Below are positions 1 to 64,000 of a stretch of DNA of 64,000 bases, one piece after another. Where the stretch lies: the NCBI RefSeq assembly GCF_003443535.1, contig NZ_CP031946.1, positions 2,746,501 to 2,810,500 on the forward strand. Direction: 5' to 3'. The notes under the pieces are model-generated. The model was given only the letters and a program-made list of their open reading frames with translations, was not told where the DNA came from and did not search any database. Origin of the DNA: Ruegeria sp. AD91A (GTDB lineage Bacteria > Pseudomonadota > Alphaproteobacteria > Rhodobacterales > Rhodobacteraceae). How positions within the stretch are numbered: the first letter of the stretch is position 1; every line of letters begins with the position of its first letter. A program made the translations under genes and the position numbers.

Positions 1-20
1 TCAGATGAACGGAGGTCGCA

Positions 21-1208
21 ATGGCAGATGCATTCCTGTCCCATATCACGGACACACTCGCGCAGATCGAATCTGAGGGTCTTTACAAACGCGAACGAAT
101 GATCACCTCGCCTCAGGGCGGTGAGATTACTGTCGGCGGCAAGCGGGTGATCAACCTCTGTGCCAACAACTATCTGGGTCTGGCGGATCATCCCGCGCTG
201 ATCGAGGCCGCGACACAAGCGATGGGCCCCAAGGGATTCGGCATGGCGTCGGTTCGGTTCATCTGTGGTACGCAAGACATTCACCGCGAACTGGAACAAC
301 GTCTTGCCAATTTCCTGAACAAGGACGACTCCATCCTTTTTGCCGCCTGTTTCGACGCCAATGGCGGGTTGTTTGAACCCCTTCTGGGACCGGAAGACGC
401 CATCATTTCGGACAGCCTGAACCACGCCTCGATCATCGACGGTGTGCGGCTGTGCAAGGCCAAACGCTATCGCTATCTGAACAACGACATGAATGACCTC
501 GAAGCCTGGCTGAAACAGGCGCGTGAGGACGGGGCGCGGCATATCATGATCGCCACCGATGGCGTGTTCTCGATGGACGGCTATCTGGCCAACCTGCCGA
601 AAATCCGGGAACTGGCCGATAAATACGATGCGATTGTCATGGTGGACGATTGCCATGCGACCGGTTTCATGGGGCCGAACGGGGCCGGCACACCGGATCA
701 TTTCGGCGTCGATGTGGATATTCTGACGGGAACCTTGGGCAAGGCGCTGGGGGGGGCAATCGGCGGCTATATCGCCGGGCCGCAGCCAGTGATCGACCTG
801 CTGCGGCAGCGGGCGCGGCCCTATCTGTTCTCAAACTCGCTGCCGCCCTCCATCGTCGCTGCCGGATTGGAGGCGATCCGTCTGGTCGAAGAAGGCGACA
901 TGCTGCGCGCGCAACTGTTCGGCAACGCCAAGTACTGGCGCGCTGGCTTGGAAAAGCTTGGTTTTGACCTGCTGCCCGGGGAACACCCGATCATCCCGGT
1001 GATGCTGGGTGAGGCGACGCTGGCTCAAGACATGGCCTCACGGCTGTTCGACGAAGGCGTCTATGTTTCGGGTTTCTTCTTCCCGGTCGTCCCACGCGGG
1101 CAAGCGCGGATCAGAACGCAGATGAATGCGGCTCTGACCAAGGATGAACTGGACCGCGCCCTGTCCGCATTTGGCAAGGTCGGCAAAGAACTGGGGGTCA
1201 TCGAATGA
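21..1208 (+). CDS. kbl: Glycine C-acetyltransferase (2-amino-3-ketobutyrate CoA ligase)
   Basis: PLP-dependent enzyme of the alpha-oxoamine synthase family that splits 2-amino-3-ketobutyrate with CoA into glycine and acetyl-CoA, the second step of threonine breakdown. The 395-residue length is usual for Kbl. Visible signatures are the [10 protein letters not shown] segment, whose Asp and His contact the cofactor, and [10 protein letters not shown] with the Schiff-base lysine at about K241. A GGAGG Shine-Dalgarno lies 5-6 bases before the ATG. The gene overlaps the next one by 4 bases and is followed two genes on by tdh, its pathway partner, which supports the assignment over the related 5-aminolevulinate and serine palmitoyl enzymes. 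Confidence 0.96.
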
Positions 1209-2155
1209 TCCTTCCATCGGTCATTGATGTGATCGACGACACCCCCATGGTTGAACTGTCGCGCGTGTGTGCCCAGCAAAAGCTGAACGGGCGTATCATC
1301 GCCAAGCTTGACTACTTGCTGCCGGGATTTTCGAAAAAGGACCGTGCGGCAAAATCCATCATCCAAACGGCGCGCGCAGACGGTACTTTGTCACCGGGGC
1401 AAACGGTGGTCGAGCTGACCTCGGGCAATATGGGCACCGGGCTGGCCATTGTTTGCGGTATTCTGGGCCATCCTTTCGTGGCGGTCATGAGCGCCGGAAA
1501 CTCGGTCGAACGCGCACGTATGATGCGGGCCCTGGGGGCCGAAGTTGTCATCGTGCCCCAGGCCCCGGGCAGCAAACCCGGCGAAGTCTCGGGCGCCGAT
1601 CTTGAACTGGTCGATGTCGAGGCAAAACGCATCACAGCTGAACGTGACGCATTTCGTGCGGATCAATTTGGTCATTCGGGAAATCCCAAGGCCCACGAAA
1701 CCGGGACCGGACCAGAGATATGGGCGCAATCCGAAGGCACCGTCACGGCATTCTGCGACTTTGCAGGATCCGGTGGAACACTGGCTGGCGCGGCAGAGTA
1801 TCTGAACCGGCACGGCGTACGGTGTTATGCCATAGAACCCGAAGGAGCACGCGCATTGGCCGGTGAACCAGTTTCGAACCTGGATCACCCCATTCAGGGC
1901 GGTGGTTACGCCATGGGTGATCTGGTGCATCTGAAGGCCACCCAATTGGCCGGACACCTTGCTGTTTCGGGAAAGGCCGCGCGGGATTGTGCCCGGCTTC
2001 TGGCCCGCACCGAGGGGATATTCGCCGGCTACTCGGCAGGCGCGAACCTTGCTGCGGCAATTGAACTGCTTCGCGGTCCCGAGGAAGGCGGCTGTGTCGC
2101 AATCGTCACGTGTGACAGCGGCTTGAAATACCTGTCGACCGATTTGTGGGAGTAA
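1205..2155 (+). CDS. Cysteine synthase-like PLP-dependent enzyme
   Basis: Fold-type II PLP enzyme of the cysteine synthase/cystathionine beta-synthase family, 316 residues. The SKKDRAAKS segment carries the expected Schiff-base lysine (K45) and [10 protein letters not shown] (about 70-78) is the substrate loop; [13 protein letters not shown] and the late SAGANLAAA also match the family. The start overlaps kbl (ATGA), and tdh begins 4 bases after its stop, so it sits inside a threonine-degradation operon. The substrate is not evident: O-acetylserine is the default, but the location suggests an amino acid linked to threonine or aminoketobutyrate. I therefore do not give it a cysK or cysM symbol. 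Confidence 0.85.
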
Positions 2156-2159
2156 GTGC

Positions 2160-3203
2160 ATGCGACCCAACACAATGAAAGCACTGGAAAAGTCCAAACC
2201 CGAAGAGGGGCTGTGGATGGTGCAGGCCCCGATCCCCGCAATCGGCCCGGATGAGGTGCTGATCCGTATCCACAAGACGGGCATCTGCGGCACCGACATC
2301 CATATCTGGAACTGGGACGAATGGGCCTCTCACACCGTGCCAGTTCCGATGATCACTGGCCATGAGTTTGCCGGAGAGATCGTAGAGATCGGGCGCAACG
2401 TGACAGGGCTTGAAATCGGCCAGCGGTGCTCGGGCGAAGGCCATCTGATCACCACCGACAGCCGCCAGAGCCGCGCGGGAAAGTTTCACTTGGATCCGGG
2501 CACGCGGGGCATTGGAGTGAACGAACAGGGCGCATTTGCCGAGTATCTGAAACTGCCTGCTTTCAACGTGGTTCCCTTGCCCGACGACATACCGGATGAG
2601 ATCGGAGCCATCCTCGATCCCTTGGGCAACGCGGTGCATACCGCCCTCAGCTTTGATTTGCTGGGCGAGGATGTTCTGATCACGGGTGCAGGCCCGATCG
2701 GCATCATGGCCGCTGCCGTTGCTCGTCACGCGGGTGCGCGCAACGTGGTCATCACCGACATCAACGCTGACCGATTGAAACTGGCGGAACATGTGGTTCC
2801 TTCGGTGCGTACCGTCGATGTATCCACCGAGGATTTGCAGGACGTCATAGCCAAGCTTGGGATGAAAGAGGGGTTCGATGTCGGGCTTGAAATGTCCGGC
2901 TCGCAAGCCGCCCTGGACCAGATGGTCGAAGCGTTGGTGATGGGTGGAAAAATCGCACTGCTGGGGATTCCACCGGGCAAATCTCCGGTCGACTGGTCGC
3001 GCATCGTATTCAAGGCAATCACGATCAAGGGCGTCTATGGGCGTGAGATGTTCGAGACGTGGTACAAGATGATCGCCATGCTGCAAAACGGTTTGGATGT
3101 GTCCCGCGTGATCACGCACCGCTTTGCGGTTGATGAATTCGCCAAAGGGTTTTCCGCGATGAAATCAGGCCTGTCCGGCAAGGTTGTTCTGGACTGGACC
3201 TAA
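2160..3203 (+). CDS. tdh: L-threonine 3-dehydrogenase
   Basis: Medium-chain zinc-dependent alcohol dehydrogenase that oxidises L-threonine to 2-amino-3-ketobutyrate with NAD+, feeding Kbl. The family start [12 protein letters not shown] with the catalytic-zinc cysteine, the TGHEFAGE motif and a Rossmann segment [18 protein letters not shown] are all present. A GGGAG site 7 bases upstream supports the start at 2160; the ATG at 2175 aligns better with E. coli Tdh and is an alternative. Oddly, the four cysteines that hold the structural zinc in E. coli Tdh are replaced by Thr, Ser, Ser and Asp in the stretch between GEGH and the GIGVN motif, so the lobe probably binds no structural zinc. Confidence 0.94.
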
Positions 3204-3238
3204 CGCGCTGGAAAGTTGCAACCTCAGCCCCTAGACAG

Positions 3239-3253
3239 GTGCAGAACTTGCAC
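3239..3253. promoter_or_regulatory. Short inverted repeat before kynA
   Basis: GTGCA-GAACT-TGCAC, an exact 5-base inverted repeat, lies 14 bases before the kynA start codon and touches its Shine-Dalgarno. It could be an operator for the kyn genes or a weak hairpin. The arms are short, so chance is possible. Confidence 0.25.
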
Positions 3254-3267
3254 AAGGGAGGCATGAG

Positions 3268-4152
3268 ATGGGCGAGGACAAAGACGATCGTCTGTTGCAG
3301 CGGGGGGTAGAAGACACCCTGGTCACTGATTTCGCTGAAACGCACCGCAAAAACTATGGGGACTTCCTGCAACTGAAGACGCTGCTGAACCTGCAAAAGA
3401 CCTTTCAGGACCCCGCACAACCTGACGAGATGCTGTTCATCATCATTCATCAGGTTAGTGAGCTGTGGCTGAAACTGATGCATCACCAACTGGTCGAGGT
3501 CCGCCGGTTCCTGCAAGAAGATGAATTCGGACCCGCCATGAAGAACCTCGATCGCATCAAGGCCATTCAACGGCAATTGATTGCGGCCTGGGAAACCCTG
3601 CTGACCATGACGCCGGCCGACTATATGACGTTTCGGCAGGCCCTCGGCAATTCTTCCGGGTTTCAAAGCTATGGGTACAGGCAGATCGAGTTCATTCTGG
3701 GCAACAAGGATGCCTCGACCCTGAAAGTGCACGAGCATGACCCTGAGGTGATGGAGATGCTGAACGCCGCCCTGACCAAACCGTCCCTGTATGACGAAGT
3801 GTTGCACATGCTGGCCCGACAGGGGTTCGACGTTCCAAGTGATTTGGTCGAGCGGGACTACTCCGAACCATATTCCGGCGATTCGCGAGTGGTTCGAATC
3901 TGGGTCGAAGTGTTCCGCAACACGGACAAGTATTGGGATCTGTATGCGCTGGCCGAAAAACTCATGGACGTGGAAAGCCTGTTTCAACGCTGGCGCTTTG
4001 ACCACGCCACCGCAGTTGAACGTGTGATCGGAATGCAACCCGGTACCGGAGGTTCCAGCGGCGTGGCTTTCTTGCGAAAAGCGCTTGAGTTGCGGTTCTT
4101 CCATGACCTCTACGATGTGCGGACGGAACTGATGTACAGCGGACAGGACTGA
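3268..4152 (+). CDS. kynA: Tryptophan 2,3-dioxygenase
   Basis: Haem enzyme that opens the indole ring of L-tryptophan to N-formylkynurenine, the first step of the kynurenine pathway. The 294-residue length fits bacterial TDO. Family landmarks are FIIIHQVSELWLKLMHHQ near residue 50, FQSYGYRQIEF in the middle, and RFDHATAVERVIG with the proximal haem histidine at about H246, followed by the GTGGSSGVAFL loop. A GGGAGG site precedes the chosen ATG; an earlier ATG at 3263 is in another frame. The next gene, four bases on, is a formamidase-type hydrolase, which is the next enzyme of the pathway. Kynureninase is not in this window. Confidence 0.96.
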   Translation: MGEDKDDRLLQRGVEDTLVTDFAETHRKNYGDFLQLKTLLNLQKTFQDPAQPDEMLFIIIHQVSELWLKLMHHQLVEVRRFLQEDEFGPAMKNLDRIKAIQRQLIAAWETLLTMTPADYMTFRQALGNSSGFQSYGYRQIEFILGNKDASTLKVHEHDPEVMEMLNAALTKPSLYDEVLHMLARQGFDVPSDLVERDYSEPYSGDSRVVRIWVEVFRNTDKYWDLYALAEKLMDVESLFQRWRFDHATAVERVIGMQPGTGGSSGVAFLRKALELRFFHDLYDVRTELMYSGQD

Positions 4153-4155
4153 GGC

Positions 4156-4983
4156 ATGCTGTATCGTGGATTTTCACAAGCCGAATTGGAGCGGGAGTAC
4201 TCTCCCAGTTCGATGATCGGTGGTGACCTGGCCCCCTATCTTGCCAGTTATCAAGCGCTCAGTGCGCAGGCCCGTACCAAGCTCCCCGTTCAAGAAAACC
4301 TGACTTATGGCGACCGCCAGACCCATGTGCTGGATTTCTTTCCCGCGCAAGGGGCTGGCGCAGCGTTGCATGTCTTTATTCACGGAGGCTATTGGCAGGA
4401 CCTCAGCCAACGCGAATCAGCCATGATGGCCCCTGCGCTGATCGAAGCTGAACAATCTTTCGCAACCTTGAATTACACGCTCGCCCCGGATGCGCGGCTG
4501 GATCAAATGGTCAACGAATGCCGCGACGCGCTTCTGTGGCTTGCATCAAAGGCCGAGGCATTGGGATTCGATCCGACACGGATCACCTTGTCAGGGCACA
4601 GTGCCGGTGCCCATCTGGCAAGCATGGTCATGGCAACCTCGGCCGGCGCATTGGCCCGCGCCGGGCTGCGCGTGCGTGACGTGCTTCTGATCAGCGGCGT
4701 TTACGATCTGGAACCCATCAGTATGACGTCTGTGAATGACCCGCTGCATCTGACCCCGGTCGAGGTGAACGATCTGTCTCCGATCCGCAACCTGCCCCCA
4801 CCAGGCCCCCGCTATCATGTGTCAGTGGGGGAACGGGACACGAGCGAATTCATTCGTCAAAGCCGCGACTATGCGGAACGACTGCGCAAGGCCGGGCACT
4901 CGGTCAGCTTTTCCCTGGAACAGGGAATGCATCACTTCGATATCATCATGCATTCCGGTACATTCTTACCCGACACGAAATAA
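4156..4983 (+). CDS. Alpha/beta hydrolase, probable kynurenine formamidase
   Basis: Alpha/beta hydrolase of 275 residues. HGGYW at about residue 75 is the oxyanion-hole motif shared with arylformamidases and the hormone-sensitive lipase group, GHSAGAH at about 146-152 holds the nucleophilic serine, and MHHFDII near the C-terminus supplies the histidine. The gene starts 3 bases after kynA, so the likely reaction is hydrolysis of N-formylkynurenine to kynurenine and formate. This is not the cyclase-type KynB fold of many proteobacteria but resembles the eukaryote-like formamidase. The function is inferred from fold plus context; another ester or amide substrate is possible. Confidence 0.82.
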   Translation: MLYRGFSQAELEREYSPSSMIGGDLAPYLASYQALSAQARTKLPVQENLTYGDRQTHVLDFFPAQGAGAALHVFIHGGYWQDLSQRESAMMAPALIEAEQSFATLNYTLAPDARLDQMVNECRDALLWLASKAEALGFDPTRITLSGHSAGAHLASMVMATSAGALARAGLRVRDVLLISGVYDLEPISMTSVNDPLHLTPVEVNDLSPIRNLPPPGPRYHVSVGERDTSEFIRQSRDYAERLRKAGHSVSFSLEQGMHHFDIIMHSGTFLPDTK

Positions 4984-4995
4984 CTGATTCTACAA

Positions 4996-5032
4996 AAGAA
5001 AACAGCGGCCCAATCTGAGCCGCTGTTTTCTT
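4996..5032. terminator. Bidirectional rho-independent terminator
   Basis: A 14-bp perfect stem with a 9-base loop and A-rich and T-rich flanks lies between the stop of the formamidase-like gene (plus) and the stop of infB (minus). The A and T ends of the stem allow it to end transcription from both sides. Confidence 0.92.
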
Positions 5033-5051
5033 GTTTCTATCCCGCTTCGGA

Positions 5052-7526
5052 TCAATCCAAGGTGCGGGTAACTTCTTCGCGCTCGAAAATCTCGATCACA
5101 TCGCCCTCGCGAATATCGTCGTAGTTCTCGAACGCCATACCGCATTCCTGGCCAGACTGAACTTCGGCCACTTCGTCCTTGAAACGCTTCAGCGTCTTCA
5201 GCGTGCCTTCGTGAATAACCACGTTGTCGCGCAGCAGGCGGACGCCTGCGGAGCGACGCGCAACGCCTTCGGTCACCAGACAGCCAGCAACCTTGCCGAC
5301 ACCAGTAACCTTGAACACTTCGCGAATCTCGGCATAACCGATGAACTTCTCGCGGATCTCAGCGCTCAGCAAGCCGGATGCGGCAGCTTTCACGTCGTCG
5401 ACCAGATCGTAGATCACCGAGTAATAGCGAATCTCGACACCCTTCTGGTTTGCGGTGTTCCGGGCAGAGGCGTTGGCACGGACGTTGAAGCCAAAGATCG
5501 GAGCGCCCGAAGCTTCGGCCAGACCGACATCCGTTTCGGTGATGGCACCCACGCCCGAGTGCAGTACACGCACGCGAACCTCGTCGTTCCCGATCTTCTC
5601 CATCGCCTGAACGATGGCCTCGGCGGAACCCTGAACGTCTGCCTTCATCAGGATCGGCAGCTCGGTGACGTTTTCGTCTTCCTTGGCCTTCTGCATCAGC
5701 TGTTCGAGTGTGGTCGCAGCACCAGCGGCGGCGCGTTTGTCCTTGGCAGCCTGCTCGCGGTATTCAGCGATCTCTCGGGCCTGTGCTTCGGTCTCGGTCA
5801 CGTTCAGAACGTCGCCTGCTTCGGGCGTGCCATTCAGACCCAGAACCTCAACCGGAACTGACGGGCCCGCTTCCTGGACGCGGTCACCCTTGTCGTTGAT
5901 CAGCGCACGGACCTTACCGTATTGCTCGCCCACGACAAAGATATCGCCCTGGCGCAGCGTGCCGTTCTGAACCAGAACAGTGGCCACAGGACCACGACCC
6001 ACATCCAATTGGGCCTCGATCACTGCACCCTGAGCGGCGCGGTTGGGGTTGGCTTTCAGCTCCAGAATCTCGGCTTGAAGCGCGATGGCTTCCAGCAGCT
6101 CGTCCAGCCCCTGACCGGTGATAGCGGACACTTCGACGTCCTGAACCTCACCCGACATTTTCTCGACGATGACTTCATGCTGCAACAGATCGGTGCGTAC
6201 CTTGTCCGGATTTGCATCCGGCTTGTCGACCTTGTTGATCGCTACGATCATCGGCACTCCGGCCGCCTTAGCGTGGTTGATCGCTTCGATCGTCTGAGGC
6301 ATCACCGCATCATCGGCGGCGACAACCAGAACCACGATATCCGTTACCTGAGCACCGCGTGAGCGCATCGAAGTAAAGGCCGCGTGACCTGGCGTATCCA
6401 GGAAGGTCAGCGTCGTGCCGCCATCGGTTTTTACCTGATAGGCACCGATATGCTGCGTGATGCCACCGGCTTCACCCGCCACAACCCGCGCGTCGCGGAT
6501 TGCGTCCAACAACGAAGTCTTACCGTGGTCAACGTGACCCATGATGGTAATGACAGGCGGACGTGGCTGCAGATCTGCTTCGCTGTCTTCGACTTCCTTG
6601 ATGACGTCTTCAACATCCGAATCAGAGACACGGGTAACCTTGTGGCCGAATTCTTCGATGATCAGCTCGGCAGTGTCGGCGTCGATGGTCTGGTTCTGCG
6701 TGACCATCATGCCCATGTTCATCAGCGATTTGACCACATCTGCCACACGCTCGGCCATACGGTTGGCCAGTTCCGAAACAAGAATAGCTTCGGGCAACTG
6801 AACGTCACGGATGACCTTTTCCCGCTCGACAGTGCCGCCCATGGCTTTCTGACGCGCACGCTCCTGCTTGCGCTTCATCGCTGCCATCGACCGGTGCCGG
6901 TTGCCTTCGCCACCGGTGGCCTGACCCAGAGTCAGCTTCCCCGAACGGCGGTTGTCGTCGCGACCCTTGCCACGACCACGTTGTTCACGTTCGCGATCCT
7001 GTTTGCGCGGTGTGGCCGCAGGCGCAGGTTTACTCGCCGGGCTGCGGGCCACTTTGGGCTCTTCCGGAGCAGGCGCCGTAGCAGCGCGCTTGGCGGCTTC
7101 TTCCGCCTCTTTGCGCTTGCGCTCTTCATCCTCAGCCTTCTGTCGCGCACGCTCTTCAGCTTCGCGCTGTTCGCGTTCTTTGGCCTCAAGTTCCGCACGG
7201 CGGCGGGCGCGCTCTTCTTCGCGCGCTTTTTCAGCTGCCTCGCGGGCGGCGGCCTCTTCGACCTCGCGGGCCTTAGCAGCCTGCAGCGCCTTCATCCGGC
7301 GGGCCATTTCCGCATCGGAAATTCCCGCGGGACGACGCGACGGATCACCCGAAGGTGCAGTACCGCCACCCGGCTTTGCTGCGCCCGGCTTGGGGACCAC
7401 CACGCGTTTGCGTTTGGTTTCCACCACGACATTCTTGGTGCGTCCGTGGCTGAAACTCTGTTTCACATTTCCGGGACGTGTCCCGCCACGAAGACCCAAT
7501 GTCTTTTTGCCGTCATTATCGCTCAT
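5052..7526 (-). CDS. infB: Translation initiation factor IF-2
   Basis: GTPase that places initiator tRNA on the 30S subunit and promotes subunit joining. It has 824 residues: an IF2-associated N-terminal part, a long highly charged Lys/Glu/Ala/Arg-rich linker (about residues 60-230), then the G domain with GHVDHGKTS at about 328-336, DTPGHAAF and NKVDKPDA, followed by the beta-barrel and C-terminal fMet-tRNA domains. It is the last gene of the rimP-nusA-ylxR-infB operon and starts 8 bases after ylxR. The low-complexity linker gives long spurious frames on the opposite strand. Confidence 0.98.
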
Positions 7527-7534
7527 AAAGCTAT

Positions 7535-8158
7535 TTACCCTTCCGTGCGGCCCCTGCCGCCGTCATCCGTTTCGCGCAAGCCACGCAGGCGCTGCGCTTC
7601 CTCTACAACACGTTTGGCGAGTCCGCCAGAGGCCAACGCAGCATGAATCACCGTTTGGCGCCCAAATGCCTGCCCTAATTCGTCTGCGGTTAGCCAACCT
7701 ATGTATTTTCCGAAGTGCGGCGTACTCAGCTTGGACTTACCGCGCCCCGATCCATCCGCGGCCTGAATCAGCACCTGTGCTTCTTCCCGGTCCAGCCACG
7801 TCTTGACCTTTTCGTACCCGGCAACCGCATCACCGGACTTGCGCGCCAGGCTGAGCAGCTCAACAACACGGCGTGCGATCTGCTTTTCAACCTCATCTGT
7901 CAAGTCCGTGGGCACGGTCACTTGTGCCTTGAACCCCCGCGCAAACAGTTTCTTGCCAATGGCCATTTCCAGAGCGGCACGATCCGCCGCCACATAGACC
8001 CCTCGTCCCGGCAGTTTCGCCGCGACATCCGGAAAAACCTGACCGTCCGGCCCTGCCACGAAGCGGATCAGCCCGTACTTGGGCTGAACCTCGCCTGTGG
8101 CGATGCACTTACGCTCGGGCCCCTCGGACCGATCCTTATGGACGCCACCGCGACTCAT
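7535..8158 (-). CDS. ylxR: YlxR-family RNA-binding protein with L7Ae-like domain
   Basis: Predicted nucleic-acid-binding protein joined to the nusA-infB operon. The N-terminal part (ERKCIATGE at about 13-21, then [21 protein letters not shown]) is the DUF448/YlxR fold; the C-terminal half, with [15 protein letters not shown] and VLIQAADGS, looks like a ribosomal-protein L7Ae/YlxQ domain. This is the fused form usual in alphaproteobacteria. I chose the ATG at 8158 (207 aa): the 32 residues that could be added upstream are not conserved-looking and would overlap nusA. The function is probably RNA binding during translation or nucleoid-linked regulation. Confidence 0.9.
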
Positions 8159-8180
8159 ACGCGCCACCCGAAGCCTGAGA

Positions 8181-9800
8181 TCAGGCCTCGACCTCCTCGC
8201 CTGTTGCGTCGCCGTCGACGTCTTCTTCCGCCTGTTCCAGCTCTGCGGGATCAACCCAACCCAACAGGATACGCGCAGTCATGACCATGTCTTGCGCTTC
8301 TTCCAGCGTTACACCGAAAGGCTCCAGTACACCGTCATCCTTGACGCGTTCACCATCGACGGTCGTCCAGCCACCGGCCAGTTCCCAGTCGGCACAAGTT
8401 GCAAAGTCTTCCAGGGTCTTCACATCGTCCTTGGCCAGTGCCTCCACCATCTGGGGTGTCAGACCTTCGAATTCAATGAGGCTGTCCTCGGCACCTAGTG
8501 CACGCGCTGCATCCAGTGCAGCCTTGGCCTGTGCCTCCAGATACTCACGCGCACGTGTTTGAAGTTCCTGCGCGGTGCCTTCGTCAACACCGTCGATGAC
8601 CAGCAGTTCGTCAATCTCGACATAGGCCACTTCTTCGAGGTTGGTGAACCCTTCAGAAACAAGCAACTGAGCAAAGAACTCGTCCAGATCCAATGTTTCC
8701 ATGAACAGTTGGGTACGGGCTTCGAATTCTTTCTGACGACGCGCCGATTCTTCGGCTTCGGTCATGATGTCGATGTCCAGATTGGTCAGCTGGCTGGCCA
8801 GACGCACGTTCTGGCCGCGGCGACCAATGGCAAGGCTCAGCTGCTCTTCGGGAACCACAACTTCGATCTTACCGGCTTCTTCGTCCAAAACCACCTTTGA
8901 CACCTCGGCGGGTTGCAGCGCGTTCACCAGGAAGGTCGGCTGATCTTCGTTCCATGGGATGATATCAATTTTCTCGCCCTGCAACTCGTTCACAACAGCC
9001 TGCACGCGGCTGCCGCGCATACCAACGCAGGCCCCGACAGGGTCAATCGAGTTGTCATACGAGATGACGGCGATTTTGGCGCGCGAACCGGGGTCGCGGG
9101 CTACGGCCTTGACCTCGATAATGCCATCATAGATTTCCGGTACTTCCATCTTGAACAGCTCGGCCATGAATTCCGGCGCAGTGCGCGACAGGAAGATCTG
9201 GTGGCCACGTACTTCGCGGCGCACTTCCTTGATATACGCGCGCACACGGTCATTCGGGCGATAGCTTTCGCGACCGATCTTGTCATTGCGGCGCAGAACG
9301 GCTTCGGCACCGCCCAGATCAACGATCACATTGCCGAACTCCTCGCGCTTGACCGCACCGTTGATGATGGTGCCTGCGCGATCCTTGAATTCTTCGTACT
9401 GACGATCCCGCTCGGCCTCACGAACCTTTTGCAAGATGACCTGCTTGGCCGATTGCGCCGCGATCCGGCCCATTTCAACCGGAGGCACTTCTTCGACATA
9501 GACATCGCCAACTTGGGGCGCTTCCATGTATTGCTTGGCCTGCTCGACGGTCATCTCGGCCTGGTAGTTCTCTAGCTCTTCATCCTCGACCACGGTGCGA
9601 ACACGGGTGAAGGTCGCCTTACCGGTTTTGCGGTCGATGCTGACGCGGATGTCCATCTCGGCGCCGTAGCGGCTCTTGGCGGCACGGGCGAGCGATTCCT
9701 CCATCGCTTCGACAACCAGACCGGGGTCGATCATCTTTTCGCGGGCCACGGCCTCGGCGGTCTGCAGCAGCTCCAGCTGGTTGGCTGAGGTGATTGCCAT
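8181..9800 (-). CDS. nusA: Transcription termination/antitermination factor NusA
   Basis: RNA polymerase-binding factor for pausing, termination and antitermination. Its 539 residues show the N-terminal polymerase-binding domain, an S1 domain (around 135-200), two KH domains with [15 protein letters not shown] and [15 protein letters not shown], and C-terminal acidic helix-hairpin-helix repeats ([16 protein letters not shown] region, then a degenerate second copy), as in other alphaproteobacteria. It follows rimP with stop and start touching, and ylxR begins 22 bases after it. Confidence 0.97.
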
Positions 9801-10390
9801 CAGTTCGTCTCCTCTTCGGACCCTTCGGTCTCAATCTCGTCGAAAGCGTTTTCGTTCAGGGCACCGGCATCCTTGCGCTGGCGCAGCATTTCCTTGATCA
9901 GATCATCGGTCAGGACCAGCTTGGCATCGCTCAGCCAGTCGAATTGCAGACCGATGGTGATTGTCTCATCCCCCTCGGGGATGTTGATCAGAACCTCTTC
10001 CCCTTCGATCCCGGCCAGTTCACCCTTGAAACGGCGGCGGCCATCAATCAGTTCGGCGGTCTCGATCTTGGCTTCATACCCTTCAAAGTTCTCAAAATCC
10101 TTGAGACGGGTGAGAGGGCGGTCGATACCGGGGCTGGAGACCTCAAGCGTATAGGCGTCAAGAATCGGGTCCTCGACATCCAGCGTGGCGCTGACCGCGT
10201 TGGAAATTTCAGCGCAATCATCCACTTCGATTCCGCCATCGGGCTTGTCGGCCATGATCTGCAGTGTGGTCAGCTTGCCGCTCATCAGTCGGATGCGAAC
10301 CAACTCATACCCCAGATCTTCGATCACGGGGGTGATGATCTCGGCCAGTCGCCGGTCGATGGCAGCTTTGGCTATCAAGTCGTTTGTCAT
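9800..10390 (-). CDS. rimP: Ribosome maturation factor RimP
   Basis: Assists 30S subunit maturation. At 196 residues it has the RimP N-terminal domain with [18 protein letters not shown] and the conserved [13 protein letters not shown] region, followed by the [14 protein letters not shown] signature (about 110-123) and the SH3-like C-terminal domain. It is the first gene of the operon, and its stop shares one base with the nusA start. A terminator for the upstream gene lies 28-50 bases before it, so the operon promoter must be in the space 10391-10549. Confidence 0.96.
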
Positions 10391-10417
10391 CTGGTGCTCT
10401 ACCCTTCAAACGGGCAC

Positions 10418-10440
10418 AAAAAAACGGGCGCGCGGCCCGT
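10418..10440 (-). terminator. Rho-independent terminator
   Basis: On the minus strand a 6-bp GC-rich stem (ACGGGC/GCCCGT, 5-base loop) is followed by six or more T. It lies after the half-size solute-binding protein gene and before rimP, separating the two minus-strand units. Confidence 0.8.
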
Positions 10441-10549
10441 CGAATTTTCCGGTGGAGCCTTGGACCAGAAGTCCAACGCGCCGCTGTTGAAACTGCGTAT
10501 ACGCAGGATGGTCCGAGTCTGCAACCCCCAGCGGGAATTGCGATCGGAT

Positions 10550-11371
10550 TTACATCATCCACCACCGTTCGGCGATACGGCCATCGTCCAGTACGGCGTT
10601 CCCGGCAATCTGCCGCGGCATCCCGACAGCACCTGATACGGCAAGGGCCATGTCAGCCTCGGACGGGTGGAACCGGACACCGCGCTTGCCTCGAATTCCT
10701 GCCTGATCCGGGAGCGCGGCAATATCGACATACCCGTCCCGCAGCGCCTCGGCCCGTACAGCAGAGTCCGGAATCACTATGACCTCAACCGCGTCAGCCC
10801 ATCCGGCCTCACCATCTTTGTAATGCCCCTCCACACGACGCCCAAGGAAATGGCGACCATCCTCAGCCCGTTCGACACGATAGCAACCGGTGCCGTTGGC
10901 AGTGCGCAACGGTGTTACGGTTTCACCGGCGCGCGTAACAACAAAGTGGCTGTCTGCCAGCATGAAAGGCAGCCCCGGGTTTGCCTCGGCAAGCTCAAGC
11001 CGCAGGCGGTTGGAGGCAAGTGCCTCGGTTCTTCCGACTTCAGCCAAAACGGCCAAGACGTCGACAACATGCAAAGGCTCGCCATCATGGAAGACCGCGT
11101 CATCACGCAGATCAAAGCTCCAGACCCGTGCGTCGGCGTCGGTTTGCCAGCCTGTCGCAAGCTCACCACGCAATGTACCATCCGGGGCGATCTCGGTCAG
11201 CGTATCGAACACGGCGCCACGCGCGACGCGCTCAAGGCTGTCATCGCGCGGAACGGCCAGACGCAATGTACCACCTTTTTTGGGCGTATCCGCAAGGGAT
11301 GCACCTGTCGCTGCCAGCAATGCAGCCGCGGCACCAGAGGCAAAGAGAGCACGGCGGTCAATCCGGGTCAT
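10550..11371 (-). CDS. Half-size family 5 solute-binding protein
   Basis: Resembles the first half of ABC-transporter peptide-binding proteins (SBP family 5): KKGGTLRLAVPRDD at the mature N-terminus, an LATGWQTDADARVWSFDLRDD segment near residues 70-90 and FHDGEPL. The family is normally about 500 residues; this protein stops at 273 with no frame continuing it. A Tat-like signal (DRRALFASG, then an Ala/Leu-rich stretch) predicts export. I chose the ATG at 11371 because it overlaps the pip stop (ATGA) and gives a clean signal peptide. No permease or ATPase gene is next to it, so a true transport role is doubtful; a truncated gene or a periplasmic peptide sensor are alternatives. Confidence 0.7.
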   Translation of the reverse strand: MTRIDRRALFASGAAAALLAATGASLADTPKKGGTLRLAVPRDDSLERVARGAVFDTLTEIAPDGTLRGELATGWQTDADARVWSFDLRDDAVFHDGEPLHVVDVLAVLAEVGRTEALASNRLRLELAEANPGLPFMLADSHFVVTRAGETVTPLRTANGTGCYRVERAEDGRHFLGRRVEGHYKDGEAGWADAVEVIVIPDSAVRAEALRDGYVDIAALPDQAGIRGKRGVRFHPSEADMALAVSGAVGMPRQIAGNAVLDDGRIAERWWMM

Positions 11372-12345
11372 GCGATACCCTCCGCCACACGATCCATGAT
11401 CCGTACCAGCTCTGCGCTGATGCCCGGCTCTGACAATGCGTGCCCCGCCTGACGAACCATCTTCAGCTCGGCATTCGGCCAGCGTTCTGCCAGCGACCAC
11501 GCGGCCTGGGGCGGGCAGATCATGTCATAGCGCCCTTGCACGATGTGGCCGGGAATGTGCGCAATTCGATCAATCTGATCCAGAATCTGCCCATCCGTTT
11601 CCAGAAACGCCTTGTTGGTGAAATAGTGATTCTCGAGCCGCGCAAAGGTGCGCGCGTATTCGCCGGGACTTTCTCCAACTGATCCGTTGGTGTGGATCGA
11701 AGCCAGCGCATTCTCCCAATGCGACCAGGACCGCGCGTACAGGACTTCTGTCGCACGGTCTCCCGAAAACAGACGTTTGTTATAGGCGGCAATGGTGTCC
11801 TCAAGCTCAACTTCTGGCAGCAGTGAGGTGAACTTCTGCCATTGCTCGGGCCAGAACCGCCCGGCGCCGCCGCCATAGAACCAGTCAAGCTCGGCCTGAG
11901 TCGCCAGAAACACGCCGCGCAAGACCAACCGGCTGACCCGGTCGGGATGAGTCTGGGCATAGATCAGCGCCAGAGTCGCACCCCAGCTGCCACCAAATAC
12001 AATCCATTCTTCGATCTCGAACAGTTTGCGCAGCCGCTCTATATCGGCCACCAGATGCCACGTTGTATTGTCTTCGACCGAGGCTGTGGGGCGCGATCTT
12101 CCACATCCGCGCTGATCGAACAGAATCACCCTGTACGCCTGCGGATCAAAATACCGCCGCATGGCTGGGCTGCAGCCACCCCCCGGACCCCCGTGCAGGA
12201 TCACGACGGGTATGCCATCAGGATTGCCGCATTGTTCCACATAGATACGGTGCCCATCGCCCATATCGACCATCCGCTGATCGAAAGGATCGATCGGCGG
12301 GTACAGATATTGAACTGCGCGCTTTTGGTCCGGGTACTTGTCCAT
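11368..12345 (-). CDS. pip: Proline iminopeptidase
   Basis: Alpha/beta hydrolase of peptidase family S33 that removes N-terminal proline from peptides. It has 325 residues, with HGGPGGGCSP (about 51-60) as oxyanion loop, DQRGCGRS, GGSWGATLAL with the nucleophilic serine near residue 112, and a C-terminal QAGHA histidine. The length and motifs match the bacterial monomeric enzyme. It heads a two-gene unit with the half-size solute-binding protein and is transcribed away from ubiG across a 48-base gap. Confidence 0.93.
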   Translation of the reverse strand: MDKYPDQKRAVQYLYPPIDPFDQRMVDMGDGHRIYVEQCGNPDGIPVVILHGGPGGGCSPAMRRYFDPQAYRVILFDQRGCGRSRPTASVEDNTTWHLVADIERLRKLFEIEEWIVFGGSWGATLALIYAQTHPDRVSRLVLRGVFLATQAELDWFYGGGAGRFWPEQWQKFTSLLPEVELEDTIAAYNKRLFSGDRATEVLYARSWSHWENALASIHTNGSVGESPGEYARTFARLENHYFTNKAFLETDGQILDQIDRIAHIPGHIVQGRYDMICPPQAAWSLAERWPNAELKMVRQAGHALSEPGISAELVRIMDRVAEGIA

Positions 12346-12393
12346 TATGGCCCTATATAGTCCTTAAGCGTAAAAGAGCACACGGAGACAGGA

Positions 12394-13140
12394 ATGCAAG
12401 CGCATCCGAACACGGTGGACCCGTCCGAGATCGCAAAATTCGAGGCGATGGCGGCTGAATGGTGGGACCCGCACGGGAAATTCAAACCATTGCACATGCT
12501 TAATCCGTGCCGGCTGGATTATATCACGCAGCAGATCGCTGGTGAATTCGATCGCGACCTAAAGTCGCCGACGCCGTTCGAAGGCCTGCGCCTGCTGGAT
12601 ATCGGCTGCGGCGGCGGGCTGCTGAGCGAACCCATGGCGCGACTCGGTGCTACGGTGGTGGGCGCCGACGCCGCCGAGGGCAACCTGCCCGTGGCCCGCA
12701 TTCATGCCGAGCAATCGGGGCTGCAAATCGACTATCGCCACACCACGGCCGAGGACATGGCCGCTGCGGGCGAGCAGTTCGATGTGGTACTGAACATGGA
12801 AGTGGTCGAACACGTGGCTGATCCTCTGTCCTATCTGACCGCGACACAAAAGTTGCTTAAGCCCGGCGGTTTGGAGATTTGTTCAACCATCAACCGCAAC
12901 CCGAAATCCTATGCGATGGCGATTTTCGGGGCCGAGGTCGTCATGCGCTGGCTTCCACGCGGCACGCATGAGTGGAACAAGTTCATCACCCCCGACGAGC
13001 TGTCCGACCTGCTGCGCCAAGCCGGGTTGGAGCCGGTGGACCGGAAGGGTTTTGTGTTCAACCCGATCCTGTGGAGCTGGTCGATCTCGGACCGGGATCT
13101 GAGCGTGAATTATGTGACGGCGAGTGTGAAGGCGGGGTGA
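12394..13140 (+). CDS. ubiG: Ubiquinone biosynthesis O-methyltransferase
   Basis: S-adenosylmethionine-dependent enzyme that does both O-methylations in ubiquinone synthesis. The 248 residues begin with the typical [15 protein letters not shown] segment, then the SAM loop [20 protein letters not shown] (about 65-84), NMEVVEHV and the family [10 protein letters not shown] near the middle. The start has a GGAGACAGG-like site upstream. Single gene, divergent from pip. Confidence 0.95.
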
Positions 13141-13153
13141 GGTAGGTTTTTTT

Positions 13154-13744
13154 TTGATTCGATCTTTAAGTTACGCGCCGTGGCGCGCGGTATTTTTTGG
13201 TGCGGCAATTTCCGCTGCTACCTTGTTCGATAACACACTAGCCACAGCAGAAGAGAATGCGGGCGTGTTCGTGTACGAACATGAAGGAGTTCCGCTGTAT
13301 GGCTATGTAAGCGATCCTAAGGTTTCTGAGGCGACTCAGGAAATAGCAGATCGTTACTTGGGTTCGAACTCGAACAACTATGATCTGGTAAGGGCGTTGT
13401 ATTTTTTCGTCTTTATTGACCCCGAGATAGTTTCGGATGGAAAGTTTTTGAAACCAGTCGAAATAGAACTGACGGAGGAGACGACAGAACCATTTTCCAA
13501 ACACGAACTCTCTGACGAAGGATGCAATGTAGGGAGAATATTCTCCACGAATGAAGAAGAAAAAGGAGAGTATTTGGTATGGCTTGTTCATGGTGGGCAA
13601 TATGAGGGCAAAGAAGGAAAAGAAGGAATTGAATCTTGTCTTCTTTTCGCGGCGGCGGCTTCGGCCGGAATTTGGTTGGCTAATCTTCCTGCTTTGCATC
13701 CCCGTGATTTACGGCAGCTTCTGGATAGAATGCTCTTAGAATGA
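13154..13744 (+). CDS. Orphan secreted or membrane protein, possibly frameshifted
   Basis: Not recognised. Read from a TTG codon, the frame gives 196 residues with a signal-like start (WRAVFFGAAISAATLF) and a mature part rich in Glu and Tyr; no ATG or GTG start fits. The stretch is visibly more AT-rich than ubiG on its left and the regulator on its right, which suggests a recent arrival. Around 13609-13630, in an A-rich run, the next frame becomes attractive: it would end in RRRLR followed by a strong hydrophobic segment, a typical membrane anchor, and stops 5 bases before the listed frame. A one-base indel, real or technical, may therefore have changed the C-terminus. Confidence 0.5.
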   Translation: MIRSLSYAPWRAVFFGAAISAATLFDNTLATAEENAGVFVYEHEGVPLYGYVSDPKVSEATQEIADRYLGSNSNNYDLVRALYFFVFIDPEIVSDGKFLKPVEIELTEETTEPFSKHELSDEGCNVGRIFSTNEEEKGEYLVWLVHGGQYEGKEGKEGIESCLLFAAAASAGIWLANLPALHPRDLRQLLDRMLLE

Positions 13745-13844
13745 AGTGGCCGTTTAGTCCGCGGCACATTGCATGAGCATCAAGCCTGCCAGCGCCCGAC
13801 CACACCAGTCCTGGATCCACCTTGGGACAACGGTTCGCTGATCC

Positions 13845-14285
13845 CTACTCCCCCTCCAACTGCAACCGCAAATCCCGCAGCACTGGCAGGGCGCTGCGGA
13901 CCCGCTCCAGCCCCAGCTCTCCGACCACGCGGTTGATCAGCGGCGCGATTGACGAAATCGCCTGATCCCGCGCGCGGCGACCGGCGGGGCTGATCGCGAC
14001 CATCTTGCGACGGGCATCGTCCCAGTCGGGGCGGATGTGAATGTATCCGGCCCATTCCAACTTGGCCAAGGTGTTGGTCATCGCGCCTCGGGTCACGTGG
14101 AATGTGCTGGCCAGTTGCGCGGGGCTACGCTCGTCGCCGACAAAAACCAGATGATTCAGCACCGAGAAATGCGAAATTTCCATACCCTTGGGCAGCACCC
14201 GGCTGAGCCGGTTACGCAACAACTGGTCTGCGGTCAGGATCTCGCTGAACAGCGTGACCGCAAGGGCATTGGTGTCTTCTGTCAT
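13845..14285 (-). CDS. MarR-family transcriptional regulator
   Basis: A 146-residue winged-helix regulator. SPAQLASTFHVTRGAMTNTLAKLEWAG (split across about 54-80) is the recognition helix region, followed by the wing DWDDARRKMVAIS. Helices at both ends form the dimer interface. It is the last gene of the unit comF-grxC-nitrilase-marR, 12 bases after the nitrilase-like gene. The ligand and targets cannot be told from sequence; control of its own operon is the simplest guess. Confidence 0.9.
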   Translation of the reverse strand: MTEDTNALAVTLFSEILTADQLLRNRLSRVLPKGMEISHFSVLNHLVFVGDERSPAQLASTFHVTRGAMTNTLAKLEWAGYIHIRPDWDDARRKMVAISPAGRRARDQAISSIAPLINRVVGELGLERVRSALPVLRDLRLQLEGE

Positions 14286-14297
14286 TGTTCAGTTCTG

Positions 14298-15128
14298 TCA
14301 GGGTCCAGTGAAAGACCGGGTGTGCGTCAACGACGGCACGCGACGGCGCGCCTCAGTCACAGAACTATCATCCAAATCGAAAATGTGAATGCCTGGATCT
14401 GTCCCTGCGTCGATCAGCACCTTTCCCCAAGGGTCCACAACCATGCTGTGCCCATGGGTAAAACGTGTCTTTCCATGCGTCGTCGGGTGTTCCCCCGTTT
14501 GTGCCGGAGCCAAGACCCAACAGCCCGTCTCAATCGCCCGTGCCCGCAATAGCGATTCCCAATGTGCGGCGCCCGTTACCGGTGAAAACGCCGCCGGCAC
14601 AGTCAAAACCCGTGCGCCTGCCTGTGCCAAAGCCGCGTGCAGGTATGGAAACCGGATGTCGTAACAGATGGTCAGACCCACCTTGCCAAAGTCGGTTTCG
14701 GCTATGACCGCCTTTTTGCCGGGGCGGTAGTTCTTTGATTCGCGGAACGTCTCGGTTTCCGTGACCTGCACGTCGAACATATGGATCTTGTCGTAGCGCG
14801 CCACGATCTGACCTTGCGGATCAATCATGAAAGAGCGGTTGGCAAACCGCCCGTCAGCGTCTTGAGTTTTGATGCCCAGTGATCCGATCAACACCCAAAC
14901 GCCCAGTCGGGCGGCCTGATCCCGCAGGCCGGCCAAGGTGATGTCGTCTTCTTCGTGCTGAAGAACCTCGTGTTGCCGCGTCGTACTGTTTGACACGCAA
15001 TTCGTGACCTCTGGCGTCAGGATAAAGCGCGCACCCTGCCCTGCCGCGTCGGCCGCCATGGCGCGCACCATGTCCAGGTTTTCGACCGGATCATCCGACG
15101 AGGTGATTTGCAGCAGCGCGGTCTTCAT
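14298..15128 (-). CDS. Carbon-nitrogen hydrolase (nitrilase superfamily, Nit-type)
   Basis: Amidase of the nitrilase superfamily, 276 residues, with the Glu-Lys-Cys triad visible in LTPEVTN (about 38-44), RYDKIHMFDV (about 110-119) and LTICYDIRFP (about 150-159). The length and the KIHMFDV motif place it near Nit1/Nit2 proteins, which act as omega-amidases or on deaminated glutathione. The neighbour grxC, whose stop overlaps this start by one base, fits a thiol-linked role such as deaminated-glutathione repair, but this is inference. Confidence 0.87.
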   Translation of the reverse strand: MKTALLQITSSDDPVENLDMVRAMAADAAGQGARFILTPEVTNCVSNSTTRQHEVLQHEEDDITLAGLRDQAARLGVWVLIGSLGIKTQDADGRFANRSFMIDPQGQIVARYDKIHMFDVQVTETETFRESKNYRPGKKAVIAETDFGKVGLTICYDIRFPYLHAALAQAGARVLTVPAAFSPVTGAAHWESLLRARAIETGCWVLAPAQTGEHPTTHGKTRFTHGHSMVVDPWGKVLIDAGTDPGIHIFDLDDSSVTEARRRVPSLTHTRSFTGP

Positions 15129-15385
15129 CAGGCCGCAAGCAAACGGTCAAGCTTGCCTTGCCGCTCCAGTTCATAAAGGTCGTCGCAGCCGCCTACATGC
15201 TGTATCCCGATAAAAATCTGAGGCACGGTGCGTTTACCACCGGCACGCTGGATCATCTCAGGTTTGCGCTTGGGGTGCATCAGAACGTCAACCTCCTTGA
15301 ACTCAACGCCTTTCTGCTTCAGCAGGCGTTTGGCTGCATGGCAATAGCCACAGAGCGGCGAGGTATAGATTTCTACCGACTTCAT
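15128..15385 (-). CDS. grxC: Glutaredoxin 3
   Basis: Small glutathione-dependent disulfide reductase of 85 residues. It starts MKSVEIYTSPLCGYC, with the redox pair C12-x-x-C15, followed by the KRTVPQIFI cis-proline segment and GGCDDLYEL. The upstream-extended frame adds 39 residues with no family similarity, so the ATG at 15385 is used. It is the second gene of a four-gene minus-strand unit between comF and the nitrilase-like gene. Confidence 0.95.
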   Translation of the reverse strand: MKSVEIYTSPLCGYCHAAKRLLKQKGVEFKEVDVLMHPKRKPEMIQRAGGKRTVPQIFIGIQHVGGCDDLYELERQGKLDRLLAA

Positions 15386-15423
15386 TTTCCGTTCCCCTAG
15401 GGTTTCGTGCAATCTTGGGCGAA

Positions 15424-16218
15424 TTAGGCATCCTTGGCAACGCGCGCCAGTGCCAACACGAAAATATGATTTACCCCTGCGACCTGACACGCACGCGTGC
15501 ACGCCGTCAGCGTCGCGCCGGATGTCATCACGTCATCCACCAACAGGATATCGCGCCCCTTCAAATGCAGTGCGCGCCTTGGGTGGACGCCAATTGCGCC
15601 CTCCAGGGCTTCGCCCCTCTCCTGCGCAGTCTTCCCGTCCAGCACCGGGGTCCGACGTTTGCGCACCAGCAGATCCGGTACGCACTCCAACCCGGTTTCT
15701 CGCCCCAGGTTTCGTGCCAACAGTGCAGACTGGTTGTAACGCCGTTTCAGCAGGCGCGACCAATGCAACGGCACCGGAGCAATCACCATCTCCGGCCGCA
15801 ACAGCTCGCGTCCGGACTGTGCCAGCCAACGTGCAGCCGGACGTGCCAACTCGGTCCTGTCGCCGTGTTTCAAAGCCAAGACAAGTGACCGCGCCTTCCC
15901 ATCATACAGCAACGCAGCGCGGCCCGCTTTCCAGGGCGGTGGGGCTTTCAGGCAATCGTCGCACTCCGTCCGAAACCTGTCCGCGCTCCCGATCACGGGC
16001 ACACCACAGCTTTCACAAATCGTACCACCGATGAACGGCGTATCCCGCCAACACGCCCCACACAGGCCAAAATCGGATTCGGTCAACTCTCCACAGCCCA
16101 TGCAACGCGGCGGATAGATCAATGCAAGGGCAGTTTGAATCCGCTGCGCAATGCGATACTTGCGACCTATGAAACTACCCGAGTCCACCGCACCCTCTCT
16201 TTTCGACCGCAACGCCAT
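15424..16218 (-). CDS. comF: ComF-family phosphoribosyltransferase-like protein
   Basis: ComF homologue of up to 264 residues. The family core begins around residue 30 (LIYPPRCMGCGELTESDFG) with a four-cysteine zinc motif CxxC...CxxC, and ends in the PRPP-binding loop ILLVDDVMTSGATL near 230. ComF acts in DNA uptake in competent bacteria and is widespread with unknown role in others. The start is uncertain: the ATG at 16218 lies inside the divergent methyltransferase gene and has no clear ribosome site, and only non-ATG codons exist nearer to the conserved core. Confidence 0.85.
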   Translation of the reverse strand: MALRSKREGAVDSGSFIGRKYRIAQRIQTALALIYPPRCMGCGELTESDFGLCGACWRDTPFIGGTICESCGVPVIGSADRFRTECDDCLKAPPPWKAGRAALLYDGKARSLVLALKHGDRTELARPAARWLAQSGRELLRPEMVIAPVPLHWSRLLKRRYNQSALLARNLGRETGLECVPDLLVRKRRTPVLDGKTAQERGEALEGAIGVHPRRALHLKGRDILLVDDVMTSGATLTACTRACQVAGVNHIFVLALARVAKDA

Positions 16219-16999
16219 TCTGAATCATCGCGCCCGCGCGAAGGACGACGCCTTGTTCTTGCATCGCGCCGCCATTGATGAGGTGCAGGATCGGCTCTCC
16301 ATGGTTAACAAAACATTTACGGCTCCTGCGGTTGTAACCCCTTTCCCACAGCTTTGGGCGGACGTTTTTCCTGATGCCGCCATTGTCGCGGATGACGATG
16401 TGCTGGCACTGCAACCCGGTGCTCATGACCTGGCGATTCATGCGATGGCGCTGCACTGCGCCAATGACCCGGTCGGCCAACTGATCCAATGCAAAAGGGC
16501 TTTGAAGCCAGACGGGCTGGTGCTTGTCGTATGCCTTGGGGGAGAGACCCTTCACGAATTGCGCGCCGCGCTGGGTCAGGCCGAAATCGAGGTCACGGGC
16601 GGGCTCAGCCCCCGCGTCGCCCCTATGGCCGAGCTGCGCGATCTCGGCGGATTGCTGCAACGGGCCGGTCTGGCATTGCCAGTGGCCGATGCCGTACCGC
16701 TGACGGCGGAATACCGCGATGTCCGGCACCTGATGCACGATCTGCGGGACATGGGCGAGGCCAACGCTTTGACGGCTCGGTTGAAATGCCCGACCCAACG
16801 CAGAGTGTTTGAAGCCGCGCAACGCATCTATTCGGATCACTTTTCGACGGGAACAGGCCGCCTTGCCGCTACGTTCGAACTGATTTGCCTGACCGGTTGG
16901 TCCCCCGATGACAGCCAACCAAAGCCGCTGCGCCCGGGGTCAGCCCAAATGCGTCTTGCAGATGTCTTGCGCACGGAAGAGGGCAAACTGCCGGATTGA
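16169..16999 (+). CDS. SAM-dependent methyltransferase, NDUFAF5/BioC-like
   Basis: A 276-residue class I methyltransferase: LFDRNAILNHRARA at the start, a degenerate SAM-binding region, and KRALKPDGLVLVVCLGGETLHELRAAL-type segments (about 112-135) characteristic of the group that includes the mitochondrial complex I assembly factor NDUFAF5. In alphaproteobacteria this family may modify a complex I subunit; the substrate here is not shown. The start at 16169 is preferred to the ATG at 16151 because the family begins close to MKLPES. The first bases overlap the possible start of divergent comF. Confidence 0.83.
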   Translation: MKLPESTAPSLFDRNAILNHRARAKDDALFLHRAAIDEVQDRLSMVNKTFTAPAVVTPFPQLWADVFPDAAIVADDDVLALQPGAHDLAIHAMALHCANDPVGQLIQCKRALKPDGLVLVVCLGGETLHELRAALGQAEIEVTGGLSPRVAPMAELRDLGGLLQRAGLALPVADAVPLTAEYRDVRHLMHDLRDMGEANALTARLKCPTQRRVFEAAQRIYSDHFSTGTGRLAATFELICLTGWSPDDSQPKPLRPGSAQMRLADVLRTEEGKLPD

Positions 17000-17055
17000 C
17001 GCGCAACCAAATCCCTTTATCTCAGGTCGGAACACGATAACTCAGGAATGCCCAC

Positions 17056-18105
17056 ATGTTTGATGCCACTCGCCCCGCTCATGCCCCTGCCGACCACCCG
17101 AAGGTCAAGATGGGCCGCGTTGGCATTTTGCTGGCCAATCTGGGAACGCCGGATGATTACACCTACTGGCCCATGCGCCGCTATCTGAACGAGTTCCTGT
17201 CGGATCAGCGGGTCATCGACTATCCGAAGTGGAAATGGCAACCGATTCTTCAGGGGATCATCCTCAGCAAACGGCCGTTCAGTTCGGGTGAAGCCTATAA
17301 ATCGATCTGGAATCACGAAAAGGGCGAAAGCCCGCTGATGACGATCACCAAGGACCAGACTGCCAAGCTGCGCGACGCGATGCAGAATCGTTATGGCGAT
17401 CAGGTGATGGTCGATTTCTGTATGCGCTACGGCAACCCGTCGACCAAATCCAAAGTACGCGAGATGGTTGCCGCGGGCTGTGACCGTATTCTGTTCTTCC
17501 CGCTTTACCCACAATACGCGGGCGCAACCACGGCCACCGCCAATGACCAGTTCTTTCGTGCACTGATGGATGAGGCCTGGCAGCCCGCCTCGCGAACCGT
17601 ACCCGCCTATTTCGACCAACCCGCCTATATCGACGCCTTGGCGCAATCCGTTGAGCGTGCTTATGCAGCGGCGGAGACAAAACCCGATATTCTGGTCTGC
17701 TCGTATCACGGGATGCCGGAACGGTATCTGCAACAGGGTGACCCCTATCATTGCCAGTGCGCCAAGACGACACGGCTGCTGAAGGAACGGCTGGGATGGT
17801 CAGACGATCAACTGGTTTCAACGTTCCAGTCGCGATTCGGCCCCGAGGAATGGCTGAAACCCTATACAGTGGATCATGTGGCGGATTTGGCCAAGCAGGG
17901 CAAAAAGAACTTAGCGGTCATCGCGCCGGCATTCTCGGCCGACTGCATCGAAACGCTGGAAGAAATCAACGAAGAGATCAAGGAAAGCTTCGAAGAAGCG
18001 GGCGGCGAAACCTTCACCTATGTTCCATGCCTAAACGACGACCCGGCGCACATGGCTGCTTTGGGCACGGTGATCGAAGACAATTTGCGCGGCTGGCTGG
18101 ACTGA
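17056..18105 (+). CDS. hemH: Ferrochelatase
   Basis: Inserts ferrous iron into protoporphyrin IX, the last step of haem synthesis. The 349 residues include GILLANLGTPDDYTYW at the start, VDFCMRYGNPS and FFPLYPQYAGATTATANDQF in the middle, the signature SYHGMPERY with the metal-site histidine (about 216-224), and IAPAFSADCIETLEEI near the end with the catalytic glutamate. Single gene after the methyltransferase; a strong hairpin follows it. Confidence 0.97.
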   Translation: MFDATRPAHAPADHPKVKMGRVGILLANLGTPDDYTYWPMRRYLNEFLSDQRVIDYPKWKWQPILQGIILSKRPFSSGEAYKSIWNHEKGESPLMTITKDQTAKLRDAMQNRYGDQVMVDFCMRYGNPSTKSKVREMVAAGCDRILFFPLYPQYAGATTATANDQFFRALMDEAWQPASRTVPAYFDQPAYIDALAQSVERAYAAAETKPDILVCSYHGMPERYLQQGDPYHCQCAKTTRLLKERLGWSDDQLVSTFQSRFGPEEWLKPYTVDHVADLAKQGKKNLAVIAPAFSADCIETLEEINEEIKESFEEAGGETFTYVPCLNDDPAHMAALGTVIEDNLRGWLD

Positions 18106-18120
18106 CCGGCACAGCCTTGG

Positions 18121-18160
18121 GAAAACAAAAAAGGCGGTGGATTGCTCCACCGCCTTCTTC
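18121..18160. terminator. Bidirectional terminator between hemH and small protein gene
   Basis: A 10-bp perfect stem (AAGGCGGTGG paired with CCACCGCCTT, 6-base loop) sits between convergent genes. The minus-strand side is followed by a T-rich tract, the plus side by TTCTTC. Confidence 0.88.
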
Positions 18161-18177
18161 GTGAATTCCGCGTCGAA

Positions 18178-18360
18178 TTAGCTTGCAGCAACAGCAGCAG
18201 CAACAACGACCAGCAGGATCAGCGGCAGCAGGATGCCCTGCGACGAACCCTGAGTTTCTTCTACAACAACAGGTGCTTCAACAACCGGCTCTTCCAGGTT
18301 ACCTGCATAAGCGGTCGAAGCAGCAGCAGTCAGTGCAGCAGCGAGAACGAGTTTCTTCAT
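18178..18360 (-). CDS. Small secreted/anchored protein, 60 aa
   Basis: Not a named family. The 60 residues are a textbook signal peptide (MKKLVLAAALTAAASTAYA), a short acidic Val/Pro/Glu-rich spacer and a C-terminal hydrophobic segment LLPLILLVVVAAAVAA that can anchor it in the inner membrane. An AGGTT-type site precedes the ATG at 18360; a longer reading upstream has no merit. A terminator on its own strand follows the stop directly, which supports a real, separately transcribed gene. Confidence 0.68.
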   Translation of the reverse strand: MKKLVLAAALTAAASTAYAGNLEEPVVEAPVVVEETQGSSQGILLPLILLVVVAAAVAAS

Positions 18361-18499
18361 ATTAACCTCCAGAATTTGCGCAGTTCCAATGCCCGGAACC
18401 GCACATCTAAGACTTACCTCGTGGTTTTTTCTAATCAGCATTGGCGCTGGAATGCAATTGCAACTTGACCGGTAAGCAGGTTCCCACACGAAAATGTCG

Positions 18500-19099
18500 T
18501 CAAATTAGCAACACTTGCGTGCCGACCTTCGTCATCAAGAACAACTCAGCAATGTCTTCGTTGAACAGACCAATACAGCCATTCGACGACCGTCGCCCGA
18601 TTTTGCGCGTATCGTGCGTTCCGTGAATACGGTAGTATTTCCAGGCCAGGTACAAAGCGTGTGTTCCCAGCGGGTTATCAGGACCCGGAGGGATATGGTC
18701 AGGCCATTCCGGGTTTCGCTTTTTCATCGATGGCGTCGGAGACCAGCTGGGGCCTTCTACCTTGCGAATAACGCTGGTGCGACCGCGGCGGGTCATTTCC
18801 TCGGTCAGCGGAACCGATGACGGGTAGAGTTTATATACGGATTGATCATCTGACCAATAATGCAGCGCGCGCGACACGGTATCGACCAGAATAGCTCCGT
18901 TTCTGGTGTTCGAAAAGTACGGCTGCCAATCCAGCGCCCGAAAACCCGATACGTTCCGGCGCACGGATGCCTCGGGCTCGGGTGCGGGACGCAGCGGATC
19001 ACCGGGGATGTATTGCGCCAGTGCCGGGGTTGCCAGCGTCGCGGTAGCCCCTGCCAGAAAACCTCTGCGTGTGGACGAGTGAATGCGCTTTTTGACCAT
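18500..19099 (-). CDS. L,D-transpeptidase (YkuD domain), Tat-exported
   Basis: Peptidoglycan-modifying enzyme of 199 residues. The N-terminus STRRGFLAGATATLATPALA is a Tat signal. The YkuD catalytic domain is seen in GTHALYLAWKYYRIHGTHD, with the histidine, and RRSSNGCIGLFNEDI, with the nucleophilic cysteine near residue 176. Such enzymes make 3-3 cross-links or attach lipoproteins to peptidoglycan. Single gene, divergent from the CAP-domain lipoprotein gene. Confidence 0.93.
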   Translation of the reverse strand: MVKKRIHSSTRRGFLAGATATLATPALAQYIPGDPLRPAPEPEASVRRNVSGFRALDWQPYFSNTRNGAILVDTVSRALHYWSDDQSVYKLYPSSVPLTEEMTRRGRTSVIRKVEGPSWSPTPSMKKRNPEWPDHIPPGPDNPLGTHALYLAWKYYRIHGTHDTRKIGRRSSNGCIGLFNEDIAELFLMTKVGTQVLLI

Positions 19100-19268
19100 G
19101 ACAACGGGTCCTGTGTTTAGATGAGGTCTGAAATCTATGACATTCTATTGCCAGAATGCTTCAGTCGCAAATCAAACCGGCAGAATCACGCAAGTTTAGG
19201 CTATTGCGCGTTTGCTCAGAACTGTCAGGCGCGCTATGCCCTGTATTGACACAATAATCAGGTCGATC

Positions 19269-19784
19269 ATGACGCGCATCGTTTCTTTACTCTTGACTTG
19301 CTTTGTCGCGCTAGCGGCATGTACAGACACCGGCACCACAACCATTGGTGCGGACGGCCGCCCGCTGCCAACGGTTTATAAAATTCGCGGCAACCCGGAA
19401 AAACTGCAGTTTCGTATGGTTGATTCGGTCAATGCCCTGCGACAGGCCCAAGGTTTGCAGCCTGTCCAGCTGAACGCGCAGCTGAACGCGGCTGCGGCGA
19501 CTCATTCCAAGGACATGGCCCGGCAGAACCGGCCCTGGCACTTCGGGTCGGACGGGTCCTCTCCGATTGATCGGGCTGCACGGGTCGGCTATTTCGGCAC
19601 GTTCCTCGGTGAAGCCATTTCCGAGACCTATGAAACCGAAACGGAAACCCTTGCCGCGTGGATGCAGGAGCCCGGGCCGCGTGCAGTCATCATGGACCCC
19701 AAGGCCACTCAGATGGGGTTCGCCTGGCATCAGGAAAACGGCGGCAAAATCTGGTGGACGCTGGAAATGGGTACTGGCGGCTGA
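19269..19784 (+). CDS. CAP-domain (SCP/PR1-like) lipoprotein
   Basis: A 171-residue protein with a lipoprotein signal (MTRIVSLLLTCFVALAAC, lipobox cysteine at 18) and a CAP domain: VNALRQAQGLQPVQLNAQLN, AATHSKDMARQNRPWHFGSDG with the metal-site histidines, and GEAISETYETETE. Bacterial CAP proteins of this kind are cell-envelope proteins of poorly known activity. The ATG at 19269 gives the lipobox; an upstream ATG at 19212 does not. Confidence 0.86.
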   Translation: MTRIVSLLLTCFVALAACTDTGTTTIGADGRPLPTVYKIRGNPEKLQFRMVDSVNALRQAQGLQPVQLNAQLNAAAATHSKDMARQNRPWHFGSDGSSPIDRAARVGYFGTFLGEAISETYETETETLAAWMQEPGPRAVIMDPKATQMGFAWHQENGGKIWWTLEMGTGG

Positions 19785-19809
19785 TGCTGAATATGGATTC
19801 AATGAAATG

Positions 19810-19838
19810 GCCCCCGATTTTCGGGGGTCTTTTTTTTG
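19810..19838 (+). terminator. Rho-independent terminator
   Basis: A CCCCCG/CGGGGG stem with an A/T loop is followed by TCTTTTTTTT, 26 bases after the CAP-domain gene. It lies just before the stop of convergent ptsN. Confidence 0.93.
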
Positions 19839-19842
19839 CAGT

Positions 19843-20307
19843 TTATGCCGCTTGCATAGATTGTGCTTCGGTCAGGATCGCATAGAGTTTGACCGGATCA
19901 GGGTTCGCCCGAAGCTTGGTGCACACCGACGTGTCCCTCAGCGTGCGCGACACAAGGGCCAGCGCTTTGAGGTGATCGACCCCGGCCTCTTCCGGTGCAA
20001 ACAGTGCAAAGGCAATGTCTACGGGTTGACGATCCACCGATCCGAAGTCGATGGGCTTTTCCAGCATGACGAATACGCCCGAAACCGAATCAAGCTCGGG
20101 CAAACGCGCGTGCGGAAGCGCCACGCCATGCCCCACGCCGGTTGGGCCCAGGCTTTCCCGCTCAAGCAGACAGTCGACGACTGCCTGAGAATCGAGGCCC
20201 AGATTAGCGGCCGCGACATCGCCGATTTCCTGAAACAACCGCTTCTTGCTGGAAGCGGCGGACAATACACGTACTGCTTCGGGCTTCAGTATGCTCGAAA
20301 GCTCCAT
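19843..20307 (-). CDS. ptsN: PTS IIA-like nitrogen regulatory protein (EIIA-Ntr)
   Basis: Phosphoacceptor of the nitrogen phosphotransferase system, 154 residues. It begins MELSSILKPEAVRVL; GVGHGVALPHARLPEL (about 62-77) holds the phosphorylated histidine. It follows the hibernation factor gene as in many proteobacteria, where the rpoN-hpf-ptsN neighbourhood is common. The start at 20307 matches the family N-terminus; a longer frame to 20415 is not family-like. Confidence 0.95.
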   Translation of the reverse strand: MELSSILKPEAVRVLSAASSKKRLFQEIGDVAAANLGLDSQAVVDCLLERESLGPTGVGHGVALPHARLPELDSVSGVFVMLEKPIDFGSVDRQPVDIAFALFAPEEAGVDHLKALALVSRTLRDTSVCTKLRANPDPVKLYAILTEAQSMQAA

Positions 20308-20326
20308 GATAACGCTCCATGGCACA

Positions 20327-20346
20327 GCACCCGCCTCGGCGGGTGC
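20327..20346 (-). terminator. Hairpin between hpf and ptsN
   Basis: A 9-bp perfect stem GCACCCGCC/GGCGGGTGC with a minimal loop lies between the stop of hpf and the start of ptsN. There is no T tract, so it is more likely a processing or attenuating hairpin than a full terminator. Confidence 0.5.
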
Positions 20347-20365
20347 GGCGCCGTATTCCTGCCTG

Positions 20366-20929
20366 TCAAGGATCAATCCAGCCGATGTTGCCGTCTTCGC
20401 GACGATACACGACATTCAATCCATCCTTGTTCTCATTTCTGAACACCAGCACCGGGGCACCGGCAAGTTCCATTTGCATCACGGCTTCACCAACGCTCAA
20501 AGATGGGATTTTTGTTTCCATCTCAGCCACAATCATGGGCTGCAGCGATTCGGGTTCATCGGCCGTGTCCGATTCGTCAGAGGCGAGGATATAAGAGGAC
20601 GCCCCAAAGAGTTCAACCGGTTCGGACCGATCCTTGTGGTGGTCCTTCAAACGACGCTTGTAGCGCCGCAGTTGTGTTTCCATTTTGTCGCAGCATGCCT
20701 CGAACGCCGCATATATTTCGGTTGCGTGCGCCTTGGCCTGGGCGGTCAGCCCGGTAGACAGGTGCACTGTTGTTTCGCATACATATTCATGCGCTGAACG
20801 GGAAAAGACGACATTGGCATCCGTAGGCCGCTGGGCATATTTGCCCACAACCTCGCCCAGTTCGGTCTGCACGTGTGTCTGCAGCGCCGCACCGATGTCG
20901 ATCTGTTTTCCGCTGATTTGGTAACGCAT
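20366..20929 (-). CDS. hpf: Ribosome hibernation-promoting factor, long form
   Basis: Binds and inactivates ribosomes as dimers in stationary phase. It has 187 residues: an N-terminal S30AE/HPF domain (MRYQISGKQIDIG to about 100), an acidic and charged linker, and a C-terminal dimerisation domain with LSVGEAVMQMELAGAPVLVFRNE and NVVYRREDGNIGWIDP at the very end, the mark of the long form. An AAGGAG site 7 bases before the ATG at 20929 sets the start. Confidence 0.95.
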   Translation of the reverse strand: MRYQISGKQIDIGAALQTHVQTELGEVVGKYAQRPTDANVVFSRSAHEYVCETTVHLSTGLTAQAKAHATEIYAAFEACCDKMETQLRRYKRRLKDHHKDRSEPVELFGASSYILASDESDTADEPESLQPMIVAEMETKIPSLSVGEAVMQMELAGAPVLVFRNENKDGLNVVYRREDGNIGWIDP

Positions 20930-21181
20930 GTGATCTCCTTCACAATTCACACCCATTCTGACGTCACGTTACGCGACGAACTTGTTTTTATCGGGTGGGG
21001 GGTCGAGACACTTTCCGCGGTTGCCTTAAAACCAGCCCTTCAACGAAGGGACATCGATCTCCAGACTGGAACCGGTTAAATGCCATGGGACAATTGAGGC
21101 AAGAGACGACGGAAGAGTCAATCAAAACAGGTGTGTATATACGCGATTTCCGTCATGCATCCGACGCAGGCCAGCACAAGC
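20930..21181. other. Intergenic space upstream of hpf
   Basis: About 250 bases between lptB and hpf with no convincing gene. It must hold the hpf promoter. A small hairpin CCCTT-CAACG-AAGGG at 21036-21050 is the only structure I see; I could not find a sigma-54 site or an RNA gene. Confidence 0.5.
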
Positions 21182-21940
21182 CTATGAAATACGGAAGTTT
21201 TCGCCCAGATAGACCCGGCGTACATTTTCGTTCTCGACGACTTCATCCGGTGTGCCGGACATCAGAACCTGCCCGTCATGCAGAATGTAGGCGCGGTCGA
21301 CAATTTCCAGCGTTTCCCGCACGTTATGGTCGGTGATCAGAACACCGATTCCTCGTTTTTTCAGGTCGGCAACCAGATGCCGGATATCGCCGACACTGAT
21401 CGGATCAACGCCTGCAAACGGTTCATCCAGCAGAAGGTATTTCGGGTCTGCGGCCAAACACCGCGCAATCTCAACGCGGCGACGCTCACCGCCGGAAAGG
21501 GCAAGGGCTGGCGCACGGCGCAGGTGTTCAATCGAGAAATCCGACAACAGCTCTTCAAGCCGTTCTTTCCGCCTGTGTGAATGAGGGACAGTGATGTCCA
21601 GTACCGCAGCGATATTGTCCTCGACGCTCATGCCTCGAAAGATCGACATCTCCTGCGGCAAATAACCAATGCCCATCCGCGCGCGCCGGTACATCGGCAA
21701 AGTCGTAACATTCTGGCCATCTATAGTGACTTTACCGGCCTCAGGGAAAACGAGCCCGGCCACGGAATAAAATGTTGTGGTCTTACCCGACCCGTTGGGT
21801 CCCAACAGGGCAACGACTTCGGACCGGTCCAGCGTCATCGAGACGTCGCGGATCACCGTTTTTTTCCGGTAAGACTTCCGCAGCTTCTCAATTCGCAGCC
21901 CGGAACTGCCTTCGGCCACTGACAGGTTGGGTCGCGCCAT
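21182..21940 (-). CDS. lptB: LPS export ABC transporter ATPase LptB
   Basis: Cytoplasmic ATPase that drives lipopolysaccharide transport with LptFG. The 252 residues contain Walker A GPNGSGKTT (about 48-56), the signature ALSGGERRRVEIA, Walker B LLLDEPFAGVDP and the switch histidine in ITDHNVRETL. The start at 21940 (ATG) shares one base with the lptA stop; a TTG one codon upstream is also open. It is the last gene of kdsD-lptC-lptA-lptB. Confidence 0.96.
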   Translation of the reverse strand: MARPNLSVAEGSSGLRIEKLRKSYRKKTVIRDVSMTLDRSEVVALLGPNGSGKTTTFYSVAGLVFPEAGKVTIDGQNVTTLPMYRRARMGIGYLPQEMSIFRGMSVEDNIAAVLDITVPHSHRRKERLEELLSDFSIEHLRRAPALALSGGERRRVEIARCLAADPKYLLLDEPFAGVDPISVGDIRHLVADLKKRGIGVLITDHNVRETLEIVDRAYILHDGQVLMSGTPDEVVENENVRRVYLGENFRIS

Positions 21941-22431
21941 CAATTGTTTCCCTGTTGAAGGATCGTTTTGACGCGTCCGGTCATTGTGGCTGTGCCCGTC
22001 GTAAGATTGGCGTTCATCTGGTCGCCGCTGATGATGCTGGGACCTTGCGTCAGCAGGACATTACCCTTCATGACGATCACACCGGAATCGATTGTGTATT
22101 CTGCCCAATCGCCCTCCGCAGCATCCGGCGGGCTGACCAGAACAACATTTTCGGTGGCTTCCATCCGTTCGATGGCCGAGCGTTCCTCGTTATAAATCAC
22201 CAGAACCCGTTCGGCAGTCAGCCGCATTTCGCCCTGAACTACGATGACATTTCCGAGGAATTCGGCAGACCCGTCCTCCTGATTGACGTTCAGTGTTTCG
22301 GATGTCACCTCGACCGGAAGGCTCGGGTCGGCATTAGCAGAACCAAAAGCCACCTGCGCCTCTTGCGCAGTTGCGGGAGCGGCACCTGCAACCAGAGCCA
22401 GGCACAAAGGAACAAATCGAAAATCGAACAC
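21940..22431 (-). CDS. lptA: LPS transport periplasmic protein LptA
   Basis: Periplasmic bridge protein of the Lpt machine, 163 residues, with a signal peptide (FVPLCLALVAGAAPATA) and an OstA-like beta-jellyroll containing VTSETLNVNQEDGSAEFLG and GNVLLTQGPSIISGDQMN. The start codon is GTG. It lies 3 bases after lptC and overlaps lptB. Confidence 0.92.
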   Translation of the reverse strand: MFDFRFVPLCLALVAGAAPATAQEAQVAFGSANADPSLPVEVTSETLNVNQEDGSAEFLGNVIVVQGEMRLTAERVLVIYNEERSAIERMEATENVVLVSPPDAAEGDWAEYTIDSGVIVMKGNVLLTQGPSIISGDQMNANLTTGTATMTGRVKTILQQGNN

Positions 22432-22434
22432 AGG

Positions 22435-23034
22435 TTATCTTTCTGCTTTTTCAGGCTCGTATACCAGCTTCACACCGTCTGTAAAAACAATATGGACCGG
22501 TCCGCCCTTTTTTTCAGCCCCGAAGGTCATGCGTCCGGCGGAAAAGTTGCCGATCGGCCCGGTTCCATTTACCCGCCCCGGAGTGTCGCCCCGGATTTCG
22601 TCCAGCGACGTGTTGAGCAGATCCGTTGTGACTTTAAGACCGTCAGCGGTTGTAATTACCACATCGCCAACGAAAGTTGCCGTGCCCTCATCTGGGCGGA
22701 TCAAACCTGAATTGGAGTCCAGAAATATCGTTCCGCCACTGAGAAGCCCCAGACGTCCCCGAAACTCGGATGCGGTCGGGGTTTCGTCTTCGCTGCCCTG
22801 CTTTGCTTGGGTGGCCTCAATCTGAACATCTTCGCCTTTGCGGGTTGTCCCGCGATATTTCGGCTGAGTGACCACCTGCTGCGCCAGCCGCTCGTCAATG
22901 TCTTTCTCAGCAAATGGCACCGACACGTTGGTTTCGATGCTGCGGGACAGTAAGAACACGGTGGACAGCATCAGAATGGCCGCAAGCGGCAACAGAACCT
23001 TCAGGAACTGTACCATGCGGGAATACCTGTCCAC
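22435..23034 (-). CDS. lptC: LPS export protein LptC
   Basis: Inner-membrane anchored Lpt component, 199 residues: one transmembrane helix (about 9-28, FLKVLLPLAAILMLSTVFL) and a periplasmic jellyroll domain. The GTG start at 23034 has a GGGAG site 7 bases upstream; an ATG at 23016 is the alternative. The assignment rests on fold type, size and position between kdsD and lptA, as LptC sequences vary widely. Confidence 0.88.
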   Translation of the reverse strand: MDRYSRMVQFLKVLLPLAAILMLSTVFLLSRSIETNVSVPFAEKDIDERLAQQVVTQPKYRGTTRKGEDVQIEATQAKQGSEDETPTASEFRGRLGLLSGGTIFLDSNSGLIRPDEGTATFVGDVVITTADGLKVTTDLLNTSLDEIRGDTPGRVNGTGPIGNFSAGRMTFGAEKKGGPVHIVFTDGVKLVYEPEKAER

Positions 23035-23045
23035 TTCAGTCTCCC

Positions 23046-24014
23046 TCAGCCCAGACCGACGCGCAGGCAGTCGTGGATATGCAGAAGGCCCAGGGGCTGA
23101 CCTGATGAAGCCTCGTCAACCACGAAAAGAGATGTGATTTTGCGATCATTCATGATCGCCACCGCCTCTTCGGCCAATGCGCCCGGTATTATGGTGGTCG
23201 GACTGGCCGTCATGACCTGCTCGGTCGTTTTATCCAGAAGACCGTCCATGTGCCGGCGCAAGTCACCGTCAGTAATGATACCCGACAACTGCCCCTGCGC
23301 ATCCGTTACACCGGCCACGCCGAAACCCTTTTGGCTGATTTCGATCAGCGCATCGCTCATCGGGGTGTTCGCTGCGACCAGAGGCAGGGCGTTGCCGGTA
23401 TGCATCAGGTCACCCACGGTGCTCAGCCGCGCTCCCAACTTGCCGCCGGGGTGGAAGGCACGGAAATCCTCGGGGCGGAAATCGCGATACTTCATCAGCG
23501 CAATGGCCAGCGCATCGCCCATGGCAAGAGTCAGCGTCGTAGAGATCGAAGGTACCATGCCAAAACCGCAGGCCTCACCCATTGATGGGATCAGCAAATG
23601 CACATCCGCCTGTTTCATCAACGTGCTTTCTGGCTTGCTGGAAAGCCCGATCAGCGGAATGCCAAAGCGGCGCGTAAAGGCCAGCAGGTTGGCCAGCTCA
23701 GGCGCTTCGCCGGAATTCGATATCGCCAGCACCACATCGTCTTTGGAAACCATCCCCAGATCGCCATGGCTGGCCTCGGCCGGGTGCACGAAATAGGCAG
23801 GCGTTCCGGTACTGGCCAGAGTGGCGGCAATCTTGTGGCCGATATGGCCCGATTTTCCGATACCACTGATGATGATGCGCCCGGTGGCTTTCAGGATCAG
23901 ATGCACGGCCTCGGCAAAATGTTCGTCAAGGCTGTCGGCCAGAACGTCCAGCGCACGGGCTTCATCGGTAACGACCTGGCGGGCGGTTTTCAGAAATGCT
24001 TCGGTGTCGGTCAT
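23046..24014 (-). CDS. kdsD: Arabinose-5-phosphate isomerase (KpsF/GutQ family)
   Basis: Converts ribulose 5-phosphate to arabinose 5-phosphate for KDO synthesis. It has 322 residues: a SIS domain (GRIIISGIGKSGHIGHKIAATLASTG split around 45-70, then HGDLGMVSKDDVVLAISNSGEA) and two CBS domains in the C-terminal third. The start at 24014 overlaps the rnd stop (ATGA). Next to lptCAB, a lipopolysaccharide role is well supported. Confidence 0.94.
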   Translation of the reverse strand: MTDTEAFLKTARQVVTDEARALDVLADSLDEHFAEAVHLILKATGRIIISGIGKSGHIGHKIAATLASTGTPAYFVHPAEASHGDLGMVSKDDVVLAISNSGEAPELANLLAFTRRFGIPLIGLSSKPESTLMKQADVHLLIPSMGEACGFGMVPSISTTLTLAMGDALAIALMKYRDFRPEDFRAFHPGGKLGARLSTVGDLMHTGNALPLVAANTPMSDALIEISQKGFGVAGVTDAQGQLSGIITDGDLRRHMDGLLDKTTEQVMTASPTTIIPGALAEEAVAIMNDRKITSLFVVDEASSGQPLGLLHIHDCLRVGLG

Positions 24015-24625
24015 GAGTGTGCAAAGATATCCGTTTCGGGCCAACCGGCGAGGTCCAGCTTCGCACGCATCGGCAGGAAATCAAAACAGGCCTGCGCCAT
24101 CTCGGTCCGGCCCTCGCGCGCCAGCCGCTTGTTCAACTCGTCCCGCAGGCGGTGCAGATAAAGAACGTCCGAGGCCGCATAGTCCAGCTGCGCATCCGTC
24201 AGGATTTCAGCGCCCCAATCGCTCATCTGCTGTTGTTTCGATATATCCACGCCAATCAGTTCCTGACACAGGTTCTTCAACCCGTGCCGGTCGGTGTACG
24301 TGCGCACCAGCCGGCTGGCGATCTTGGTGCAGTAAACCGGTGCGGCCAAGGCGCCAAAGGTGTGATACATCGCGGCGATGTCGAAACGCCCGAAATGGAA
24401 CAGCTTCAGGACATCGGGGTTTTCCAGCATGGCACTCAGGTACGGGGCCTCGGTCTGGCCCTTGTCCACCTGGATGATATGGCTGTTTCCGTCACCTCCT
24501 GACATCTGGATCACGCACAGGCGGTCGCGATGCGGGTTCAGCCCCATGGTTTCACAGTCAATGGCCACAACCGGGCCCAGATCCAGCCCATCCGGCAGAT
24601 CGTTTTTGTACAAATGGTTCGCCAC
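24011..24625 (-). CDS. rnd: Ribonuclease D-like 3'-5' exonuclease
   Basis: DEDDy exonuclease of 204 residues, the short alphaproteobacterial type without HRDC domains. Catalytic motifs are VAIDCETMGL (Exo I), LFHFGRFDIAAM (Exo II) and LDYAASDVLYLHRL (Exo III, Tyr type). I prefer the GTG at 24625, which begins VANHLYKNDLPDG where the family begins; a longer frame to 24760 would run into the promoter of the divergent metal regulator. It heads the rnd-kdsD-lptCAB unit. Confidence 0.9.
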   Translation of the reverse strand: MANHLYKNDLPDGLDLGPVVAIDCETMGLNPHRDRLCVIQMSGGDGNSHIIQVDKGQTEAPYLSAMLENPDVLKLFHFGRFDIAAMYHTFGALAAPVYCTKIASRLVRTYTDRHGLKNLCQELIGVDISKQQQMSDWGAEILTDAQLDYAASDVLYLHRLRDELNKRLAREGRTEMAQACFDFLPMRAKLDLAGWPETDIFAHS

Positions 24626-24727
24626 GCGACTATTCCTTTGTGCGATATCGCCCCCGAGATAGGCGGTTTGGTCCCCAAACTCAACGCCGTCCAAAAGTCG
24701 CGGGCCATTCGATGCCAAATCCTTGAC

Positions 24728-24756
24728 CTTATCCCCATCGGGGGGATATGGATAAG
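24728..24756. promoter_or_regulatory. Probable operator for the CsoR/RcnR-type regulator
   Basis: Two nested inverted repeats: an outer CTTATCC/GGATAAG and an inner ATCCCC/GGGGAT with a G/C tract, ending 2 bases before the regulator start codon. A G/C tract flanked by A/T inverted repeats is the known operator layout of CsoR/RcnR/InrS proteins, so self-repression is likely. Confidence 0.65.
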
Positions 24757-24758
24757 CC

Positions 24759-25016
24759 ATGTCAAATCACGCCCACCAGTCACATCCACAGATCACGGCC
24801 CGGCTGAAGCGGGCCCATGGGCACCTGGCCAAGGTCATTGCCATGCTAGAGGGGCAGGCTCCCTGTTCGGACGTCGCACAACAGCTGTTTGCTGTTGAAA
24901 AGGCCGTCACCAATGCCAAACGCGTTTTGATTCATGATCATATCGAACACTGCCTGTCCTCTGACGACGATGGTAGCGGGATCGAAGATTTCAAAGCGAT
25001 CACAAAGTACCTCTGA
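24759..25016 (+). CDS. CsoR/RcnR-family metal-sensing repressor
   Basis: All-helical DNA-binding repressor of 85 residues. The metal-site residues of the family are visible: C36, H61 and C65, with H64 beside them, and extra histidines in the N-terminal arm (H4, H6, H9) and in HGH (20-22). The Cys-His-Cys set is that of copper CsoR and of nickel InrS; the N-terminal histidines are more like the nickel and cobalt sensors. The downstream His-tailed MFS exporter, 3 bases away, favours nickel or cobalt. The operator-like repeat just upstream supports autoregulation. Confidence 0.86.
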   Translation: MSNHAHQSHPQITARLKRAHGHLAKVIAMLEGQAPCSDVAQQLFAVEKAVTNAKRVLIHDHIEHCLSSDDDGSGIEDFKAITKYL

Positions 25017-25019
25017 GCC

Positions 25020-26339
25020 ATGCTGAGTATTCTGAGAAACCGCACCTACCGCCACCTTTTCGCGGCCCAGATCGTCGCCCTGACCGGAACCGGGCTGGCC
25101 ACGGTCGCCCTTGGGTTGCTCGCCTTTGATCTGGCCGGGAATGCTGCGGGCCTTGTCCTTGGCACGGCACTGACGATCAAGATGGTGGCTTACGTCACCG
25201 TTGCCCCTCTCGCTGCTGCATTTGCCGAGCGTCTGGATCGGCGCAAAATGCTGGTCGTGCTGGACCTGATCCGCGCTGCTGTTGCAGTGTGCCTGCCGTT
25301 CGTAACCGAAATCTGGCAGGTTTATGTGCTGATCTTCGTGCTGCAATCGGCCTCGGCAGGCTTCACACCCGCCTTTCAGGCAACGATTCCGGATGTGCTG
25401 CCGGACGAAGCGGAATACACCCGTGCATTGTCGCTGTCGCGTCTGGCTTACGATATGGAAAGCCTGCTGAGCCCAATGTTCGCCGCAGCATTGCTTCTGT
25501 TGGTCAGCTTCAACAGCCTGTTCTGGGGCACTGCGCTGGGTTTTGTTGCATCGGCAATGCTGGTTGTCTCGGTTGTGCTCCCGTCACCCAAACCAAGCAA
25601 ACCCCGCGGCATCTATGACCGCACCACACGTGGCATTCGTATCTATCTGAAAACACCCCGGTTGCGCGGGCTGCTTGCTCTCAGCTGGAGCGCGGCAGCG
25701 CTGAGTTCGATGGTGATCGTCAATACCGTGGTCATCGTGCGCGCCAATCTGGGCCTCTCGGAAAGCGCCGTGGCCATTGCCCTGGCCGGGTTCGGAGGCG
25801 GATCAATGCTGGCGGCCTTTACCTTGCCCCGCCTTCTGGATCGGATCGAGGACCGTCGGGTCATGGTCGCAGGCGCCGTTTTTGCCACAGGCTCCATGGC
25901 CGTCGCCGCGATGCTGGCCGCAACTGTTCCCATGTCGCTCGGTCTGCTGACCGTGTTGTGGGCACTTACCGGTTTTGGATACTCCACCACACTTACACCT
26001 TCGGGCCGCCTTTTGACCCGGTCGGCCCATCCCGAGGATCGCCCTGCCGTCTTCGCCGCGCAGTTTACCCTGTCGCATGGTTGCTGGCTGGTTCTTTACC
26101 CGCTGGCGGGGTGGCTGATGACCGTGTTTGGTCCGACCGTGACACTCAGCAGCATGGCGACGCTGTCCGTGGCGGGCGTCGTCGGTGCAATCAGCCTTTG
26201 GCCGCGCCTTGATCAAGAGCCGATCACCCACGATCACCCCGACCTGCCGCCCGATCACCCGCATCTGGCCGGGTCAGGCCCACACGCGCATCCGATCATC
26301 ATCGACGATCTGCACCCGCGCATCCCACGCGAACCTTGA
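25020..26339 (+). CDS. MFS exporter with His-rich tail, probable metal efflux
   Basis: Major facilitator superfamily protein, 439 residues, about 12 membrane segments with the loop motif AERLDRRKM after the second helix. The last 40 or so residues form a hydrophilic tail with repeated His, Asp and Pro (THDHPD, PDHPH, PHAHP), as in the nickel exporters NreB and NrsD. It is cotranscribed with the metal-type repressor. Function is inferred from tail and partner; copper, zinc or cobalt cannot be excluded. Confidence 0.82.
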   Translation: MLSILRNRTYRHLFAAQIVALTGTGLATVALGLLAFDLAGNAAGLVLGTALTIKMVAYVTVAPLAAAFAERLDRRKMLVVLDLIRAAVAVCLPFVTEIWQVYVLIFVLQSASAGFTPAFQATIPDVLPDEAEYTRALSLSRLAYDMESLLSPMFAAALLLLVSFNSLFWGTALGFVASAMLVVSVVLPSPKPSKPRGIYDRTTRGIRIYLKTPRLRGLLALSWSAAALSSMVIVNTVVIVRANLGLSESAVAIALAGFGGGSMLAAFTLPRLLDRIEDRRVMVAGAVFATGSMAVAAMLAATVPMSLGLLTVLWALTGFGYSTTLTPSGRLLTRSAHPEDRPAVFAAQFTLSHGCWLVLYPLAGWLMTVFGPTVTLSSMATLSVAGVVGAISLWPRLDQEPITHDHPDLPPDHPHLAGSGPHAHPIIIDDLHPRIPREP

Positions 26340-26391
26340 GCAAGGGCTTCTATCTGATCTAAACCCGGAATGACCACGAACCGGAGCCCCA

Positions 26392-26820
26392 ATGGACCAG
26401 CTTGACCGTCGCATCATCGCCGCCCTGCAGACCAATGCACGCGCCTCGACCACGCAGATTGCGACCACGCTGGGTGTCGCCCGGACAACCGTGCACGAGC
26501 GAATCAACCGGATGGAACAGCGCGGCCTGATCGAAGGGTATTCCGTGCGTCTCGGGTCCACGGAAGACACACCGAAAGTGCAGGTCATCGTCATGCTCGA
26601 GGTACAGCAGAAGGAAACCACCCGGATCATCAGGCGGCTCGAGGCCTACCCGGAGGTCAAACTATGCCTTTCGATCAACGGAGAATTCGACCTTATGCTA
26701 TCGGCAGAGGCGCCCAGGCTGGAAGATCTGGACATTCTGGTCGACGACCTGGCGAAGATTCCCGGTGTCCTGCGCACCAATACCAGTGTCGTGTTCGGGC
26801 GCAGGATCGACCGAAACTGA
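26392..26820 (+). CDS. Lrp/AsnC-family transcriptional regulator
   Basis: A 142-residue regulator: an N-terminal helix-turn-helix (LDRRIIAALQTNARAS, then IATTLGVARTTVHERI) and a C-terminal ligand-binding RAM domain. It begins 52 bases after the MFS gene and may be read through from it. The amino acid it senses is unknown. Confidence 0.9.
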   Translation: MDQLDRRIIAALQTNARASTTQIATTLGVARTTVHERINRMEQRGLIEGYSVRLGSTEDTPKVQVIVMLEVQQKETTRIIRRLEAYPEVKLCLSINGEFDLMLSAEAPRLEDLDILVDDLAKIPGVLRTNTSVVFGRRIDRN

Positions 26821-26893
26821 AACGGCGATAACTCTCTGTAAACCGATCGTTGGCTAGCTTGGCCGGGATAGATCAGAATCCCGGACCGGCAGA

Positions 26894-27592
26894 ATGCCAA
26901 ATCAAAAGATCCCGCTTGTTCTCATGTTGTTGCATGTGCTTTTGGCGCAGGCAGGATTTGCCATGCCAGATGCCAAAGCCGGTGACCTGTGCGATCAGGC
27001 CGCGCGCCGCGCCGCTCTGTCCGAAGGCGTGCCCTTGGACGTGCTGCGCGCCATCTCGCGCGTTGAAACCGGGCGCGCACTGGACGACCGGTTGCAGCCC
27101 TGGCCCTGGACGATCAATGTCAACGGTCAGGGGTACTGGTTCAAGTCCGAGGTCGAAGCCAAGGCCTACGTGTTCAAAATCTTCAAAACAGGCAAGCGTA
27201 GCTTTGATGTCGGCTGTTTTCAGATCAATTATCGCTGGCACGGGAAAGCCTTCCGTTCGATAGACGCGATGTTCGATCCCGATGAGAACGCAACCTACGC
27301 CGCCCGGTTCCTGAATGGCTTGTATGCCGAGCTTGGATCGTGGCCCGCGGCCGCGGGGGCATATCATTCCCGCACGACATCCCTTGCCAAAGCTTACAAA
27401 GGGCGATTTCAAACGGTGCTGGCACAGCTCGAAGGCACGTCCAAAACCCGGGTTGCGACCACGCCCCGCGATCCGTTCACCGGGGCCGAGCTCCCCTTGA
27501 TCCCGATGCAGACCGCTACGCCCCACACCGGGGCGCTGGGGTCTCTGGTGCCAGCCGCAGGCACCGCAACCGCGTTTATCGCCTTCAATTAG
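26894..27592 (+). CDS. Lytic transglycosylase-like protein next to flhA
   Basis: Secreted protein of 232 residues with an SLT-type domain: a signal peptide to about residue 24, then VLRAISRVETGRALDD with the catalytic glutamate (about E56), VGCFQINYRWHG and the ATYAARFLNGLY helix. It cuts peptidoglycan glycan chains. The flhA start codon is 10 bases after its stop, so it belongs to the flagellar operon and probably opens the wall for the rod, like SltF of Rhodobacter sphaeroides. The C-terminal 60 residues are Thr/Pro/Ala-rich and unlike the domain. Confidence 0.82.
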   Translation: MPNQKIPLVLMLLHVLLAQAGFAMPDAKAGDLCDQAARRAALSEGVPLDVLRAISRVETGRALDDRLQPWPWTINVNGQGYWFKSEVEAKAYVFKIFKTGKRSFDVGCFQINYRWHGKAFRSIDAMFDPDENATYAARFLNGLYAELGSWPAAAGAYHSRTTSLAKAYKGRFQTVLAQLEGTSKTRVATTPRDPFTGAELPLIPMQTATPHTGALGSLVPAAGTATAFIAFN

Positions 27593-27601
27593 GAGTTTCG
27601 C

Positions 27602-29689
27602 GTGCCCAAGATCGACATCCGGTCCCTGTTTTCACCAACTGTCCTGCTGGCGATTGCGCTGATGACGGTCATCATCATGATGATCCTGCCCATGCCAGCC
27701 TGGGTTCTGGACGTGGGGCTGGCTACCTCCTTTGCGCTGGCGATCCTGATCTTTACCCTGACACTGTTCATTGAGCGCCCACTGGATTTTTCGTCTTTCC
27801 CGACGATTCTGTTGGCGTCTCTGATGTTGCGCCTGTCGTTGAATGTATCGTCGACGAAACTGATTATCGGGCAGGGGCACACCGGCCCGAATGCGGCAGG
27901 AGACGTGATCGAAGGTTTTGCCAGTTTCGTCATGGGCGGCAGCATTTTTCTTGGCCTGGTGGTGTTTGGCGTTCTGCTGATCGTGAATTTCATGGTCATC
28001 ACCAAAGGCGCTGCCCGCATGGCCGAAGTAGGCGCACGCTTTGCCCTTGACGGAATGCCGGGCAAACAACTTGCGATCGACAGCGACATGTCCGCAGGGG
28101 CAATCGATCATCAGCAGGCCAAGGAACGGCGAGAGCTGGAACAGCAGGAGACGACATTCTTTGGCTCTCTCGACGGTGCGTCGAAATTCGTGAAGGGAGA
28201 CGCCGTCGCCGGGCTTCTGATTACACTGCTAAACCTCATTATGGGCCTGGTCATGGGCGTTGTCGTGCATGGAATGCCCGTGGCCTCGGCGTTCGAAACC
28301 TATGCGATTCTGACTGTCGGCGACGGGTTGGTGTCCCAAATCCCTGCAGTTATCATTTCTATTGCTTCTGCCCTGCTGCTGGCACGGGGCGGTACGCAAG
28401 GGGCCACAGACAACGCCATCTTTTCTCAACTTGGCCGCCACCCGGCAGCAATGTCTACCGTCGCGGTGCTTATGGTTCTGTTCGCGCTGGTGCCCGGCCT
28501 CCCTTTTCTGCCATTCATCCTCGGCGCAGCAATACTGGGATTTGCGGCTTATAGTGTTCATCGAAAGCAGCGAGACACAGAGGCATCAACGAAGCTGCCT
28601 TCGACAGAAACCGAAACGCCAACATCCCAAGCCATCGGAGACATTCTGGACCTGGATGATGTCCATCTGGAGTTCGCCCCGGATCTGGTCAGTATGGTTC
28701 TGAATCCGGGCACCGGGTTGGACGCCCGTATTGCCAATATGCGCACTTATGTGGCGTCGACCTTTGGCCTGATACTGCCCGAGATCCGCTTAACTGACCG
28801 TGCCGACCTGCCAACCGGAACGTATGTGATCAAGGTTCAGGGCGTCGAACAGGCGCGCGGTGTCTTGCATCCCGATCTGATCCTGGCGCTCGTGCAGGAC
28901 GGTTTTGACCTGTTACCGGAGGGCAATGATGTGACCGAGCCGGTCTATGGTGCTCCAGCACGCTGGATCCTGCCCAAAGATCAGGAGGACGCCGCGCTGA
29001 ATGGTGCCACTATAGTCTCACCACCCGAGATTCTTGCCACCCATCTGCTGGAGATCATCAAACGAGACTTCTCGCGCCTGCTGACCCTGAAATCGCTCCG
29101 TCGCCTGCTGTCCGAAATGACTCGCCTGAGCGACCCGGTACGCGCCGAAGCCAACCGCAAACTGCTGGATGAACTGATCCCCGACAAAGTGCCGATCGAC
29201 ACCTTGCACGCAGTTCTGCGCCTGCTGCTCGACGAACGTGTGTCAATCCGCAACATGGCGCTGATCCTTGAAAGTGTTGCCGAGGCGCGGCTGACCACCA
29301 CACAACCCGAAGGCATCTGCGAACTGGTGCGTCAGCGTCTTGGCTTTCAGTTGGTCGCGGACATTAAGCGCGAGGATGGCTCGATCCCTCTGATCCAGTT
29401 GGCCCCTGAATGGGAGGACACATTCACCTCTTACCAGATCGACGCCCCCAATGCCGGCATGGATGTCGCGCTGCCCCCGAACCTGTTCAACAAACTGGCC
29501 GACGGGGTTGTAAGCAGCATCGCAAAATCCGCTGACAACGGCCTGTTTCCGGCCGTCGTGACCTCGACCCGGCGCCGTAGGTTGCTGCGCACAATCATGC
29601 AGGCGCGCGGCGTGTCCAACCCGGTTTTGTCTTTCGAAGAAATCGGGTTGGAAGCCAAGCCTGCTTTGATCGGAACGGTTGCAGCGTGA
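27602..29689 (+). CDS. flhA: Flagellar export gate protein FlhA
   Basis: Central membrane component of the flagellar type III export gate. The 695 residues have the usual eight membrane helices in the first half (the FHIPEP-family loop is KGAARMAEVGARFALDGMPGKQ, around 140-165) and a cytoplasmic C-terminal domain that forms the nonameric ring. The start is GTG with AGGAG 6 bases upstream. It overlaps fliR by 4 bases. Confidence 0.97.
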   Translation: MPKIDIRSLFSPTVLLAIALMTVIIMMILPMPAWVLDVGLATSFALAILIFTLTLFIERPLDFSSFPTILLASLMLRLSLNVSSTKLIIGQGHTGPNAAGDVIEGFASFVMGGSIFLGLVVFGVLLIVNFMVITKGAARMAEVGARFALDGMPGKQLAIDSDMSAGAIDHQQAKERRELEQQETTFFGSLDGASKFVKGDAVAGLLITLLNLIMGLVMGVVVHGMPVASAFETYAILTVGDGLVSQIPAVIISIASALLLARGGTQGATDNAIFSQLGRHPAAMSTVAVLMVLFALVPGLPFLPFILGAAILGFAAYSVHRKQRDTEASTKLPSTETETPTSQAIGDILDLDDVHLEFAPDLVSMVLNPGTGLDARIANMRTYVASTFGLILPEIRLTDRADLPTGTYVIKVQGVEQARGVLHPDLILALVQDGFDLLPEGNDVTEPVYGAPARWILPKDQEDAALNGATIVSPPEILATHLLEIIKRDFSRLLTLKSLRRLLSEMTRLSDPVRAEANRKLLDELIPDKVPIDTLHAVLRLLLDERVSIRNMALILESVAEARLTTTQPEGICELVRQRLGFQLVADIKREDGSIPLIQLAPEWEDTFTSYQIDAPNAGMDVALPPNLFNKLADGVVSSIAKSADNGLFPAVVTSTRRRRLLRTIMQARGVSNPVLSFEEIGLEAKPALIGTVAA

Positions 29690-30459
29690 TCGCCCTGCCA
29701 TCAGAAATGCTGTCGCAGCTTGCCGAAACAACCTGGCAGGCCTTCGTCGTGTTTCTGCGTGTCTCTGCTCTTGTCTCGCTGCTTCCAGCTTTCGGTGAAC
29801 AAAGTATCCCGACACGGGTTAAGCTTGGTGCTTCTGTTGCTTTCACCCTGATCGTATTGCCCGCTGCGCCCGCCGTCAGAATTGACCCCAGCCTGTGGGC
29901 GACCGTGCGACTGGTCGGGACCGAAGTTCTGATCGGGCTTGTCTTGGCGATAGGCTTGCGCCTTTTCGTTCTCGCACTGCAAACCGCAGGGTCCATTGCG
30001 GCTCAGTCAACGTCATTGTCGCAATTGCTGGGCGGCGCGGCGGCCGATCCGGTCCCCGCTATGGGATATCTGCTGACCCTGGCAGGGCTGACACTTGCGG
30101 CAATCATGGACCTGCACGTCCGGGCCGCACAGTTTCTGATCCAGAGTTACGCGTTGTTTCCAATAGGATTGGCACCCGGAGCTGCGGATGTGTCACGCTG
30201 GGGTTTGCACCAGGTCGCAAACAGCTTTGGGCTGGCTTTTGCACTGGCAACGCCATTCGTCATCGCTTCCTTGATCTATAACCTGGCCCTTGGGGTCATC
30301 AACCGGGCGATGCCGCAGCTGATGGTGGCCTTCGTGGGTGCTCCGGCGATTACCTTTGCTGGGCTGTTCCTGCTGTTTGCAGGCACACCGCTGATCCTTT
30401 CCGTGTGGGCTGACACGCTGATCGCCTTCTTCACCAACCCGATGGGAGCGCAGAGATGA
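29686..30459 (+). CDS. fliR: Flagellar export protein FliR
   Basis: Integral membrane protein of the export gate, 257 residues, about six helices, with PAFGEQSIPTRVKLG and SLSQLLGGAAADPVPAMG in the family positions. The start codon is GTG in the overlap with flhA, and the stop overlaps flhB (ATGA). Confidence 0.95.
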   Translation: MIALPSEMLSQLAETTWQAFVVFLRVSALVSLLPAFGEQSIPTRVKLGASVAFTLIVLPAAPAVRIDPSLWATVRLVGTEVLIGLVLAIGLRLFVLALQTAGSIAAQSTSLSQLLGGAAADPVPAMGYLLTLAGLTLAAIMDLHVRAAQFLIQSYALFPIGLAPGAADVSRWGLHQVANSFGLAFALATPFVIASLIYNLALGVINRAMPQLMVAFVGAPAITFAGLFLLFAGTPLILSVWADTLIAFFTNPMGAQR

Positions 30460-31544
30460 GCGCAGGTGATGACGACAGCGACAAGTCATACGAACCGACA
30501 TCACAAAAACTGCTGAAAGCACGTGAGAAAGGTGAGGTTCCCAAATCCAATGACCTGTCGGTTGTGGCGGCATATGCCGGGTTTCTGATCGCCCTTCTGA
30601 CGGTCGGGCAATACACCGTCGAGCAAATGGGCACGGTGTTCATGGTTCTGATCGACCAGTCCGACGAACTCGCGCGGCTTCTGACGGCAGGGCCTTCGCA
30701 TGCTCTGGTTGCAGGGGTTTTGAAGAGTGCCCTGCTTCCGGTGGCATTGCTGTTCTGCCTTCCCGCTGCGGCTGTTCTTCTGAACTTGATCGCCCAGCGC
30801 GCGCTGATCTTTGCCCCAAGCAAACTGAAACCAAAACTTTCGCGTATCTCACCGGTTTCGAATGCCAAGAACAAGTTTGGGCGTGGCGGCTTGTTTGAGT
30901 TTGCCAAAAGCACCGTCAAGCTGTTGATCTACGGCACCTGTCTGGCGCTTTTTCTCAAAGCCAACCTAACCGAGATTCTGTCGGCCAGCGCGGCACCGGC
31001 AAAGTCATCCATTCTGCTGATGATGAACCTGCTGTTTCGCTTTCTGTTCATCGTTATCGCAGTCGCGCTGGCCATCGGGGTTGTCGATTTCCTTTGGCAA
31101 TACGCCGAGCACATGCGCAAGAACCGTATGTCGCGCAAGGAAATTACTGATGAAACAAAGGATGCCGAGGGCGACCCCCATGTCAAACAACACCGGCGCC
31201 AGCGTGCACAGGAGATTGCTACCAACCAAATGTTGGCAGATGTTCCCAACGCGGATGTTGTGATCGTAAACCCCACCCATTTTGCTGTGGCGCTGAAATG
31301 GACACGGGTTGCGGGCAGCGCCCCGGTTTGTGTTGCCAAAGGTGTGGACGAAGTTGCCGCCACCATCCGCTCTGCCGCAGGAGAGGCTGGTGTCCCGATC
31401 CACTCAGACCCTCCCACAGCACGTACGCTTCACTCGACCGTGGATATCGGTCAGGAGATTGCCGGAGAGCACTATCGTCCTGTTGCCGCCGCGATCCGGT
31501 TTGCCGAAGCAATGCGAAAACGCGCAAAGGAGCAAGTTCGATGA
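30456..31544 (+). CDS. flhB: Flagellar export switch protein FlhB
   Basis: Export substrate-switch protein of 362 residues: four membrane helices and a cytoplasmic domain with the autocleavage motif NPTH in VVIVNPTHFAVALKW (about 270-284). The N-terminus KSYEPTSQKLLKAREKGEVPKS is typical. The stop overlaps the start of the next gene (ATGA). Confidence 0.97.
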   Translation: MSAGDDDSDKSYEPTSQKLLKAREKGEVPKSNDLSVVAAYAGFLIALLTVGQYTVEQMGTVFMVLIDQSDELARLLTAGPSHALVAGVLKSALLPVALLFCLPAAAVLLNLIAQRALIFAPSKLKPKLSRISPVSNAKNKFGRGGLFEFAKSTVKLLIYGTCLALFLKANLTEILSASAAPAKSSILLMMNLLFRFLFIVIAVALAIGVVDFLWQYAEHMRKNRMSRKEITDETKDAEGDPHVKQHRRQRAQEIATNQMLADVPNADVVIVNPTHFAVALKWTRVAGSAPVCVAKGVDEVAATIRSAAGEAGVPIHSDPPTARTLHSTVDIGQEIAGEHYRPVAAAIRFAEAMRKRAKEQVR

Positions 31545-31927
31545 AACACACTCAGCTACCTGACTTGGAAAAAGTAACCAACGCCGCGTTTCAGAAGCAT
31601 TTCCAGGCACTGCGACCGATCCTTGAGGCCGAGGCTCGGATTCAGCAACAACTTGCCAGATTGGACAGTCAACTCAATCAGGCGCGCCAAGACAGCGCCA
31701 AGATCGAAGGCTATCAGGTTTCAGGGACCGACGTTCTCTGGAATGGCTGGGAGTCCGCGACGCGGAGACAATTGAACCTGCAACTTGCCCGAACGCGCGC
31801 GCAGAAACTTGCCGGAATGGCAGCTTTACGTACAGCTTTTGGGCGAAAACAAGCCGTAGAAACACTGCGGATGAAAGTTCAGCAGGCTAACCGAAAAGCG
31901 AAGGCCAGAAAACACTTCGGGCAATAG
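31541..31927 (+). CDS. Coiled-coil protein after flhB, FliJ-like candidate
   Basis: Not identified by sequence. The 128 residues are almost wholly helical and charged, with two long segments (about 20-55 and 75-125) and a basic C-terminus (QANRKAKARK), the build of FliJ, the stalk that links the FliI ATPase to FlhA. Its start overlaps the flhB stop (ATGA), so it is part of the export-gate operon, and no fliJ follows fliI in this window. FliJ sequences are poorly conserved; a substrate chaperone is the other option. Confidence 0.6.
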   Translation: MKHTQLPDLEKVTNAAFQKHFQALRPILEAEARIQQQLARLDSQLNQARQDSAKIEGYQVSGTDVLWNGWESATRRQLNLQLARTRAQKLAGMAALRTAFGRKQAVETLRMKVQQANRKAKARKHFGQ

Positions 31928-31934
31928 CTCGACC

Positions 31935-31952
31935 GGCCCGAAATATCGGGCC
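31935..31952. terminator. Hairpin between convergent flagellar operons
   Basis: GGCCCGA-AATA-TCGGGCC, a perfect 7-bp stem with a 4-base loop, between the stop of the flhB-linked gene and the stop of fliL. No T run follows on either strand, so termination strength is uncertain. Confidence 0.6.
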
Positions 31953-31960
31953 AATTAGCG

Positions 31961-32467
31961 TCAGCTATCTTGTCGGTTTACACTCAGAATCAGCACTTTG
32001 GACACGTCTTCACCAAATTCTTTGCGCGCTACTTCCAGCAAGGAATTCCGCAATACGTCCAGGTTCCCGGATTCTGTAAAAGCCCCGTCAAAACCACCCA
32101 TGTTTGCATGGTCAAAAAGAACCTGAAGAAAGCCATCTCTGAGTTTAGGCTCGATTGCATAATAGGTTTCTGTAATGGCCGGGTTCGCCTCAAGGCTCAG
32201 CGACAGCGCTACCATGGCTTCGATCTGGTCGTCTTTCACAACGGGGACGACGAATTGCTTGGTCATTTTCAGATACCCGAAGCCATCTCCCTTATCTTTT
32301 TTCTTTGACTTACCTGACTTTTTATCAACCGCCTTGACCTCTTTGACCGCTTCTTTTGCAGAAGCTGCACTTTCAGGATTTTTCGCAGGAGCAAGAACCA
32401 GACCCGCGCCAATACCCGCACCAAGCCCGACAATCAAAAAAAACACAGGTATCAATTTCGCGATCAC
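31961..32467 (-). CDS. fliL: Flagellar basal-body-associated protein FliL
   Basis: Single-pass membrane protein of 168 residues: a helix at about 5-27 (IPVFFLIVGLGAGIGAGLVL), a charged linker rich in Lys and Ser, and a periplasmic stomatin-like domain ending in VLILSVNRQDS. FliL surrounds stator units. It is the last gene of the flgB-fliL unit. Confidence 0.9.
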   Translation of the reverse strand: MIAKLIPVFFLIVGLGAGIGAGLVLAPAKNPESAASAKEAVKEVKAVDKKSGKSKKKDKGDGFGYLKMTKQFVVPVVKDDQIEAMVALSLSLEANPAITETYYAIEPKLRDGFLQVLFDHANMGGFDGAFTESGNLDVLRNSLLEVARKEFGEDVSKVLILSVNRQDS

Positions 32468-32476
32468 GATCTCACC

Positions 32477-33211
32477 TCAGAATGGCAAAAGTGAATCAAG
32501 AACTTGCTGGCCATAACGGGGTTGCTGGACATCCGTTATCTGCCCTCTGCCGCCATACGACACCCGCGCCGACGCGATTTTGTCATAGGTGATTTCATTT
32601 TGCCTCGAGATGTCCTGCGGGCGGACGTATCCTTCCACAAGAAGCTCTCTTAGTTCGAAATTGACCCGCAACTCCTGAGATCCCTCTATCGAAAGAACTC
32701 CGTTCGGCAACACATCCAGCACTGTTGCGGCAACACGTAGAGTCAGCTTTTCGTTTCTCCTGACCGATCCTCGTCCAGAGCTTGAAGAATCCGCCTCAAT
32801 CGAAACGGCTTCATCCAGCGATGCGCCCTCGGGCAAGTTCTTCTGCACACGCTGAGGAAGGCCGAAGAGGCTGGGAACTTCAAGGTTCTCGGACCCAGAT
32901 CTGGATCGTCTGGTGTTGTTCGAGATTTCAGCTTTTTCATCCAGCTCGATGACAACGGTCAGGATGTCTCCTTTCTTGATCGCGCGCTGGTCGCCTAGCA
33001 GCGAATGCTGCCCGCCGCTCCACAAAGAGGACCGGTCAACATTTCGCTGGGGTTGCGTATGCAATGGCAAACCCGGCCACAACATTGCAACCTGTTCCGG
33101 GGAGTCTTCGTTTGGAGTGAAACTTGGCGGTTTGCCCAAATGATCCATTCGACCACAAGCGGACAAGACAAAAGCCGTTAGGAGAAGGGTTTTTGACAAT
33201 CCGTGCATCAC
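32477..33211 (-). CDS. flgH: Flagellar L-ring protein FlgH
   Basis: Outer-membrane lipoprotein forming the L ring. The 244 residues begin with a lipoprotein signal (lipobox LSAC, cysteine at about 19) and show SLWSGGQHSLLGDQRAIKKGDIL and LRVAATVLDVLPNGVLSIEGSQ split across the middle. Overlaps flgA by 4 bases. Confidence 0.95.
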   Translation of the reverse strand: MMHGLSKTLLLTAFVLSACGRMDHLGKPPSFTPNEDSPEQVAMLWPGLPLHTQPQRNVDRSSLWSGGQHSLLGDQRAIKKGDILTVVIELDEKAEISNNTRRSRSGSENLEVPSLFGLPQRVQKNLPEGASLDEAVSIEADSSSSGRGSVRRNEKLTLRVAATVLDVLPNGVLSIEGSQELRVNFELRELLVEGYVRPQDISRQNEITYDKIASARVSYGGRGQITDVQQPRYGQQVLDSLLPF

Positions 33212-33627
33212 TTTACCTCGATTTGACCGTCCGGGCGGATTCGGCCTGTTACGGTTGTTCGGGACGAAAGGTTCATGACACGAATGCGATCCCCCGCTGC
33301 GCCACGCCCCAAGGCTCGGCCCTCTGTGGTGATCGACAAAGGTTGGCTACTGAACACCAGCACAACCAGATCGTTTCGATCGACGATGGCAGGCGGCCTA
33401 ACATCGGAGTCACGAATTGGACGACCGGGGTAGAGCGCCACTCGGGCCTCTTGTCCGATCAAACGGTCAGGATCGGAAATTGCATCGGCAATATCCGTTG
33501 GTTTCAACTCGAGATCGGCCGCGGAAATGACTTCCTTGGCCCGGATCGTACGTGTCGAAACTACAATGTCAGCCTGAGCGGCAATTGGCGCCATTAGCAT
33601 CAGAGTAAATAAAAGACGTCGCATCAC
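33208..33627 (-). CDS. flgA: Flagellar P-ring assembly chaperone FlgA
   Basis: Periplasmic chaperone for FlgI, 139 residues, the short form: a signal peptide (RRLLFTLMLMAPIAAQA) and an SAF-like domain with VISAADLELKPTDIADAI and a C-terminal GDRIRVMNLSSRTTVTGRI. Lies between flgG and flgH with 4-base overlaps on both sides. Confidence 0.93.
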   Translation of the reverse strand: MMRRLLFTLMLMAPIAAQADIVVSTRTIRAKEVISAADLELKPTDIADAISDPDRLIGQEARVALYPGRPIRDSDVRPPAIVDRNDLVVLVFSSQPLSITTEGRALGRGAAGDRIRVMNLSSRTTVTGRIRPDGQIEVK

Positions 33628-34409
33628 CGCACCTGCGTTGTCGCACTCATCATCTGGTCCACCGCCGTGATGACTTTGGCATTCATCTCATAGCCGCGTT
33701 GCGCTTCGATCAGCTCGGTAACCTCGCGCACGGCGTCGACTGAGCTGTCTTCCAGATATCCCTGCCGCAAAATTCCCAGACCATCTTCGCCCGGAGTGCC
33801 CAGAACCGGAGCGCCAGAGGCTTCGGTTTCCTTGAACAGATTGCCTCCGATGGCTTCCAGCCCTTTGGCGTTCGAGAAACTGGCCAGAGCAAACTCCCCA
33901 AGCAACTGACCTTCGGGAGAGTCGTCAAAGTATGCATAGACCTCACCCGACGCATTGATCGAAACAGAACGAGCATCATCAGGAATGGTGATTTCGGGTG
34001 AAACCGCAAACCCGTCCGAAGTGATGATCAGACCTTCTGCCGACCGTTTCAGGCTGCCATCGCGCGTATAGGCGGCCTGACCGCTGGGCAGGGTCACCTC
34101 GAGATAGCCACGACCTTCGATCGCCACATCCAGATCGCTCCCGGTGGCCGACAAGGCGCCTTGCTCCAATTGCACTGTCACCGCTGCCGGTCGCACGCCC
34201 AGTCCCAGTTGAATACCCGTAGGCAGAACCGTTCCGTCCGATGCGTTCACAGTGCCGGCCCGGGCCATCTGCTGATAGTGCAAGTCGGCGAATTCCGCCC
34301 GCCGGGCGTTGTAGCCGGTGGTGTTCATATTCGCCAAGTTGTTCGAGATCGTCTCGACCCGCATCTGTTGCGCTGTCATCCCAGTGGCCGCAATTTTAAG
34401 GGCTCGCAT
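33624..34409 (-). CDS. flgG: Flagellar distal rod protein FlgG
   Basis: Distal rod subunit, 261 residues. The N-terminal helix and motif NNLANMNTTGYNARRAEF (about 20-37) and the C-terminal VREVTELIEAQRGYEMNAKVI helix are those of rod/hook proteins. The middle GDGTVLPTGIQLGLGV-like segment is specific to FlgG. Confidence 0.96.
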   Translation of the reverse strand: MRALKIAATGMTAQQMRVETISNNLANMNTTGYNARRAEFADLHYQQMARAGTVNASDGTVLPTGIQLGLGVRPAAVTVQLEQGALSATGSDLDVAIEGRGYLEVTLPSGQAAYTRDGSLKRSAEGLIITSDGFAVSPEITIPDDARSVSINASGEVYAYFDDSPEGQLLGEFALASFSNAKGLEAIGGNLFKETEASGAPVLGTPGEDGLGILRQGYLEDSSVDAVREVTELIEAQRGYEMNAKVITAVDQMMSATTQVR

Positions 34410-34430
34410 GTCTAACTCTCCTCATCCAAT

Positions 34431-35141
34431 TCAGCGCATCAGCGCTTTGAGTGCGCCACGCACACGCTCATCTTCACTCTCGAGAAAACTTTGCCCCAGC
34501 TCATAGGCGCGCTGGATTTCCACCAATCGGGTCACCTGCTGAATGGCGTTCACGTTTGACCCTTCGAGAAAGCGATGCAAAACCACCGGCTCATCGACCG
34601 GATCAATTGCGCCATCAGTACGGAAACGTTTGTTCCCTTCGCGTACAAGTTCGCTCGTGTCGGCGACGTTGAAAACGCCCAGCTGACCCAGAAGTTGACC
34701 ATTCACACTCAGCGTTCCGTCGCTGCCGACATCGATTGACGCGGCATCAGGCGGGATAAACACGGGGGCGCCATTGGCATCGAGCACACGTGCGCCATCC
34801 ATTGAAACCAGATCGCCATCAGCATTTGGAGAAAAGCTGCCAGCCCGCGTCAGCCGGTTGCCATCCTGGGTTTCGACCATGAAGAACCCGTCGCCTTCGA
34901 TAGCGAAATCAAATTGCCCGCCGGTTTGCGTAAGCACACCCTGTTGCATCGACGTATTTCGCGCCTCGGCCCGGCTCATGGAGAGGGAGGGGCTGTTCGG
35001 CACAACCTGAATGAACTCTGAGAACACTAACCCCTGCTGGCGATAGCCGGTCGTGTTGGCATTTGCGATGTTATTCGCAACCAGGCGCATTTCATTCATC
35101 AGCCCGGACTGGCGGGACAAGGTGACATAGGCGGTGTCCAT
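34431..35141 (-). CDS. flgF: Flagellar proximal rod protein FlgF
   Basis: Rod subunit, 236 residues, with NNIANANTTGYRQQGLVF near residue 22-40 and a C-terminal VTRLVEIQRAYELGQSFLE helix. It shares one base with the fliQ stop. Shorter than FlgG and lacking its specific loop, so FlgF. Confidence 0.94.
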   Translation of the reverse strand: MDTAYVTLSRQSGLMNEMRLVANNIANANTTGYRQQGLVFSEFIQVVPNSPSLSMSRAEARNTSMQQGVLTQTGGQFDFAIEGDGFFMVETQDGNRLTRAGSFSPNADGDLVSMDGARVLDANGAPVFIPPDAASIDVGSDGTLSVNGQLLGQLGVFNVADTSELVREGNKRFRTDGAIDPVDEPVVLHRFLEGSNVNAIQQVTRLVEIQRAYELGQSFLESEDERVRGALKALMR

Positions 35142-35413
35142 CAGCGACCTCCTGCGATCAATGGAACAAGCGTTCCGGTGAAAAACGTAACCAAGGTTTG
35201 AGTCATGAACCCCATCGAGATCCAGAACACGACGACGATGGCGATCAGTTTGGGAACGAAGGTCAGCGTCATTTCCTGTATCGACGTCAGCGCCTGGAAC
35301 AGACCGACGATCAGACCCGAAACCAGAGCAACCGCCAGAATCGGAACCGATGTGATGACCGCGATCCAGAGGGCCTGACGCACGATGTCAAAGAAAAGAC
35401 CTTCGCTCAGCAT
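35141..35413 (-). CDS. fliQ: Flagellar export protein FliQ
   Basis: Two-helix export gate subunit of 90 residues, with ALVSGLIVGLFQALTSIQEMTL in the middle and FVPKLIAIVVVF as the second helix. Lies 4 bases after fliE. Confidence 0.95.
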   Translation of the reverse strand: MLSEGLFFDIVRQALWIAVITSVPILAVALVSGLIVGLFQALTSIQEMTLTFVPKLIAIVVVFWISMGFMTQTLVTFFTGTLVPLIAGGR

Positions 35414-35417
35414 GGTA

Positions 35418-35708
35418 TCAGACCGGCATCCGCAGGATTTCCTGATAGGCCTCGACCACCTTGTTGCGAACGATCACAGCTGTCTCAACGGCCAGTTCGG
35501 TCTGTGCCAGCGCCTGCACAAGCGCGTGCGGGTCGGCTTGCCCGACCATCGCGGTCTGCGACATCTGCTCGCTGTGTCTCAGCGTGGATGCAAAGTCCTG
35601 AAAACCTGCCTTCAGTCCCTGCACCATGCCCGAGTGATCGGGGTCGGCCTGGGTTGCAGGACGTGCACCGGCATAATTCTGCGCGGCGGTTAAGGATCGG
35701 ATGTCCAT
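35418..35708 (-). CDS. fliE: Flagellar hook-basal body protein FliE
   Basis: Small MS-ring/rod junction protein of 96 residues; the C-terminal helix LAVETAVIVRNKVVEAYQEIL and final RMPV are the family signature. Overall Gln- and Ala-rich. Confidence 0.93.
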   Translation of the reverse strand: MDIRSLTAAQNYAGARPATQADPDHSGMVQGLKAGFQDFASTLRHSEQMSQTAMVGQADPHALVQALAQTELAVETAVIVRNKVVEAYQEILRMPV

Positions 35709-35721
35709 TCTGGCTGTCCCT

Positions 35722-36108
35722 TTATTTTCTGAGCAATTCCATCAACGACGACGACATTTGCCGTGTTTGATCGAACATCTTGAGGTTGGCTTCATAACTC
35801 CGCTGCGCCTCGCGCGCGTCAGCGATTTCGATCATCAGATCGACATTCGATCCCCGATAGTGGCCACTGGCATCTGCCATCGGGTGGCCGGGGTCGAAAA
35901 TTCGTGTCAGGTCGCGTCGATCAAGCTTTACACGACCGGCTTGCACCACGTTCTGACCATCTTTTTCGATGGTCTCAAACGGCACTGTCTTGCGCCGATA
36001 CCCGGGCGTATCCGCATTCGATATATTTTCGGACACGTGGCGCAACCGGGCTGCCTGCGCACGCAGGGCGCTGGCGGATGCAGCCAATGAGTGGGAAAAA
36101 TCGCTCAT
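35722..36108 (-). CDS. flgC: Flagellar proximal rod protein FlgC
   Basis: Rod subunit of 128 residues, with ENISNADTPGYRRKTVPF (about 28-45) and the C-terminal ANLKMFDQTRQMSSSLMELL helix. Between flgB and fliE. Confidence 0.95.
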   Translation of the reverse strand: MSDFSHSLAASASALRAQAARLRHVSENISNADTPGYRRKTVPFETIEKDGQNVVQAGRVKLDRRDLTRIFDPGHPMADASGHYRGSNVDLMIEIADAREAQRSYEANLKMFDQTRQMSSSLMELLRK

Positions 36109-36119
36109 CCTCGGCCTCC

Positions 36120-36506
36120 TTATCCACGTCCCAGACTGGTGCGAAGGATGTTCATCGAGGATTTGTAGATCGCCAACGCGCGGTCGTGCTGTCGTTTTAC
36201 CTCGACCGATTTCAGCATCTCTTCTTCAAGCGATACGCCGTTGCCATTTGGATCACCCGACGGAGCGGCCTGGTGCTCTGCCCAGGGCTGCGCACCCGTG
36301 CCGCCGTGCAGATGACCACGCCGCGTGGCCACCATGGTCACTTCGCGTCCTGAGGTTTCAAGTGCTTTATGGAAGGGCTCAATATCGCGCGGCTGGTAGC
36401 CCGGCGTATCCGCATTGGCCATGTTGCGCGCAATCACCGCCTGCCGTTGCCCGGCATGGGTTGCCATTGCGTACGCGGTCTTAAGGACGTTCAAGTCATA
36501 GAACAT
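36120..36506 (-). CDS. flgB: Flagellar proximal rod protein FlgB
   Basis: Rod subunit of 128 residues. It begins MFYDLNVLKTAYAMA and has RNMANADTPGYQPRDIEPF (about 26-44). The ATG at 36506 is set by family alignment; the frame stays open far upstream, but that part lies inside fliI. First gene of the nine-gene minus-strand flagellar unit, divergent from fliI. Confidence 0.95.
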   Translation of the reverse strand: MFYDLNVLKTAYAMATHAGQRQAVIARNMANADTPGYQPRDIEPFHKALETSGREVTMVATRRGHLHGGTGAQPWAEHQAAPSGDPNGNGVSLEEEMLKSVEVKRQHDRALAIYKSSMNILRTSLGRG

Positions 36507-36529
36507 CGGGGCTTCTCCCTCGATCAATT

Positions 36530-36544
36530 TCAACCAAGGCTTAA
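36530..36544. promoter_or_regulatory. CtrA-like box between flgB and fliI
   Basis: TCAA-N7-TTAA, one base from the CtrA consensus TTAA-N7-TTAA, placed 24 bases upstream of flgB and 49 upstream of fliI in the divergent space. CtrA controls flagellar genes in Rhodobacterales, so this may govern both units. Confidence 0.5.
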
Positions 36545-36593
36545 CCCCGATTCCTTTAGAAACCGTTTTCAGAACCCAATTGGAGAACCTAAG

Positions 36594-37931
36594 ATGTCCG
36601 ATCTCGACCCGATGCTTCTGAAACATGAATTCGATCGGATGACTTCGATCCGCCACGTGGGCCTGGTCAGCGGCGTCGCACAAGGGTTGATCGAGATCAG
36701 TGGCCTCAACGAACATGCGCGAATCGGAGACTTGCTTACATTGCGGCGGCGCGCGGGGCCCGATCTGGCCGGTGAAGTGCTGCATGTGTGTGCAGACCAT
36801 ATCCATATGATACCGGGTGCCGCCCTGGATGGTGTCAGCCTCGGGGATCGCGTGTATCTCGATCCCTCGCCGGGATTCGCGCCCGCATTGCACTGGCTTG
36901 GGCGCGTCATTGATCCGTTTGGCAAACCGCTGGACGGAAAACCCCTGCTGAACGGGCCACAGGATCGCGATATCATGCAGGCACCCCCGCCTGCGGTGGC
37001 GCGCAAGCCATTGGGAAAGCGGATGGCCACCGGACTATCCGTTCTCAACACCATGCTGCCGATTGTGCGCGGTCAACGCGTTGGGCTGTTTGCGGGATCG
37101 GGTGTGGGGAAATCAACGTTGCTGTCGACGCTGGCGCGCTTCATGCAGGCTGACGTGGTTGTGGTGGCTCTCGTCGGCGAACGTGGGCGTGAAGTGAACG
37201 AGTTTGTTGCCCGCGCTATTGGTCCGGAAGCCATGAAGCGCACTATCGTGGTCGCCGCAACGTCCGACCAGTCTGCATTGGCGCGCAGACGGTGCGCGTG
37301 GTCGGCCATGTCAGCGGCAGAGTTTCTGCGGGATCTGGGGCTGAACGTTCTGTTTCTGGCCGATTCGGTAACCCGTTTCGCGGAAGCGCACCGTGAAATC
37401 GCCGTTGCCATGGGCGAATCTCCTTCGCTCCGAGGATATCCACCCTCTGTCACCCCGCTGATTGCCAATCTGTGTGAACGCGCAGGCCCCGGCACGCAGG
37501 AGCACGGTGATATCACCGCCGTATTCAGCGTCCTGGTCGCGGGTTCCGACATGGATGAACCCATCGCCGACATTCTGCGCGGTGTATTGGACGGGCATAT
37601 CGTGCTCAGCCGCGAGATTGCCGAACGCGGGCGCTTCCCGGCCATCGACCTCAGCAAATCCGTATCCCGCAGCCTTCCAGAGGCCGCGTCCGAGGCCGAG
37701 AACCAGATGATCAACGAAACCCGCAAACTTGTCGGCAGCTACGAACAATCCGAAGTCATGATAAAGGCCGGGCTGTATTCAGAAGGATCAGACCCGCTCT
37801 TGGATCAGGCCGTGCGCGTTCATGAGGAGTTGGACTCGTTTTTTAGCAAACCCGATTCCGAAGGGATTGAAAACAGCTTTAACCGCTTATCGTTGACTCT
37901 GCGCCGGGCTTCCGCCGGCCTGCCGCGTTAG
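36594..37931 (+). CDS. fliI: Flagellum-specific ATPase FliI
   Basis: Hexameric ATPase of the flagellar export apparatus, 445 residues. Walker A GLFAGSGVGKSTLL (about 164-177), Walker B VLFLADSVTRFA and the late VLDGHIVLSREIAERGRFPAIDLSKSVSR block (about 340-370) are typical. The start at 36594 follows a GGAG site. No fliJ follows; motB is next. Confidence 0.96.
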   Translation: MSDLDPMLLKHEFDRMTSIRHVGLVSGVAQGLIEISGLNEHARIGDLLTLRRRAGPDLAGEVLHVCADHIHMIPGAALDGVSLGDRVYLDPSPGFAPALHWLGRVIDPFGKPLDGKPLLNGPQDRDIMQAPPPAVARKPLGKRMATGLSVLNTMLPIVRGQRVGLFAGSGVGKSTLLSTLARFMQADVVVVALVGERGREVNEFVARAIGPEAMKRTIVVAATSDQSALARRRCAWSAMSAAEFLRDLGLNVLFLADSVTRFAEAHREIAVAMGESPSLRGYPPSVTPLIANLCERAGPGTQEHGDITAVFSVLVAGSDMDEPIADILRGVLDGHIVLSREIAERGRFPAIDLSKSVSRSLPEAASEAENQMINETRKLVGSYEQSEVMIKAGLYSEGSDPLLDQAVRVHEELDSFFSKPDSEGIENSFNRLSLTLRRASAGLPR

Positions 37932-37954
37932 CGAACTCTGAGCAGTTTTAAGTA

Positions 37955-37969
37955 TTAAGGCCGCCTTAA
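37955..37969 (+). promoter_or_regulatory. CtrA box upstream of motB
   Basis: An exact TTAA-N7-TTAA site (TTAAGGCCGCCTTAA), the full CtrA consensus, 47 bases before the motB ATG and after the fliI stop. Confidence 0.75.
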
Positions 37970-38016
37970 GACCTGCACAGCTATTCAGATAGTCGGGTGA
38001 TAAAAAGGTGGTGGAG

Positions 38017-38856
38017 ATGGGTGCGCAAACCAATGCGGCGCAAATCATCATCAAGAAGAAGCGTGTATCGGGTGGCGATGGCCATCACGGTGGCGCGTGG
38101 AAAGTCGCGTATGCAGACTTTGTTACGGCCATGATGGCCTTCTTCATGTTGATGTGGCTGCTGAACGCAACAACGGAACAGCAACGAAAAGGGTTGGCAG
38201 ATTATTTTGCGCCAACAATCCCGCTGAGCCCGGAATCCGGCGGCGGCGACGGAGCCTTTGGCGGCGACAGCATGTTGTCTGAAGACACGCTATTGCGAGA
38301 CGGTCAGGGTGCCACGACCAGGCACCCGACCGAATCGCATCAAGCCCGTGGTTCAATCGGAGTGAATGCCGAAGGCGGCGGTAAAGGAAACAAGGAAGAC
38401 TTCACTACGTTGGAGGCGCAACTGCTGGGGCGTACCGGTGAAAGCGAGGTCTCGGACAAACTGCTCAAGCATATCGTCACACGGGTCACCGATGAAGGTT
38501 TGGTGGTAGAACTGTTCGACACCGACGATCAGGCATTGTTCGAAGCAGACTCTGACAAACCAACCAGCTTTCTGCGGGCCCTGGCCCTGATCATCGCCCG
38601 GGCCTCGGATCTTGTTGTCAATTCGATGGCTGTCGAAGGGCATGTCAGTGCGTCTCCGGTTGTGCAGGCGCGCAACACAGCCTGGAATCTGTCCACCGCC
38701 AGGGCACAAACATTGCGTCAGTTACTGCAGGACAAGGGCGTTGAGGCACAAAGGATGGATCGTGTTACGGGCCATGCAGACAGAGAATTGTTATCCGACA
38801 ATCCCATGGCTGCGCGAAACAACAGGATAGAAGTGATCTTCCTGCGCCAACCCTGA
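38017..38856 (+). CDS. motB: Flagellar motor protein MotB
   Basis: Stator subunit anchoring the motor to peptidoglycan, 279 residues. One membrane helix (about 30-50) includes YADFVTAMMAFFMLMWLLNA with the proton-site aspartate near D33, then a linker and a C-terminal OmpA-like domain with VEGHVSASPVV, LSTARAQTLRQLL and RVTGHADRELL. An AAGG site 8 bases before sets the ATG at 38017; GTG at 38008 is an alternative. motA is not in the window. Confidence 0.95.
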   Translation: MGAQTNAAQIIIKKKRVSGGDGHHGGAWKVAYADFVTAMMAFFMLMWLLNATTEQQRKGLADYFAPTIPLSPESGGGDGAFGGDSMLSEDTLLRDGQGATTRHPTESHQARGSIGVNAEGGGKGNKEDFTTLEAQLLGRTGESEVSDKLLKHIVTRVTDEGLVVELFDTDDQALFEADSDKPTSFLRALALIIARASDLVVNSMAVEGHVSASPVVQARNTAWNLSTARAQTLRQLLQDKGVEAQRMDRVTGHADRELLSDNPMAARNNRIEVIFLRQP

Positions 38857-38878
38857 ACTATAGAGCGCATTTTACATG

Positions 38879-38893
38879 TTAGCGCGCTGTTAA
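38879..38893 (+). promoter_or_regulatory. CtrA-like box upstream of flgE
   Basis: TTAG-N7-TTAA, one base off the CtrA consensus, 54 bases before the flgE start and just after motB. Confidence 0.6.
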
Positions 38894-38947
38894 GGGGCTG
38901 TGCGTTACCTGTTGCACCAAAGACGGACGCAACAGAAGGGCGCACCC

Positions 38948-40243
38948 ATGACCATTTCCTCTTCGCTCAATGCCGGTGTGGCGGCGCTGAAAGCCAATGC
39001 CAACAGGCTGGCGACGATATCCGACAACATCGCGAATTCTTCGACCTTTGGGTACAAACGGGTCGAGACGGATTTTCATTCAATGGTCACGTCCGGTCAG
39101 GGTGGCAGCTATTCGGCAGGCGGCGTGCGGACGACAAGCCAGCGCATGGTTGATCAGCGCGGGCCTCTGGTCACAACCAGCAACTCAACTGATCTGGCAG
39201 TACGGGGGCGCGGCATGTTGCCTGTGCGCCCCAGCTCTCAGGTCGGGAATAACTCGAACGAGATGTTGCTGACAACAACAGGGTCATTCCGTACCAATGA
39301 AGAAGGATATTTGGTCACCGAATCTGGCCTTGTTCTTCTGGGATGGCCCGCTGCACCAGATGGCACTATTCCACCAGTTTCGCGCGACACGCCTGCTGCG
39401 CTTGAACCCATTCAGCTGAGTGTCAACCAGTTATCGGGCGCGCCCACTACGCAAATGAACCTGCGTATGAACTTGCCGGCCACGGCGACAGATGCGGGTG
39501 CTCCGGGGGACGTTCAACCTTTGTCGGTTGAATATTTCGACAATCTCGGAAAATCCGAGAGCATCGATATTGAATTGATCCCAACTGTTCCCGCATCCGG
39601 CAGCAGCAACGAATGGACCATGGTCTTGCGTGACTCGGCCTCGGGCAGCGCGATCATTGGGGAATACACGTTGACCTTCACCGACAACCGAACGGCCGGC
39701 GGCACCTTGGCTAGCGTCACACCTGTTTCTGGCGGTGCTTATGACCCAGCAACGGGCAGTGTCATGGTCAATGTTGCCGGCGGACCGGTTGAGGTCAATA
39801 TTGGCCTGATTGGGGATGCAGATGGCATAACCCAATTGTCCGACACGTTTGCACCTGTTTCGATCACACGTGATGGTTCTGCCGTTGGCACAATGACCAG
39901 CGTTCAGGTCGATGAGAACGGATATGTCTACGCGTTGTACGACACCGGCGTCAGCCGCCGAATGTACCAGATTCCGCTGGCAGATGTCCCCAATCCCAAC
40001 GGCCTGACCGCGTTGGACAGCCAGACCTACGCGCCATCCCGTGAAAGCGGCACGTTCTTTCTTTGGAACGCGGGCGAAGGTCCTACCGGAGATCTCGTCT
40101 CGTTCGCGCGTGAAGAATCCACCACGGATGTGGCCACCGAGCTGACATCCTTGATCCAAACGCAACGCGCCTATTCTTCCAGCGCCACAGTAATCCAGAC
40201 GGTGGACGAGATGCTGCAGGAAACGACAAACCTGAAACGTTGA
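38948..40243 (+). CDS. flgE: Flagellar hook protein FlgE
   Basis: Hook subunit, 431 residues. SDNIANSSTFGYKRVETDF near the start and VATELTSLIQTQRAYSSSATVI at the end are the axial-protein motifs; the middle is the hook-specific insertion. The ATG at 38948 fits the family; the frame is open a little upstream. First gene of flgE-flgK-flgL-flgI. Confidence 0.95.
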   Translation: MTISSSLNAGVAALKANANRLATISDNIANSSTFGYKRVETDFHSMVTSGQGGSYSAGGVRTTSQRMVDQRGPLVTTSNSTDLAVRGRGMLPVRPSSQVGNNSNEMLLTTTGSFRTNEEGYLVTESGLVLLGWPAAPDGTIPPVSRDTPAALEPIQLSVNQLSGAPTTQMNLRMNLPATATDAGAPGDVQPLSVEYFDNLGKSESIDIELIPTVPASGSSNEWTMVLRDSASGSAIIGEYTLTFTDNRTAGGTLASVTPVSGGAYDPATGSVMVNVAGGPVEVNIGLIGDADGITQLSDTFAPVSITRDGSAVGTMTSVQVDENGYVYALYDTGVSRRMYQIPLADVPNPNGLTALDSQTYAPSRESGTFFLWNAGEGPTGDLVSFAREESTTDVATELTSLIQTQRAYSSSATVIQTVDEMLQETTNLKR

Positions 40244-40275
40244 TCAAGCTCTGACCTAAAGAAGGGAGCGGCCTC

Positions 40276-41727
40276 ATGAACATGTCAACAGCACTGAATA
40301 ATGCATTGGGCGGGCTGACTGCGGCCAGTCGCGGGGCCGCTGTGGTGTCCGGAAACATCGCGAATGCGCTGACCCCCGGTTATGCGCGTCGGTCTCTCGA
40401 ACTTACGACAAGTCCAATATCCGGAAATGGCGTCCGCACCGTTGGCGTGGTCCGGCATCAGGATCCGGTTTTGACCGCCAACAGACGTTCGTCTGACGCC
40501 GAACTCACCTTTCGATCGGCCATTTCGGATTTTCACTCGCAGTTCGAACAACTGGTGGGGTCTCCTGCCGACGGCCCTTCGCTATCTACCCGTCTGTCCT
40601 CGTTTGAAAACGCCTTTGTCACGGCGGCCAGTCTGCCTGACTCTATCGAACGGCTGGACCAGGTTGCACGTTCGGCCCGCGATCTGACCAATGAACTGAA
40701 TGCAGCATCAGAGGGCGTGCGCCAGGCGCGCTCGGACGCAGATCGAAAAATCGGCGCTCAGATCGACAGCCTGAATCAGACTCTGAAAGATATCGAAGAC
40801 CTGAATGCCAAGCTTCCCGCCATACAGAACTCTGGCGGTGACATCGGTGCCCTGTTGGATCAGCGACACGTCCTGATCGATCAGGTCAATGCCCTGATCC
40901 CGGTCAATGTCGTACCTCGCGCCAATGATCAGGTGTCGCTGTACTCAGAAGGTGGGTTGATCCTGCTGGAAGGCAAAGCCTCGGAATTCACGTTTTCTAC
41001 GACCGGTGAAACAAAGCCCCACATGGCAGTGGCAAATGGTCTGTTGTCCGGTCTGGAAATGAACGGCAACCCGGTACGGACAAGCGGAGACAACGCTCAA
41101 ATCCGCGGCGGGGCGCTGATGACGCAGTTCACCATCCGTGACGATTTATCGGTTGAGGCGCAGGTTCAGCTGGACACGGTTGCGCAAGACTTGATTGAGC
41201 GATTTGAAACGCCGGGTTTGGATATGTCGGTTCTTGCGACAGATCCCGGTCTGTTTACCGATAGCGGCAACCGCTTTGATCCAGCATCTGTTGTCGGACT
41301 TGCATCACGGATCTCACTCAATTCGACGGTCGACCCTGACAATGGCGGGGACAGTTGGAAACTGCGCGCGGGTCTGGGTGCCGCAACACCGGGTGACCCC
41401 GGGCAGGCCGCACAACTGCGCGCGTTCGGGGACATATTAACCGACGCGCGTCCGATACCCGGCGGGCTGTTTGGTACGGGAAACATGCGCGCTGCCGAGT
41501 TGACCGAGGCCCTGTTGTCGAAAGCAGGCGCATACGCCCATGCCGCAGATCAGCGCAAGACTTTTGCAAACAGCTTCCAGCAGCAAATGGCGCAGATCGA
41601 GGCCGCCCAGGGCGTGGATTCCGATCAGGAACTGCAACGGCTCATGCAGATCGAACAGACATATGCCGCAAACGCCCGTGTCATCTCGGTTGCTGACGAG
41701 CTTCTGGAAACTCTTCTGAGGTTGTGA
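40276..41727 (+). CDS. flgK: Hook-associated protein FlgK (HAP1)
   Basis: First hook-filament junction protein, 483 residues: N-terminal SGNIANALTPGYARRSLEL, a long helical region around residues 100-190, DIGALLDQRHVLIDQVNALIP in the middle and a C-terminal QIEQTYAANARVISVADELLETLL. Shorter than enteric FlgK, as in other Rhodobacterales. Confidence 0.93.
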   Translation: MNMSTALNNALGGLTAASRGAAVVSGNIANALTPGYARRSLELTTSPISGNGVRTVGVVRHQDPVLTANRRSSDAELTFRSAISDFHSQFEQLVGSPADGPSLSTRLSSFENAFVTAASLPDSIERLDQVARSARDLTNELNAASEGVRQARSDADRKIGAQIDSLNQTLKDIEDLNAKLPAIQNSGGDIGALLDQRHVLIDQVNALIPVNVVPRANDQVSLYSEGGLILLEGKASEFTFSTTGETKPHMAVANGLLSGLEMNGNPVRTSGDNAQIRGGALMTQFTIRDDLSVEAQVQLDTVAQDLIERFETPGLDMSVLATDPGLFTDSGNRFDPASVVGLASRISLNSTVDPDNGGDSWKLRAGLGAATPGDPGQAAQLRAFGDILTDARPIPGGLFGTGNMRAAELTEALLSKAGAYAHAADQRKTFANSFQQQMAQIEAAQGVDSDQELQRLMQIEQTYAANARVISVADELLETLLRL

Positions 41728-41729
41728 CC

Positions 41730-42737
41730 ATGAACATCACTTCTATCGGCGATTTGGCGCGAGGAATGACCTTGCGAACCCGCGCAACAAATATCAAAAC
41801 CCAGATCGAAACCCTCTCTCACGAGATGTCCACCGGGCAGGTAAAGGACATCTCGAGTCGGCTTGGCGGGGATTATTCACAAATTCTGGATCTCGACCGC
41901 AGCCTCTCCAGACTCGACGCCTTTGGCATCGCAACGTCCGAAGCGGCCCTGTTCACCGATGCCATGCAACTGAGCCTAAAAACCGTCGGAGATTCGGTTG
42001 GAGACATGACCGCGTCTTTACTGGCTTACGGAACCGCCAATCAGCCCGTTAATCATGAACAAGCGTCACAACAGGCCAAAAATGAGCTGGACACGATGAT
42101 CTCGGCGCTGAACACACGTGTGGGTGGGCGTAGCCTGTTTTCCGGCACTGCCACTGATGTGTCGCCGCTGTCCTCTTCGGACGGTCTTCTGGCAGCGCTG
42201 AAGCCGCAGGTAACCGGGCTTGTCACCGTCTCCGATATCCGGCTGGCGGCGGATACCTGGTTCAACGACCCGGCAGGGTTTGACGCCATATTTTATCAGG
42301 GGTCAAGCAACACCCTGTCTCCGATGCAGATATCGGAAAACGAAAGCGTCACGCTGCCGATCACGGCAATGGACCCGGCGTTCAAGGCCTCTCTCAGGGA
42401 TGTTGCAGTAGCCGCACTGGCCACTGACAGCACATTGGCGCTTTCTCCCGATCAACGCACCGCTTTGTTCACGCAGTTGGGTGTCGATCTGGCCAATGCA
42501 CAGGATGCAACCGTGAAGCTCCGGGCAAAAGTCGGAGCGGCCGAAGCCCGCATTGAAGAGGCCGCAACACGCAATTCCGCAGCCCGAACCAGTCTGGAAT
42601 TTAGCCGGAACGAACTGATCGCGGCCGATCCTTATGAGACGGCAGCGAAACTGCAAACGGTGCAATTTCAGTTGGAAAGCCTGTATTCCGTAACCGTTCG
42701 CAATGCGAATCTGTCTCTTGTAAATTTTCTGAGATGA
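41730..42737 (+). CDS. flgL: Flagellin-like hook-associated protein FlgL (HAP3)
   Basis: Second junction protein, 335 residues, helical at both ends: NITSIGDLARGMTLRTRATNIKT-type start, GGRSLFSGT in the middle and a C-terminal AAKLQTVQFQLESLYSVTVR. ATG at 41730 follows flgK directly. The stop overlaps flgI (ATGA). Confidence 0.9.
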   Translation: MNITSIGDLARGMTLRTRATNIKTQIETLSHEMSTGQVKDISSRLGGDYSQILDLDRSLSRLDAFGIATSEAALFTDAMQLSLKTVGDSVGDMTASLLAYGTANQPVNHEQASQQAKNELDTMISALNTRVGGRSLFSGTATDVSPLSSSDGLLAALKPQVTGLVTVSDIRLAADTWFNDPAGFDAIFYQGSSNTLSPMQISENESVTLPITAMDPAFKASLRDVAVAALATDSTLALSPDQRTALFTQLGVDLANAQDATVKLRAKVGAAEARIEEAATRNSAARTSLEFSRNELIAADPYETAAKLQTVQFQLESLYSVTVRNANLSLVNFLR

Positions 42738-43828
42738 GGGCGCTGATACTTCTCCTGATCCTCCTTCCCGGCATGGCCTGGGCAGGGGCAATCCGTCTCA
42801 AGGACCTCGTGGATTTTGATGGTGTCCGGGGCAACGATCTTGTGGGTTACGGTCTGGTTGTCGGTTTGAACGGAACCGGCGATGGGTTACGGAACGCGCC
42901 TTTCACCGAAGAAATCATGTCCAACATCCTTGAACGTCTTGGTGTTAACGTCACCGGTGAGGATTTCCGACCCAAAAACGTGGCGGCGGTATTGGTCACA
43001 GCCAGCCTGCCACCTTTTGCAAGGGTGGGTGGTCAAATCGATGTAACGGTTTCAGCCATAGGCGATTCCAACAGCCTGCTAGGCGGCACTCTGATCATGA
43101 CCCCGCTGAACGCGGCCGACGGACAAATCTATGCGGTTGCACAGGGCACAATCCTTGCGGGCGGCGTTTCGGCTGAAGGAGAGGCAGCTTCAGTCGTGCG
43201 CGGGGTACCAACCTCGGGCGTTATTCCGTCCGGCGCAAGGGTCGAGCGTGAAATTGACTTCGACCTGTCAACCCTCACTCAAATGCGCCTTGCACTCAGA
43301 GAGCCCGATTTCACCACAGCCGCACGTATCGAAACCGCGATAAACACCGAGTTCAACAGAGCCGTGGCGATCATGCGGGATTCCGGTACGGTTGAGCTCA
43401 ACGTCGCGGCGACGCAGGCAGTTTCAACAGCCCACGCCATAGGGCGCATTGAGAACATTCTGGTTGAACCGGAATCAAAAGCGCGTGTTGTTGTCGATCA
43501 ACGCTCTGGTACCATTGTCATGGGACAGGAGGTCCGTATTTCGCGTGTGGCAGTCTCTCAAGGCAATCTGACGCTGACGGTTCAGGAGGCACCGATTGCG
43601 GTTCAGCCCAACCCGTTTGCCAGAGGTGAAACAGTGGTCGTGCCACGTACAATCGCAGGGATCGAGGAAGAAGAAGGGACCGGCCTCGCCGAAATCCCCG
43701 AGGCCACCACGTTGTCCGAGGTTGTCGCCGGTCTGAACGCGCTTGGGGTCTCGCCTCAGGACATGATCGACATTCTGAAAACGATCAAGGCAGCAGGCGC
43801 ACTGCATGCGGAATTCATCGTCAGGTGA
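42734..43828 (+). CDS. flgI: Flagellar P-ring protein FlgI
   Basis: Periplasmic P-ring subunit, 364 residues: a signal peptide (ALILLLILLPGMAWA), then RLKDLVDFDGVRGNDLVGYG and VVGLNGTGDG. The C-terminal LNALGVSPQDMIDILKTIKAAGALHAEF is a strong family mark. Last gene of the flagellar region, convergent with the DUF1523 gene. Confidence 0.97.
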   Translation: MRALILLLILLPGMAWAGAIRLKDLVDFDGVRGNDLVGYGLVVGLNGTGDGLRNAPFTEEIMSNILERLGVNVTGEDFRPKNVAAVLVTASLPPFARVGGQIDVTVSAIGDSNSLLGGTLIMTPLNAADGQIYAVAQGTILAGGVSAEGEAASVVRGVPTSGVIPSGARVEREIDFDLSTLTQMRLALREPDFTTAARIETAINTEFNRAVAIMRDSGTVELNVAATQAVSTAHAIGRIENILVEPESKARVVVDQRSGTIVMGQEVRISRVAVSQGNLTLTVQEAPIAVQPNPFARGETVVVPRTIAGIEEEEGTGLAEIPEATTLSEVVAGLNALGVSPQDMIDILKTIKAAGALHAEFIVR

Positions 43829-43874
43829 AGGGCCTGGATGGGCGCGCTGCTGGCACGCCCGCCAAAGCTGCGGT

Positions 43875-44519
43875 CTATTTCGATTTCCAGCTGTCCAGCC
43901 AGCGGCGAAACCTGTTGCGCCGCTCTTCAATGGCATCACCGGCTGCATATAGCCCGTCTTCCACGTTTTCGATCATCGGATCGATCCGAGCCTGCCGGAA
44001 CCTGCGCCAACGCACCCATATCGCCCAGACCAACGCGGCAAAGATCGTCAGGAAGATGATATTGAACCAGGGAATGATCCGAACATCCGGCCCTTCTACA
44101 TCTTCGATGAAAATGGCGTTGGGAAAGATCGACATGAATTCGTTTCGCCAACCATAATGGGTCACGACCACCCATTTCGGGTTTTCCTTGGTCGACTTAG
44201 CATCATTGGCCTCGGTATAGAGGTTCGCTGTGTCGAACTTGAAATACGGCGGCCAGCCCCAACCGGTATCCTCGTTTCGGTATACGATGGGTTTTCCGTT
44301 GGCCCGCACCGCCTGAATGAACTGCACATCCCGGTTGGACAGGCTGGTGGACTGATCTTCCGGCTCTGACCAGAATATCCGGGTCCAATCGTTCAGATCC
44401 TGCCGTTCTTCATAGGTATTCACGATGCGCACAATGTCATGCTGCGGCAGCGAATACTGCAGGATCACGGCAATCGTACCCCAGAAAATGATAATGAACG
44501 CCCATTTCACATAGGCCAT
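43875..44519 (-). CDS. DUF1523-family membrane protein
   Basis: A 214-residue protein of the DUF1523 type known in Rhodobacterales. It has a helix at about 5-23, a periplasmic domain of about 120 residues rich in aromatic residues (DTGWGWPPYFKFDTANLY), a second helix at about 150-172, and a basic cytoplasmic tail. Function unknown. It is the last gene of the eight-gene minus-strand operon, 10 bases after a small membrane protein. Confidence 0.82.
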   Translation of the reverse strand: MAYVKWAFIIIFWGTIAVILQYSLPQHDIVRIVNTYEERQDLNDWTRIFWSEPEDQSTSLSNRDVQFIQAVRANGKPIVYRNEDTGWGWPPYFKFDTANLYTEANDAKSTKENPKWVVVTHYGWRNEFMSIFPNAIFIEDVEGPDVRIIPWFNIIFLTIFAALVWAIWVRWRRFRQARIDPMIENVEDGLYAAGDAIEERRNRFRRWLDSWKSK

Positions 44520-44529
44520 GCCTAAACCC

Positions 44530-44796
44530 TCACATGTAATTCACGATGTAGATCATCGCGCCAATCGCCACCCACGGCACGATATAGACACCCAAGATCA
44601 GTTTACGCCGAAACGAGTTGTCATACACATGCAATCCGCGTTCGACAAAGGCTTCCTTGTTGCCCGTCTTGCCTTTTTCATCCCACCAGGTTTCCAGTTT
44701 GCGACGGCGCATCCCGCGCGAGTAGAAAGACAGTGCGAAATAGGTAACCGTCTGGATCACCAACAAGATCAGCAAAAGGCGCAACAATCCGAACAT
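44530..44796 (-). CDS. Small two-helix membrane protein
   Basis: Not recognised. 88 residues, a hydrophobic helix at each end (about 3-22 and 66-86) joined by a basic loop that includes RGMRRRKLETWWDEKGK. Its start is 1 base after the DUF6638 gene and its stop 10 bases before the DUF1523 gene, so it is very likely cotranscribed with both. Confidence 0.72.
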   Translation of the reverse strand: MFGLLRLLLILLVIQTVTYFALSFYSRGMRRRKLETWWDEKGKTGNKEAFVERGLHVYDNSFRRKLILGVYIVPWVAIGAMIYIVNYM

Positions 44797-44797
44797 A

Positions 44798-46135
44798 TCA
44801 GCCTTTCCTCACCGAACCCCACGGGCCGACCCGTGCGATTATGTCATCGCTGACCCGATCGTCGCCGTTCATATCCGGTTCATGCCCGAAAAGCGCGGCG
44901 CGGGCGCCTTGCTTGTCCACCTGATACTCGCGTGCAAGGAAATCGGCAACATAGGCTTTCTTGCTCTCGGGCCATCTGGAATACGTGCTGTAGAACAGCT
45001 CCTTGTGGCAGATGAACATCTGGCGCGGGTCCAGCGGGGCCAGTTCGGCCAGTAACATGTTTACCAGATCACGGTTCGGCGTATTCGCGGCGCGTAACGT
45101 ATAGAAATAGGCCGGATGGTCCGAAGTGATACGCGGCCACGGCCCCCCGTCACTCGCCCAGCGCAGCAGTTGCGCCAGACCGTGATAGGCATCAGGCAGG
45201 CGATCCGAGTGGTTTCGCGCCAGTCGCCGCATGTCGCTGCGGTCCGACCCGGTCAGGTCGACATCCGCATCCGCCGCTGCGTCAACGGTCAGGAAATCCA
45301 TCTTCTGTTGCAGGATCGCGGCGGCATCCACGCCGCGCGCCTTGACGATCGGTTCGACCAGATCGTTGTAATCCAGAAACTTGGCGATTTGGTTTCGCTG
45401 TGACGGATCAAACGTGTACTTGATCGGCAGGTCGTCGGGCTTTTCGCCCATGCAGATCACGGCCGGGTGGTCTATGTCCGGAAACAAATACAGCCCACCA
45501 AAATGGGCCGTCCAGAAATTGCGCTGGTCAAACGTCGTATGGCGCAGGCGGACCGGATTGCGTGTGACATCACCGGTTTCCCTAGCGGTTTCGATCATCT
45601 TCGCGATCAGAACGTCGTCGAACCATGCATCCTCTTCGGATTTGAACTGTTCCACCATCCCCGCCAATTGCTGTGCCTTGCGCAGGGTGCCGCCTGCGGT
45701 ATCGGCCTCGATATCGATCTTGCGCAGGTTCAGCAGATCGCGGGGCGTGGTGAGTTTGATGACCGAGTTCACCAGCTCTCCGGCCACCGCATCGGTGGCG
45801 GTCAGGGCGAAAAGCTGCGCCTCGTTCATCTCGATGAACTCGCGCAGGATATCGCGCGAGGTCGAGAATTTGACGTTCAGCAGAGGCGCGCGTTTCTGTT
45901 CGGTCGTCAGCAGGATGAATTGCCGGTTGACCCCGTTGGGGTTGAGGTAAAGCTCGTCCTCCAGCTCAATCCCCACCTCCGGCGAATAGCCCGAGATATC
46001 GACATGGAAATCCGTCAACGCCGTGGTCTTGCCCGCCAGATGCTGCAACGCGCGGTTATACCGCTCGACCAGAGCCGGGCTGGAGATGTGGACGAGATTG
46101 CCGAACATCAGGCCTTTTTTGATGAGGCGGATCAT
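44798..46135 (-). CDS. DUF6638-family protein
   Basis: A soluble protein of 445 residues with no membrane segment and no catalytic motif that I can name; I associate it with DUF6638, a family reported in alphaproteobacteria next to an AAA ATPase. Composition is balanced and acidic. The start overlaps the upstream AT-richer gene by 4 bases (ATGA). A partner or adaptor of the AAA ATPase is a reasonable guess only. Confidence 0.68.
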   Translation of the reverse strand: MIRLIKKGLMFGNLVHISSPALVERYNRALQHLAGKTTALTDFHVDISGYSPEVGIELEDELYLNPNGVNRQFILLTTEQKRAPLLNVKFSTSRDILREFIEMNEAQLFALTATDAVAGELVNSVIKLTTPRDLLNLRKIDIEADTAGGTLRKAQQLAGMVEQFKSEEDAWFDDVLIAKMIETARETGDVTRNPVRLRHTTFDQRNFWTAHFGGLYLFPDIDHPAVICMGEKPDDLPIKYTFDPSQRNQIAKFLDYNDLVEPIVKARGVDAAAILQQKMDFLTVDAAADADVDLTGSDRSDMRRLARNHSDRLPDAYHGLAQLLRWASDGGPWPRITSDHPAYFYTLRAANTPNRDLVNMLLAELAPLDPRQMFICHKELFYSTYSRWPESKKAYVADFLAREYQVDKQGARAALFGHEPDMNGDDRVSDDIIARVGPWGSVRKG

Positions 46136-46719
46136 GTTCTTTCGCCTTCAAGCATGTGTGCATTCTTTATGTCGTGCTTCAAGCGCTCCCATTCATGTTT
46201 CAATATCTTTTGCGAAACCTCTCGGAGCGCAACCAACTCGCTCATATCAGGATCTTCGGCTCCAAACTCGCCCGACGCGCTTTTTAGATGCTCTCGTAAA
46301 CTGTCATAATTCGGATCCTTTGGATTGAGCCGCAGTAGAATACGAGAAGCCAACTCAACTTCTTCTCGCATGCTCTCTGGCCCACTTTCAGTGCTTACCA
46401 AAGACGAGAAAACCGCTAAGTCATCTCTTAGATCATCAATCCATTTCTTCCTCATTTCGGCAATCTTCATTTCTGTAGATATTAGGCGGTTTGCCGCCTC
46501 TCGCTTTTCAGATGACCTATTTGAAAGATGAGTAGTCAACAAAGCCAAACCGGAGACTAGAAACAATGTGCCCAAAGAAATAATTGTCCCGTCAAATTCT
46601 GATACCGCACTTTCGAATTTCTGCGCAAAAGATCCGGGGTACGACTGCAAAAGCAGCAGAAGTGGTGGGATTAATATCAGCACCGCCAACAAGAAAAAGA
46701 CTATCGCCAAGTCCTTCAC
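46132..46719 (-). CDS. AT-richer two-helix membrane protein with helical tail
   Basis: Not recognised. 195 residues: two hydrophobic segments (about 4-24 and 46-62) and a long charged helical cytoplasmic part. The codons are visibly more AT-rich than those of the genes on both sides, so it looks inserted into an older operon. The start is GTG in the overlap with the ATPase stop, and its own stop overlaps the DUF6638 start, so translation stays coupled. Confidence 0.65.
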   Translation of the reverse strand: MKDLAIVFFLLAVLILIPPLLLLLQSYPGSFAQKFESAVSEFDGTIISLGTLFLVSGLALLTTHLSNRSSEKREAANRLISTEMKIAEMRKKWIDDLRDDLAVFSSLVSTESGPESMREEVELASRILLRLNPKDPNYDSLREHLKSASGEFGAEDPDMSELVALREVSQKILKHEWERLKHDIKNAHMLEGERT

Positions 46720-48647
46720 CCCTTCCCCTCCAGATACCGCCGTTTGGCTTCTTCCATCCGGCCCATCTCACGCACCGCGTTCTCAATGGCGACCTCGTCG
46801 CTTTTGTCGGCATAGCGGAATTCGCTGTCGGCGTAGCGGTTGATCTCTTGCATCACCATTTCCACCGTGATCGGCTGGCGCAGGTCTTCAATCATGGCCT
46901 TCTTGGTGTCGTAGTCGCGGAACAGGAACAGGTCGGGGTTTTCCATCCACTCGTCAGGCAGTTCGAAATCCATCGCGCGGACCTTGACGGCGTCGGTGAT
47001 GTTCTTGATCGCGCGGCCGGTAAAGCGCTCATCCGCCTGCTGGATTGCCTTGAGATAGGTGCCCATCTTGGCAATCGTATCCATCTGGCCGATATCGCCG
47101 GACACCCGGTCATAAACCTGCAGCAGAGCGTCCTCATGCGGGCGCGAGTGGCTTTCGAAACTGGCGGCGACGGCCTTCTTGATTTCCTGCGCGGCGTAGG
47201 CTTCGTGTTCGCCCAGCGGGATGTCGTGGTCGCGGCCCATCAGCAGGTGCAGGATGTCGATGTAATCCTCGCGCGTTTGCGGCCCATCCACCAGGAACCG
47301 CGCGCCCGCCCGTTGACGCAAGGCGTCGTCCACATTCTCGGGGTAGTTCGAGAACATGCCAAAGGTGCAGTTGCCGCGTACAACGGTGTTGGCGCCGGCA
47401 AAGCTCTCCATCAATACGGCGGTAATTTCCAGTTGCCCAGCTGACGACTGCCGGTCGCCGCGTTTACCCGCCAGCTGGTCGATATCATCGATGGTACCAA
47501 AGCCGATGACCGAGGGGTCGATGATCGTGTTGATAAACGCCTTGGCGTTCTGGCCGGATTTACCCTGATAGCTGTCGATATTGTCGGTGCTCAGGTTCTG
47601 ATAGCGGAATGGATAGCCCGCGTTCTGGCAATAGTCGTTGATCAGCCCTGCCATCATCTGGATCAGGGTGGTCTTGCCGGTGCCCGGTTTGCCATCGCCC
47701 ATGAAAGTAAAGATGAACCCGCCAAGCTCGGCAAACGGGTTCAGGCGGCGGTCGAAGTCATAGGCCATCACCATCTTGGCCAGCTTCATCGCCTGATACT
47801 TGGCGATGTGGTTGCCGACCACTTCGTTCGGTTTCTTGAACGTCATGGTCAAAGTGGTGGATTTGGCTTTTGAGGCCGGCTCAAAACCCCTGATCGTCAG
47901 ATCATCGGCCTCGATATGCCAGGCGGCGTTCTGGAACGGGGCCAGATGGCCCGCGGATTGGGCGCGCAGGGCGGTCTTTTCCATCAGTTGTTCGGCATAG
48001 GCGCTGGTGGCGGCAATCAGGTGGGCATCGTCGGGGGCGTGTTTGGCCAGTGTCTGATCCAGCTCCCACAACGCACCGTGCAGGGCCAATTGACCATTGT
48101 CGGTCAGAACCTCTTCGATCTCATCGAGGTCAACCGTGGTTTCGCCCAGATGCGAGGACATCAGATAGGCCAGCGCATTGCCGAAGGTGTGCGAGGTGAT
48201 CAAAGCCTCGGCCGTCAGCAGTTCCGAGAATTCGGTCTTGCGCGCGGCAGGCAGGTCACCGGCGAGGTTTGCGCGTTTAAGGTCGGACAGCGGGGTTTGT
48301 TCCGCATAAGCCTCGGCCACGGCCAGAGCGATGGCAATGGCCCGGCGAATGGCCTGCTGTGTGGTGGCCTGTGGCGGCGAGACCAGCGCATCGCCATCAT
48401 CCGACGCCTCAATCCGTTCGACCAGATGTACACCATCCGCGCGTGCCGTACGCCGAGTCACCAAACCCGGAGTCGTCGAGCGAAACCGCCGCCCGGTCGA
48501 CACGCCCGGAGACCGTTCGACGGCGGCCGCAACGGGTTTGGCGATCCGCGGCGCGTGTTCGAACCCGTTCACCAAGGCGGTCGCTGCCGGATAATGCTTG
48601 CGGATATCGTCTTCGCGCAGTTCCATCTGGTCTGACGTCAAACTCAT
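46716..48647 (-). CDS. AAA+ ATPase of unknown role
   Basis: A 643-residue ATPase. The first 300 residues are a helical domain of unknown type; the AAA+ module then shows Walker A GDGKPGTGKTT (about 316-326), Walker B FGTIDDIDQ (about 384-392), a sensor-1 segment FGMFSNYPENVDD and LRQRAGARF with a possible arginine finger. The remaining 180 residues form a lid and a charged C-terminal helix. It is not a close match to MoxR, FtsH, ClpX or RuvB. Centre of the eight-gene unit. Confidence 0.75.
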   Translation of the reverse strand: MSLTSDQMELREDDIRKHYPAATALVNGFEHAPRIAKPVAAAVERSPGVSTGRRFRSTTPGLVTRRTARADGVHLVERIEASDDGDALVSPPQATTQQAIRRAIAIALAVAEAYAEQTPLSDLKRANLAGDLPAARKTEFSELLTAEALITSHTFGNALAYLMSSHLGETTVDLDEIEEVLTDNGQLALHGALWELDQTLAKHAPDDAHLIAATSAYAEQLMEKTALRAQSAGHLAPFQNAAWHIEADDLTIRGFEPASKAKSTTLTMTFKKPNEVVGNHIAKYQAMKLAKMVMAYDFDRRLNPFAELGGFIFTFMGDGKPGTGKTTLIQMMAGLINDYCQNAGYPFRYQNLSTDNIDSYQGKSGQNAKAFINTIIDPSVIGFGTIDDIDQLAGKRGDRQSSAGQLEITAVLMESFAGANTVVRGNCTFGMFSNYPENVDDALRQRAGARFLVDGPQTREDYIDILHLLMGRDHDIPLGEHEAYAAQEIKKAVAASFESHSRPHEDALLQVYDRVSGDIGQMDTIAKMGTYLKAIQQADERFTGRAIKNITDAVKVRAMDFELPDEWMENPDLFLFRDYDTKKAMIEDLRQPITVEMVMQEINRYADSEFRYADKSDEVAIENAVREMGRMEEAKRRYLEGKG

Positions 48648-48669
48648 TTCAAAATCGCCTTTGCATTTC

Positions 48670-49788
48670 TCAATATTTCAAAACCTGCCCAGCCTTGCTG
48701 ACGACGAACTTGCGCACATCGGCAAAGCCTGGCGGGTTTCGTTCGGCCAGCACCTGAAACGGGCGCTGGGGCAGAATGATGGATCGCTGGGTGCGCGTGG
48801 CCCCTGTTTCCACCCCCTGCCCGCCGAACGGGTCCAGTGCGAAGACCTCGCGCTCGACCGTGGAAAACCACCCGGCGCGCTCTTCGATCACTTCTTCGCT
48901 TTGCAGCTCTTCAGTGGTCCAGGCCAGCGCCCAGTCTTCACCCTGCGGAGATTGCGCGTCCTCCAGCACTTGCCGCAGGGGGCCGGACTGCTCGGTGTAG
49001 GCTGAGGAATACATCGGTCCCACATGAATGCGGCGCAAATGCTTGGGATGGAGGTCGTCGAAATCCTGATCGAACCCTTTGGCGATCGTCACCAGTTTCA
49101 AACCGCCCAGCGCTTGCGCCATCAGATGCGCCTGTACTTCGGGCCAGCGACGTTGATCTTTGGGCAAAGCGGTCTTGCCGCTATCCTCAAGCTGCATCAG
49201 GTAAATGACCGGCAGGTTGATCTGGCTGTCATAAACCGCCCAGTGGATCATGAACTTGCGCCGCTCGCCCTCATTCCCGATCCAGTGGCATTCGGGATCG
49301 TTGCGGGCCCAGAACAGCTGACCCTTCAGCAATTCCTCGTAATAGAGCCTTTGGGACAGCGCGAATTGCAGTTTGGTGGGGATTTCCTGTTCGCTGATGA
49401 TGGTGCGCACCATGTCGGTCTTAAGGTCATCTTCCGAGGGCATATTCGCCAGATGCACCTGCGCTTGCTGCGCGTCATTGGCCATGGTCAGCAGCTCGGC
49501 CGCCACCGGAAACCCGCTGTCGCGCTTGTCCATGGCAAGACTGCCAAAGAACCGCCCGGTATCGCGCCCGACCAGCAGGTATTTCATGCTGAGCGCGCGG
49601 AAGGTGTAGAGCAGCCCCGAGAGGTAGCGCGACACGATCCGCACTTCTTGTTTCGAGATCGCGCCCTCCGCCTCCATCGTCGCGGCCACGCGCAGGAGGT
49701 GAACAGTGATCACCTCAAATTTGCGGAAATACCGTCGCGAGGCGAAAGTGTCGGTCAGGCCGACATGGTCTTGGGTGGGGTTAGTCAT
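48670..49788 (-). CDS. Conserved-looking protein of unknown function in the AAA+ operon
   Basis: Not recognised. 372 residues, soluble, mixed alpha/beta composition, with many Gln, Leu and charged residues and no signal or membrane segment. I used the ATG at 49788 (begins MTNPTQDHVGL), which lies 8 bases inside the upstream small membrane gene; a longer frame to 49845 is less likely. The ATPase gene starts 22 bases after it. Confidence 0.66.
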   Translation of the reverse strand: MTNPTQDHVGLTDTFASRRYFRKFEVITVHLLRVAATMEAEGAISKQEVRIVSRYLSGLLYTFRALSMKYLLVGRDTGRFFGSLAMDKRDSGFPVAAELLTMANDAQQAQVHLANMPSEDDLKTDMVRTIISEQEIPTKLQFALSQRLYYEELLKGQLFWARNDPECHWIGNEGERRKFMIHWAVYDSQINLPVIYLMQLEDSGKTALPKDQRRWPEVQAHLMAQALGGLKLVTIAKGFDQDFDDLHPKHLRRIHVGPMYSSAYTEQSGPLRQVLEDAQSPQGEDWALAWTTEELQSEEVIEERAGWFSTVEREVFALDPFGGQGVETGATRTQRSIILPQRPFQVLAERNPPGFADVRKFVVSKAGQVLKY

Positions 49789-50056
49789 TATCCACGCGCT
49801 CTTTTCTTTGTCGGTGGCCGAATAACTTCTCATCAAGCTGTTCAAGCTTGATCAGACCGTTGGCGAACAAAACGCAGAGGCAGAATGTCGCCAAGAGAAC
49901 ACCCACTATCAGCACAAGTTTGATCACCAAGTGGTCTGGCGTCCAATCGGCTGTCAGAAGAAACAAAGTCAGGAACCCGCCGAAGACAACAAAGAGAATC
50001 CCTATCCTGAACCTGTAGCGTATTCCTTTTGGCTTGCCTTTGGAATGGAACGTCAC
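49781..50056 (-). CDS. Small two-helix membrane protein, GTG start
   Basis: Not recognised. 91 residues, hydrophobic segments at about 18-37 and 45-68, a basic N-terminus and a charged C-terminus (LFGHRQRKERVDND). It begins with GTG 9 bases after the coiled-coil gene and overlaps the next start by 8 bases. The bases are a little more AT-rich than in its neighbours. Confidence 0.66.
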   Translation of the reverse strand: MTFHSKGKPKGIRYRFRIGILFVVFGGFLTLFLLTADWTPDHLVIKLVLIVGVLLATFCLCVLFANGLIKLEQLDEKLFGHRQRKERVDND

Positions 50057-50065
50057 TGAAGCGCA

Positions 50066-51145
50066 TCACCCCCCGTACAAATTCTTATCATGCTTCTCGA
50101 CAATCGAAGCAAACCGGCGGGCAAAGCGTTCATCTGCCTTGGCCTTTTTCTCCAGCACGTCGCGGGCAAAGACCATGTGGTCCTCATGCGCCTCAAGCAT
50201 GTCGGCCATCTTCTGGTTGGTCGCGGTGCCGATTGAGGCCATGGCGGTTTGCGCCTCTTGATCGGTCTGCACACCGATCTCGTTGATGCGGTGGGCCACG
50301 TCCTGCTGCTGTGCAGTTTTCAGCGATTTGGTCAGGGCGTCATACAGCACCACGCGCTGTTGCGTGTCTGTCTGCAGCTTGTTGATCAGCACCATCTGTG
50401 TCGCCGCCTGGTTTTGCAGTGAATCGACCCAGGTCTTGCCCTTTTCGATATAGCGTTCCAGCGTTTGCGATTTGGCCAGCTTGACCTGCTCTTCCTGAAC
50501 CTTGGCGTTGTATTGTTTGTTCAGCTCGGCCAATTCGGTTTCCAACTGCGTGCGCGCGGCGGCGTCCTGTTCGACGCTGATCTTGTTTTCCAGCGTAATA
50601 ATGGCCGGGTCCATGCCCTGAATCTCAGCGCGTAAGGCTTCCAGCTCGGCCACGGTCGCCTCGCGATCGTCCAGCGTGCCGGTCAGGTTGTCCTCGACCT
50701 TGACGCGTTGTTCTTCCAGCACGGCCAACTGCCCTTCCAGTAGTTTGACGATCACGTCGGATTTGGCGATCAGGTCCTGCAGCTTGTCGTCGATATTGGC
50801 CGTGCGCATGCGTTCCTGCCGCATCGACTCGGATTTGCCTTTCGAGAAGATGCCGACAAAGGTCTCCCACCCGGATTTCGAGCGCATCTCGTCAAAATCC
50901 TTGGAAAAGGCGCTGGTGACGTCGTCCAGACCCATGATCAGCTCGGCGATATTGGCGTTCATCACCTCGGTATGGGCATGCACATCCTCGAGCGTGGCGT
51001 TTTCGATGTCGATATCGGCCTCGGCGGTGCCTATCTTGGCGCGGGCGGCTTCAATACGCGAGGTCAGCCCTTCGATCTGAGACTGGCTTTCGCGCACTTT
51101 GGTTTGCGTTTCCTGAATAAGCGCTTCGAATTGCTGGTTCGACAT
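50066..51145 (-). CDS. Long coiled-coil protein at head of AAA+ operon
   Basis: Not recognised. 359 residues, almost all helical, with heptad-like runs (for example VLEEQRVKVEDNL and LETELAELNKQYNAKVQEE) and few Cys or Pro. No signal peptide or membrane helix, so it is cytosolic. In size and build it resembles TelA/YceH toxic-anion-resistance proteins, but I cannot show homology. First gene of the eight-gene unit; the ATG at 51145 follows a GAGG-type site. Confidence 0.7.
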   Translation of the reverse strand: MSNQQFEALIQETQTKVRESQSQIEGLTSRIEAARAKIGTAEADIDIENATLEDVHAHTEVMNANIAELIMGLDDVTSAFSKDFDEMRSKSGWETFVGIFSKGKSESMRQERMRTANIDDKLQDLIAKSDVIVKLLEGQLAVLEEQRVKVEDNLTGTLDDREATVAELEALRAEIQGMDPAIITLENKISVEQDAAARTQLETELAELNKQYNAKVQEEQVKLAKSQTLERYIEKGKTWVDSLQNQAATQMVLINKLQTDTQQRVVLYDALTKSLKTAQQQDVAHRINEIGVQTDQEAQTAMASIGTATNQKMADMLEAHEDHMVFARDVLEKKAKADERFARRFASIVEKHDKNLYGG

Positions 51146-51429
51146 CTCTGCTGTCCTCTTTTTCTTTAATTACCCAATAAGATAGGGAATGTTACGATGA
51201 TTTACATCCCCTGGGCCTCAAAATTCACCCAGACTTTGACAAACTCCTTTGCAAAAGGAAAGGCGAGACCGCCGAATGAAAGAAACAGATATCGAGTGAC
51301 TTCATTAGATTAACTTGTTAAGTAAATTTTTGATCAAATCTGGATTGATTCCACATCCAGAGTGGCCATAGACAATTGAGACATCACCTGATTGGGTGCG
51401 CGCAACCCAATTCACGCCGGAGGCTTATC
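51146..51429. other. Promoter space between the AAA+ operon and gabD
   Basis: About 284 bases, AT-rich in the middle, between two divergent units. It should hold promoters for both. A TTGACA at 51236 has no good partner at the usual spacing. The inverted repeat at 51392 is the only clear structure. Confidence 0.6.
51392..51410. promoter_or_regulatory. Inverted repeat upstream of gabD
   Basis: TTGGGT-N7-ACCCAA, a perfect 6-base inverted repeat ending 19 bases before the gabD start. It could be an operator or a leader hairpin; no regulator is adjacent to point to. Confidence 0.4.
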
Positions 51430-52905
51430 ATGCTGGACGCAACGACCGATCTGAAGTCAATCCTGAAGAACCCCGTATTGCTTGTAACCAAAGCCTATAT
51501 CGGCGGTCAGTGGGTAGACGGTGACAATGGCACGTTCAAAGTCACGAACCCCGCTCGGGGCGATGTGGTCGCCGAGGTGGCTGACGTCAGCCGTGCTCAG
51601 GTCGCCGGAGCAATCGCACAGGCCGAAGCCGCGCAGAAAGAATGGGCCAAACTGACCGGCAAGGAACGTGCAGCCATCCTGCGGCGCTGGTTCGATCTGA
51701 TGATGGAAAATGCCGAGGATCTGGGCAAGATCCTGACCGCTGAACAGGGCAAACCGCTGGCAGAGGCCATCGGTGAGATCGGCTATGGCGCGTCCTTCAT
51801 CGAGTTCTTCGGTGAAGAGGCCAAGCGCGTCTATGGCGAGACCATTCCCGGCCATCAGCGCGACAAGCGGATTATGGTGATGAAGCAGCCGATCGGCGTT
51901 GCGGCCTCGATCACGCCCTGGAACTTCCCCAACGCGATGATCACCCGCAAGGCAGGCCCGGCTTTGGCCGCCGGCTGCGCCTTTGTTGCGCGTCCGGCCA
52001 CCGAAACGCCCCTGTCGGCGCTGGTACTGGCGATGCTGGCGGAACAGGCCGGCGTGCCCGCGGGTGTGTTCAACGTGGTGCCCTCATCAAGGGCCAGTGA
52101 AATCGGCAAGGAGTTCTGCGAAAACCCCGGCGTGCGCAAGCTGACATTTACCGGTTCGACCGAAGTGGGCCGCATTCTGCTGCGCCAGGCGGCCGATCAG
52201 GTCATGAAATGTTCGATGGAACTGGGCGGTAATGCGCCGTTCATCGTGTTCGACGACGCCGATCTGGATGCAGCCGTCGAAGGCGCGATGCTGTGCAAGT
52301 TCCGCAACAATGGCCAGACCTGTGTCTGCGCGAACCGTATCTATGTGCAGGCCGGTGTCTATGACGCTTTCGCGGCCAAACTGAAAGCGGCAGTGGAAGC
52401 GCTGAAAATCGGCGACGGCTTGACCGAAGGCACCACCACCGGCCCACTGATCAATGCCGACGCAGTCGCCAAAGTCGAGGAACATATCAAGGACGTAACC
52501 GACAAGGGCGGCGCGGTTCTGACTGGCGGCCTGCCCCATGATCTGGGCGGCACGTTCTTCCAGCCGACCATCGTGACCGGCGTGACTCAGGACATGCTGG
52601 TGGCGCAGGACGAAACCTTTGGCCCTCTGGCCCCGCTGTTCAAGTTCGAGGACGAAGACGACGTGATCGCCATGGCCAATGACACGATTTTTGGTTTGGC
52701 CTCGTATTTCTATGCCAAGGACCTGAGCCGCGTCTACAAGGTGGCCGAGGCGCTGGAATACGGCATCGTCGGCGTGAACACCGGCATCATCTCGACCGAG
52801 CTGGGCCCCTTCGGCGGCGTCAAGCAATCCGGCCTGGGCCGCGAAGGCAGCCATCACGGCATGGAAGACTATCTGGAAATGAAATACGTCTGCATGTCGG
52901 TCTGA
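51430..52905 (+). CDS. gabD: NAD(P)-dependent succinate-semialdehyde dehydrogenase
   Basis: Oxidises succinate semialdehyde to succinate, closing 4-aminobutyrate breakdown. The 491 residues carry the aldehyde dehydrogenase motifs: [41 protein letters not shown] with the general base, and [13 protein letters not shown] with the catalytic cysteine near C298. Start at ATG 51430 with a GGAGG site upstream. Related aldehyde substrates are possible; the GabT partner is not in the window. Confidence 0.92.
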
Positions 52906-52913
52906 TCCAATAC

Positions 52914-52944
52914 GGTCTCTGTCCCATTGCGGTGGACAGAGACC
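52914..52944. terminator. Hairpin between gabD and the cyclase gene
   Basis: A perfect 11-bp stem GGTCTCTGTCC/GGACAGAGACC with a 9-base loop between convergent genes. There is no T run, so it may act in both directions with help from other factors. Confidence 0.65.
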
Positions 52945-53016
52945 CCGCATCGGGATACGCGATCGCGTCGTTGTACAAACAAATCTATGGCTGCGGCCCA
53001 ATCGACGTTGACACGG

Positions 53017-55242
53017 CTAGTCTGCGGATTTGTCGCGTATCTGTTCGATTGCACGGGTCGCGAACTTTCCCTGCAACGAACCGTCCACCATCGCTTCCAG
53101 CGCGGGCAGCGCAGACGACGCCGCGCTACCTATTTTCCCCAATGCAATAGCTGCTTCTTTGCGGACAAACACCGACGGGCTATCAAGAAGCGCGATCAAT
53201 TCCGGCACCGCTGACTCTGCCTCAGGACCAAACAGGGCCAGTGATTGGGCTGCCGCCCTCTGATCTTTTGCATCCCCCCGGGACAGATCTGCCCTGAGAC
53301 TTGCTATGGTTTTTTCCGGAGGCAGCGCTGCCAGGCGAAGCCCATCGTTCAGCCGGGCGTTCAAATGCTGGTTTTCTCCGACCCAGCGGATGATGAAAAG
53401 GTAATTTTGAACAGCGTCCTGCATGACACCGGCGTGCTTGCCCTTTTGCCATCGGTCGATGATGGCCCTGCCACCACGCCGATCACCATTCAGGGCCAGA
53501 ACCGAGGCTGCAAATGGCATCAGCTCAGTGGCCTGCGGGTTTCTGTTCAACTCTTTCTCGATCACATCTGCCGCGCCCGTCAGGTCATCCAATGCGTAAA
53601 GAGCCGCCGCTTCAAACAGCGCGTAGTGGCTAGGATAATTGGGATCCAGCCGGGTCGCGGCCTGCACAAAGGCCAGACCTTCCTCTGGCTCACCAGCCGC
53701 TATCAAAGCCCAACCCATCGTCAGATGTGCCTCGGGGTCGCTAGGTTGCAGCGCGATGGCTTTCGCTGCTTCTCGTCTGGCGTCTTCCGTCCCCCGACCT
53801 ACCCCTTCGGTACTGTCCCAATCCGGAAGGTTGAGACTGACAATTGCCCGGATAACGTGCACCAGGGCGGTGTCCTGCTCCATCATATCCCGGTAATACT
53901 TGTAAAACAGGCCGATGTGCATTTGCGCGCCTGAACCCGCAAATCCATTCCAGTGATGAAAGATGTGCGGTCGCAAATGCGCCAGGGCAAGCGTCGCCCA
54001 AGCACGCCCATAATCCGGGTCCAGTTCCACGGCCTTTTTAAAATGCGGAATTGCCGCAAGGTTGTCCTGTTCGTTGAACTGCGAATACAGCTCCCACCCG
54101 CGTTGGAAGGCTTCGCGTGCCGCAATGGTCTGGGTTTCCACGCTTTCGATGGCCTGCCGGCTTTGAGGGTCGAGCGGAAGATCCAGCTTCTGAGCAATTG
54201 CGAGAACAATGGTTTTCTGCACTTCAAAGATATCATCGATCGCACCATCGAATCTTTCCGCCCAGATCAATCGCCCGTTCAAAGTGTCGGTCAGGCGAAT
54301 ATTGATCCGGAAATCTTCATCCGCACGTCGCACGCTGCCGTCAACGACGTAACGAACCCCCAGCTCTTCGGCAAAACGTGCGATGTCGATGTTGCTATCG
54401 CGGTATGCGAAGGATGAATTCCCGGCGATGACGAACAATCCGGATATTCGGGACAGGTCCGTGATCAAATCCTCAGAGATACCGTTGATCAGCATCTCCT
54501 TGGAAGCGTCATCGGTGTAATTCGCAATCGGCAACACTGCGATGGAAGGTAGATCCGGCAAGGGGTAAACCATCTGCGCCTCTGAGGCGCGCAATTGGCC
54601 AGTCTTCCACGGTTTTGCCAGATAAAGCCCAACGACCGCCAACGTCACCAGTAGAGCCGCCAGTGGCAGCCATCGGGATTTCCTCTTCGTGCCGCGTTTT
54701 CGCGGTGAAGGCAAAACTTCTGCTTCTATGCGAAAAGCCTGAACCGGGTCAGTGATGTTCTTGACGTTCTGTGGCCCGATCAGAGCAAAACCGTAAGGCA
54801 CTTTGTTGCGCGCATAGTCGACGATGGATTGTGAAACAACGATGCCACCGGGATCTGCCAGAGCCTCGAGCCGCGCGGCAACGTTCACGCCGTCGCCAAG
54901 GATGTCACCCCCGTTCGAAACCACATCGCCGACATTCAGGCCGATTCGAAACGTGATGACGCTATCTTGATCGGTTCCCGCGTTTCTCTTTGCAAGGTCG
55001 GCCTGAATCTCCACGGCGGCGTGAACCGCATCGACGGCGCTGCGAAATTCGATCACAAAGCTGTCTCCAGCAGTGTTCGCGATGCGTCCTGAATGCCGGG
55101 CGATCGTTGGCTCTATGACTTCGCTGCGGATCAGCCGAAGCCTTGCGATGGTACCTTCTTCGTCCAGACCAACCAATCTTGAGTAGCCGGCGATGTCGGC
55201 TGCCAGGATAGCTGCTAGTCGACGTTTTGGTCGGCTCTCCAT
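53017..55242 (-). CDS. Class III adenylate cyclase with TolB-like, TPR and HEAT-like parts
   Basis: A 741-residue multidomain protein. Residues 1-175 are a class III nucleotide cyclase domain with the two metal aspartates (D16 in LAADIAGYSRL and D60 in NTAGDSFVIEF) and RIGLNVGDVV. A membrane helix follows at about 191-209, then a TolB/FlgO-like domain (LPIANYTDDASKEML), TPR repeats (about 370-560), and at the end a HEAT-like region (AAAQSLALFGPEAESAVPEL and EAAIALGKIG). The start at 55242 matches cyclase N-termini. It may be an active cAMP-making sensor, but this is not shown. Confidence 0.9.
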   Translation of the reverse strand: MESRPKRRLAAILAADIAGYSRLVGLDEEGTIARLRLIRSEVIEPTIARHSGRIANTAGDSFVIEFRSAVDAVHAAVEIQADLAKRNAGTDQDSVITFRIGLNVGDVVSNGGDILGDGVNVAARLEALADPGGIVVSQSIVDYARNKVPYGFALIGPQNVKNITDPVQAFRIEAEVLPSPRKRGTKRKSRWLPLAALLVTLAVVGLYLAKPWKTGQLRASEAQMVYPLPDLPSIAVLPIANYTDDASKEMLINGISEDLITDLSRISGLFVIAGNSSFAYRDSNIDIARFAEELGVRYVVDGSVRRADEDFRINIRLTDTLNGRLIWAERFDGAIDDIFEVQKTIVLAIAQKLDLPLDPQSRQAIESVETQTIAAREAFQRGWELYSQFNEQDNLAAIPHFKKAVELDPDYGRAWATLALAHLRPHIFHHWNGFAGSGAQMHIGLFYKYYRDMMEQDTALVHVIRAIVSLNLPDWDSTEGVGRGTEDARREAAKAIALQPSDPEAHLTMGWALIAAGEPEEGLAFVQAATRLDPNYPSHYALFEAAALYALDDLTGAADVIEKELNRNPQATELMPFAASVLALNGDRRGGRAIIDRWQKGKHAGVMQDAVQNYLFIIRWVGENQHLNARLNDGLRLAALPPEKTIASLRADLSRGDAKDQRAAAQSLALFGPEAESAVPELIALLDSPSVFVRKEAAIALGKIGSAASSALPALEAMVDGSLQGKFATRAIEQIRDKSAD

Positions 55243-55295
55243 AATACCGAAGACTATCAGGCGGATAATTTGCTGGGAACCAGTTTTCGAGCACG

Positions 55296-55333
55296 CCAAA
55301 AACACAACACCCCGCGTCTGGAGGAACGCGGGG
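55296..55333 (-). terminator. Terminator after hsp20
   Basis: On the minus strand an 8-bp stem ACGCGGGG-type hairpin (arms at 55310-55317 and 55326-55333) is followed by TGTTGTGTTTTTG. A second inverted repeat TGCGGCAG/CTGCCGCA lies at 55341-55371, just after the Hsp20 stop. Confidence 0.75.
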
Positions 55334-55386
55334 CGTGTGATGCGGCAGCCCGGGAGGAGTGGACTGCCGCAGGATAGTCAGAAGCC

Positions 55387-55854
55387 TCAGTTCACGGCTT
55401 TGGCGTCCACCACATCCTTCTCGATGGCCTTGGCCGAGGTGATCTCGATCCGGCGCGGTTTCAGGGCCTCTGGAACCTCGCGCTTCAGTTCGATGTTCAG
55501 CATACCGTTTTCGTGGCTCGCACCGGTGACGCGGACATGGTCCGCCAAGGCAAACCGACGCTCGAACGCGCGGGTGGCGATGCCACGGTGCAGATAGGTG
55601 CGCTCTTTGTCTTCAGCGGCTTTTTTGCCTGCCACGACAAGTGAATTCTCTTTCACTTCTACGGCCAGGTCGTTTTCCGAAAACCCGGCGACGGCCACCG
55701 AAATTCGGTAGGTGTCGACATCGGTTTTTTCGATGTTGTAGGGTGGATAGCTGGGCTGGGCCCCATCGTTGGTCAGAACGCGATCCATCATGTCGGCGAT
55801 CTGGTCAAAGCCAATGGTGGCGCGGTGCAGCGGTGCAAAATCAAACGTACGCAT
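55387..55854 (-). CDS. hspA: Small heat-shock protein Hsp20
   Basis: Alpha-crystallin-type chaperone of 155 residues: N-terminal FDFAPLHRATIGFDQI, the crystallin core with YRISVAVAGFSENDLAVEV, and a C-terminal GMLNIELKREVPE motif and IEI. Similar to IbpA; I use the general symbol with caution. The region upstream to 55977 holds its promoter and an imperfect palindrome near 55914-55926; no clear sigma-32 site could be read. Confidence 0.93.
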   Translation of the reverse strand: MRTFDFAPLHRATIGFDQIADMMDRVLTNDGAQPSYPPYNIEKTDVDTYRISVAVAGFSENDLAVEVKENSLVVAGKKAAEDKERTYLHRGIATRAFERRFALADHVRVTGASHENGMLNIELKREVPEALKPRRIEITSAKAIEKDVVDAKAVN

Positions 55855-55977
55855 GTGTCATATCCTCATTCTTGAGCGATTTGCGATAAGTGCCCTCCGA
55901 TCGGACGGGCGATTTCGAATATCGAACCCCGTTGTGGCGATCCGATATACATCACATGGGTAGCGATTTCGCCGAGT

Positions 55978-56793
55978 TCAACCCCCGCCGGAACTGATGA
56001 ATTTCGCACCAGATCCTGACTTGCCGGAACCGACCTGCAACCGGCGAATCGACGCCTTGGGCTGAGGTGCGTCGCGCCGCATAATAGCCTTGAGTTCGGC
56101 GACTATCCCGTCAAGCTCCATGCCAAACCCCACCTTTCTGCGACCGTTCGTGCCTACCGCCGAAACCACAGACAGGATCTGCCAGCGGGAACCGTTTCTC
56201 GCCAGAATTGCAGACCCGGAAGACCCGAAAGTAATGTCGCAATCAAAGGTGATCAGACCCTGCCTGCGGTCGATGATACGGCACGACCGTTCTCGTGTGA
56301 TCGCCTCGGACCGTCCCCGCCCGTACGAGGCGATGCTGATCTCATTGCCCGGAACACGGCCGCTGTGCAGCGCAAAGGGGTCGGCGACCGAGTACGGAAT
56401 AGGCTCGTTCAGCCGCATCAGTGCCACATCCAACTGGACACCTTCTTGTGAAAGTGGGTTCTGCGAACCATAGCTGGGATGAACGACGATTTGCGTGACC
56501 TGACGCTCGGCCAAAGCGTTGCCGTTGCTGAGGCCTGCACGAAACGTGATGTCTTCGGGTACGTAAGTCTTCCCGGTACGACGATCCACCGCACAATGGG
56601 CCGCGGTCAGCACCATGTCCTGCGCAATCAACGTGCCGGTACAATACGAGGCGTCGCGGACATCCAGCCGTCCGATCGCCTCCCAACCATAAAGGTCATC
56701 CCGATCGGTCAGCCTGCGCTTGTTGGATTGCGCATGCAGCGCTGTTGCCAAGACGCTCAGGCCAAGTAACAGGCTCCAGAAGACTCTCATCAT
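55978..56793 (-). CDS. Secreted trypsin-like serine protease, downstream copy
   Basis: S1-family protease of 271 residues: a signal peptide to about 21, catalytic H66 in LTAAHCAVD, D122 in LDVALMRL and S192 in FGSSGSAIL. It has six or so cysteines for disulfides. The start overlaps the stop of the other protease (ATGA). The N-terminal half is clearly related to its neighbour. A C-terminal Ser/Gly-rich stretch ends the protein. Confidence 0.9.
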   Translation of the reverse strand: MMRVFWSLLLGLSVLATALHAQSNKRRLTDRDDLYGWEAIGRLDVRDASYCTGTLIAQDMVLTAAHCAVDRRTGKTYVPEDITFRAGLSNGNALAERQVTQIVVHPSYGSQNPLSQEGVQLDVALMRLNEPIPYSVADPFALHSGRVPGNEISIASYGRGRSEAITRERSCRIIDRRQGLITFDCDITFGSSGSAILARNGSRWQILSVVSAVGTNGRRKVGFGMELDGIVAELKAIMRRDAPQPKASIRRLQVGSGKSGSGAKFISSGGG

Positions 56794-57581
56794 GGCCGAA
56801 TGAACCTTGCGCCTATGTTCTTGTTCGTTCCCGATCCGGACGAGGAAAGCCCAAATCCTCGCCCCGCAGAAAGTTCGTCACGCAGCAATTTCAGCGAATG
56901 CTCAACCGCGGTTCCAATTGCAACACTCTGGCCGTCCATACTGGCCTTGGCCGCTACCACCGATACGATCTGAGGGCGCGCGCCCGCGAAGGAAAAAACC
57001 GGTGCCCCCGAGGACCCGAAATCAACATCGCAGGACATGATCATAAACCCGGCCTGCCGGTTCATGACCGAACAGACCTGTTGTAGAGACGGAGCTTCTG
57101 ACCTGTCATGCGCATAAGACACAACGCCCACTTCAGCGCCGCGTTTGGGCTGATCGCCCGACTCAAATGGAATTACCGCGGTATTACGGATCGGCTGCCA
57201 CAGCTCGATCAAAGCCACGTCCGCGCTTACCCGGTCGGCCGTAGAATCGTCGCCATATTGGTAATCCGGATGGATCACAGCCTGGCGCGCGGTCCGATAC
57301 GCCAACGCACGTCCCAAACGCCACCCGGCCAGAAACTCGATATCTGCGGGGTTGATCCGTTGTCCGGATCTTTTGTCAAACAGGCAATGCGCCGCTGTCA
57401 GTACAAGCGTCGGCGACACCAGCGTTCCGGTGCAAAACCCTGCGCCGGCGATATCCAACCGCCCGACAGCCATCCACTCGCGCCCCGAATCCGTCGTATT
57501 CAGGCTTTCCAGTCCGGTGTCCTGCGCCGTGGCCGCCAACGGCAAGACACAGAGCACGATCGCCTTGATCCAGTTGCGCAC
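56790..57581 (-). CDS. Secreted trypsin-like serine protease, upstream copy
   Basis: S1-family protease of 263 residues with a signal peptide to about 19, catalytic H65 in LTAAHCLFD, an aspartate in ADVALIEL and the serine in DFGSSGAPV. The tandem copy follows with a 4-base overlap, so the two are cotranscribed and probably arose by duplication. Role and substrate are unknown; glcF lies upstream behind a terminator. Confidence 0.9.
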   Translation of the reverse strand: MRNWIKAIVLCVLPLAATAQDTGLESLNTTDSGREWMAVGRLDIAGAGFCTGTLVSPTLVLTAAHCLFDKRSGQRINPADIEFLAGWRLGRALAYRTARQAVIHPDYQYGDDSTADRVSADVALIELWQPIRNTAVIPFESGDQPKRGAEVGVVSYAHDRSEAPSLQQVCSVMNRQAGFMIMSCDVDFGSSGAPVFSFAGARPQIVSVVAAKASMDGQSVAIGTAVEHSLKLLRDELSAGRGFGLSSSGSGTNKNIGARFIRP

Positions 57582-57670
57582 GCGGTTCTCCGAGACTCAC
57601 TTCGAAGCTTTTGTCTTACGTGCCGCGTTGGGCGAAAATAGGGCGGTCAGGCACCGAAGGAATTTCCGTG

Positions 57671-57692
57671 GAAAATGATGCCCGCTGGCATC
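57671..57692 (-). terminator. Terminator after glcF
   Basis: On the minus strand GATGCC-AGCG-GGCATC is followed by ATTTTCC, 9 bases after the glcF stop. The stem is short but GC-rich. Confidence 0.65.
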
Positions 57693-57700
57693 AGCATGAT

Positions 57701-59014
57701 TTACCGCAAGACGGGAACCGGGTTCCCTGTTCTGTGCAAGGCCGGTGGCTTTGGCCCGCCCGTCGCCCAGTCCAGCAACTCTACCGTATGAACGATCGGT
57801 AGTTGCGTACCAGAACCGATCTGCATCATGCAACCGATATTGCCGGCGGCAATGATATCAGGCTTTTTCGCCTCAAGTGTTCTGACTTTTCGCTGTTTCA
57901 ACTGGCCCGATATTTCCGGCTGCATCAGGTTGTACGTTCCCGCGCTGCCGCAGCACAAATGGCTGTCGGTAGGTTCGACAACCGTGAAACCCGCGTGGTT
58001 CAGCAAATCTTTGGGGTAAGACTTGATCTTCTGCCCATGCTGCAACGAACAGGCGGCATGATAGGCGACGGTCAGGTTTTGGTTTTCGCCCGTCGGCAGG
58101 TCCAGCTTGAACAGAAGTTCACTGATATCCATAGCGATTCCAGACACACGCGCCGCATCTTCGGCAAGCGGGTCATTGCGAAACATGTGCCCATAGTCTT
58201 TCACGGTGGTGCCACAACCGGAGGTATTGATGACTATGGCGTCCAGTCCTTCACCGTCCATTTCGCGATTCCAGGCTCTGATATTGGCGGTTGCCGCCAT
58301 ATGACTGTCTTGCACCTTACCCATGTGATGGGTCAAAGCTCCGCAACACCCGGCACCGTCAGCGACCACAACTTCGCACCCCAATCGAGTCAGCAGGCGG
58401 ATCGTGGCGTCATTGATATCGGTGTTCAGCGCCCTTTGCGCGCAGCCCGTCATCAGCGCCACCCGCATTTTTCGTTCACCGCCGGGCGCAAATCTCTGCG
58501 GATCATCGTTACGGCTGACAGGCGGGATATGCTTAGGCGCCATGTCCAACATCGCGCGCAGCCGGGCATCAGGCATCAGGAACCTGAAAGGACGGCCCAG
58601 CCTGGCCCCGATCAGGGCCCAACGGAATCGCATCGGATAGGGCAGGATCTGCGCCAAAACCCAGCGCAACACACGATCCGTCAGCGGGCGCTTGTAGTTG
58701 GCCTCGATATATTCACGCGCATGATCGACCAGATGCATATAATGCACGCCTGACGGGCAGGTGGTCATGCAGGCCAGACAGGACAGGCAGCGGTCGATGT
58801 GCCTGACCGTCTTTTCGTCGGGCACACGCCCGTTTTCCAGCATGTCCTTGATCAGGTAGATGCGCCCACGCGGACTGTCGAGCTCATCTCCCAGCACCTG
58901 ATATGTAGGGCACGTGGCCGTGCAAAATCCGCAATGGACGCAGTTGCGCAGAATCTCGTTCGACCGCTGGATTGCCGGGTCTTGCAATTGCTTTTCCGTG
59001 AATGTTGTCTGCAT
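57701..59014 (-). CDS. glcF: Glycolate oxidase iron-sulfur subunit
   Basis: Electron-transfer subunit of the glycolate dehydrogenase GlcDEF, 437 residues. Two ferredoxin-type clusters are seen: C25, C28, C31 and C35 in CVHCGFCTATCP, and a second set in CLSCLACMTTCP near 74-85. Two cysteine-rich CCG domains follow (CCGAL and CCGSAG). Third gene of glcD-glcE-glcF; 4 bases after glcE. Confidence 0.95.
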   Translation of the reverse strand: MQTTFTEKQLQDPAIQRSNEILRNCVHCGFCTATCPTYQVLGDELDSPRGRIYLIKDMLENGRVPDEKTVRHIDRCLSCLACMTTCPSGVHYMHLVDHAREYIEANYKRPLTDRVLRWVLAQILPYPMRFRWALIGARLGRPFRFLMPDARLRAMLDMAPKHIPPVSRNDDPQRFAPGGERKMRVALMTGCAQRALNTDINDATIRLLTRLGCEVVVADGAGCCGALTHHMGKVQDSHMAATANIRAWNREMDGEGLDAIVINTSGCGTTVKDYGHMFRNDPLAEDAARVSGIAMDISELLFKLDLPTGENQNLTVAYHAACSLQHGQKIKSYPKDLLNHAGFTVVEPTDSHLCCGSAGTYNLMQPEISGQLKQRKVRTLEAKKPDIIAAGNIGCMMQIGSGTQLPIVHTVELLDWATGGPKPPALHRTGNPVPVLR

Positions 59015-59018
59015 CGCC

Positions 59019-60119
59019 CTATCCCATCAGTCCCGGGTTGAACAAACCACGAGGATCAAATTTCGCACGCAAACCCTTTGTCAGAGCCGATACTGTTGTT
59101 GGTTCCGGTTGAAACCACCCCAGTTTTGTGATCGTTGCGTGGTCAGAACGCACCAGCGTGGCATGACCAGAAAACTCACCAAGTCGGGCACGCACATCCG
59201 TGCCGGCCGGGACCCGCAGCCAAACAAGACCGCCGCCCCAATCAAACAGCGCTTGATCCGCTTCAACCCGCGCGGATGTTTCGGCCGCGTCACCAGGTTT
59301 GACAGACAGCCGCCAGATATCTCCGCCTTTCCCTTGGAACGGATGAACGTCGCGGATCCCGGTCCAAAGCGTGACGGCATCTCCTTCGTCTGTCACCTCT
59401 CCGAAACCTGACAGTACGGCGGTCAACCGACCGATCCGATATGCAACCGAATCCGCAAAGCCTTCGACCCTAAGCAAGGCTTTTCCGTCCTCAGGGTTAT
59501 AGACGGCCCCGGTCACCTCAAAGGGTGACTTCAACGCAGCAGAAAGAACTTCCACCGCGCTTCCGACGTCCTGCACGGCGACGGACAAGGTCGCCACGCT
59601 TTCCGGCTTGGGCAACACCTTCAACGACACTTCGGTCAGAATGCCCAATGTCCCCCAAGACCCGGCCATCAATTTGACCAGATCATAACCGGTAACGTTT
59701 TTCATCACCCGCCCGCCGTTCTTGATCACCTGTCCACGCCCGTCGACGAAACGCACGCCCAGCAGGAAATCCCGGCATGCACCGACCTGAATCCGCCGCG
59801 GGCCAGAGATATTGGCCGCCACAACACCGCCAATCGTTGGTTCACCCTGAGTTTCAAGCAAACTGCGGTGGTCCATCGGCTCAAACGCCAGCTGCTGACC
59901 TTCCGCCTCAAGCACGGCCTGGATCTCTGCCAATGGCGTTCCGGCATTGGCCACAAGAGTAAGCGCCCCGGGTTCGTAAAGCGAAATGCCACGCAGAGCC
60001 CCGGTTTCGATATTCGCTTCAGGACCGGAGATTGCGCGCGTACCGCCACCGACGATGCGAACAGGGTCTCTCAACCCGGCCACCATGTCGGCCAGTTCAG
60101 ATTCTGTTTCTGGTTTCAT
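59019..60119 (-). CDS. glcE: Glycolate oxidase FAD-binding subunit
   Basis: FAD-binding PCMH-type subunit of 366 residues. RIVGGGTRAISG (about 20-31) and GVVAANISGPRRIQVG with NVTGYDLVKLMAGSWGTLG are typical. The ATG at 60119 is chosen; an ATG 12 bases upstream is possible. Either overlaps the end of glcD by 23-35 bases. Confidence 0.93.
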   Translation of the reverse strand: MKPETESELADMVAGLRDPVRIVGGGTRAISGPEANIETGALRGISLYEPGALTLVANAGTPLAEIQAVLEAEGQQLAFEPMDHRSLLETQGEPTIGGVVAANISGPRRIQVGACRDFLLGVRFVDGRGQVIKNGGRVMKNVTGYDLVKLMAGSWGTLGILTEVSLKVLPKPESVATLSVAVQDVGSAVEVLSAALKSPFEVTGAVYNPEDGKALLRVEGFADSVAYRIGRLTAVLSGFGEVTDEGDAVTLWTGIRDVHPFQGKGGDIWRLSVKPGDAAETSARVEADQALFDWGGGLVWLRVPAGTDVRARLGEFSGHATLVRSDHATITKLGWFQPEPTTVSALTKGLRAKFDPRGLFNPGLMG

Positions 60120-61590
60120 GACAAAATCCATTATTAGAGCCTGATATTTTAGACATCCGTGCATCGCGGCGGGTTTCCGACACGTTCAGAGGGAACACTT
60201 TGGCAGGGTTCAGAAGCCAATCGGGATCAAAAACGTCTTTGACCGCCATCTGCGCCTCAAGATCGGCAGGGGCATATTGATGCGACATGAGATCCCTTTT
60301 CTCGATACCCACGCCATGCTCACCGGTCAGGCAACCGCCTTCGTCCACGCATAGTTTCAGAATTTCGGCCCCGAAGGCCTCGCATTTTTCCAGATCACCC
60401 GGTTTATTGGCATCGAAAAGGATCAACGGATGCATGTTCCCGTCACCTGCGTGAAAAACATTCCCGACAGGCAGCCCGAATTCTTCACTCAACTCGCCGA
60501 TGCGGCGCAGCACCGTTGGCAGGGCCGACACCGGGATCGTACCGTCAAGGCACATGTAATCGTTCAACTGCCCCATGGCACCGAATGCAGATTTCCGACC
60601 AAGCCAGATTTTTGCGCTTTCTTCGGCTGACTGGCTTTCCCGCAGTTCGACCGGGTTGTGGCGTTTGGCGATCTCGATGATTTTCGACAGTTGATGGTCG
60701 ATTTCGGCTTCCGACCCTTCCACTTCGACAATCAACAGCGCATGGCAGTCGGGGTATCCGGCGTGCGCAAAGTTCTCGCAGGCCTTTATGCACAGCGTGT
60801 CCATGAACTCGATCGCGACCGGCAAAATGCCCGATTTGATAATGTCCGAGACACACCGGCCCGCGACTTCATTGTCGTCGAACCCCATCAGAACCGGCCG
60901 CGCGCCTTCGGGTTTGCGCAGAACGCGCAGCGTCGCTTCGGTCACCACGCCCAGCTGACCTTCCGAGCCGCAAATGACGCCCAACAGATCCAGACCGGGC
61001 GCATCCAGATACGCACCGCCGATTTCAACGACATTGCCATCCATCATCACCATGGTCACGCCCAGAAGGTTGTTCGTTGTCACACCATATTTCAGGCAAT
61101 GGGCACCACCTGAATTCATCGCGATATTGCCAGCAATGGCACAGGCCAGTTGCGAGGATGGATCAGGCGCATAGAAAAAGTCCTCTTCCTCGACCGCGCC
61201 GGTAACGCTCAGATTCGTGCGGCCAGTCTGCACCCTGATGAAACGGTTGTCATAATCTACCTCCAGCACCTCATTCATCCGCGCGACACCCAGAATGACA
61301 CAATCGGCAGTCGGCAACGCCCCACCGGCCAGCGACGTACCCGCACCGCGCGGAACGACCGGCACGCCTTCGTCATGGCAAATGCGCAAAACATCCGAGA
61401 CTTCCTGCGTGCTTGACGGCAACACGGCTAGCATCGGAGGGCATTTGTACGCCGTCAGCGCATCACACTCATAGGCCCGGGTTTCAACCGGATCATGAAT
61501 GATTGCATCTTTTGGCAGGACCTGCGCCAGCCGGGCGACAACCTTACTTTTCCGGCTCAGAACATCCGCACTTGGCTTTGGCATTTCCAT
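60097..61590 (-). CDS. glcD: Glycolate oxidase subunit GlcD
   Basis: Catalytic FAD subunit that oxidises glycolate to glyoxylate, 497 residues. FAD-domain motifs are PVVPRGAGTSLAGGALP (about 75-91), YAPDPSSQLACAIAGNIAMNSGG and EGQLGVVTEATLRV; the C-terminal domain carries HAGDGNMHPLIL and GEHGVGIEKR. A GGGAG site before the ATG at 61590 supports that start. A palindrome sits 14-34 bases upstream. The D-lactate dehydrogenase family is related, but GlcE and GlcF beside it settle the call. Confidence 0.96.
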   Translation of the reverse strand: MEMPKPSADVLSRKSKVVARLAQVLPKDAIIHDPVETRAYECDALTAYKCPPMLAVLPSSTQEVSDVLRICHDEGVPVVPRGAGTSLAGGALPTADCVILGVARMNEVLEVDYDNRFIRVQTGRTNLSVTGAVEEEDFFYAPDPSSQLACAIAGNIAMNSGGAHCLKYGVTTNNLLGVTMVMMDGNVVEIGGAYLDAPGLDLLGVICGSEGQLGVVTEATLRVLRKPEGARPVLMGFDDNEVAGRCVSDIIKSGILPVAIEFMDTLCIKACENFAHAGYPDCHALLIVEVEGSEAEIDHQLSKIIEIAKRHNPVELRESQSAEESAKIWLGRKSAFGAMGQLNDYMCLDGTIPVSALPTVLRRIGELSEEFGLPVGNVFHAGDGNMHPLILFDANKPGDLEKCEAFGAEILKLCVDEGGCLTGEHGVGIEKRDLMSHQYAPADLEAQMAVKDVFDPDWLLNPAKVFPLNVSETRRDARMSKISGSNNGFCHETRNRI

Positions 61591-61603
61591 GGCGCTTCTC
61601 CCT

Positions 61604-61624
61604 TTGGTAAAATAATATTACCAA
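61604..61624. promoter_or_regulatory. Palindromic operator upstream of glcD
   Basis: TTGGTAA-N7-TTACCAA, a perfect 7-base inverted repeat in an AT-rich stretch directly upstream of the glcD Shine-Dalgarno. The TGGT/ACCA half-sites resemble those of FadR-type GntR regulators such as GlcC, so it is a likely repressor or activator site for glcDEF. Confidence 0.6.
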
Positions 61625-61670
61625 TTTACCGCACTGGCAAGTTCCGATCTCCGGTCGTACTGTCGCGCCC

Positions 61671-62381
61671 ATGACCTGGATCGAACGTGCCGCCCTTTTT
61701 TCCCCTCTGGATTATTCCGCCATGGCAATATTGCTGGGTGCGTGGCTGTGGATCGGATGGAAGATCGAACATCCTTCGCCACGGAAACGGTCCGTCGCCC
61801 TTATGATGGATGGCTACCGCCGCGACTGGATGCACGAGATGGTGACGCGCCAGCCACGCATGTTCGACGCTCAGGTCGTGGCCGCCATGCGGCAAGGCAG
61901 CACCTTTTTCGCCTCAACCACGATGATTGCAATCGGGGGCGGTCTGGCCCTGTTGGGTAATACCGAGCGATTGGCCGGGGTGGCTACGGATCTTGCCATC
62001 GGCAGTGCACCGGCGATGGTCTGGGAAATCAAGATACTTGTCGTCGTCCTGCTGCTGGCCAATGCTTTCCTGAAATACGTCTGGGCACATCGTCTTTTTG
62101 GCTACTGCGCCGTTTTGATGGCCTCGGTCCCAAACGATCCCGAACACCCGCAAGCCTATCCTCGGGCCGGTCAGGCGGCCGAGATCTGCGTGACCGCCGC
62201 CCGAAGCTTCAACCGTGGTCTCCGTGCCACCTATTTCGCCCTCGCTTCGCTGGCGTGGTTTCTTGGGCCGATGGCATTGGTCCTAGGCACCGTGATTGCA
62301 TTCGGTGTCCTGTATCGCCGCGAGTTTGCATCGCAGTCCCGCGCGATCCTCATGGCCCAAACCTCAAACACAGAGACGTGA
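61671..62381 (+). CDS. DUF599-family membrane protein
   Basis: A 236-residue inner-membrane protein of DUF599, with four or more helices (about 15-31, 84-102, 122-140 and 195-220) and the motif VAAMRQGSTFFASTT near the first third. Function unknown. It is divergent from glcD and starts a short plus-strand unit. Confidence 0.85.
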   Translation: MTWIERAALFSPLDYSAMAILLGAWLWIGWKIEHPSPRKRSVALMMDGYRRDWMHEMVTRQPRMFDAQVVAAMRQGSTFFASTTMIAIGGGLALLGNTERLAGVATDLAIGSAPAMVWEIKILVVVLLLANAFLKYVWAHRLFGYCAVLMASVPNDPEHPQAYPRAGQAAEICVTAARSFNRGLRATYFALASLAWFLGPMALVLGTVIAFGVLYRREFASQSRAILMAQTSNTET

Positions 62382-62416
62382 TCCCCATGCACCGCGTTAA
62401 ACCGTACGTTCGATCC

Positions 62417-62764
62417 ATGCGATATGTGATTCTCAGTGCCCTGCTGGCTGCGCCTGCCCTTGCGGACCCGCCGACAATCGAAAAGGTCCGCGCCAGTTCC
62501 AATGGTGATGCCTGGCGGTTTGACGTGACGATCCGGCATCCCGATACAGGCTGGGATCATTACGCCGACGGCTGGCGCGTTCTGGACATGGACGGGAATG
62601 AGTTGGGAATGCGTGTGCTGCACCATCCGCATGAGACCGAGCAGCCTTTTACACGCTCGCTTGGTGGCGTGGTCATTCCTGAAAACGTATCTCAGGTGCA
62701 GATTCAGGCGCGGAGCAATGTGGATGGCTGGAATGAAGACACCACATTGATCAAATTGGACTGA
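62417..62764 (+). CDS. Small secreted protein of unknown function
   Basis: 115 residues with a signal peptide (MRYVILSALLAAPALA, cleaved after ALA) and a compact domain containing HPDTGWDHYADGWRVLDMDG and the HHPHETEQPF segment. This is a conserved-looking periplasmic domain, not a known enzyme. An ATG at 62387 would add 10 residues and lies only 6 bases after the DUF599 stop; the signal peptide favours 62417. Confidence 0.72.
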   Translation: MRYVILSALLAAPALADPPTIEKVRASSNGDAWRFDVTIRHPDTGWDHYADGWRVLDMDGNELGMRVLHHPHETEQPFTRSLGGVVIPENVSQVQIQARSNVDGWNEDTTLIKLD

Positions 62765-62767
62765 CCT

Positions 62768-63253
62768 TCAGAATATCCCCATGGCCAGGCCCGCACCCAG
62801 TGCGGAACCGATCTCGCGGCTCTGATTCAGTTGATCATTCGGGATGGTCTTTTCGGCCAAAATGGCCTCGGGCGTTTGTGCATGGGTGCAGATGATCAAC
62901 GGAGGCTGAACCTCTTTCAATCGCCAGCCAGTGGCAATCCGGGCAATCTGGCGGGCGGCATTCTGTCCGTCTGATCCGGCGCAAACCATCTGCGCATATG
63001 GGCGGCCCTCGATCTTTCCCAGCACAGGGTAATAGCAGCGGTCAAAGAACTCCTTCATCAGGCCCGAGATCGCCGCCAGATTTTCTGGCGCGCAGAAGAT
63101 GTAGCCGTCGGCGGCCAGTACATCTTCAGGCCCGGCCTGATCCGCGCGAGCGAGTTTCGTGTCCGCCTCACCTCGCGCTGCTTCAGCAGCCGCTTCGGCC
63201 ATCTGCCGGGCACCGCCTGTGCGCGAGTGGTAAACGATCAGAAGCTGCGCCAT
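62768..63253 (-). CDS. Flavodoxin-like NAD(P)H-dependent oxidoreductase
   Basis: A 161-residue flavodoxin-fold protein: VYHSRTGGARQMAEAA (about 7-22) is the FMN phosphate loop, and APENLAAISGLMKEFFDR resembles the WrbA/NADPH-FMN reductase region. Convergent with the small secreted protein gene, and its start is 1 base after the rlmH stop region. Reductant and substrate are not evident. Confidence 0.8.
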   Translation of the reverse strand: MAQLLIVYHSRTGGARQMAEAAAEAARGEADTKLARADQAGPEDVLAADGYIFCAPENLAAISGLMKEFFDRCYYPVLGKIEGRPYAQMVCAGSDGQNAARQIARIATGWRLKEVQPPLIICTHAQTPEAILAEKTIPNDQLNQSREIGSALGAGLAMGIF

Positions 63254-63254
63254 G

Positions 63255-63725
63255 TCAGACCCGGTGATAGGGACCGCCCGACAGAATGGTCGCGGCCCGA
63301 TAAAGTTGCTCGGCCAACATCACACGGACCAGCATATGTGGCCAGACCATCGATCCGAACGAGATGGAAAAATCAGCCTCGGCCCGCAGATCAGGGTCTA
63401 TTCCGTCTGCTCCGCCGATGATCAGCGCCAGATCCTGCCGCCCCGCATCACGCCAACCGCCCAGCTTTTTTGCGAAATCGGGCGAAGACATGACTAGCCC
63501 ACGCTCATCTAACGTACAGATCACAGCGCCCTTGGGCAGTACCTTGCGCAGCAGCGCGGCTTCGGCACCCATGCCTGCGTTTTTCTTGTCTTCGACCTCG
63601 ATCACCCGCGCAGGACCAAGGCCCAGGCCACGGCCGGTCCGGTCAAAGCGGGTCAGGTAATCGTCAAGCAGGGATTTCTCCGGTCCGGCGCGCAATCGCC
63701 CGACCGCAACTATGCTGATACGCAT
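63255..63725 (-). CDS. rlmH: 23S rRNA pseudouridine-1915 methyltransferase RlmH
   Basis: SPOUT-class methyltransferase of 156 residues that methylates pseudouridine 1915 of 23S r[24 protein letters not shown] and the C-terminal YHRV are diagnostic. It follows rsfS, its usual neighbour. Confidence 0.96.
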
Positions 63726-63769
63726 ATCTCTCTCGCCTCCGGCCCCTCAATGCAGGCCGGGATGGCGCC

Positions 63770-64000
63770 TCAGTTTGCCGAGGCGCTGCCGCCCTGAGGC
63801 AGCCACATCTTTTCCAGCTGGTAGAATTCGCGCACTTCGGGGCGGAAGATATGGACGATCACATCGCCCGTATCGATCAGCACCCAGTCGCCGACATCCT
63901 TGCCTTCGACCTTAGAGGTGAAACCGAATTCCTGCTTGATGCGATCCGTCAGCTTTTCCGCCATGGCCGAGACCTGACGTGTTGAACGTCCGGATGCAAT
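63770..64000 (-). CDS. rsfS: Ribosomal silencing factor RsfS, 5' end outside window
   Basis: The C-terminal part of RsfS, which blocks joining of ribosomal subunits. In-frame residues run to the window edge as IASGRSTRQVSAMAEKL, the family motif, then VGDWVLIDTGDVIVHIF and REFYQLEKMW. The real start is beyond 64000; the internal ATG at 63964 is not it. Next to rlmH as usual. Confidence 0.94.
   Translation of the reverse strand: MASGRSTRQVSAMAEKLTDRIKQEFGFTSKVEGKDVGDWVLIDTGDVIVHIFRPEVREFYQLEKMWLPQGGSASAN

Follow-up and report, generated by a model that had tools for sequence, protein, structure and literature searches.

Two hypervariable gene slots within a conserved AAA+ ATPase operon of marine Roseobacter bacteria

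The analysed window, a stretch of 64,000 nucleotides from Ruegeria sp. AD91A (contig NZ_CP031946.1), contains eight intact ORFs between positions 43875 and 51145, all on the minus strand. In operon order, these encode a coiled-coil protein of 359 aa without transmembrane (TM) segments (CC, core gene 1; 50066..51145), a 91-aa two-TM protein with a GTG start (49781..50056), a 372-aa protein whose start, MTNPTQ, was set by alignment (U372, core gene 2; 48670..49788), an AAA+ ATPase of 643 aa (core gene 3; 46716..48647; PF00004), a 195-aa protein with a GTG start, two N-terminal TM helices and a polar tail (46132..46719), a DUF6638 protein of 445 aa (core gene 4; 44798..46135; PF20343), an 88-aa protein with two TM segments (TM3, first gene of a membrane unit; 44530..44796) and a DUF1523 protein of 214 aa (second gene of that unit; 43875..44519; PF07509). 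Successive genes are separated by 9, -8, 22, -4, -4, 1 and 10 nt. The sequence-only reading had described precisely this compact arrangement, from overlaps to gaps of 22 bases, and both its layout and its protein list were borne out, the latter by Pfam and by a simple hydropathy scan that found two hydrophobic segments in each of the 91-, 195- and 88-aa proteins. Comparison with relatives divides the operon into a conserved cytosolic core (CC, U372, ATPase and DUF6638), a membrane pair (TM3 and DUF1523) and two hypervariable slots, S1 (49789..50065, minus strand, 277 nt in this genome) and S2 (46136..46715, minus strand, 580 nt), both delimited by gap statistics and pairwise DNA similarity.

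The DUF6638 and DUF1523 proteins match their families at 768.5 bits (curated cut-off 27) and 240.4 bits (curated cut-off 23), respectively, and the latter carries hydrophobic segments at residues 1 and 145. U372 is predicted to be helical in its N-terminal and beta-rich in its C-terminal part. AlphaFold models of U372 (pLDDT 85.6) and DUF6638 (pLDDT 79.5) gave no confident match in fold searches of the PDB, and neither protein has a solved-structure relative by sequence at E up to 1. For CC, 5400 homologues were retained out of 8000 candidates scored, and solved structures matched it by sequence in coiled-coil pieces only. We found no description of the operon and no mention of DUF6638 in the open-licence PMC literature; the excerpts of that literature that name DUF1523 do so incidentally.

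Classical AAA ATPases are marked by Walker A and Walker B motifs, a sensor Asn and Arg residues, and Walker B normally carries a catalytic Glu. The ATPase, encoded by a single-copy gene, reaches 45.7 bits against PF00004 (cut-off 21.2); its Walker A (GKPGTGKT) is a good match, N434 lies within the sensor-1 segment, and R444, R446 and R450 are invariant in 15 aligned sequences. It is thus a classical AAA ATPase by family and motifs, with Asp at the position of the Walker B Glu (GTIDDID). All 15 aligned homologues carry this Asp, as does the Vibrio protein, and Walker B is therefore a conserved variant. Of the two motifs previously called intact, the description holds for Walker A and has to be amended for Walker B. 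The only match to a solved structure by sequence is a weak one to an i-AAA protease. A phage-borne operon was not supported: a search of 50,697 phage records at E 1e-5 gave no match to the ATPase.

We compared 98 loci, comprising 80 kept loci of ATPase relatives (74-98% ATPase identity), 17 found via PF20343 and the window's own; at least two genomes were apparently counted twice (L015/L098 and L022/L095). The 17 were drawn from 20 genomes, besides the window's own, with PF20343 over its cut-off. The R. pomeroyi ATPase shows 80% identity to the window's. In 70 of the 80 loci, all six core genes share one order and one strand. Six of the remaining ten were cut by or close to contig ends, TM3 was not recognised in L097, no DUF6638 lay within 8 kb in L070 and L080, and L069, a MAG, had the ATPase without other core genes. 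The first four core genes were likewise collinear in all 17 genomes fetched via PF20343, so that the synteny on which the sequence-only reading had staked its proposal is present elsewhere. The four-gene core also occurs in Sinorhizobium and Vibrio, with ATPase identities of 52% (Sinorhizobium meliloti) and 39% (Vibrio) and a match of the CC profile to the Vibrio CC protein at E 3.4e-95; the membrane pair is joined to it in Rhodobacteraceae. Among 248 genomes, taken as Rhodobacteraceae from the names of the relatives, DUF6638 is found in 112, nearly all of different genera, and absent from 136. DUF1523 occurs in 61 of 70 family genomes and is therefore not tied to the ATPase. In the Ruegeria group (14 named Ruegeria genomes, L058, L060 and L065 under other names, and the window's), the operon stably adjoins flagellar genes, with no evident defence island.

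That two hypervariable slots lie within this conserved operon is well supported. S1 directly follows the CC gene and S2 the ATPase gene. The CC-to-U372 distance ranges from -8 to 780 nt (median 261, n = 95) and the ATPase-to-DUF6638 distance from -1 to 2382 nt (median 617, n = 94), whereas the DUF6638-to-TM3 gap has a median of 1 nt (79 of 81 below 100 nt, two at or above) and the TM3-to-DUF1523 gap spans 2-17 nt (n = 81). A rare third slot between U372 and the ATPase holds ORFs in 8/97 loci. Within the 18 Ruegeria-group genomes, core DNA identity is 85-89% (medians), yet similarity covered less than 20% of S1 in 144 of 153 pairs and of S2 in 147 of 153. Similarity stops at the stop codon of the preceding gene (CC for S1, the ATPase for S2) and restarts at the start codon of the next (U372 and DUF6638, respectively). 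Slots may also be empty: both are in Vibrio (gaps of 64 and 48 nt), and S1 is in five f160 loci (-8 to 56 nt), which indicates that they are dispensable for the role of the core there. The membrane-bound ATPase machine proposed earlier thus stands as a syntenic, ATPase-centred set with membrane partners, and falls as a fixed list of eight parts, because the 91- and 195-aa proteins are swapped for unrelated genes in most relatives.

The 91-aa protein has a relative in only one of the 17 other Ruegeria-group genomes (L062, 93% DNA identity), with a dS of 0.17, where the core genes of these two genomes give 0.51-0.59. The 195-aa protein has 7 homologues, itself included, in 5.8 billion proteins, in a search limited to relatives sharing exact words, and three matches in the 248 family genomes, two of them within 3 kb of DUF6638. 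Slot ORFs were called mechanically, and some short ones are spurious. TM segments were predicted in 50 of 56 occupied S1 loci and 58 of 81 occupied S2 loci, and median GC is 0.064-0.066 lower in the slots than in the core. Where testable, recurring slot genes are under purifying selection, with dN/dS of 0.13-0.30 in 10 of 14 pairs and saturation in the other four. Coverage by ORFs in operon direction exceeded that in the opposite one in 42 of 48 S1 and 77 of 79 S2 slots.

Slot families are largely position-specific: 30 of 31 multi-member families were confined to one slot, against a mean of 12.4 and a maximum of 20 in 2000 permutations. In DUF6638-carrying genomes, L114-type genes lay within 3 kb of DUF6638 in 26 cases and elsewhere in none, L055-type genes in seven and one, respectively; across all 248 genomes, seven of nine L055-type matches were this close. 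Weak relatives outside such operons were seen on plasmids, two for the L055 type and one for the 195-aa protein. Fourfold-site diversity falls to 0.19 at slot edges, from 0.338 in the rest of the four core genes and 0.40 at core ends away from slots, and synonymous diversity declines towards the slots in all four core genes (rho 0.67-0.98). Duplicated core ends were found in 3 of 160 slots, suggesting a mechanism by which a single gene could be swapped within an operon by homology alone. Together with purifying selection and slot-specific families, the diversity dip and the duplicated ends are signs of exchange by recombination. Replacement of slot genes takes in whole ORFs, and S1 draws on a different gene pool from S2. 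In the Ruegeria group, none of the 11 pairs that matched in one slot matched in both, and S1 and S2 as cognate pairs are therefore unsupported there. Over the 52 loci with both slots filled, families of both slots were shared in 6 of 1326 locus pairs with 2.3 expected, so that the two slots may be weakly linked.

These results bear on the proposal that the slots are passive landing sites, insertion-tolerant intercistronic positions whose genes hitchhike on operon expression without working with the core. Borders lying exactly at stop and start codons would fit, as would duplicated core ends left by recombination and the few occupants that resemble general genes (Mrr, and a gene with an endonuclease domain in the Sinorhizobium operon). 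However, we consider this improbable given the confinement of families to one slot, the ties of L114- and L055-type genes to the vicinity of DUF6638, the co-orientation of slot ORFs and their purifying selection where testable, and DUF6638-TM3-DUF1523 junctions that are nearly free of inserts.

Family scans covered 94 of the 100 S2 ORFs of the 80 loci (six doubtful ones dropped), 53 of 58 ORFs in S1 and 7 of 8 in the third slot, together with the S2 and S1 occupants of the window; slot ORFs of the 17 loci found via PF20343 entered the clustering but not these scans. Most slot proteins have no recognisable domain. Occupants of S1 match eight Pfam families at E 0.01, of which one, DUF4279, is clear. 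Matches in S2 include Mrr_cat (E 1.7e-32), AbiJ_NTD4 and DUF433, weak ones to HNH, HEPN and HATPase, and one or two that are not conflict-like (Thioredoxin_7, DUF255). Ten of 95 S2 proteins match a phage protein family of unknown role and none of 61 S1 proteins matches a phage family; Agrobacterium phage Atu_ph08 has a partial relative for each of the occupants of L055, L108 and L120. Defence-gene enrichment of S2 was unsupported: PADLOC matched 4 of 95 S2 proteins (E 5e-33, 7.6e-9, 2.5e-5 and 7e-4) and 4 to 6 proteins, all weakly, in a control of 95 length-matched flanking ORFs (of 100 drawn). The same sets hold 17 and 76 Pfam families, respectively, indicating that S2 genes are poor in known domains.

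The matches to Mrr_cat, AbiJ_NTD4 and DUF433, the weak ones to HNH, HEPN and HATPase, the phage-family matches and the relatives in Atu_ph08 may be taken as hints of a conflict function in the slots. Our preferred reading, to which we give a probability of roughly 0.4, is a conflict system directed against phages or competitors, driven by the AAA+ ATPase, linked to the membrane and equipped with exchangeable effectors or partners. The core would assemble at the inner membrane with TM3 and DUF1523. Phage infection or a competitor's attack would then trigger the ATPase to remodel the assembly of CC, U372 and DUF6638, and this remodelling would activate or position the slot proteins. At the membrane, these would block entry or kill the cell; in a minority of genomes they might instead be nucleases or other toxins. 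Phages or rivals would select for rare slot alleles, which we propose as the reason for their rapid exchange. Several results weigh against this reading: PADLOC matches in S2 do not exceed the control, most slot proteins show no known domain, Thioredoxin_7 and DUF255 do not suggest conflict, S1 proteins match no phage family, slots are empty in Vibrio and in part in the f160 loci, the Ruegeria-group operon keeps its place beside flagellar genes, and weak relatives of two occupants lie on plasmids outside such operons. A related joint claim, which we put forward tentatively, is that of a polymorphic machine in which the AAA+ core takes non-homologous membrane partners ('idiomorphs') from two series, independent of each other and each specific to its slot. 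Recombination at core ends would exchange these partners as entire ORFs, and the machine would confer strain-specific immunity or recognition; it would be a previously undescribed class, widespread among Roseobacters, whose core has relatives in Sinorhizobium and Vibrio.

Envelope maintenance is a rather unlikely alternative, in which the core and the TM3-DUF1523 pair would act on inner-membrane proteins during stress, by extracting, assembling or protecting them. The slot proteins would then be adaptors or clients specific to each lineage, and differences in the envelope from strain to strain would account for their quick change. The membrane pair, with a middle domain between its hydrophobic segments, the wide distribution of DUF1523, the stable chromosomal site and the existence of cores whose slots are empty (both in Vibrio, S1 in the f160 loci) are all consistent with such a role. 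Nevertheless, non-homologous adaptors would be unexpected at a core identity of 85-89% and where signs of recombination cluster at the slots, and DUF6638 is missing from more than half of the family genomes. Kin recognition, with slot membrane proteins as polymorphic identity tags read between cells and presented or removed by the ATPase, could explain non-homologous alleles at a single locus, signs of frequent exchange and the prevalence of small membrane proteins, but is very improbable in view of the missing toxin-immunity pairing (the co-sharing of S1 and S2 given above) and of core proteins among which family scans recognised no surface-exposed partner.

If the conflict reading is true, the 112 DUF6638-carrying genomes harbour a machine not described before, in which turnover of the partner genes greatly outpaces that of the engine, as if parts of a defence or recognition machine were swapped among marine Roseobacter bacteria. 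Testable roles would follow for DUF6638, for DUF1523 and for the family of the 372-aa protein, and dozens of new small membrane proteins, maybe shaped by phage or rival pressure, would be added. Related strains with nearly the same core and wholly different ORF-sized slots would then constitute a natural experiment.

Known systems that come close include the VMAP or MoxR-vWA ternary and GTPase-centric conflict systems, in which, according to the sections of the source concerned with them, an NTPase core adjoins interchangeable effector genes, some two-TM, and which are preponderantly found in multicellular prokaryotes (PMC7159879). The operon shares a constant NTPase core with variable neighbours, for which an effector role would be the counterpart. 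Unlike the systems in those sections, it has slots at exactly defined positions, each with a gene pool of its own, most slot proteins show no known domain, and family scans at E up to 1 found no vWA, MoxR-type AAA or GTPase in the eight operon proteins. PspA/ESCRT-III systems with Vps4-like AAA+ ATPases resemble it in that a long helical protein and membrane proteins accompany an AAA+ ATPase; the portions of the source on these systems describe no hypervariable slots (PMC11237479), and Pfam detected no PspA/IM30, Snf7 or MIT domain in the operon proteins.

One CBASS type combines a TRIP13-like AAA+ ATPase with variable effectors and HORMA and CD-NTase partners. The likeness lies in a classical AAA+ ATPase with variable genes beside it, the PADLOC TRIP13 model matching our ATPase at 25.5 bits; however, the gene set is another one, and Pfam, NCBIfam and PADLOC gave no HORMA or CD-NTase match in the eight proteins. 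Lamassu and other SMC-type systems pair a coiled-coil protein with a variable effector gene. CC weakly matches LmuB (E 0.0023), as any coiled coil may, but shows no ABC ATPase domain by Pfam; one S2 Mrr protein matches LmuA, a model that also matches two control ORFs. Finally, the coiled-coil and membrane proteins recall the TelA/Ter parts list, a likeness noted earlier that we could not support: CC has no Pfam match to TelA (PF05816) at E up to 1, its hhalign P against TelA (0.0099) equals the background of the CC profile against its own reversal (0.0096), and no Vibrio or Sinorhizobium protein is picked up by the TelA profile. A genuine TelA gene is located elsewhere in the same genome.

The eight minus-strand genes proposed at 43875-51145 were borne out, with neighbours overlapping or at most 22 nt apart, in a genome of two contigs (4.4 Mb) rated 100% complete. 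Three of the eight proteins exceeded Pfam cut-offs: AAA (PF00004), DUF6638 (PF20343), and DUF1523 (PF07509). The closest relatives of the ATPase are from Ruegeria (identity up to 98%, among the best 80 of 460 genome-scan loci). We compared 98 loci, namely the window, these 80, and 17 from further genomes. The order CC (359-aa coiled-coil protein), U372 (372-aa protein), ATPase, DUF6638, TM3 (88-aa two-TM protein), DUF1523 was retained in 70 of the 80, and CC, U372, ATPase, and DUF6638 kept it in all 17 further genomes. The exceptions were six loci cut at or near contig ends, L069 (a MAG, ATPase by itself), L070 and L080 (no DUF6638 found within 8 kb), and L097 (TM3 not recognised). The sequence-only reading had taken all eight genes as one membrane-bound ATPase machine; synteny upholds the core of this set, and the 91-aa and 195-aa membrane proteins are just the occupants, in this genome, of two hypervariable slots, S1 after CC and S2 after the ATPase. 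Homology to TelA-type stress systems, to which the operon's parts list had been likened, found no support. A genuine TelA gene lies at G000:C1:220515-221507 (PF05816, E 5.7e-108), distant from the operon.

Junction lengths distinguish two kinds of junction, rigid and not rigid. The rigid ones are DUF6638-TM3 (median 1 nt, n=81; at least 100 nt in two) and TM3-DUF1523 (2-17 nt, n=81). At S1, by contrast, CC-U372 spans -8 to 780 nt (n=95), and at S2, ATPase-DUF6638 spans -1 to 2382 nt (n=94). With ORFs of at least 60 aa counted, S1 was filled in 56/95 loci and S2 in 81/94. The U372-ATPase junction falls between the two kinds (median 70, at most 479, n=97) and forms a rare third slot, filled in 8/97 loci, with genes that appeared lipoprotein-like by eye in L056, L075, L076, L117, and L126. 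This spacer also carries a short element that by eye resembles an inverted repeat (GGCGGGCTGAAGCCCGCC-like) in L052, L053, L054, L057, and L065, i.e. 5 of the 18 Ruegeria-group loci.

Within the Ruegeria group, defined by an ATPase identity of 95% or more (18 genomes, 153 pairs), core genes had median DNA identities of 0.85-0.89, and any similarity covered less than 20% of S1 in 144 pairs and of S2 in 147. Matches over at least 70% were seen in nine pairs for S1 and two for S2 (four S2 pairs were intermediate), and none of these 11 pairs also matched in the other slot. Column identity drops to about 0.4-0.5 at the CC and ATPase stop codons and returns to 0.87-0.97 at the U372 and DUF6638 start codons. 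Across all loci, clustering gave 46 families for 63 S1 ORFs and 55 for 111 S2 ORFs. For the 195-aa occupant, searching 5.8 billion proteins gave seven homologues, counting the protein itself; for the ATPase and CC the numbers were 4068 and 5400, each out of 8000 candidates scored.

Slot genes are real and proper to their slot. They share the direction of the operon, their DNA has lower GC than the core (48/55 S1 and 69/80 S2 loci), and TM segments occur in 50/56 occupied S1 and 58/81 occupied S2 loci. Thirty of 31 multi-member families were confined to one slot, against a mean of 12.4 and a maximum of 20 in permutations. Where testable, they are under purifying selection, with dN/dS of 0.13-0.30 in 10 of 14 pairs, the other four being saturated; core genes gave 0.02-0.08 in three of the same genome pairs.

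The operon stays in place: a gene taken to be that of the flagellar P-ring adjoins it in 17/17 other Ruegeria-group loci, and an aldehyde dehydrogenase gene lies upstream in 12/17. Slot borders carry a recombination signature. Fourfold-site diversity of Ruegeria-group core genes averaged 0.19 in the 12 windows lying no more than 90 codons from a slot and 0.338 in the 47 windows over the rest of the four core genes, a difference whose permutation p is optimistic because windows are autocorrelated. It was 0.40 at core ends not facing S1 or S2, 0.64 on average in two flagellar neighbours, and 0.42 in the aldehyde dehydrogenase; each core gene showed the gradient toward the slots (rho 0.76, 0.98, 0.67, 0.78). 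The S1 gene common to the window and L062 has dS 0.17, below core dS (0.51-0.59), which suggests recent transfer. Duplicated core-gene ends were found inside 3 of 160 slots tested. In the S2 of L064, the final 151 nt of the ATPase gene, through to its stop codon, are repeated between two S2 genes (L064:10260-10433); this copy is 90% identical to the ATPase of that locus and closer to those of 15/17 other genomes. In the S1 slots of L052 and L055, U372 is repeated from its start codon onward for 56 and 53 nt, respectively. Such partial copies suggest that incoming cargo brings a stretch of core gene end with it, the trace expected of exchange through homologous recombination in the flanks.

Two hypervariable, recombining, mostly membrane-encoding positions on an ATPase core are the pattern to be expected under pressure from phages or rivals. 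Assembly at the membrane, the part played by the slot proteins, and selection by phages or rivals are inferences. A minority of S2 occupants carry conflict-type domains, i.e. Mrr_N with Mrr_cat (L067), AbiJ_NTD4 (L066), and DUF433 (L124), with weak HNH, HEPN, and HATPase/DrmA-like matches in L084, L102, and L110. Among 95 S2 proteins there were one PIN_10 and one Thioredoxin_7 match, and phrog_9267, a family of phage proteins with no assigned role, was matched by ten. One protein of Agrobacterium phage Atu_ph08, annotated as a methyl-accepting chemotaxis protein (L176:4836-5621), is partly related to the L055-type, a membrane-protein family of S2: segments of three L055-type occupants match it. 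Because PADLOC matches were no commoner in S2 (4/95) than in length-matched controls (4 to 6 of 95), we hold the conflict reading to a probability of about 0.42, above three rivals. An envelope-maintenance machine is the strongest of these and rather doubtful; a passive landing site is unlikely. Kin recognition is improbable.

Four S2 families were searched in 248 family genomes, where DUF6638 occurs in 112 (DUF1523 in 61/70). Matches lying no more than 3 kb from DUF6638, matches at another place in a genome that has DUF6638, and matches in genomes lacking it numbered 7, 1, and 1 for the L055-type family (9 matches), 2, 0, and 1 for the window's S2 protein (3), 2, 0, and 1 for the AbiJ_NTD4-bearing L066-type (3), and 26, 0, and 18 for the L114-type (44 in 43 genomes). 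In all 16 of the 18 DUF6638-less L114-type contexts examined (L136-L149, L154, L155), the TM gene is followed in the same short gene run by DUF1523, with TM3 recognised in 11; an L114-TM3-DUF1523 membrane unit therefore exists without the ATPase module. A 59-position DUF6638 remnant at G705:C3:204181-204360 suggests that the gene was lost there. Plasmids carry weak partial relatives of L055-type proteins (two) and of the 195-aa protein (one).

Distant cores were also found. Vibrio parahaemolyticus and V. vulnificus carry the four-gene core on 0.9-Mb replicons (ATPase 39% identical), with both slots empty and neither TM3 nor DUF1523 adjoining; against the proteins of one V. parahaemolyticus record, the four family profiles scored E 9.3e-83 or better. 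In L132, L133, and L135, on this secondary replicon, an mfd-annotated gene follows the core. On Sinorhizobium meliloti pSymB the core (ATPase 52% identical) is followed by a DUF2333 gene, and its S2 contains an IS as well as a gene with an endonuclease domain; five loci of the f160 family (52-55%) have an empty S1. Rhodobacteraceae-type operons in an assembly labelled Halomonas, hence nominally gammaproteobacterial (L123, ATPase 74% identical), and in a complete genome from a different class of the phylum (G329/L023, 72%) suggest horizontal transfer.
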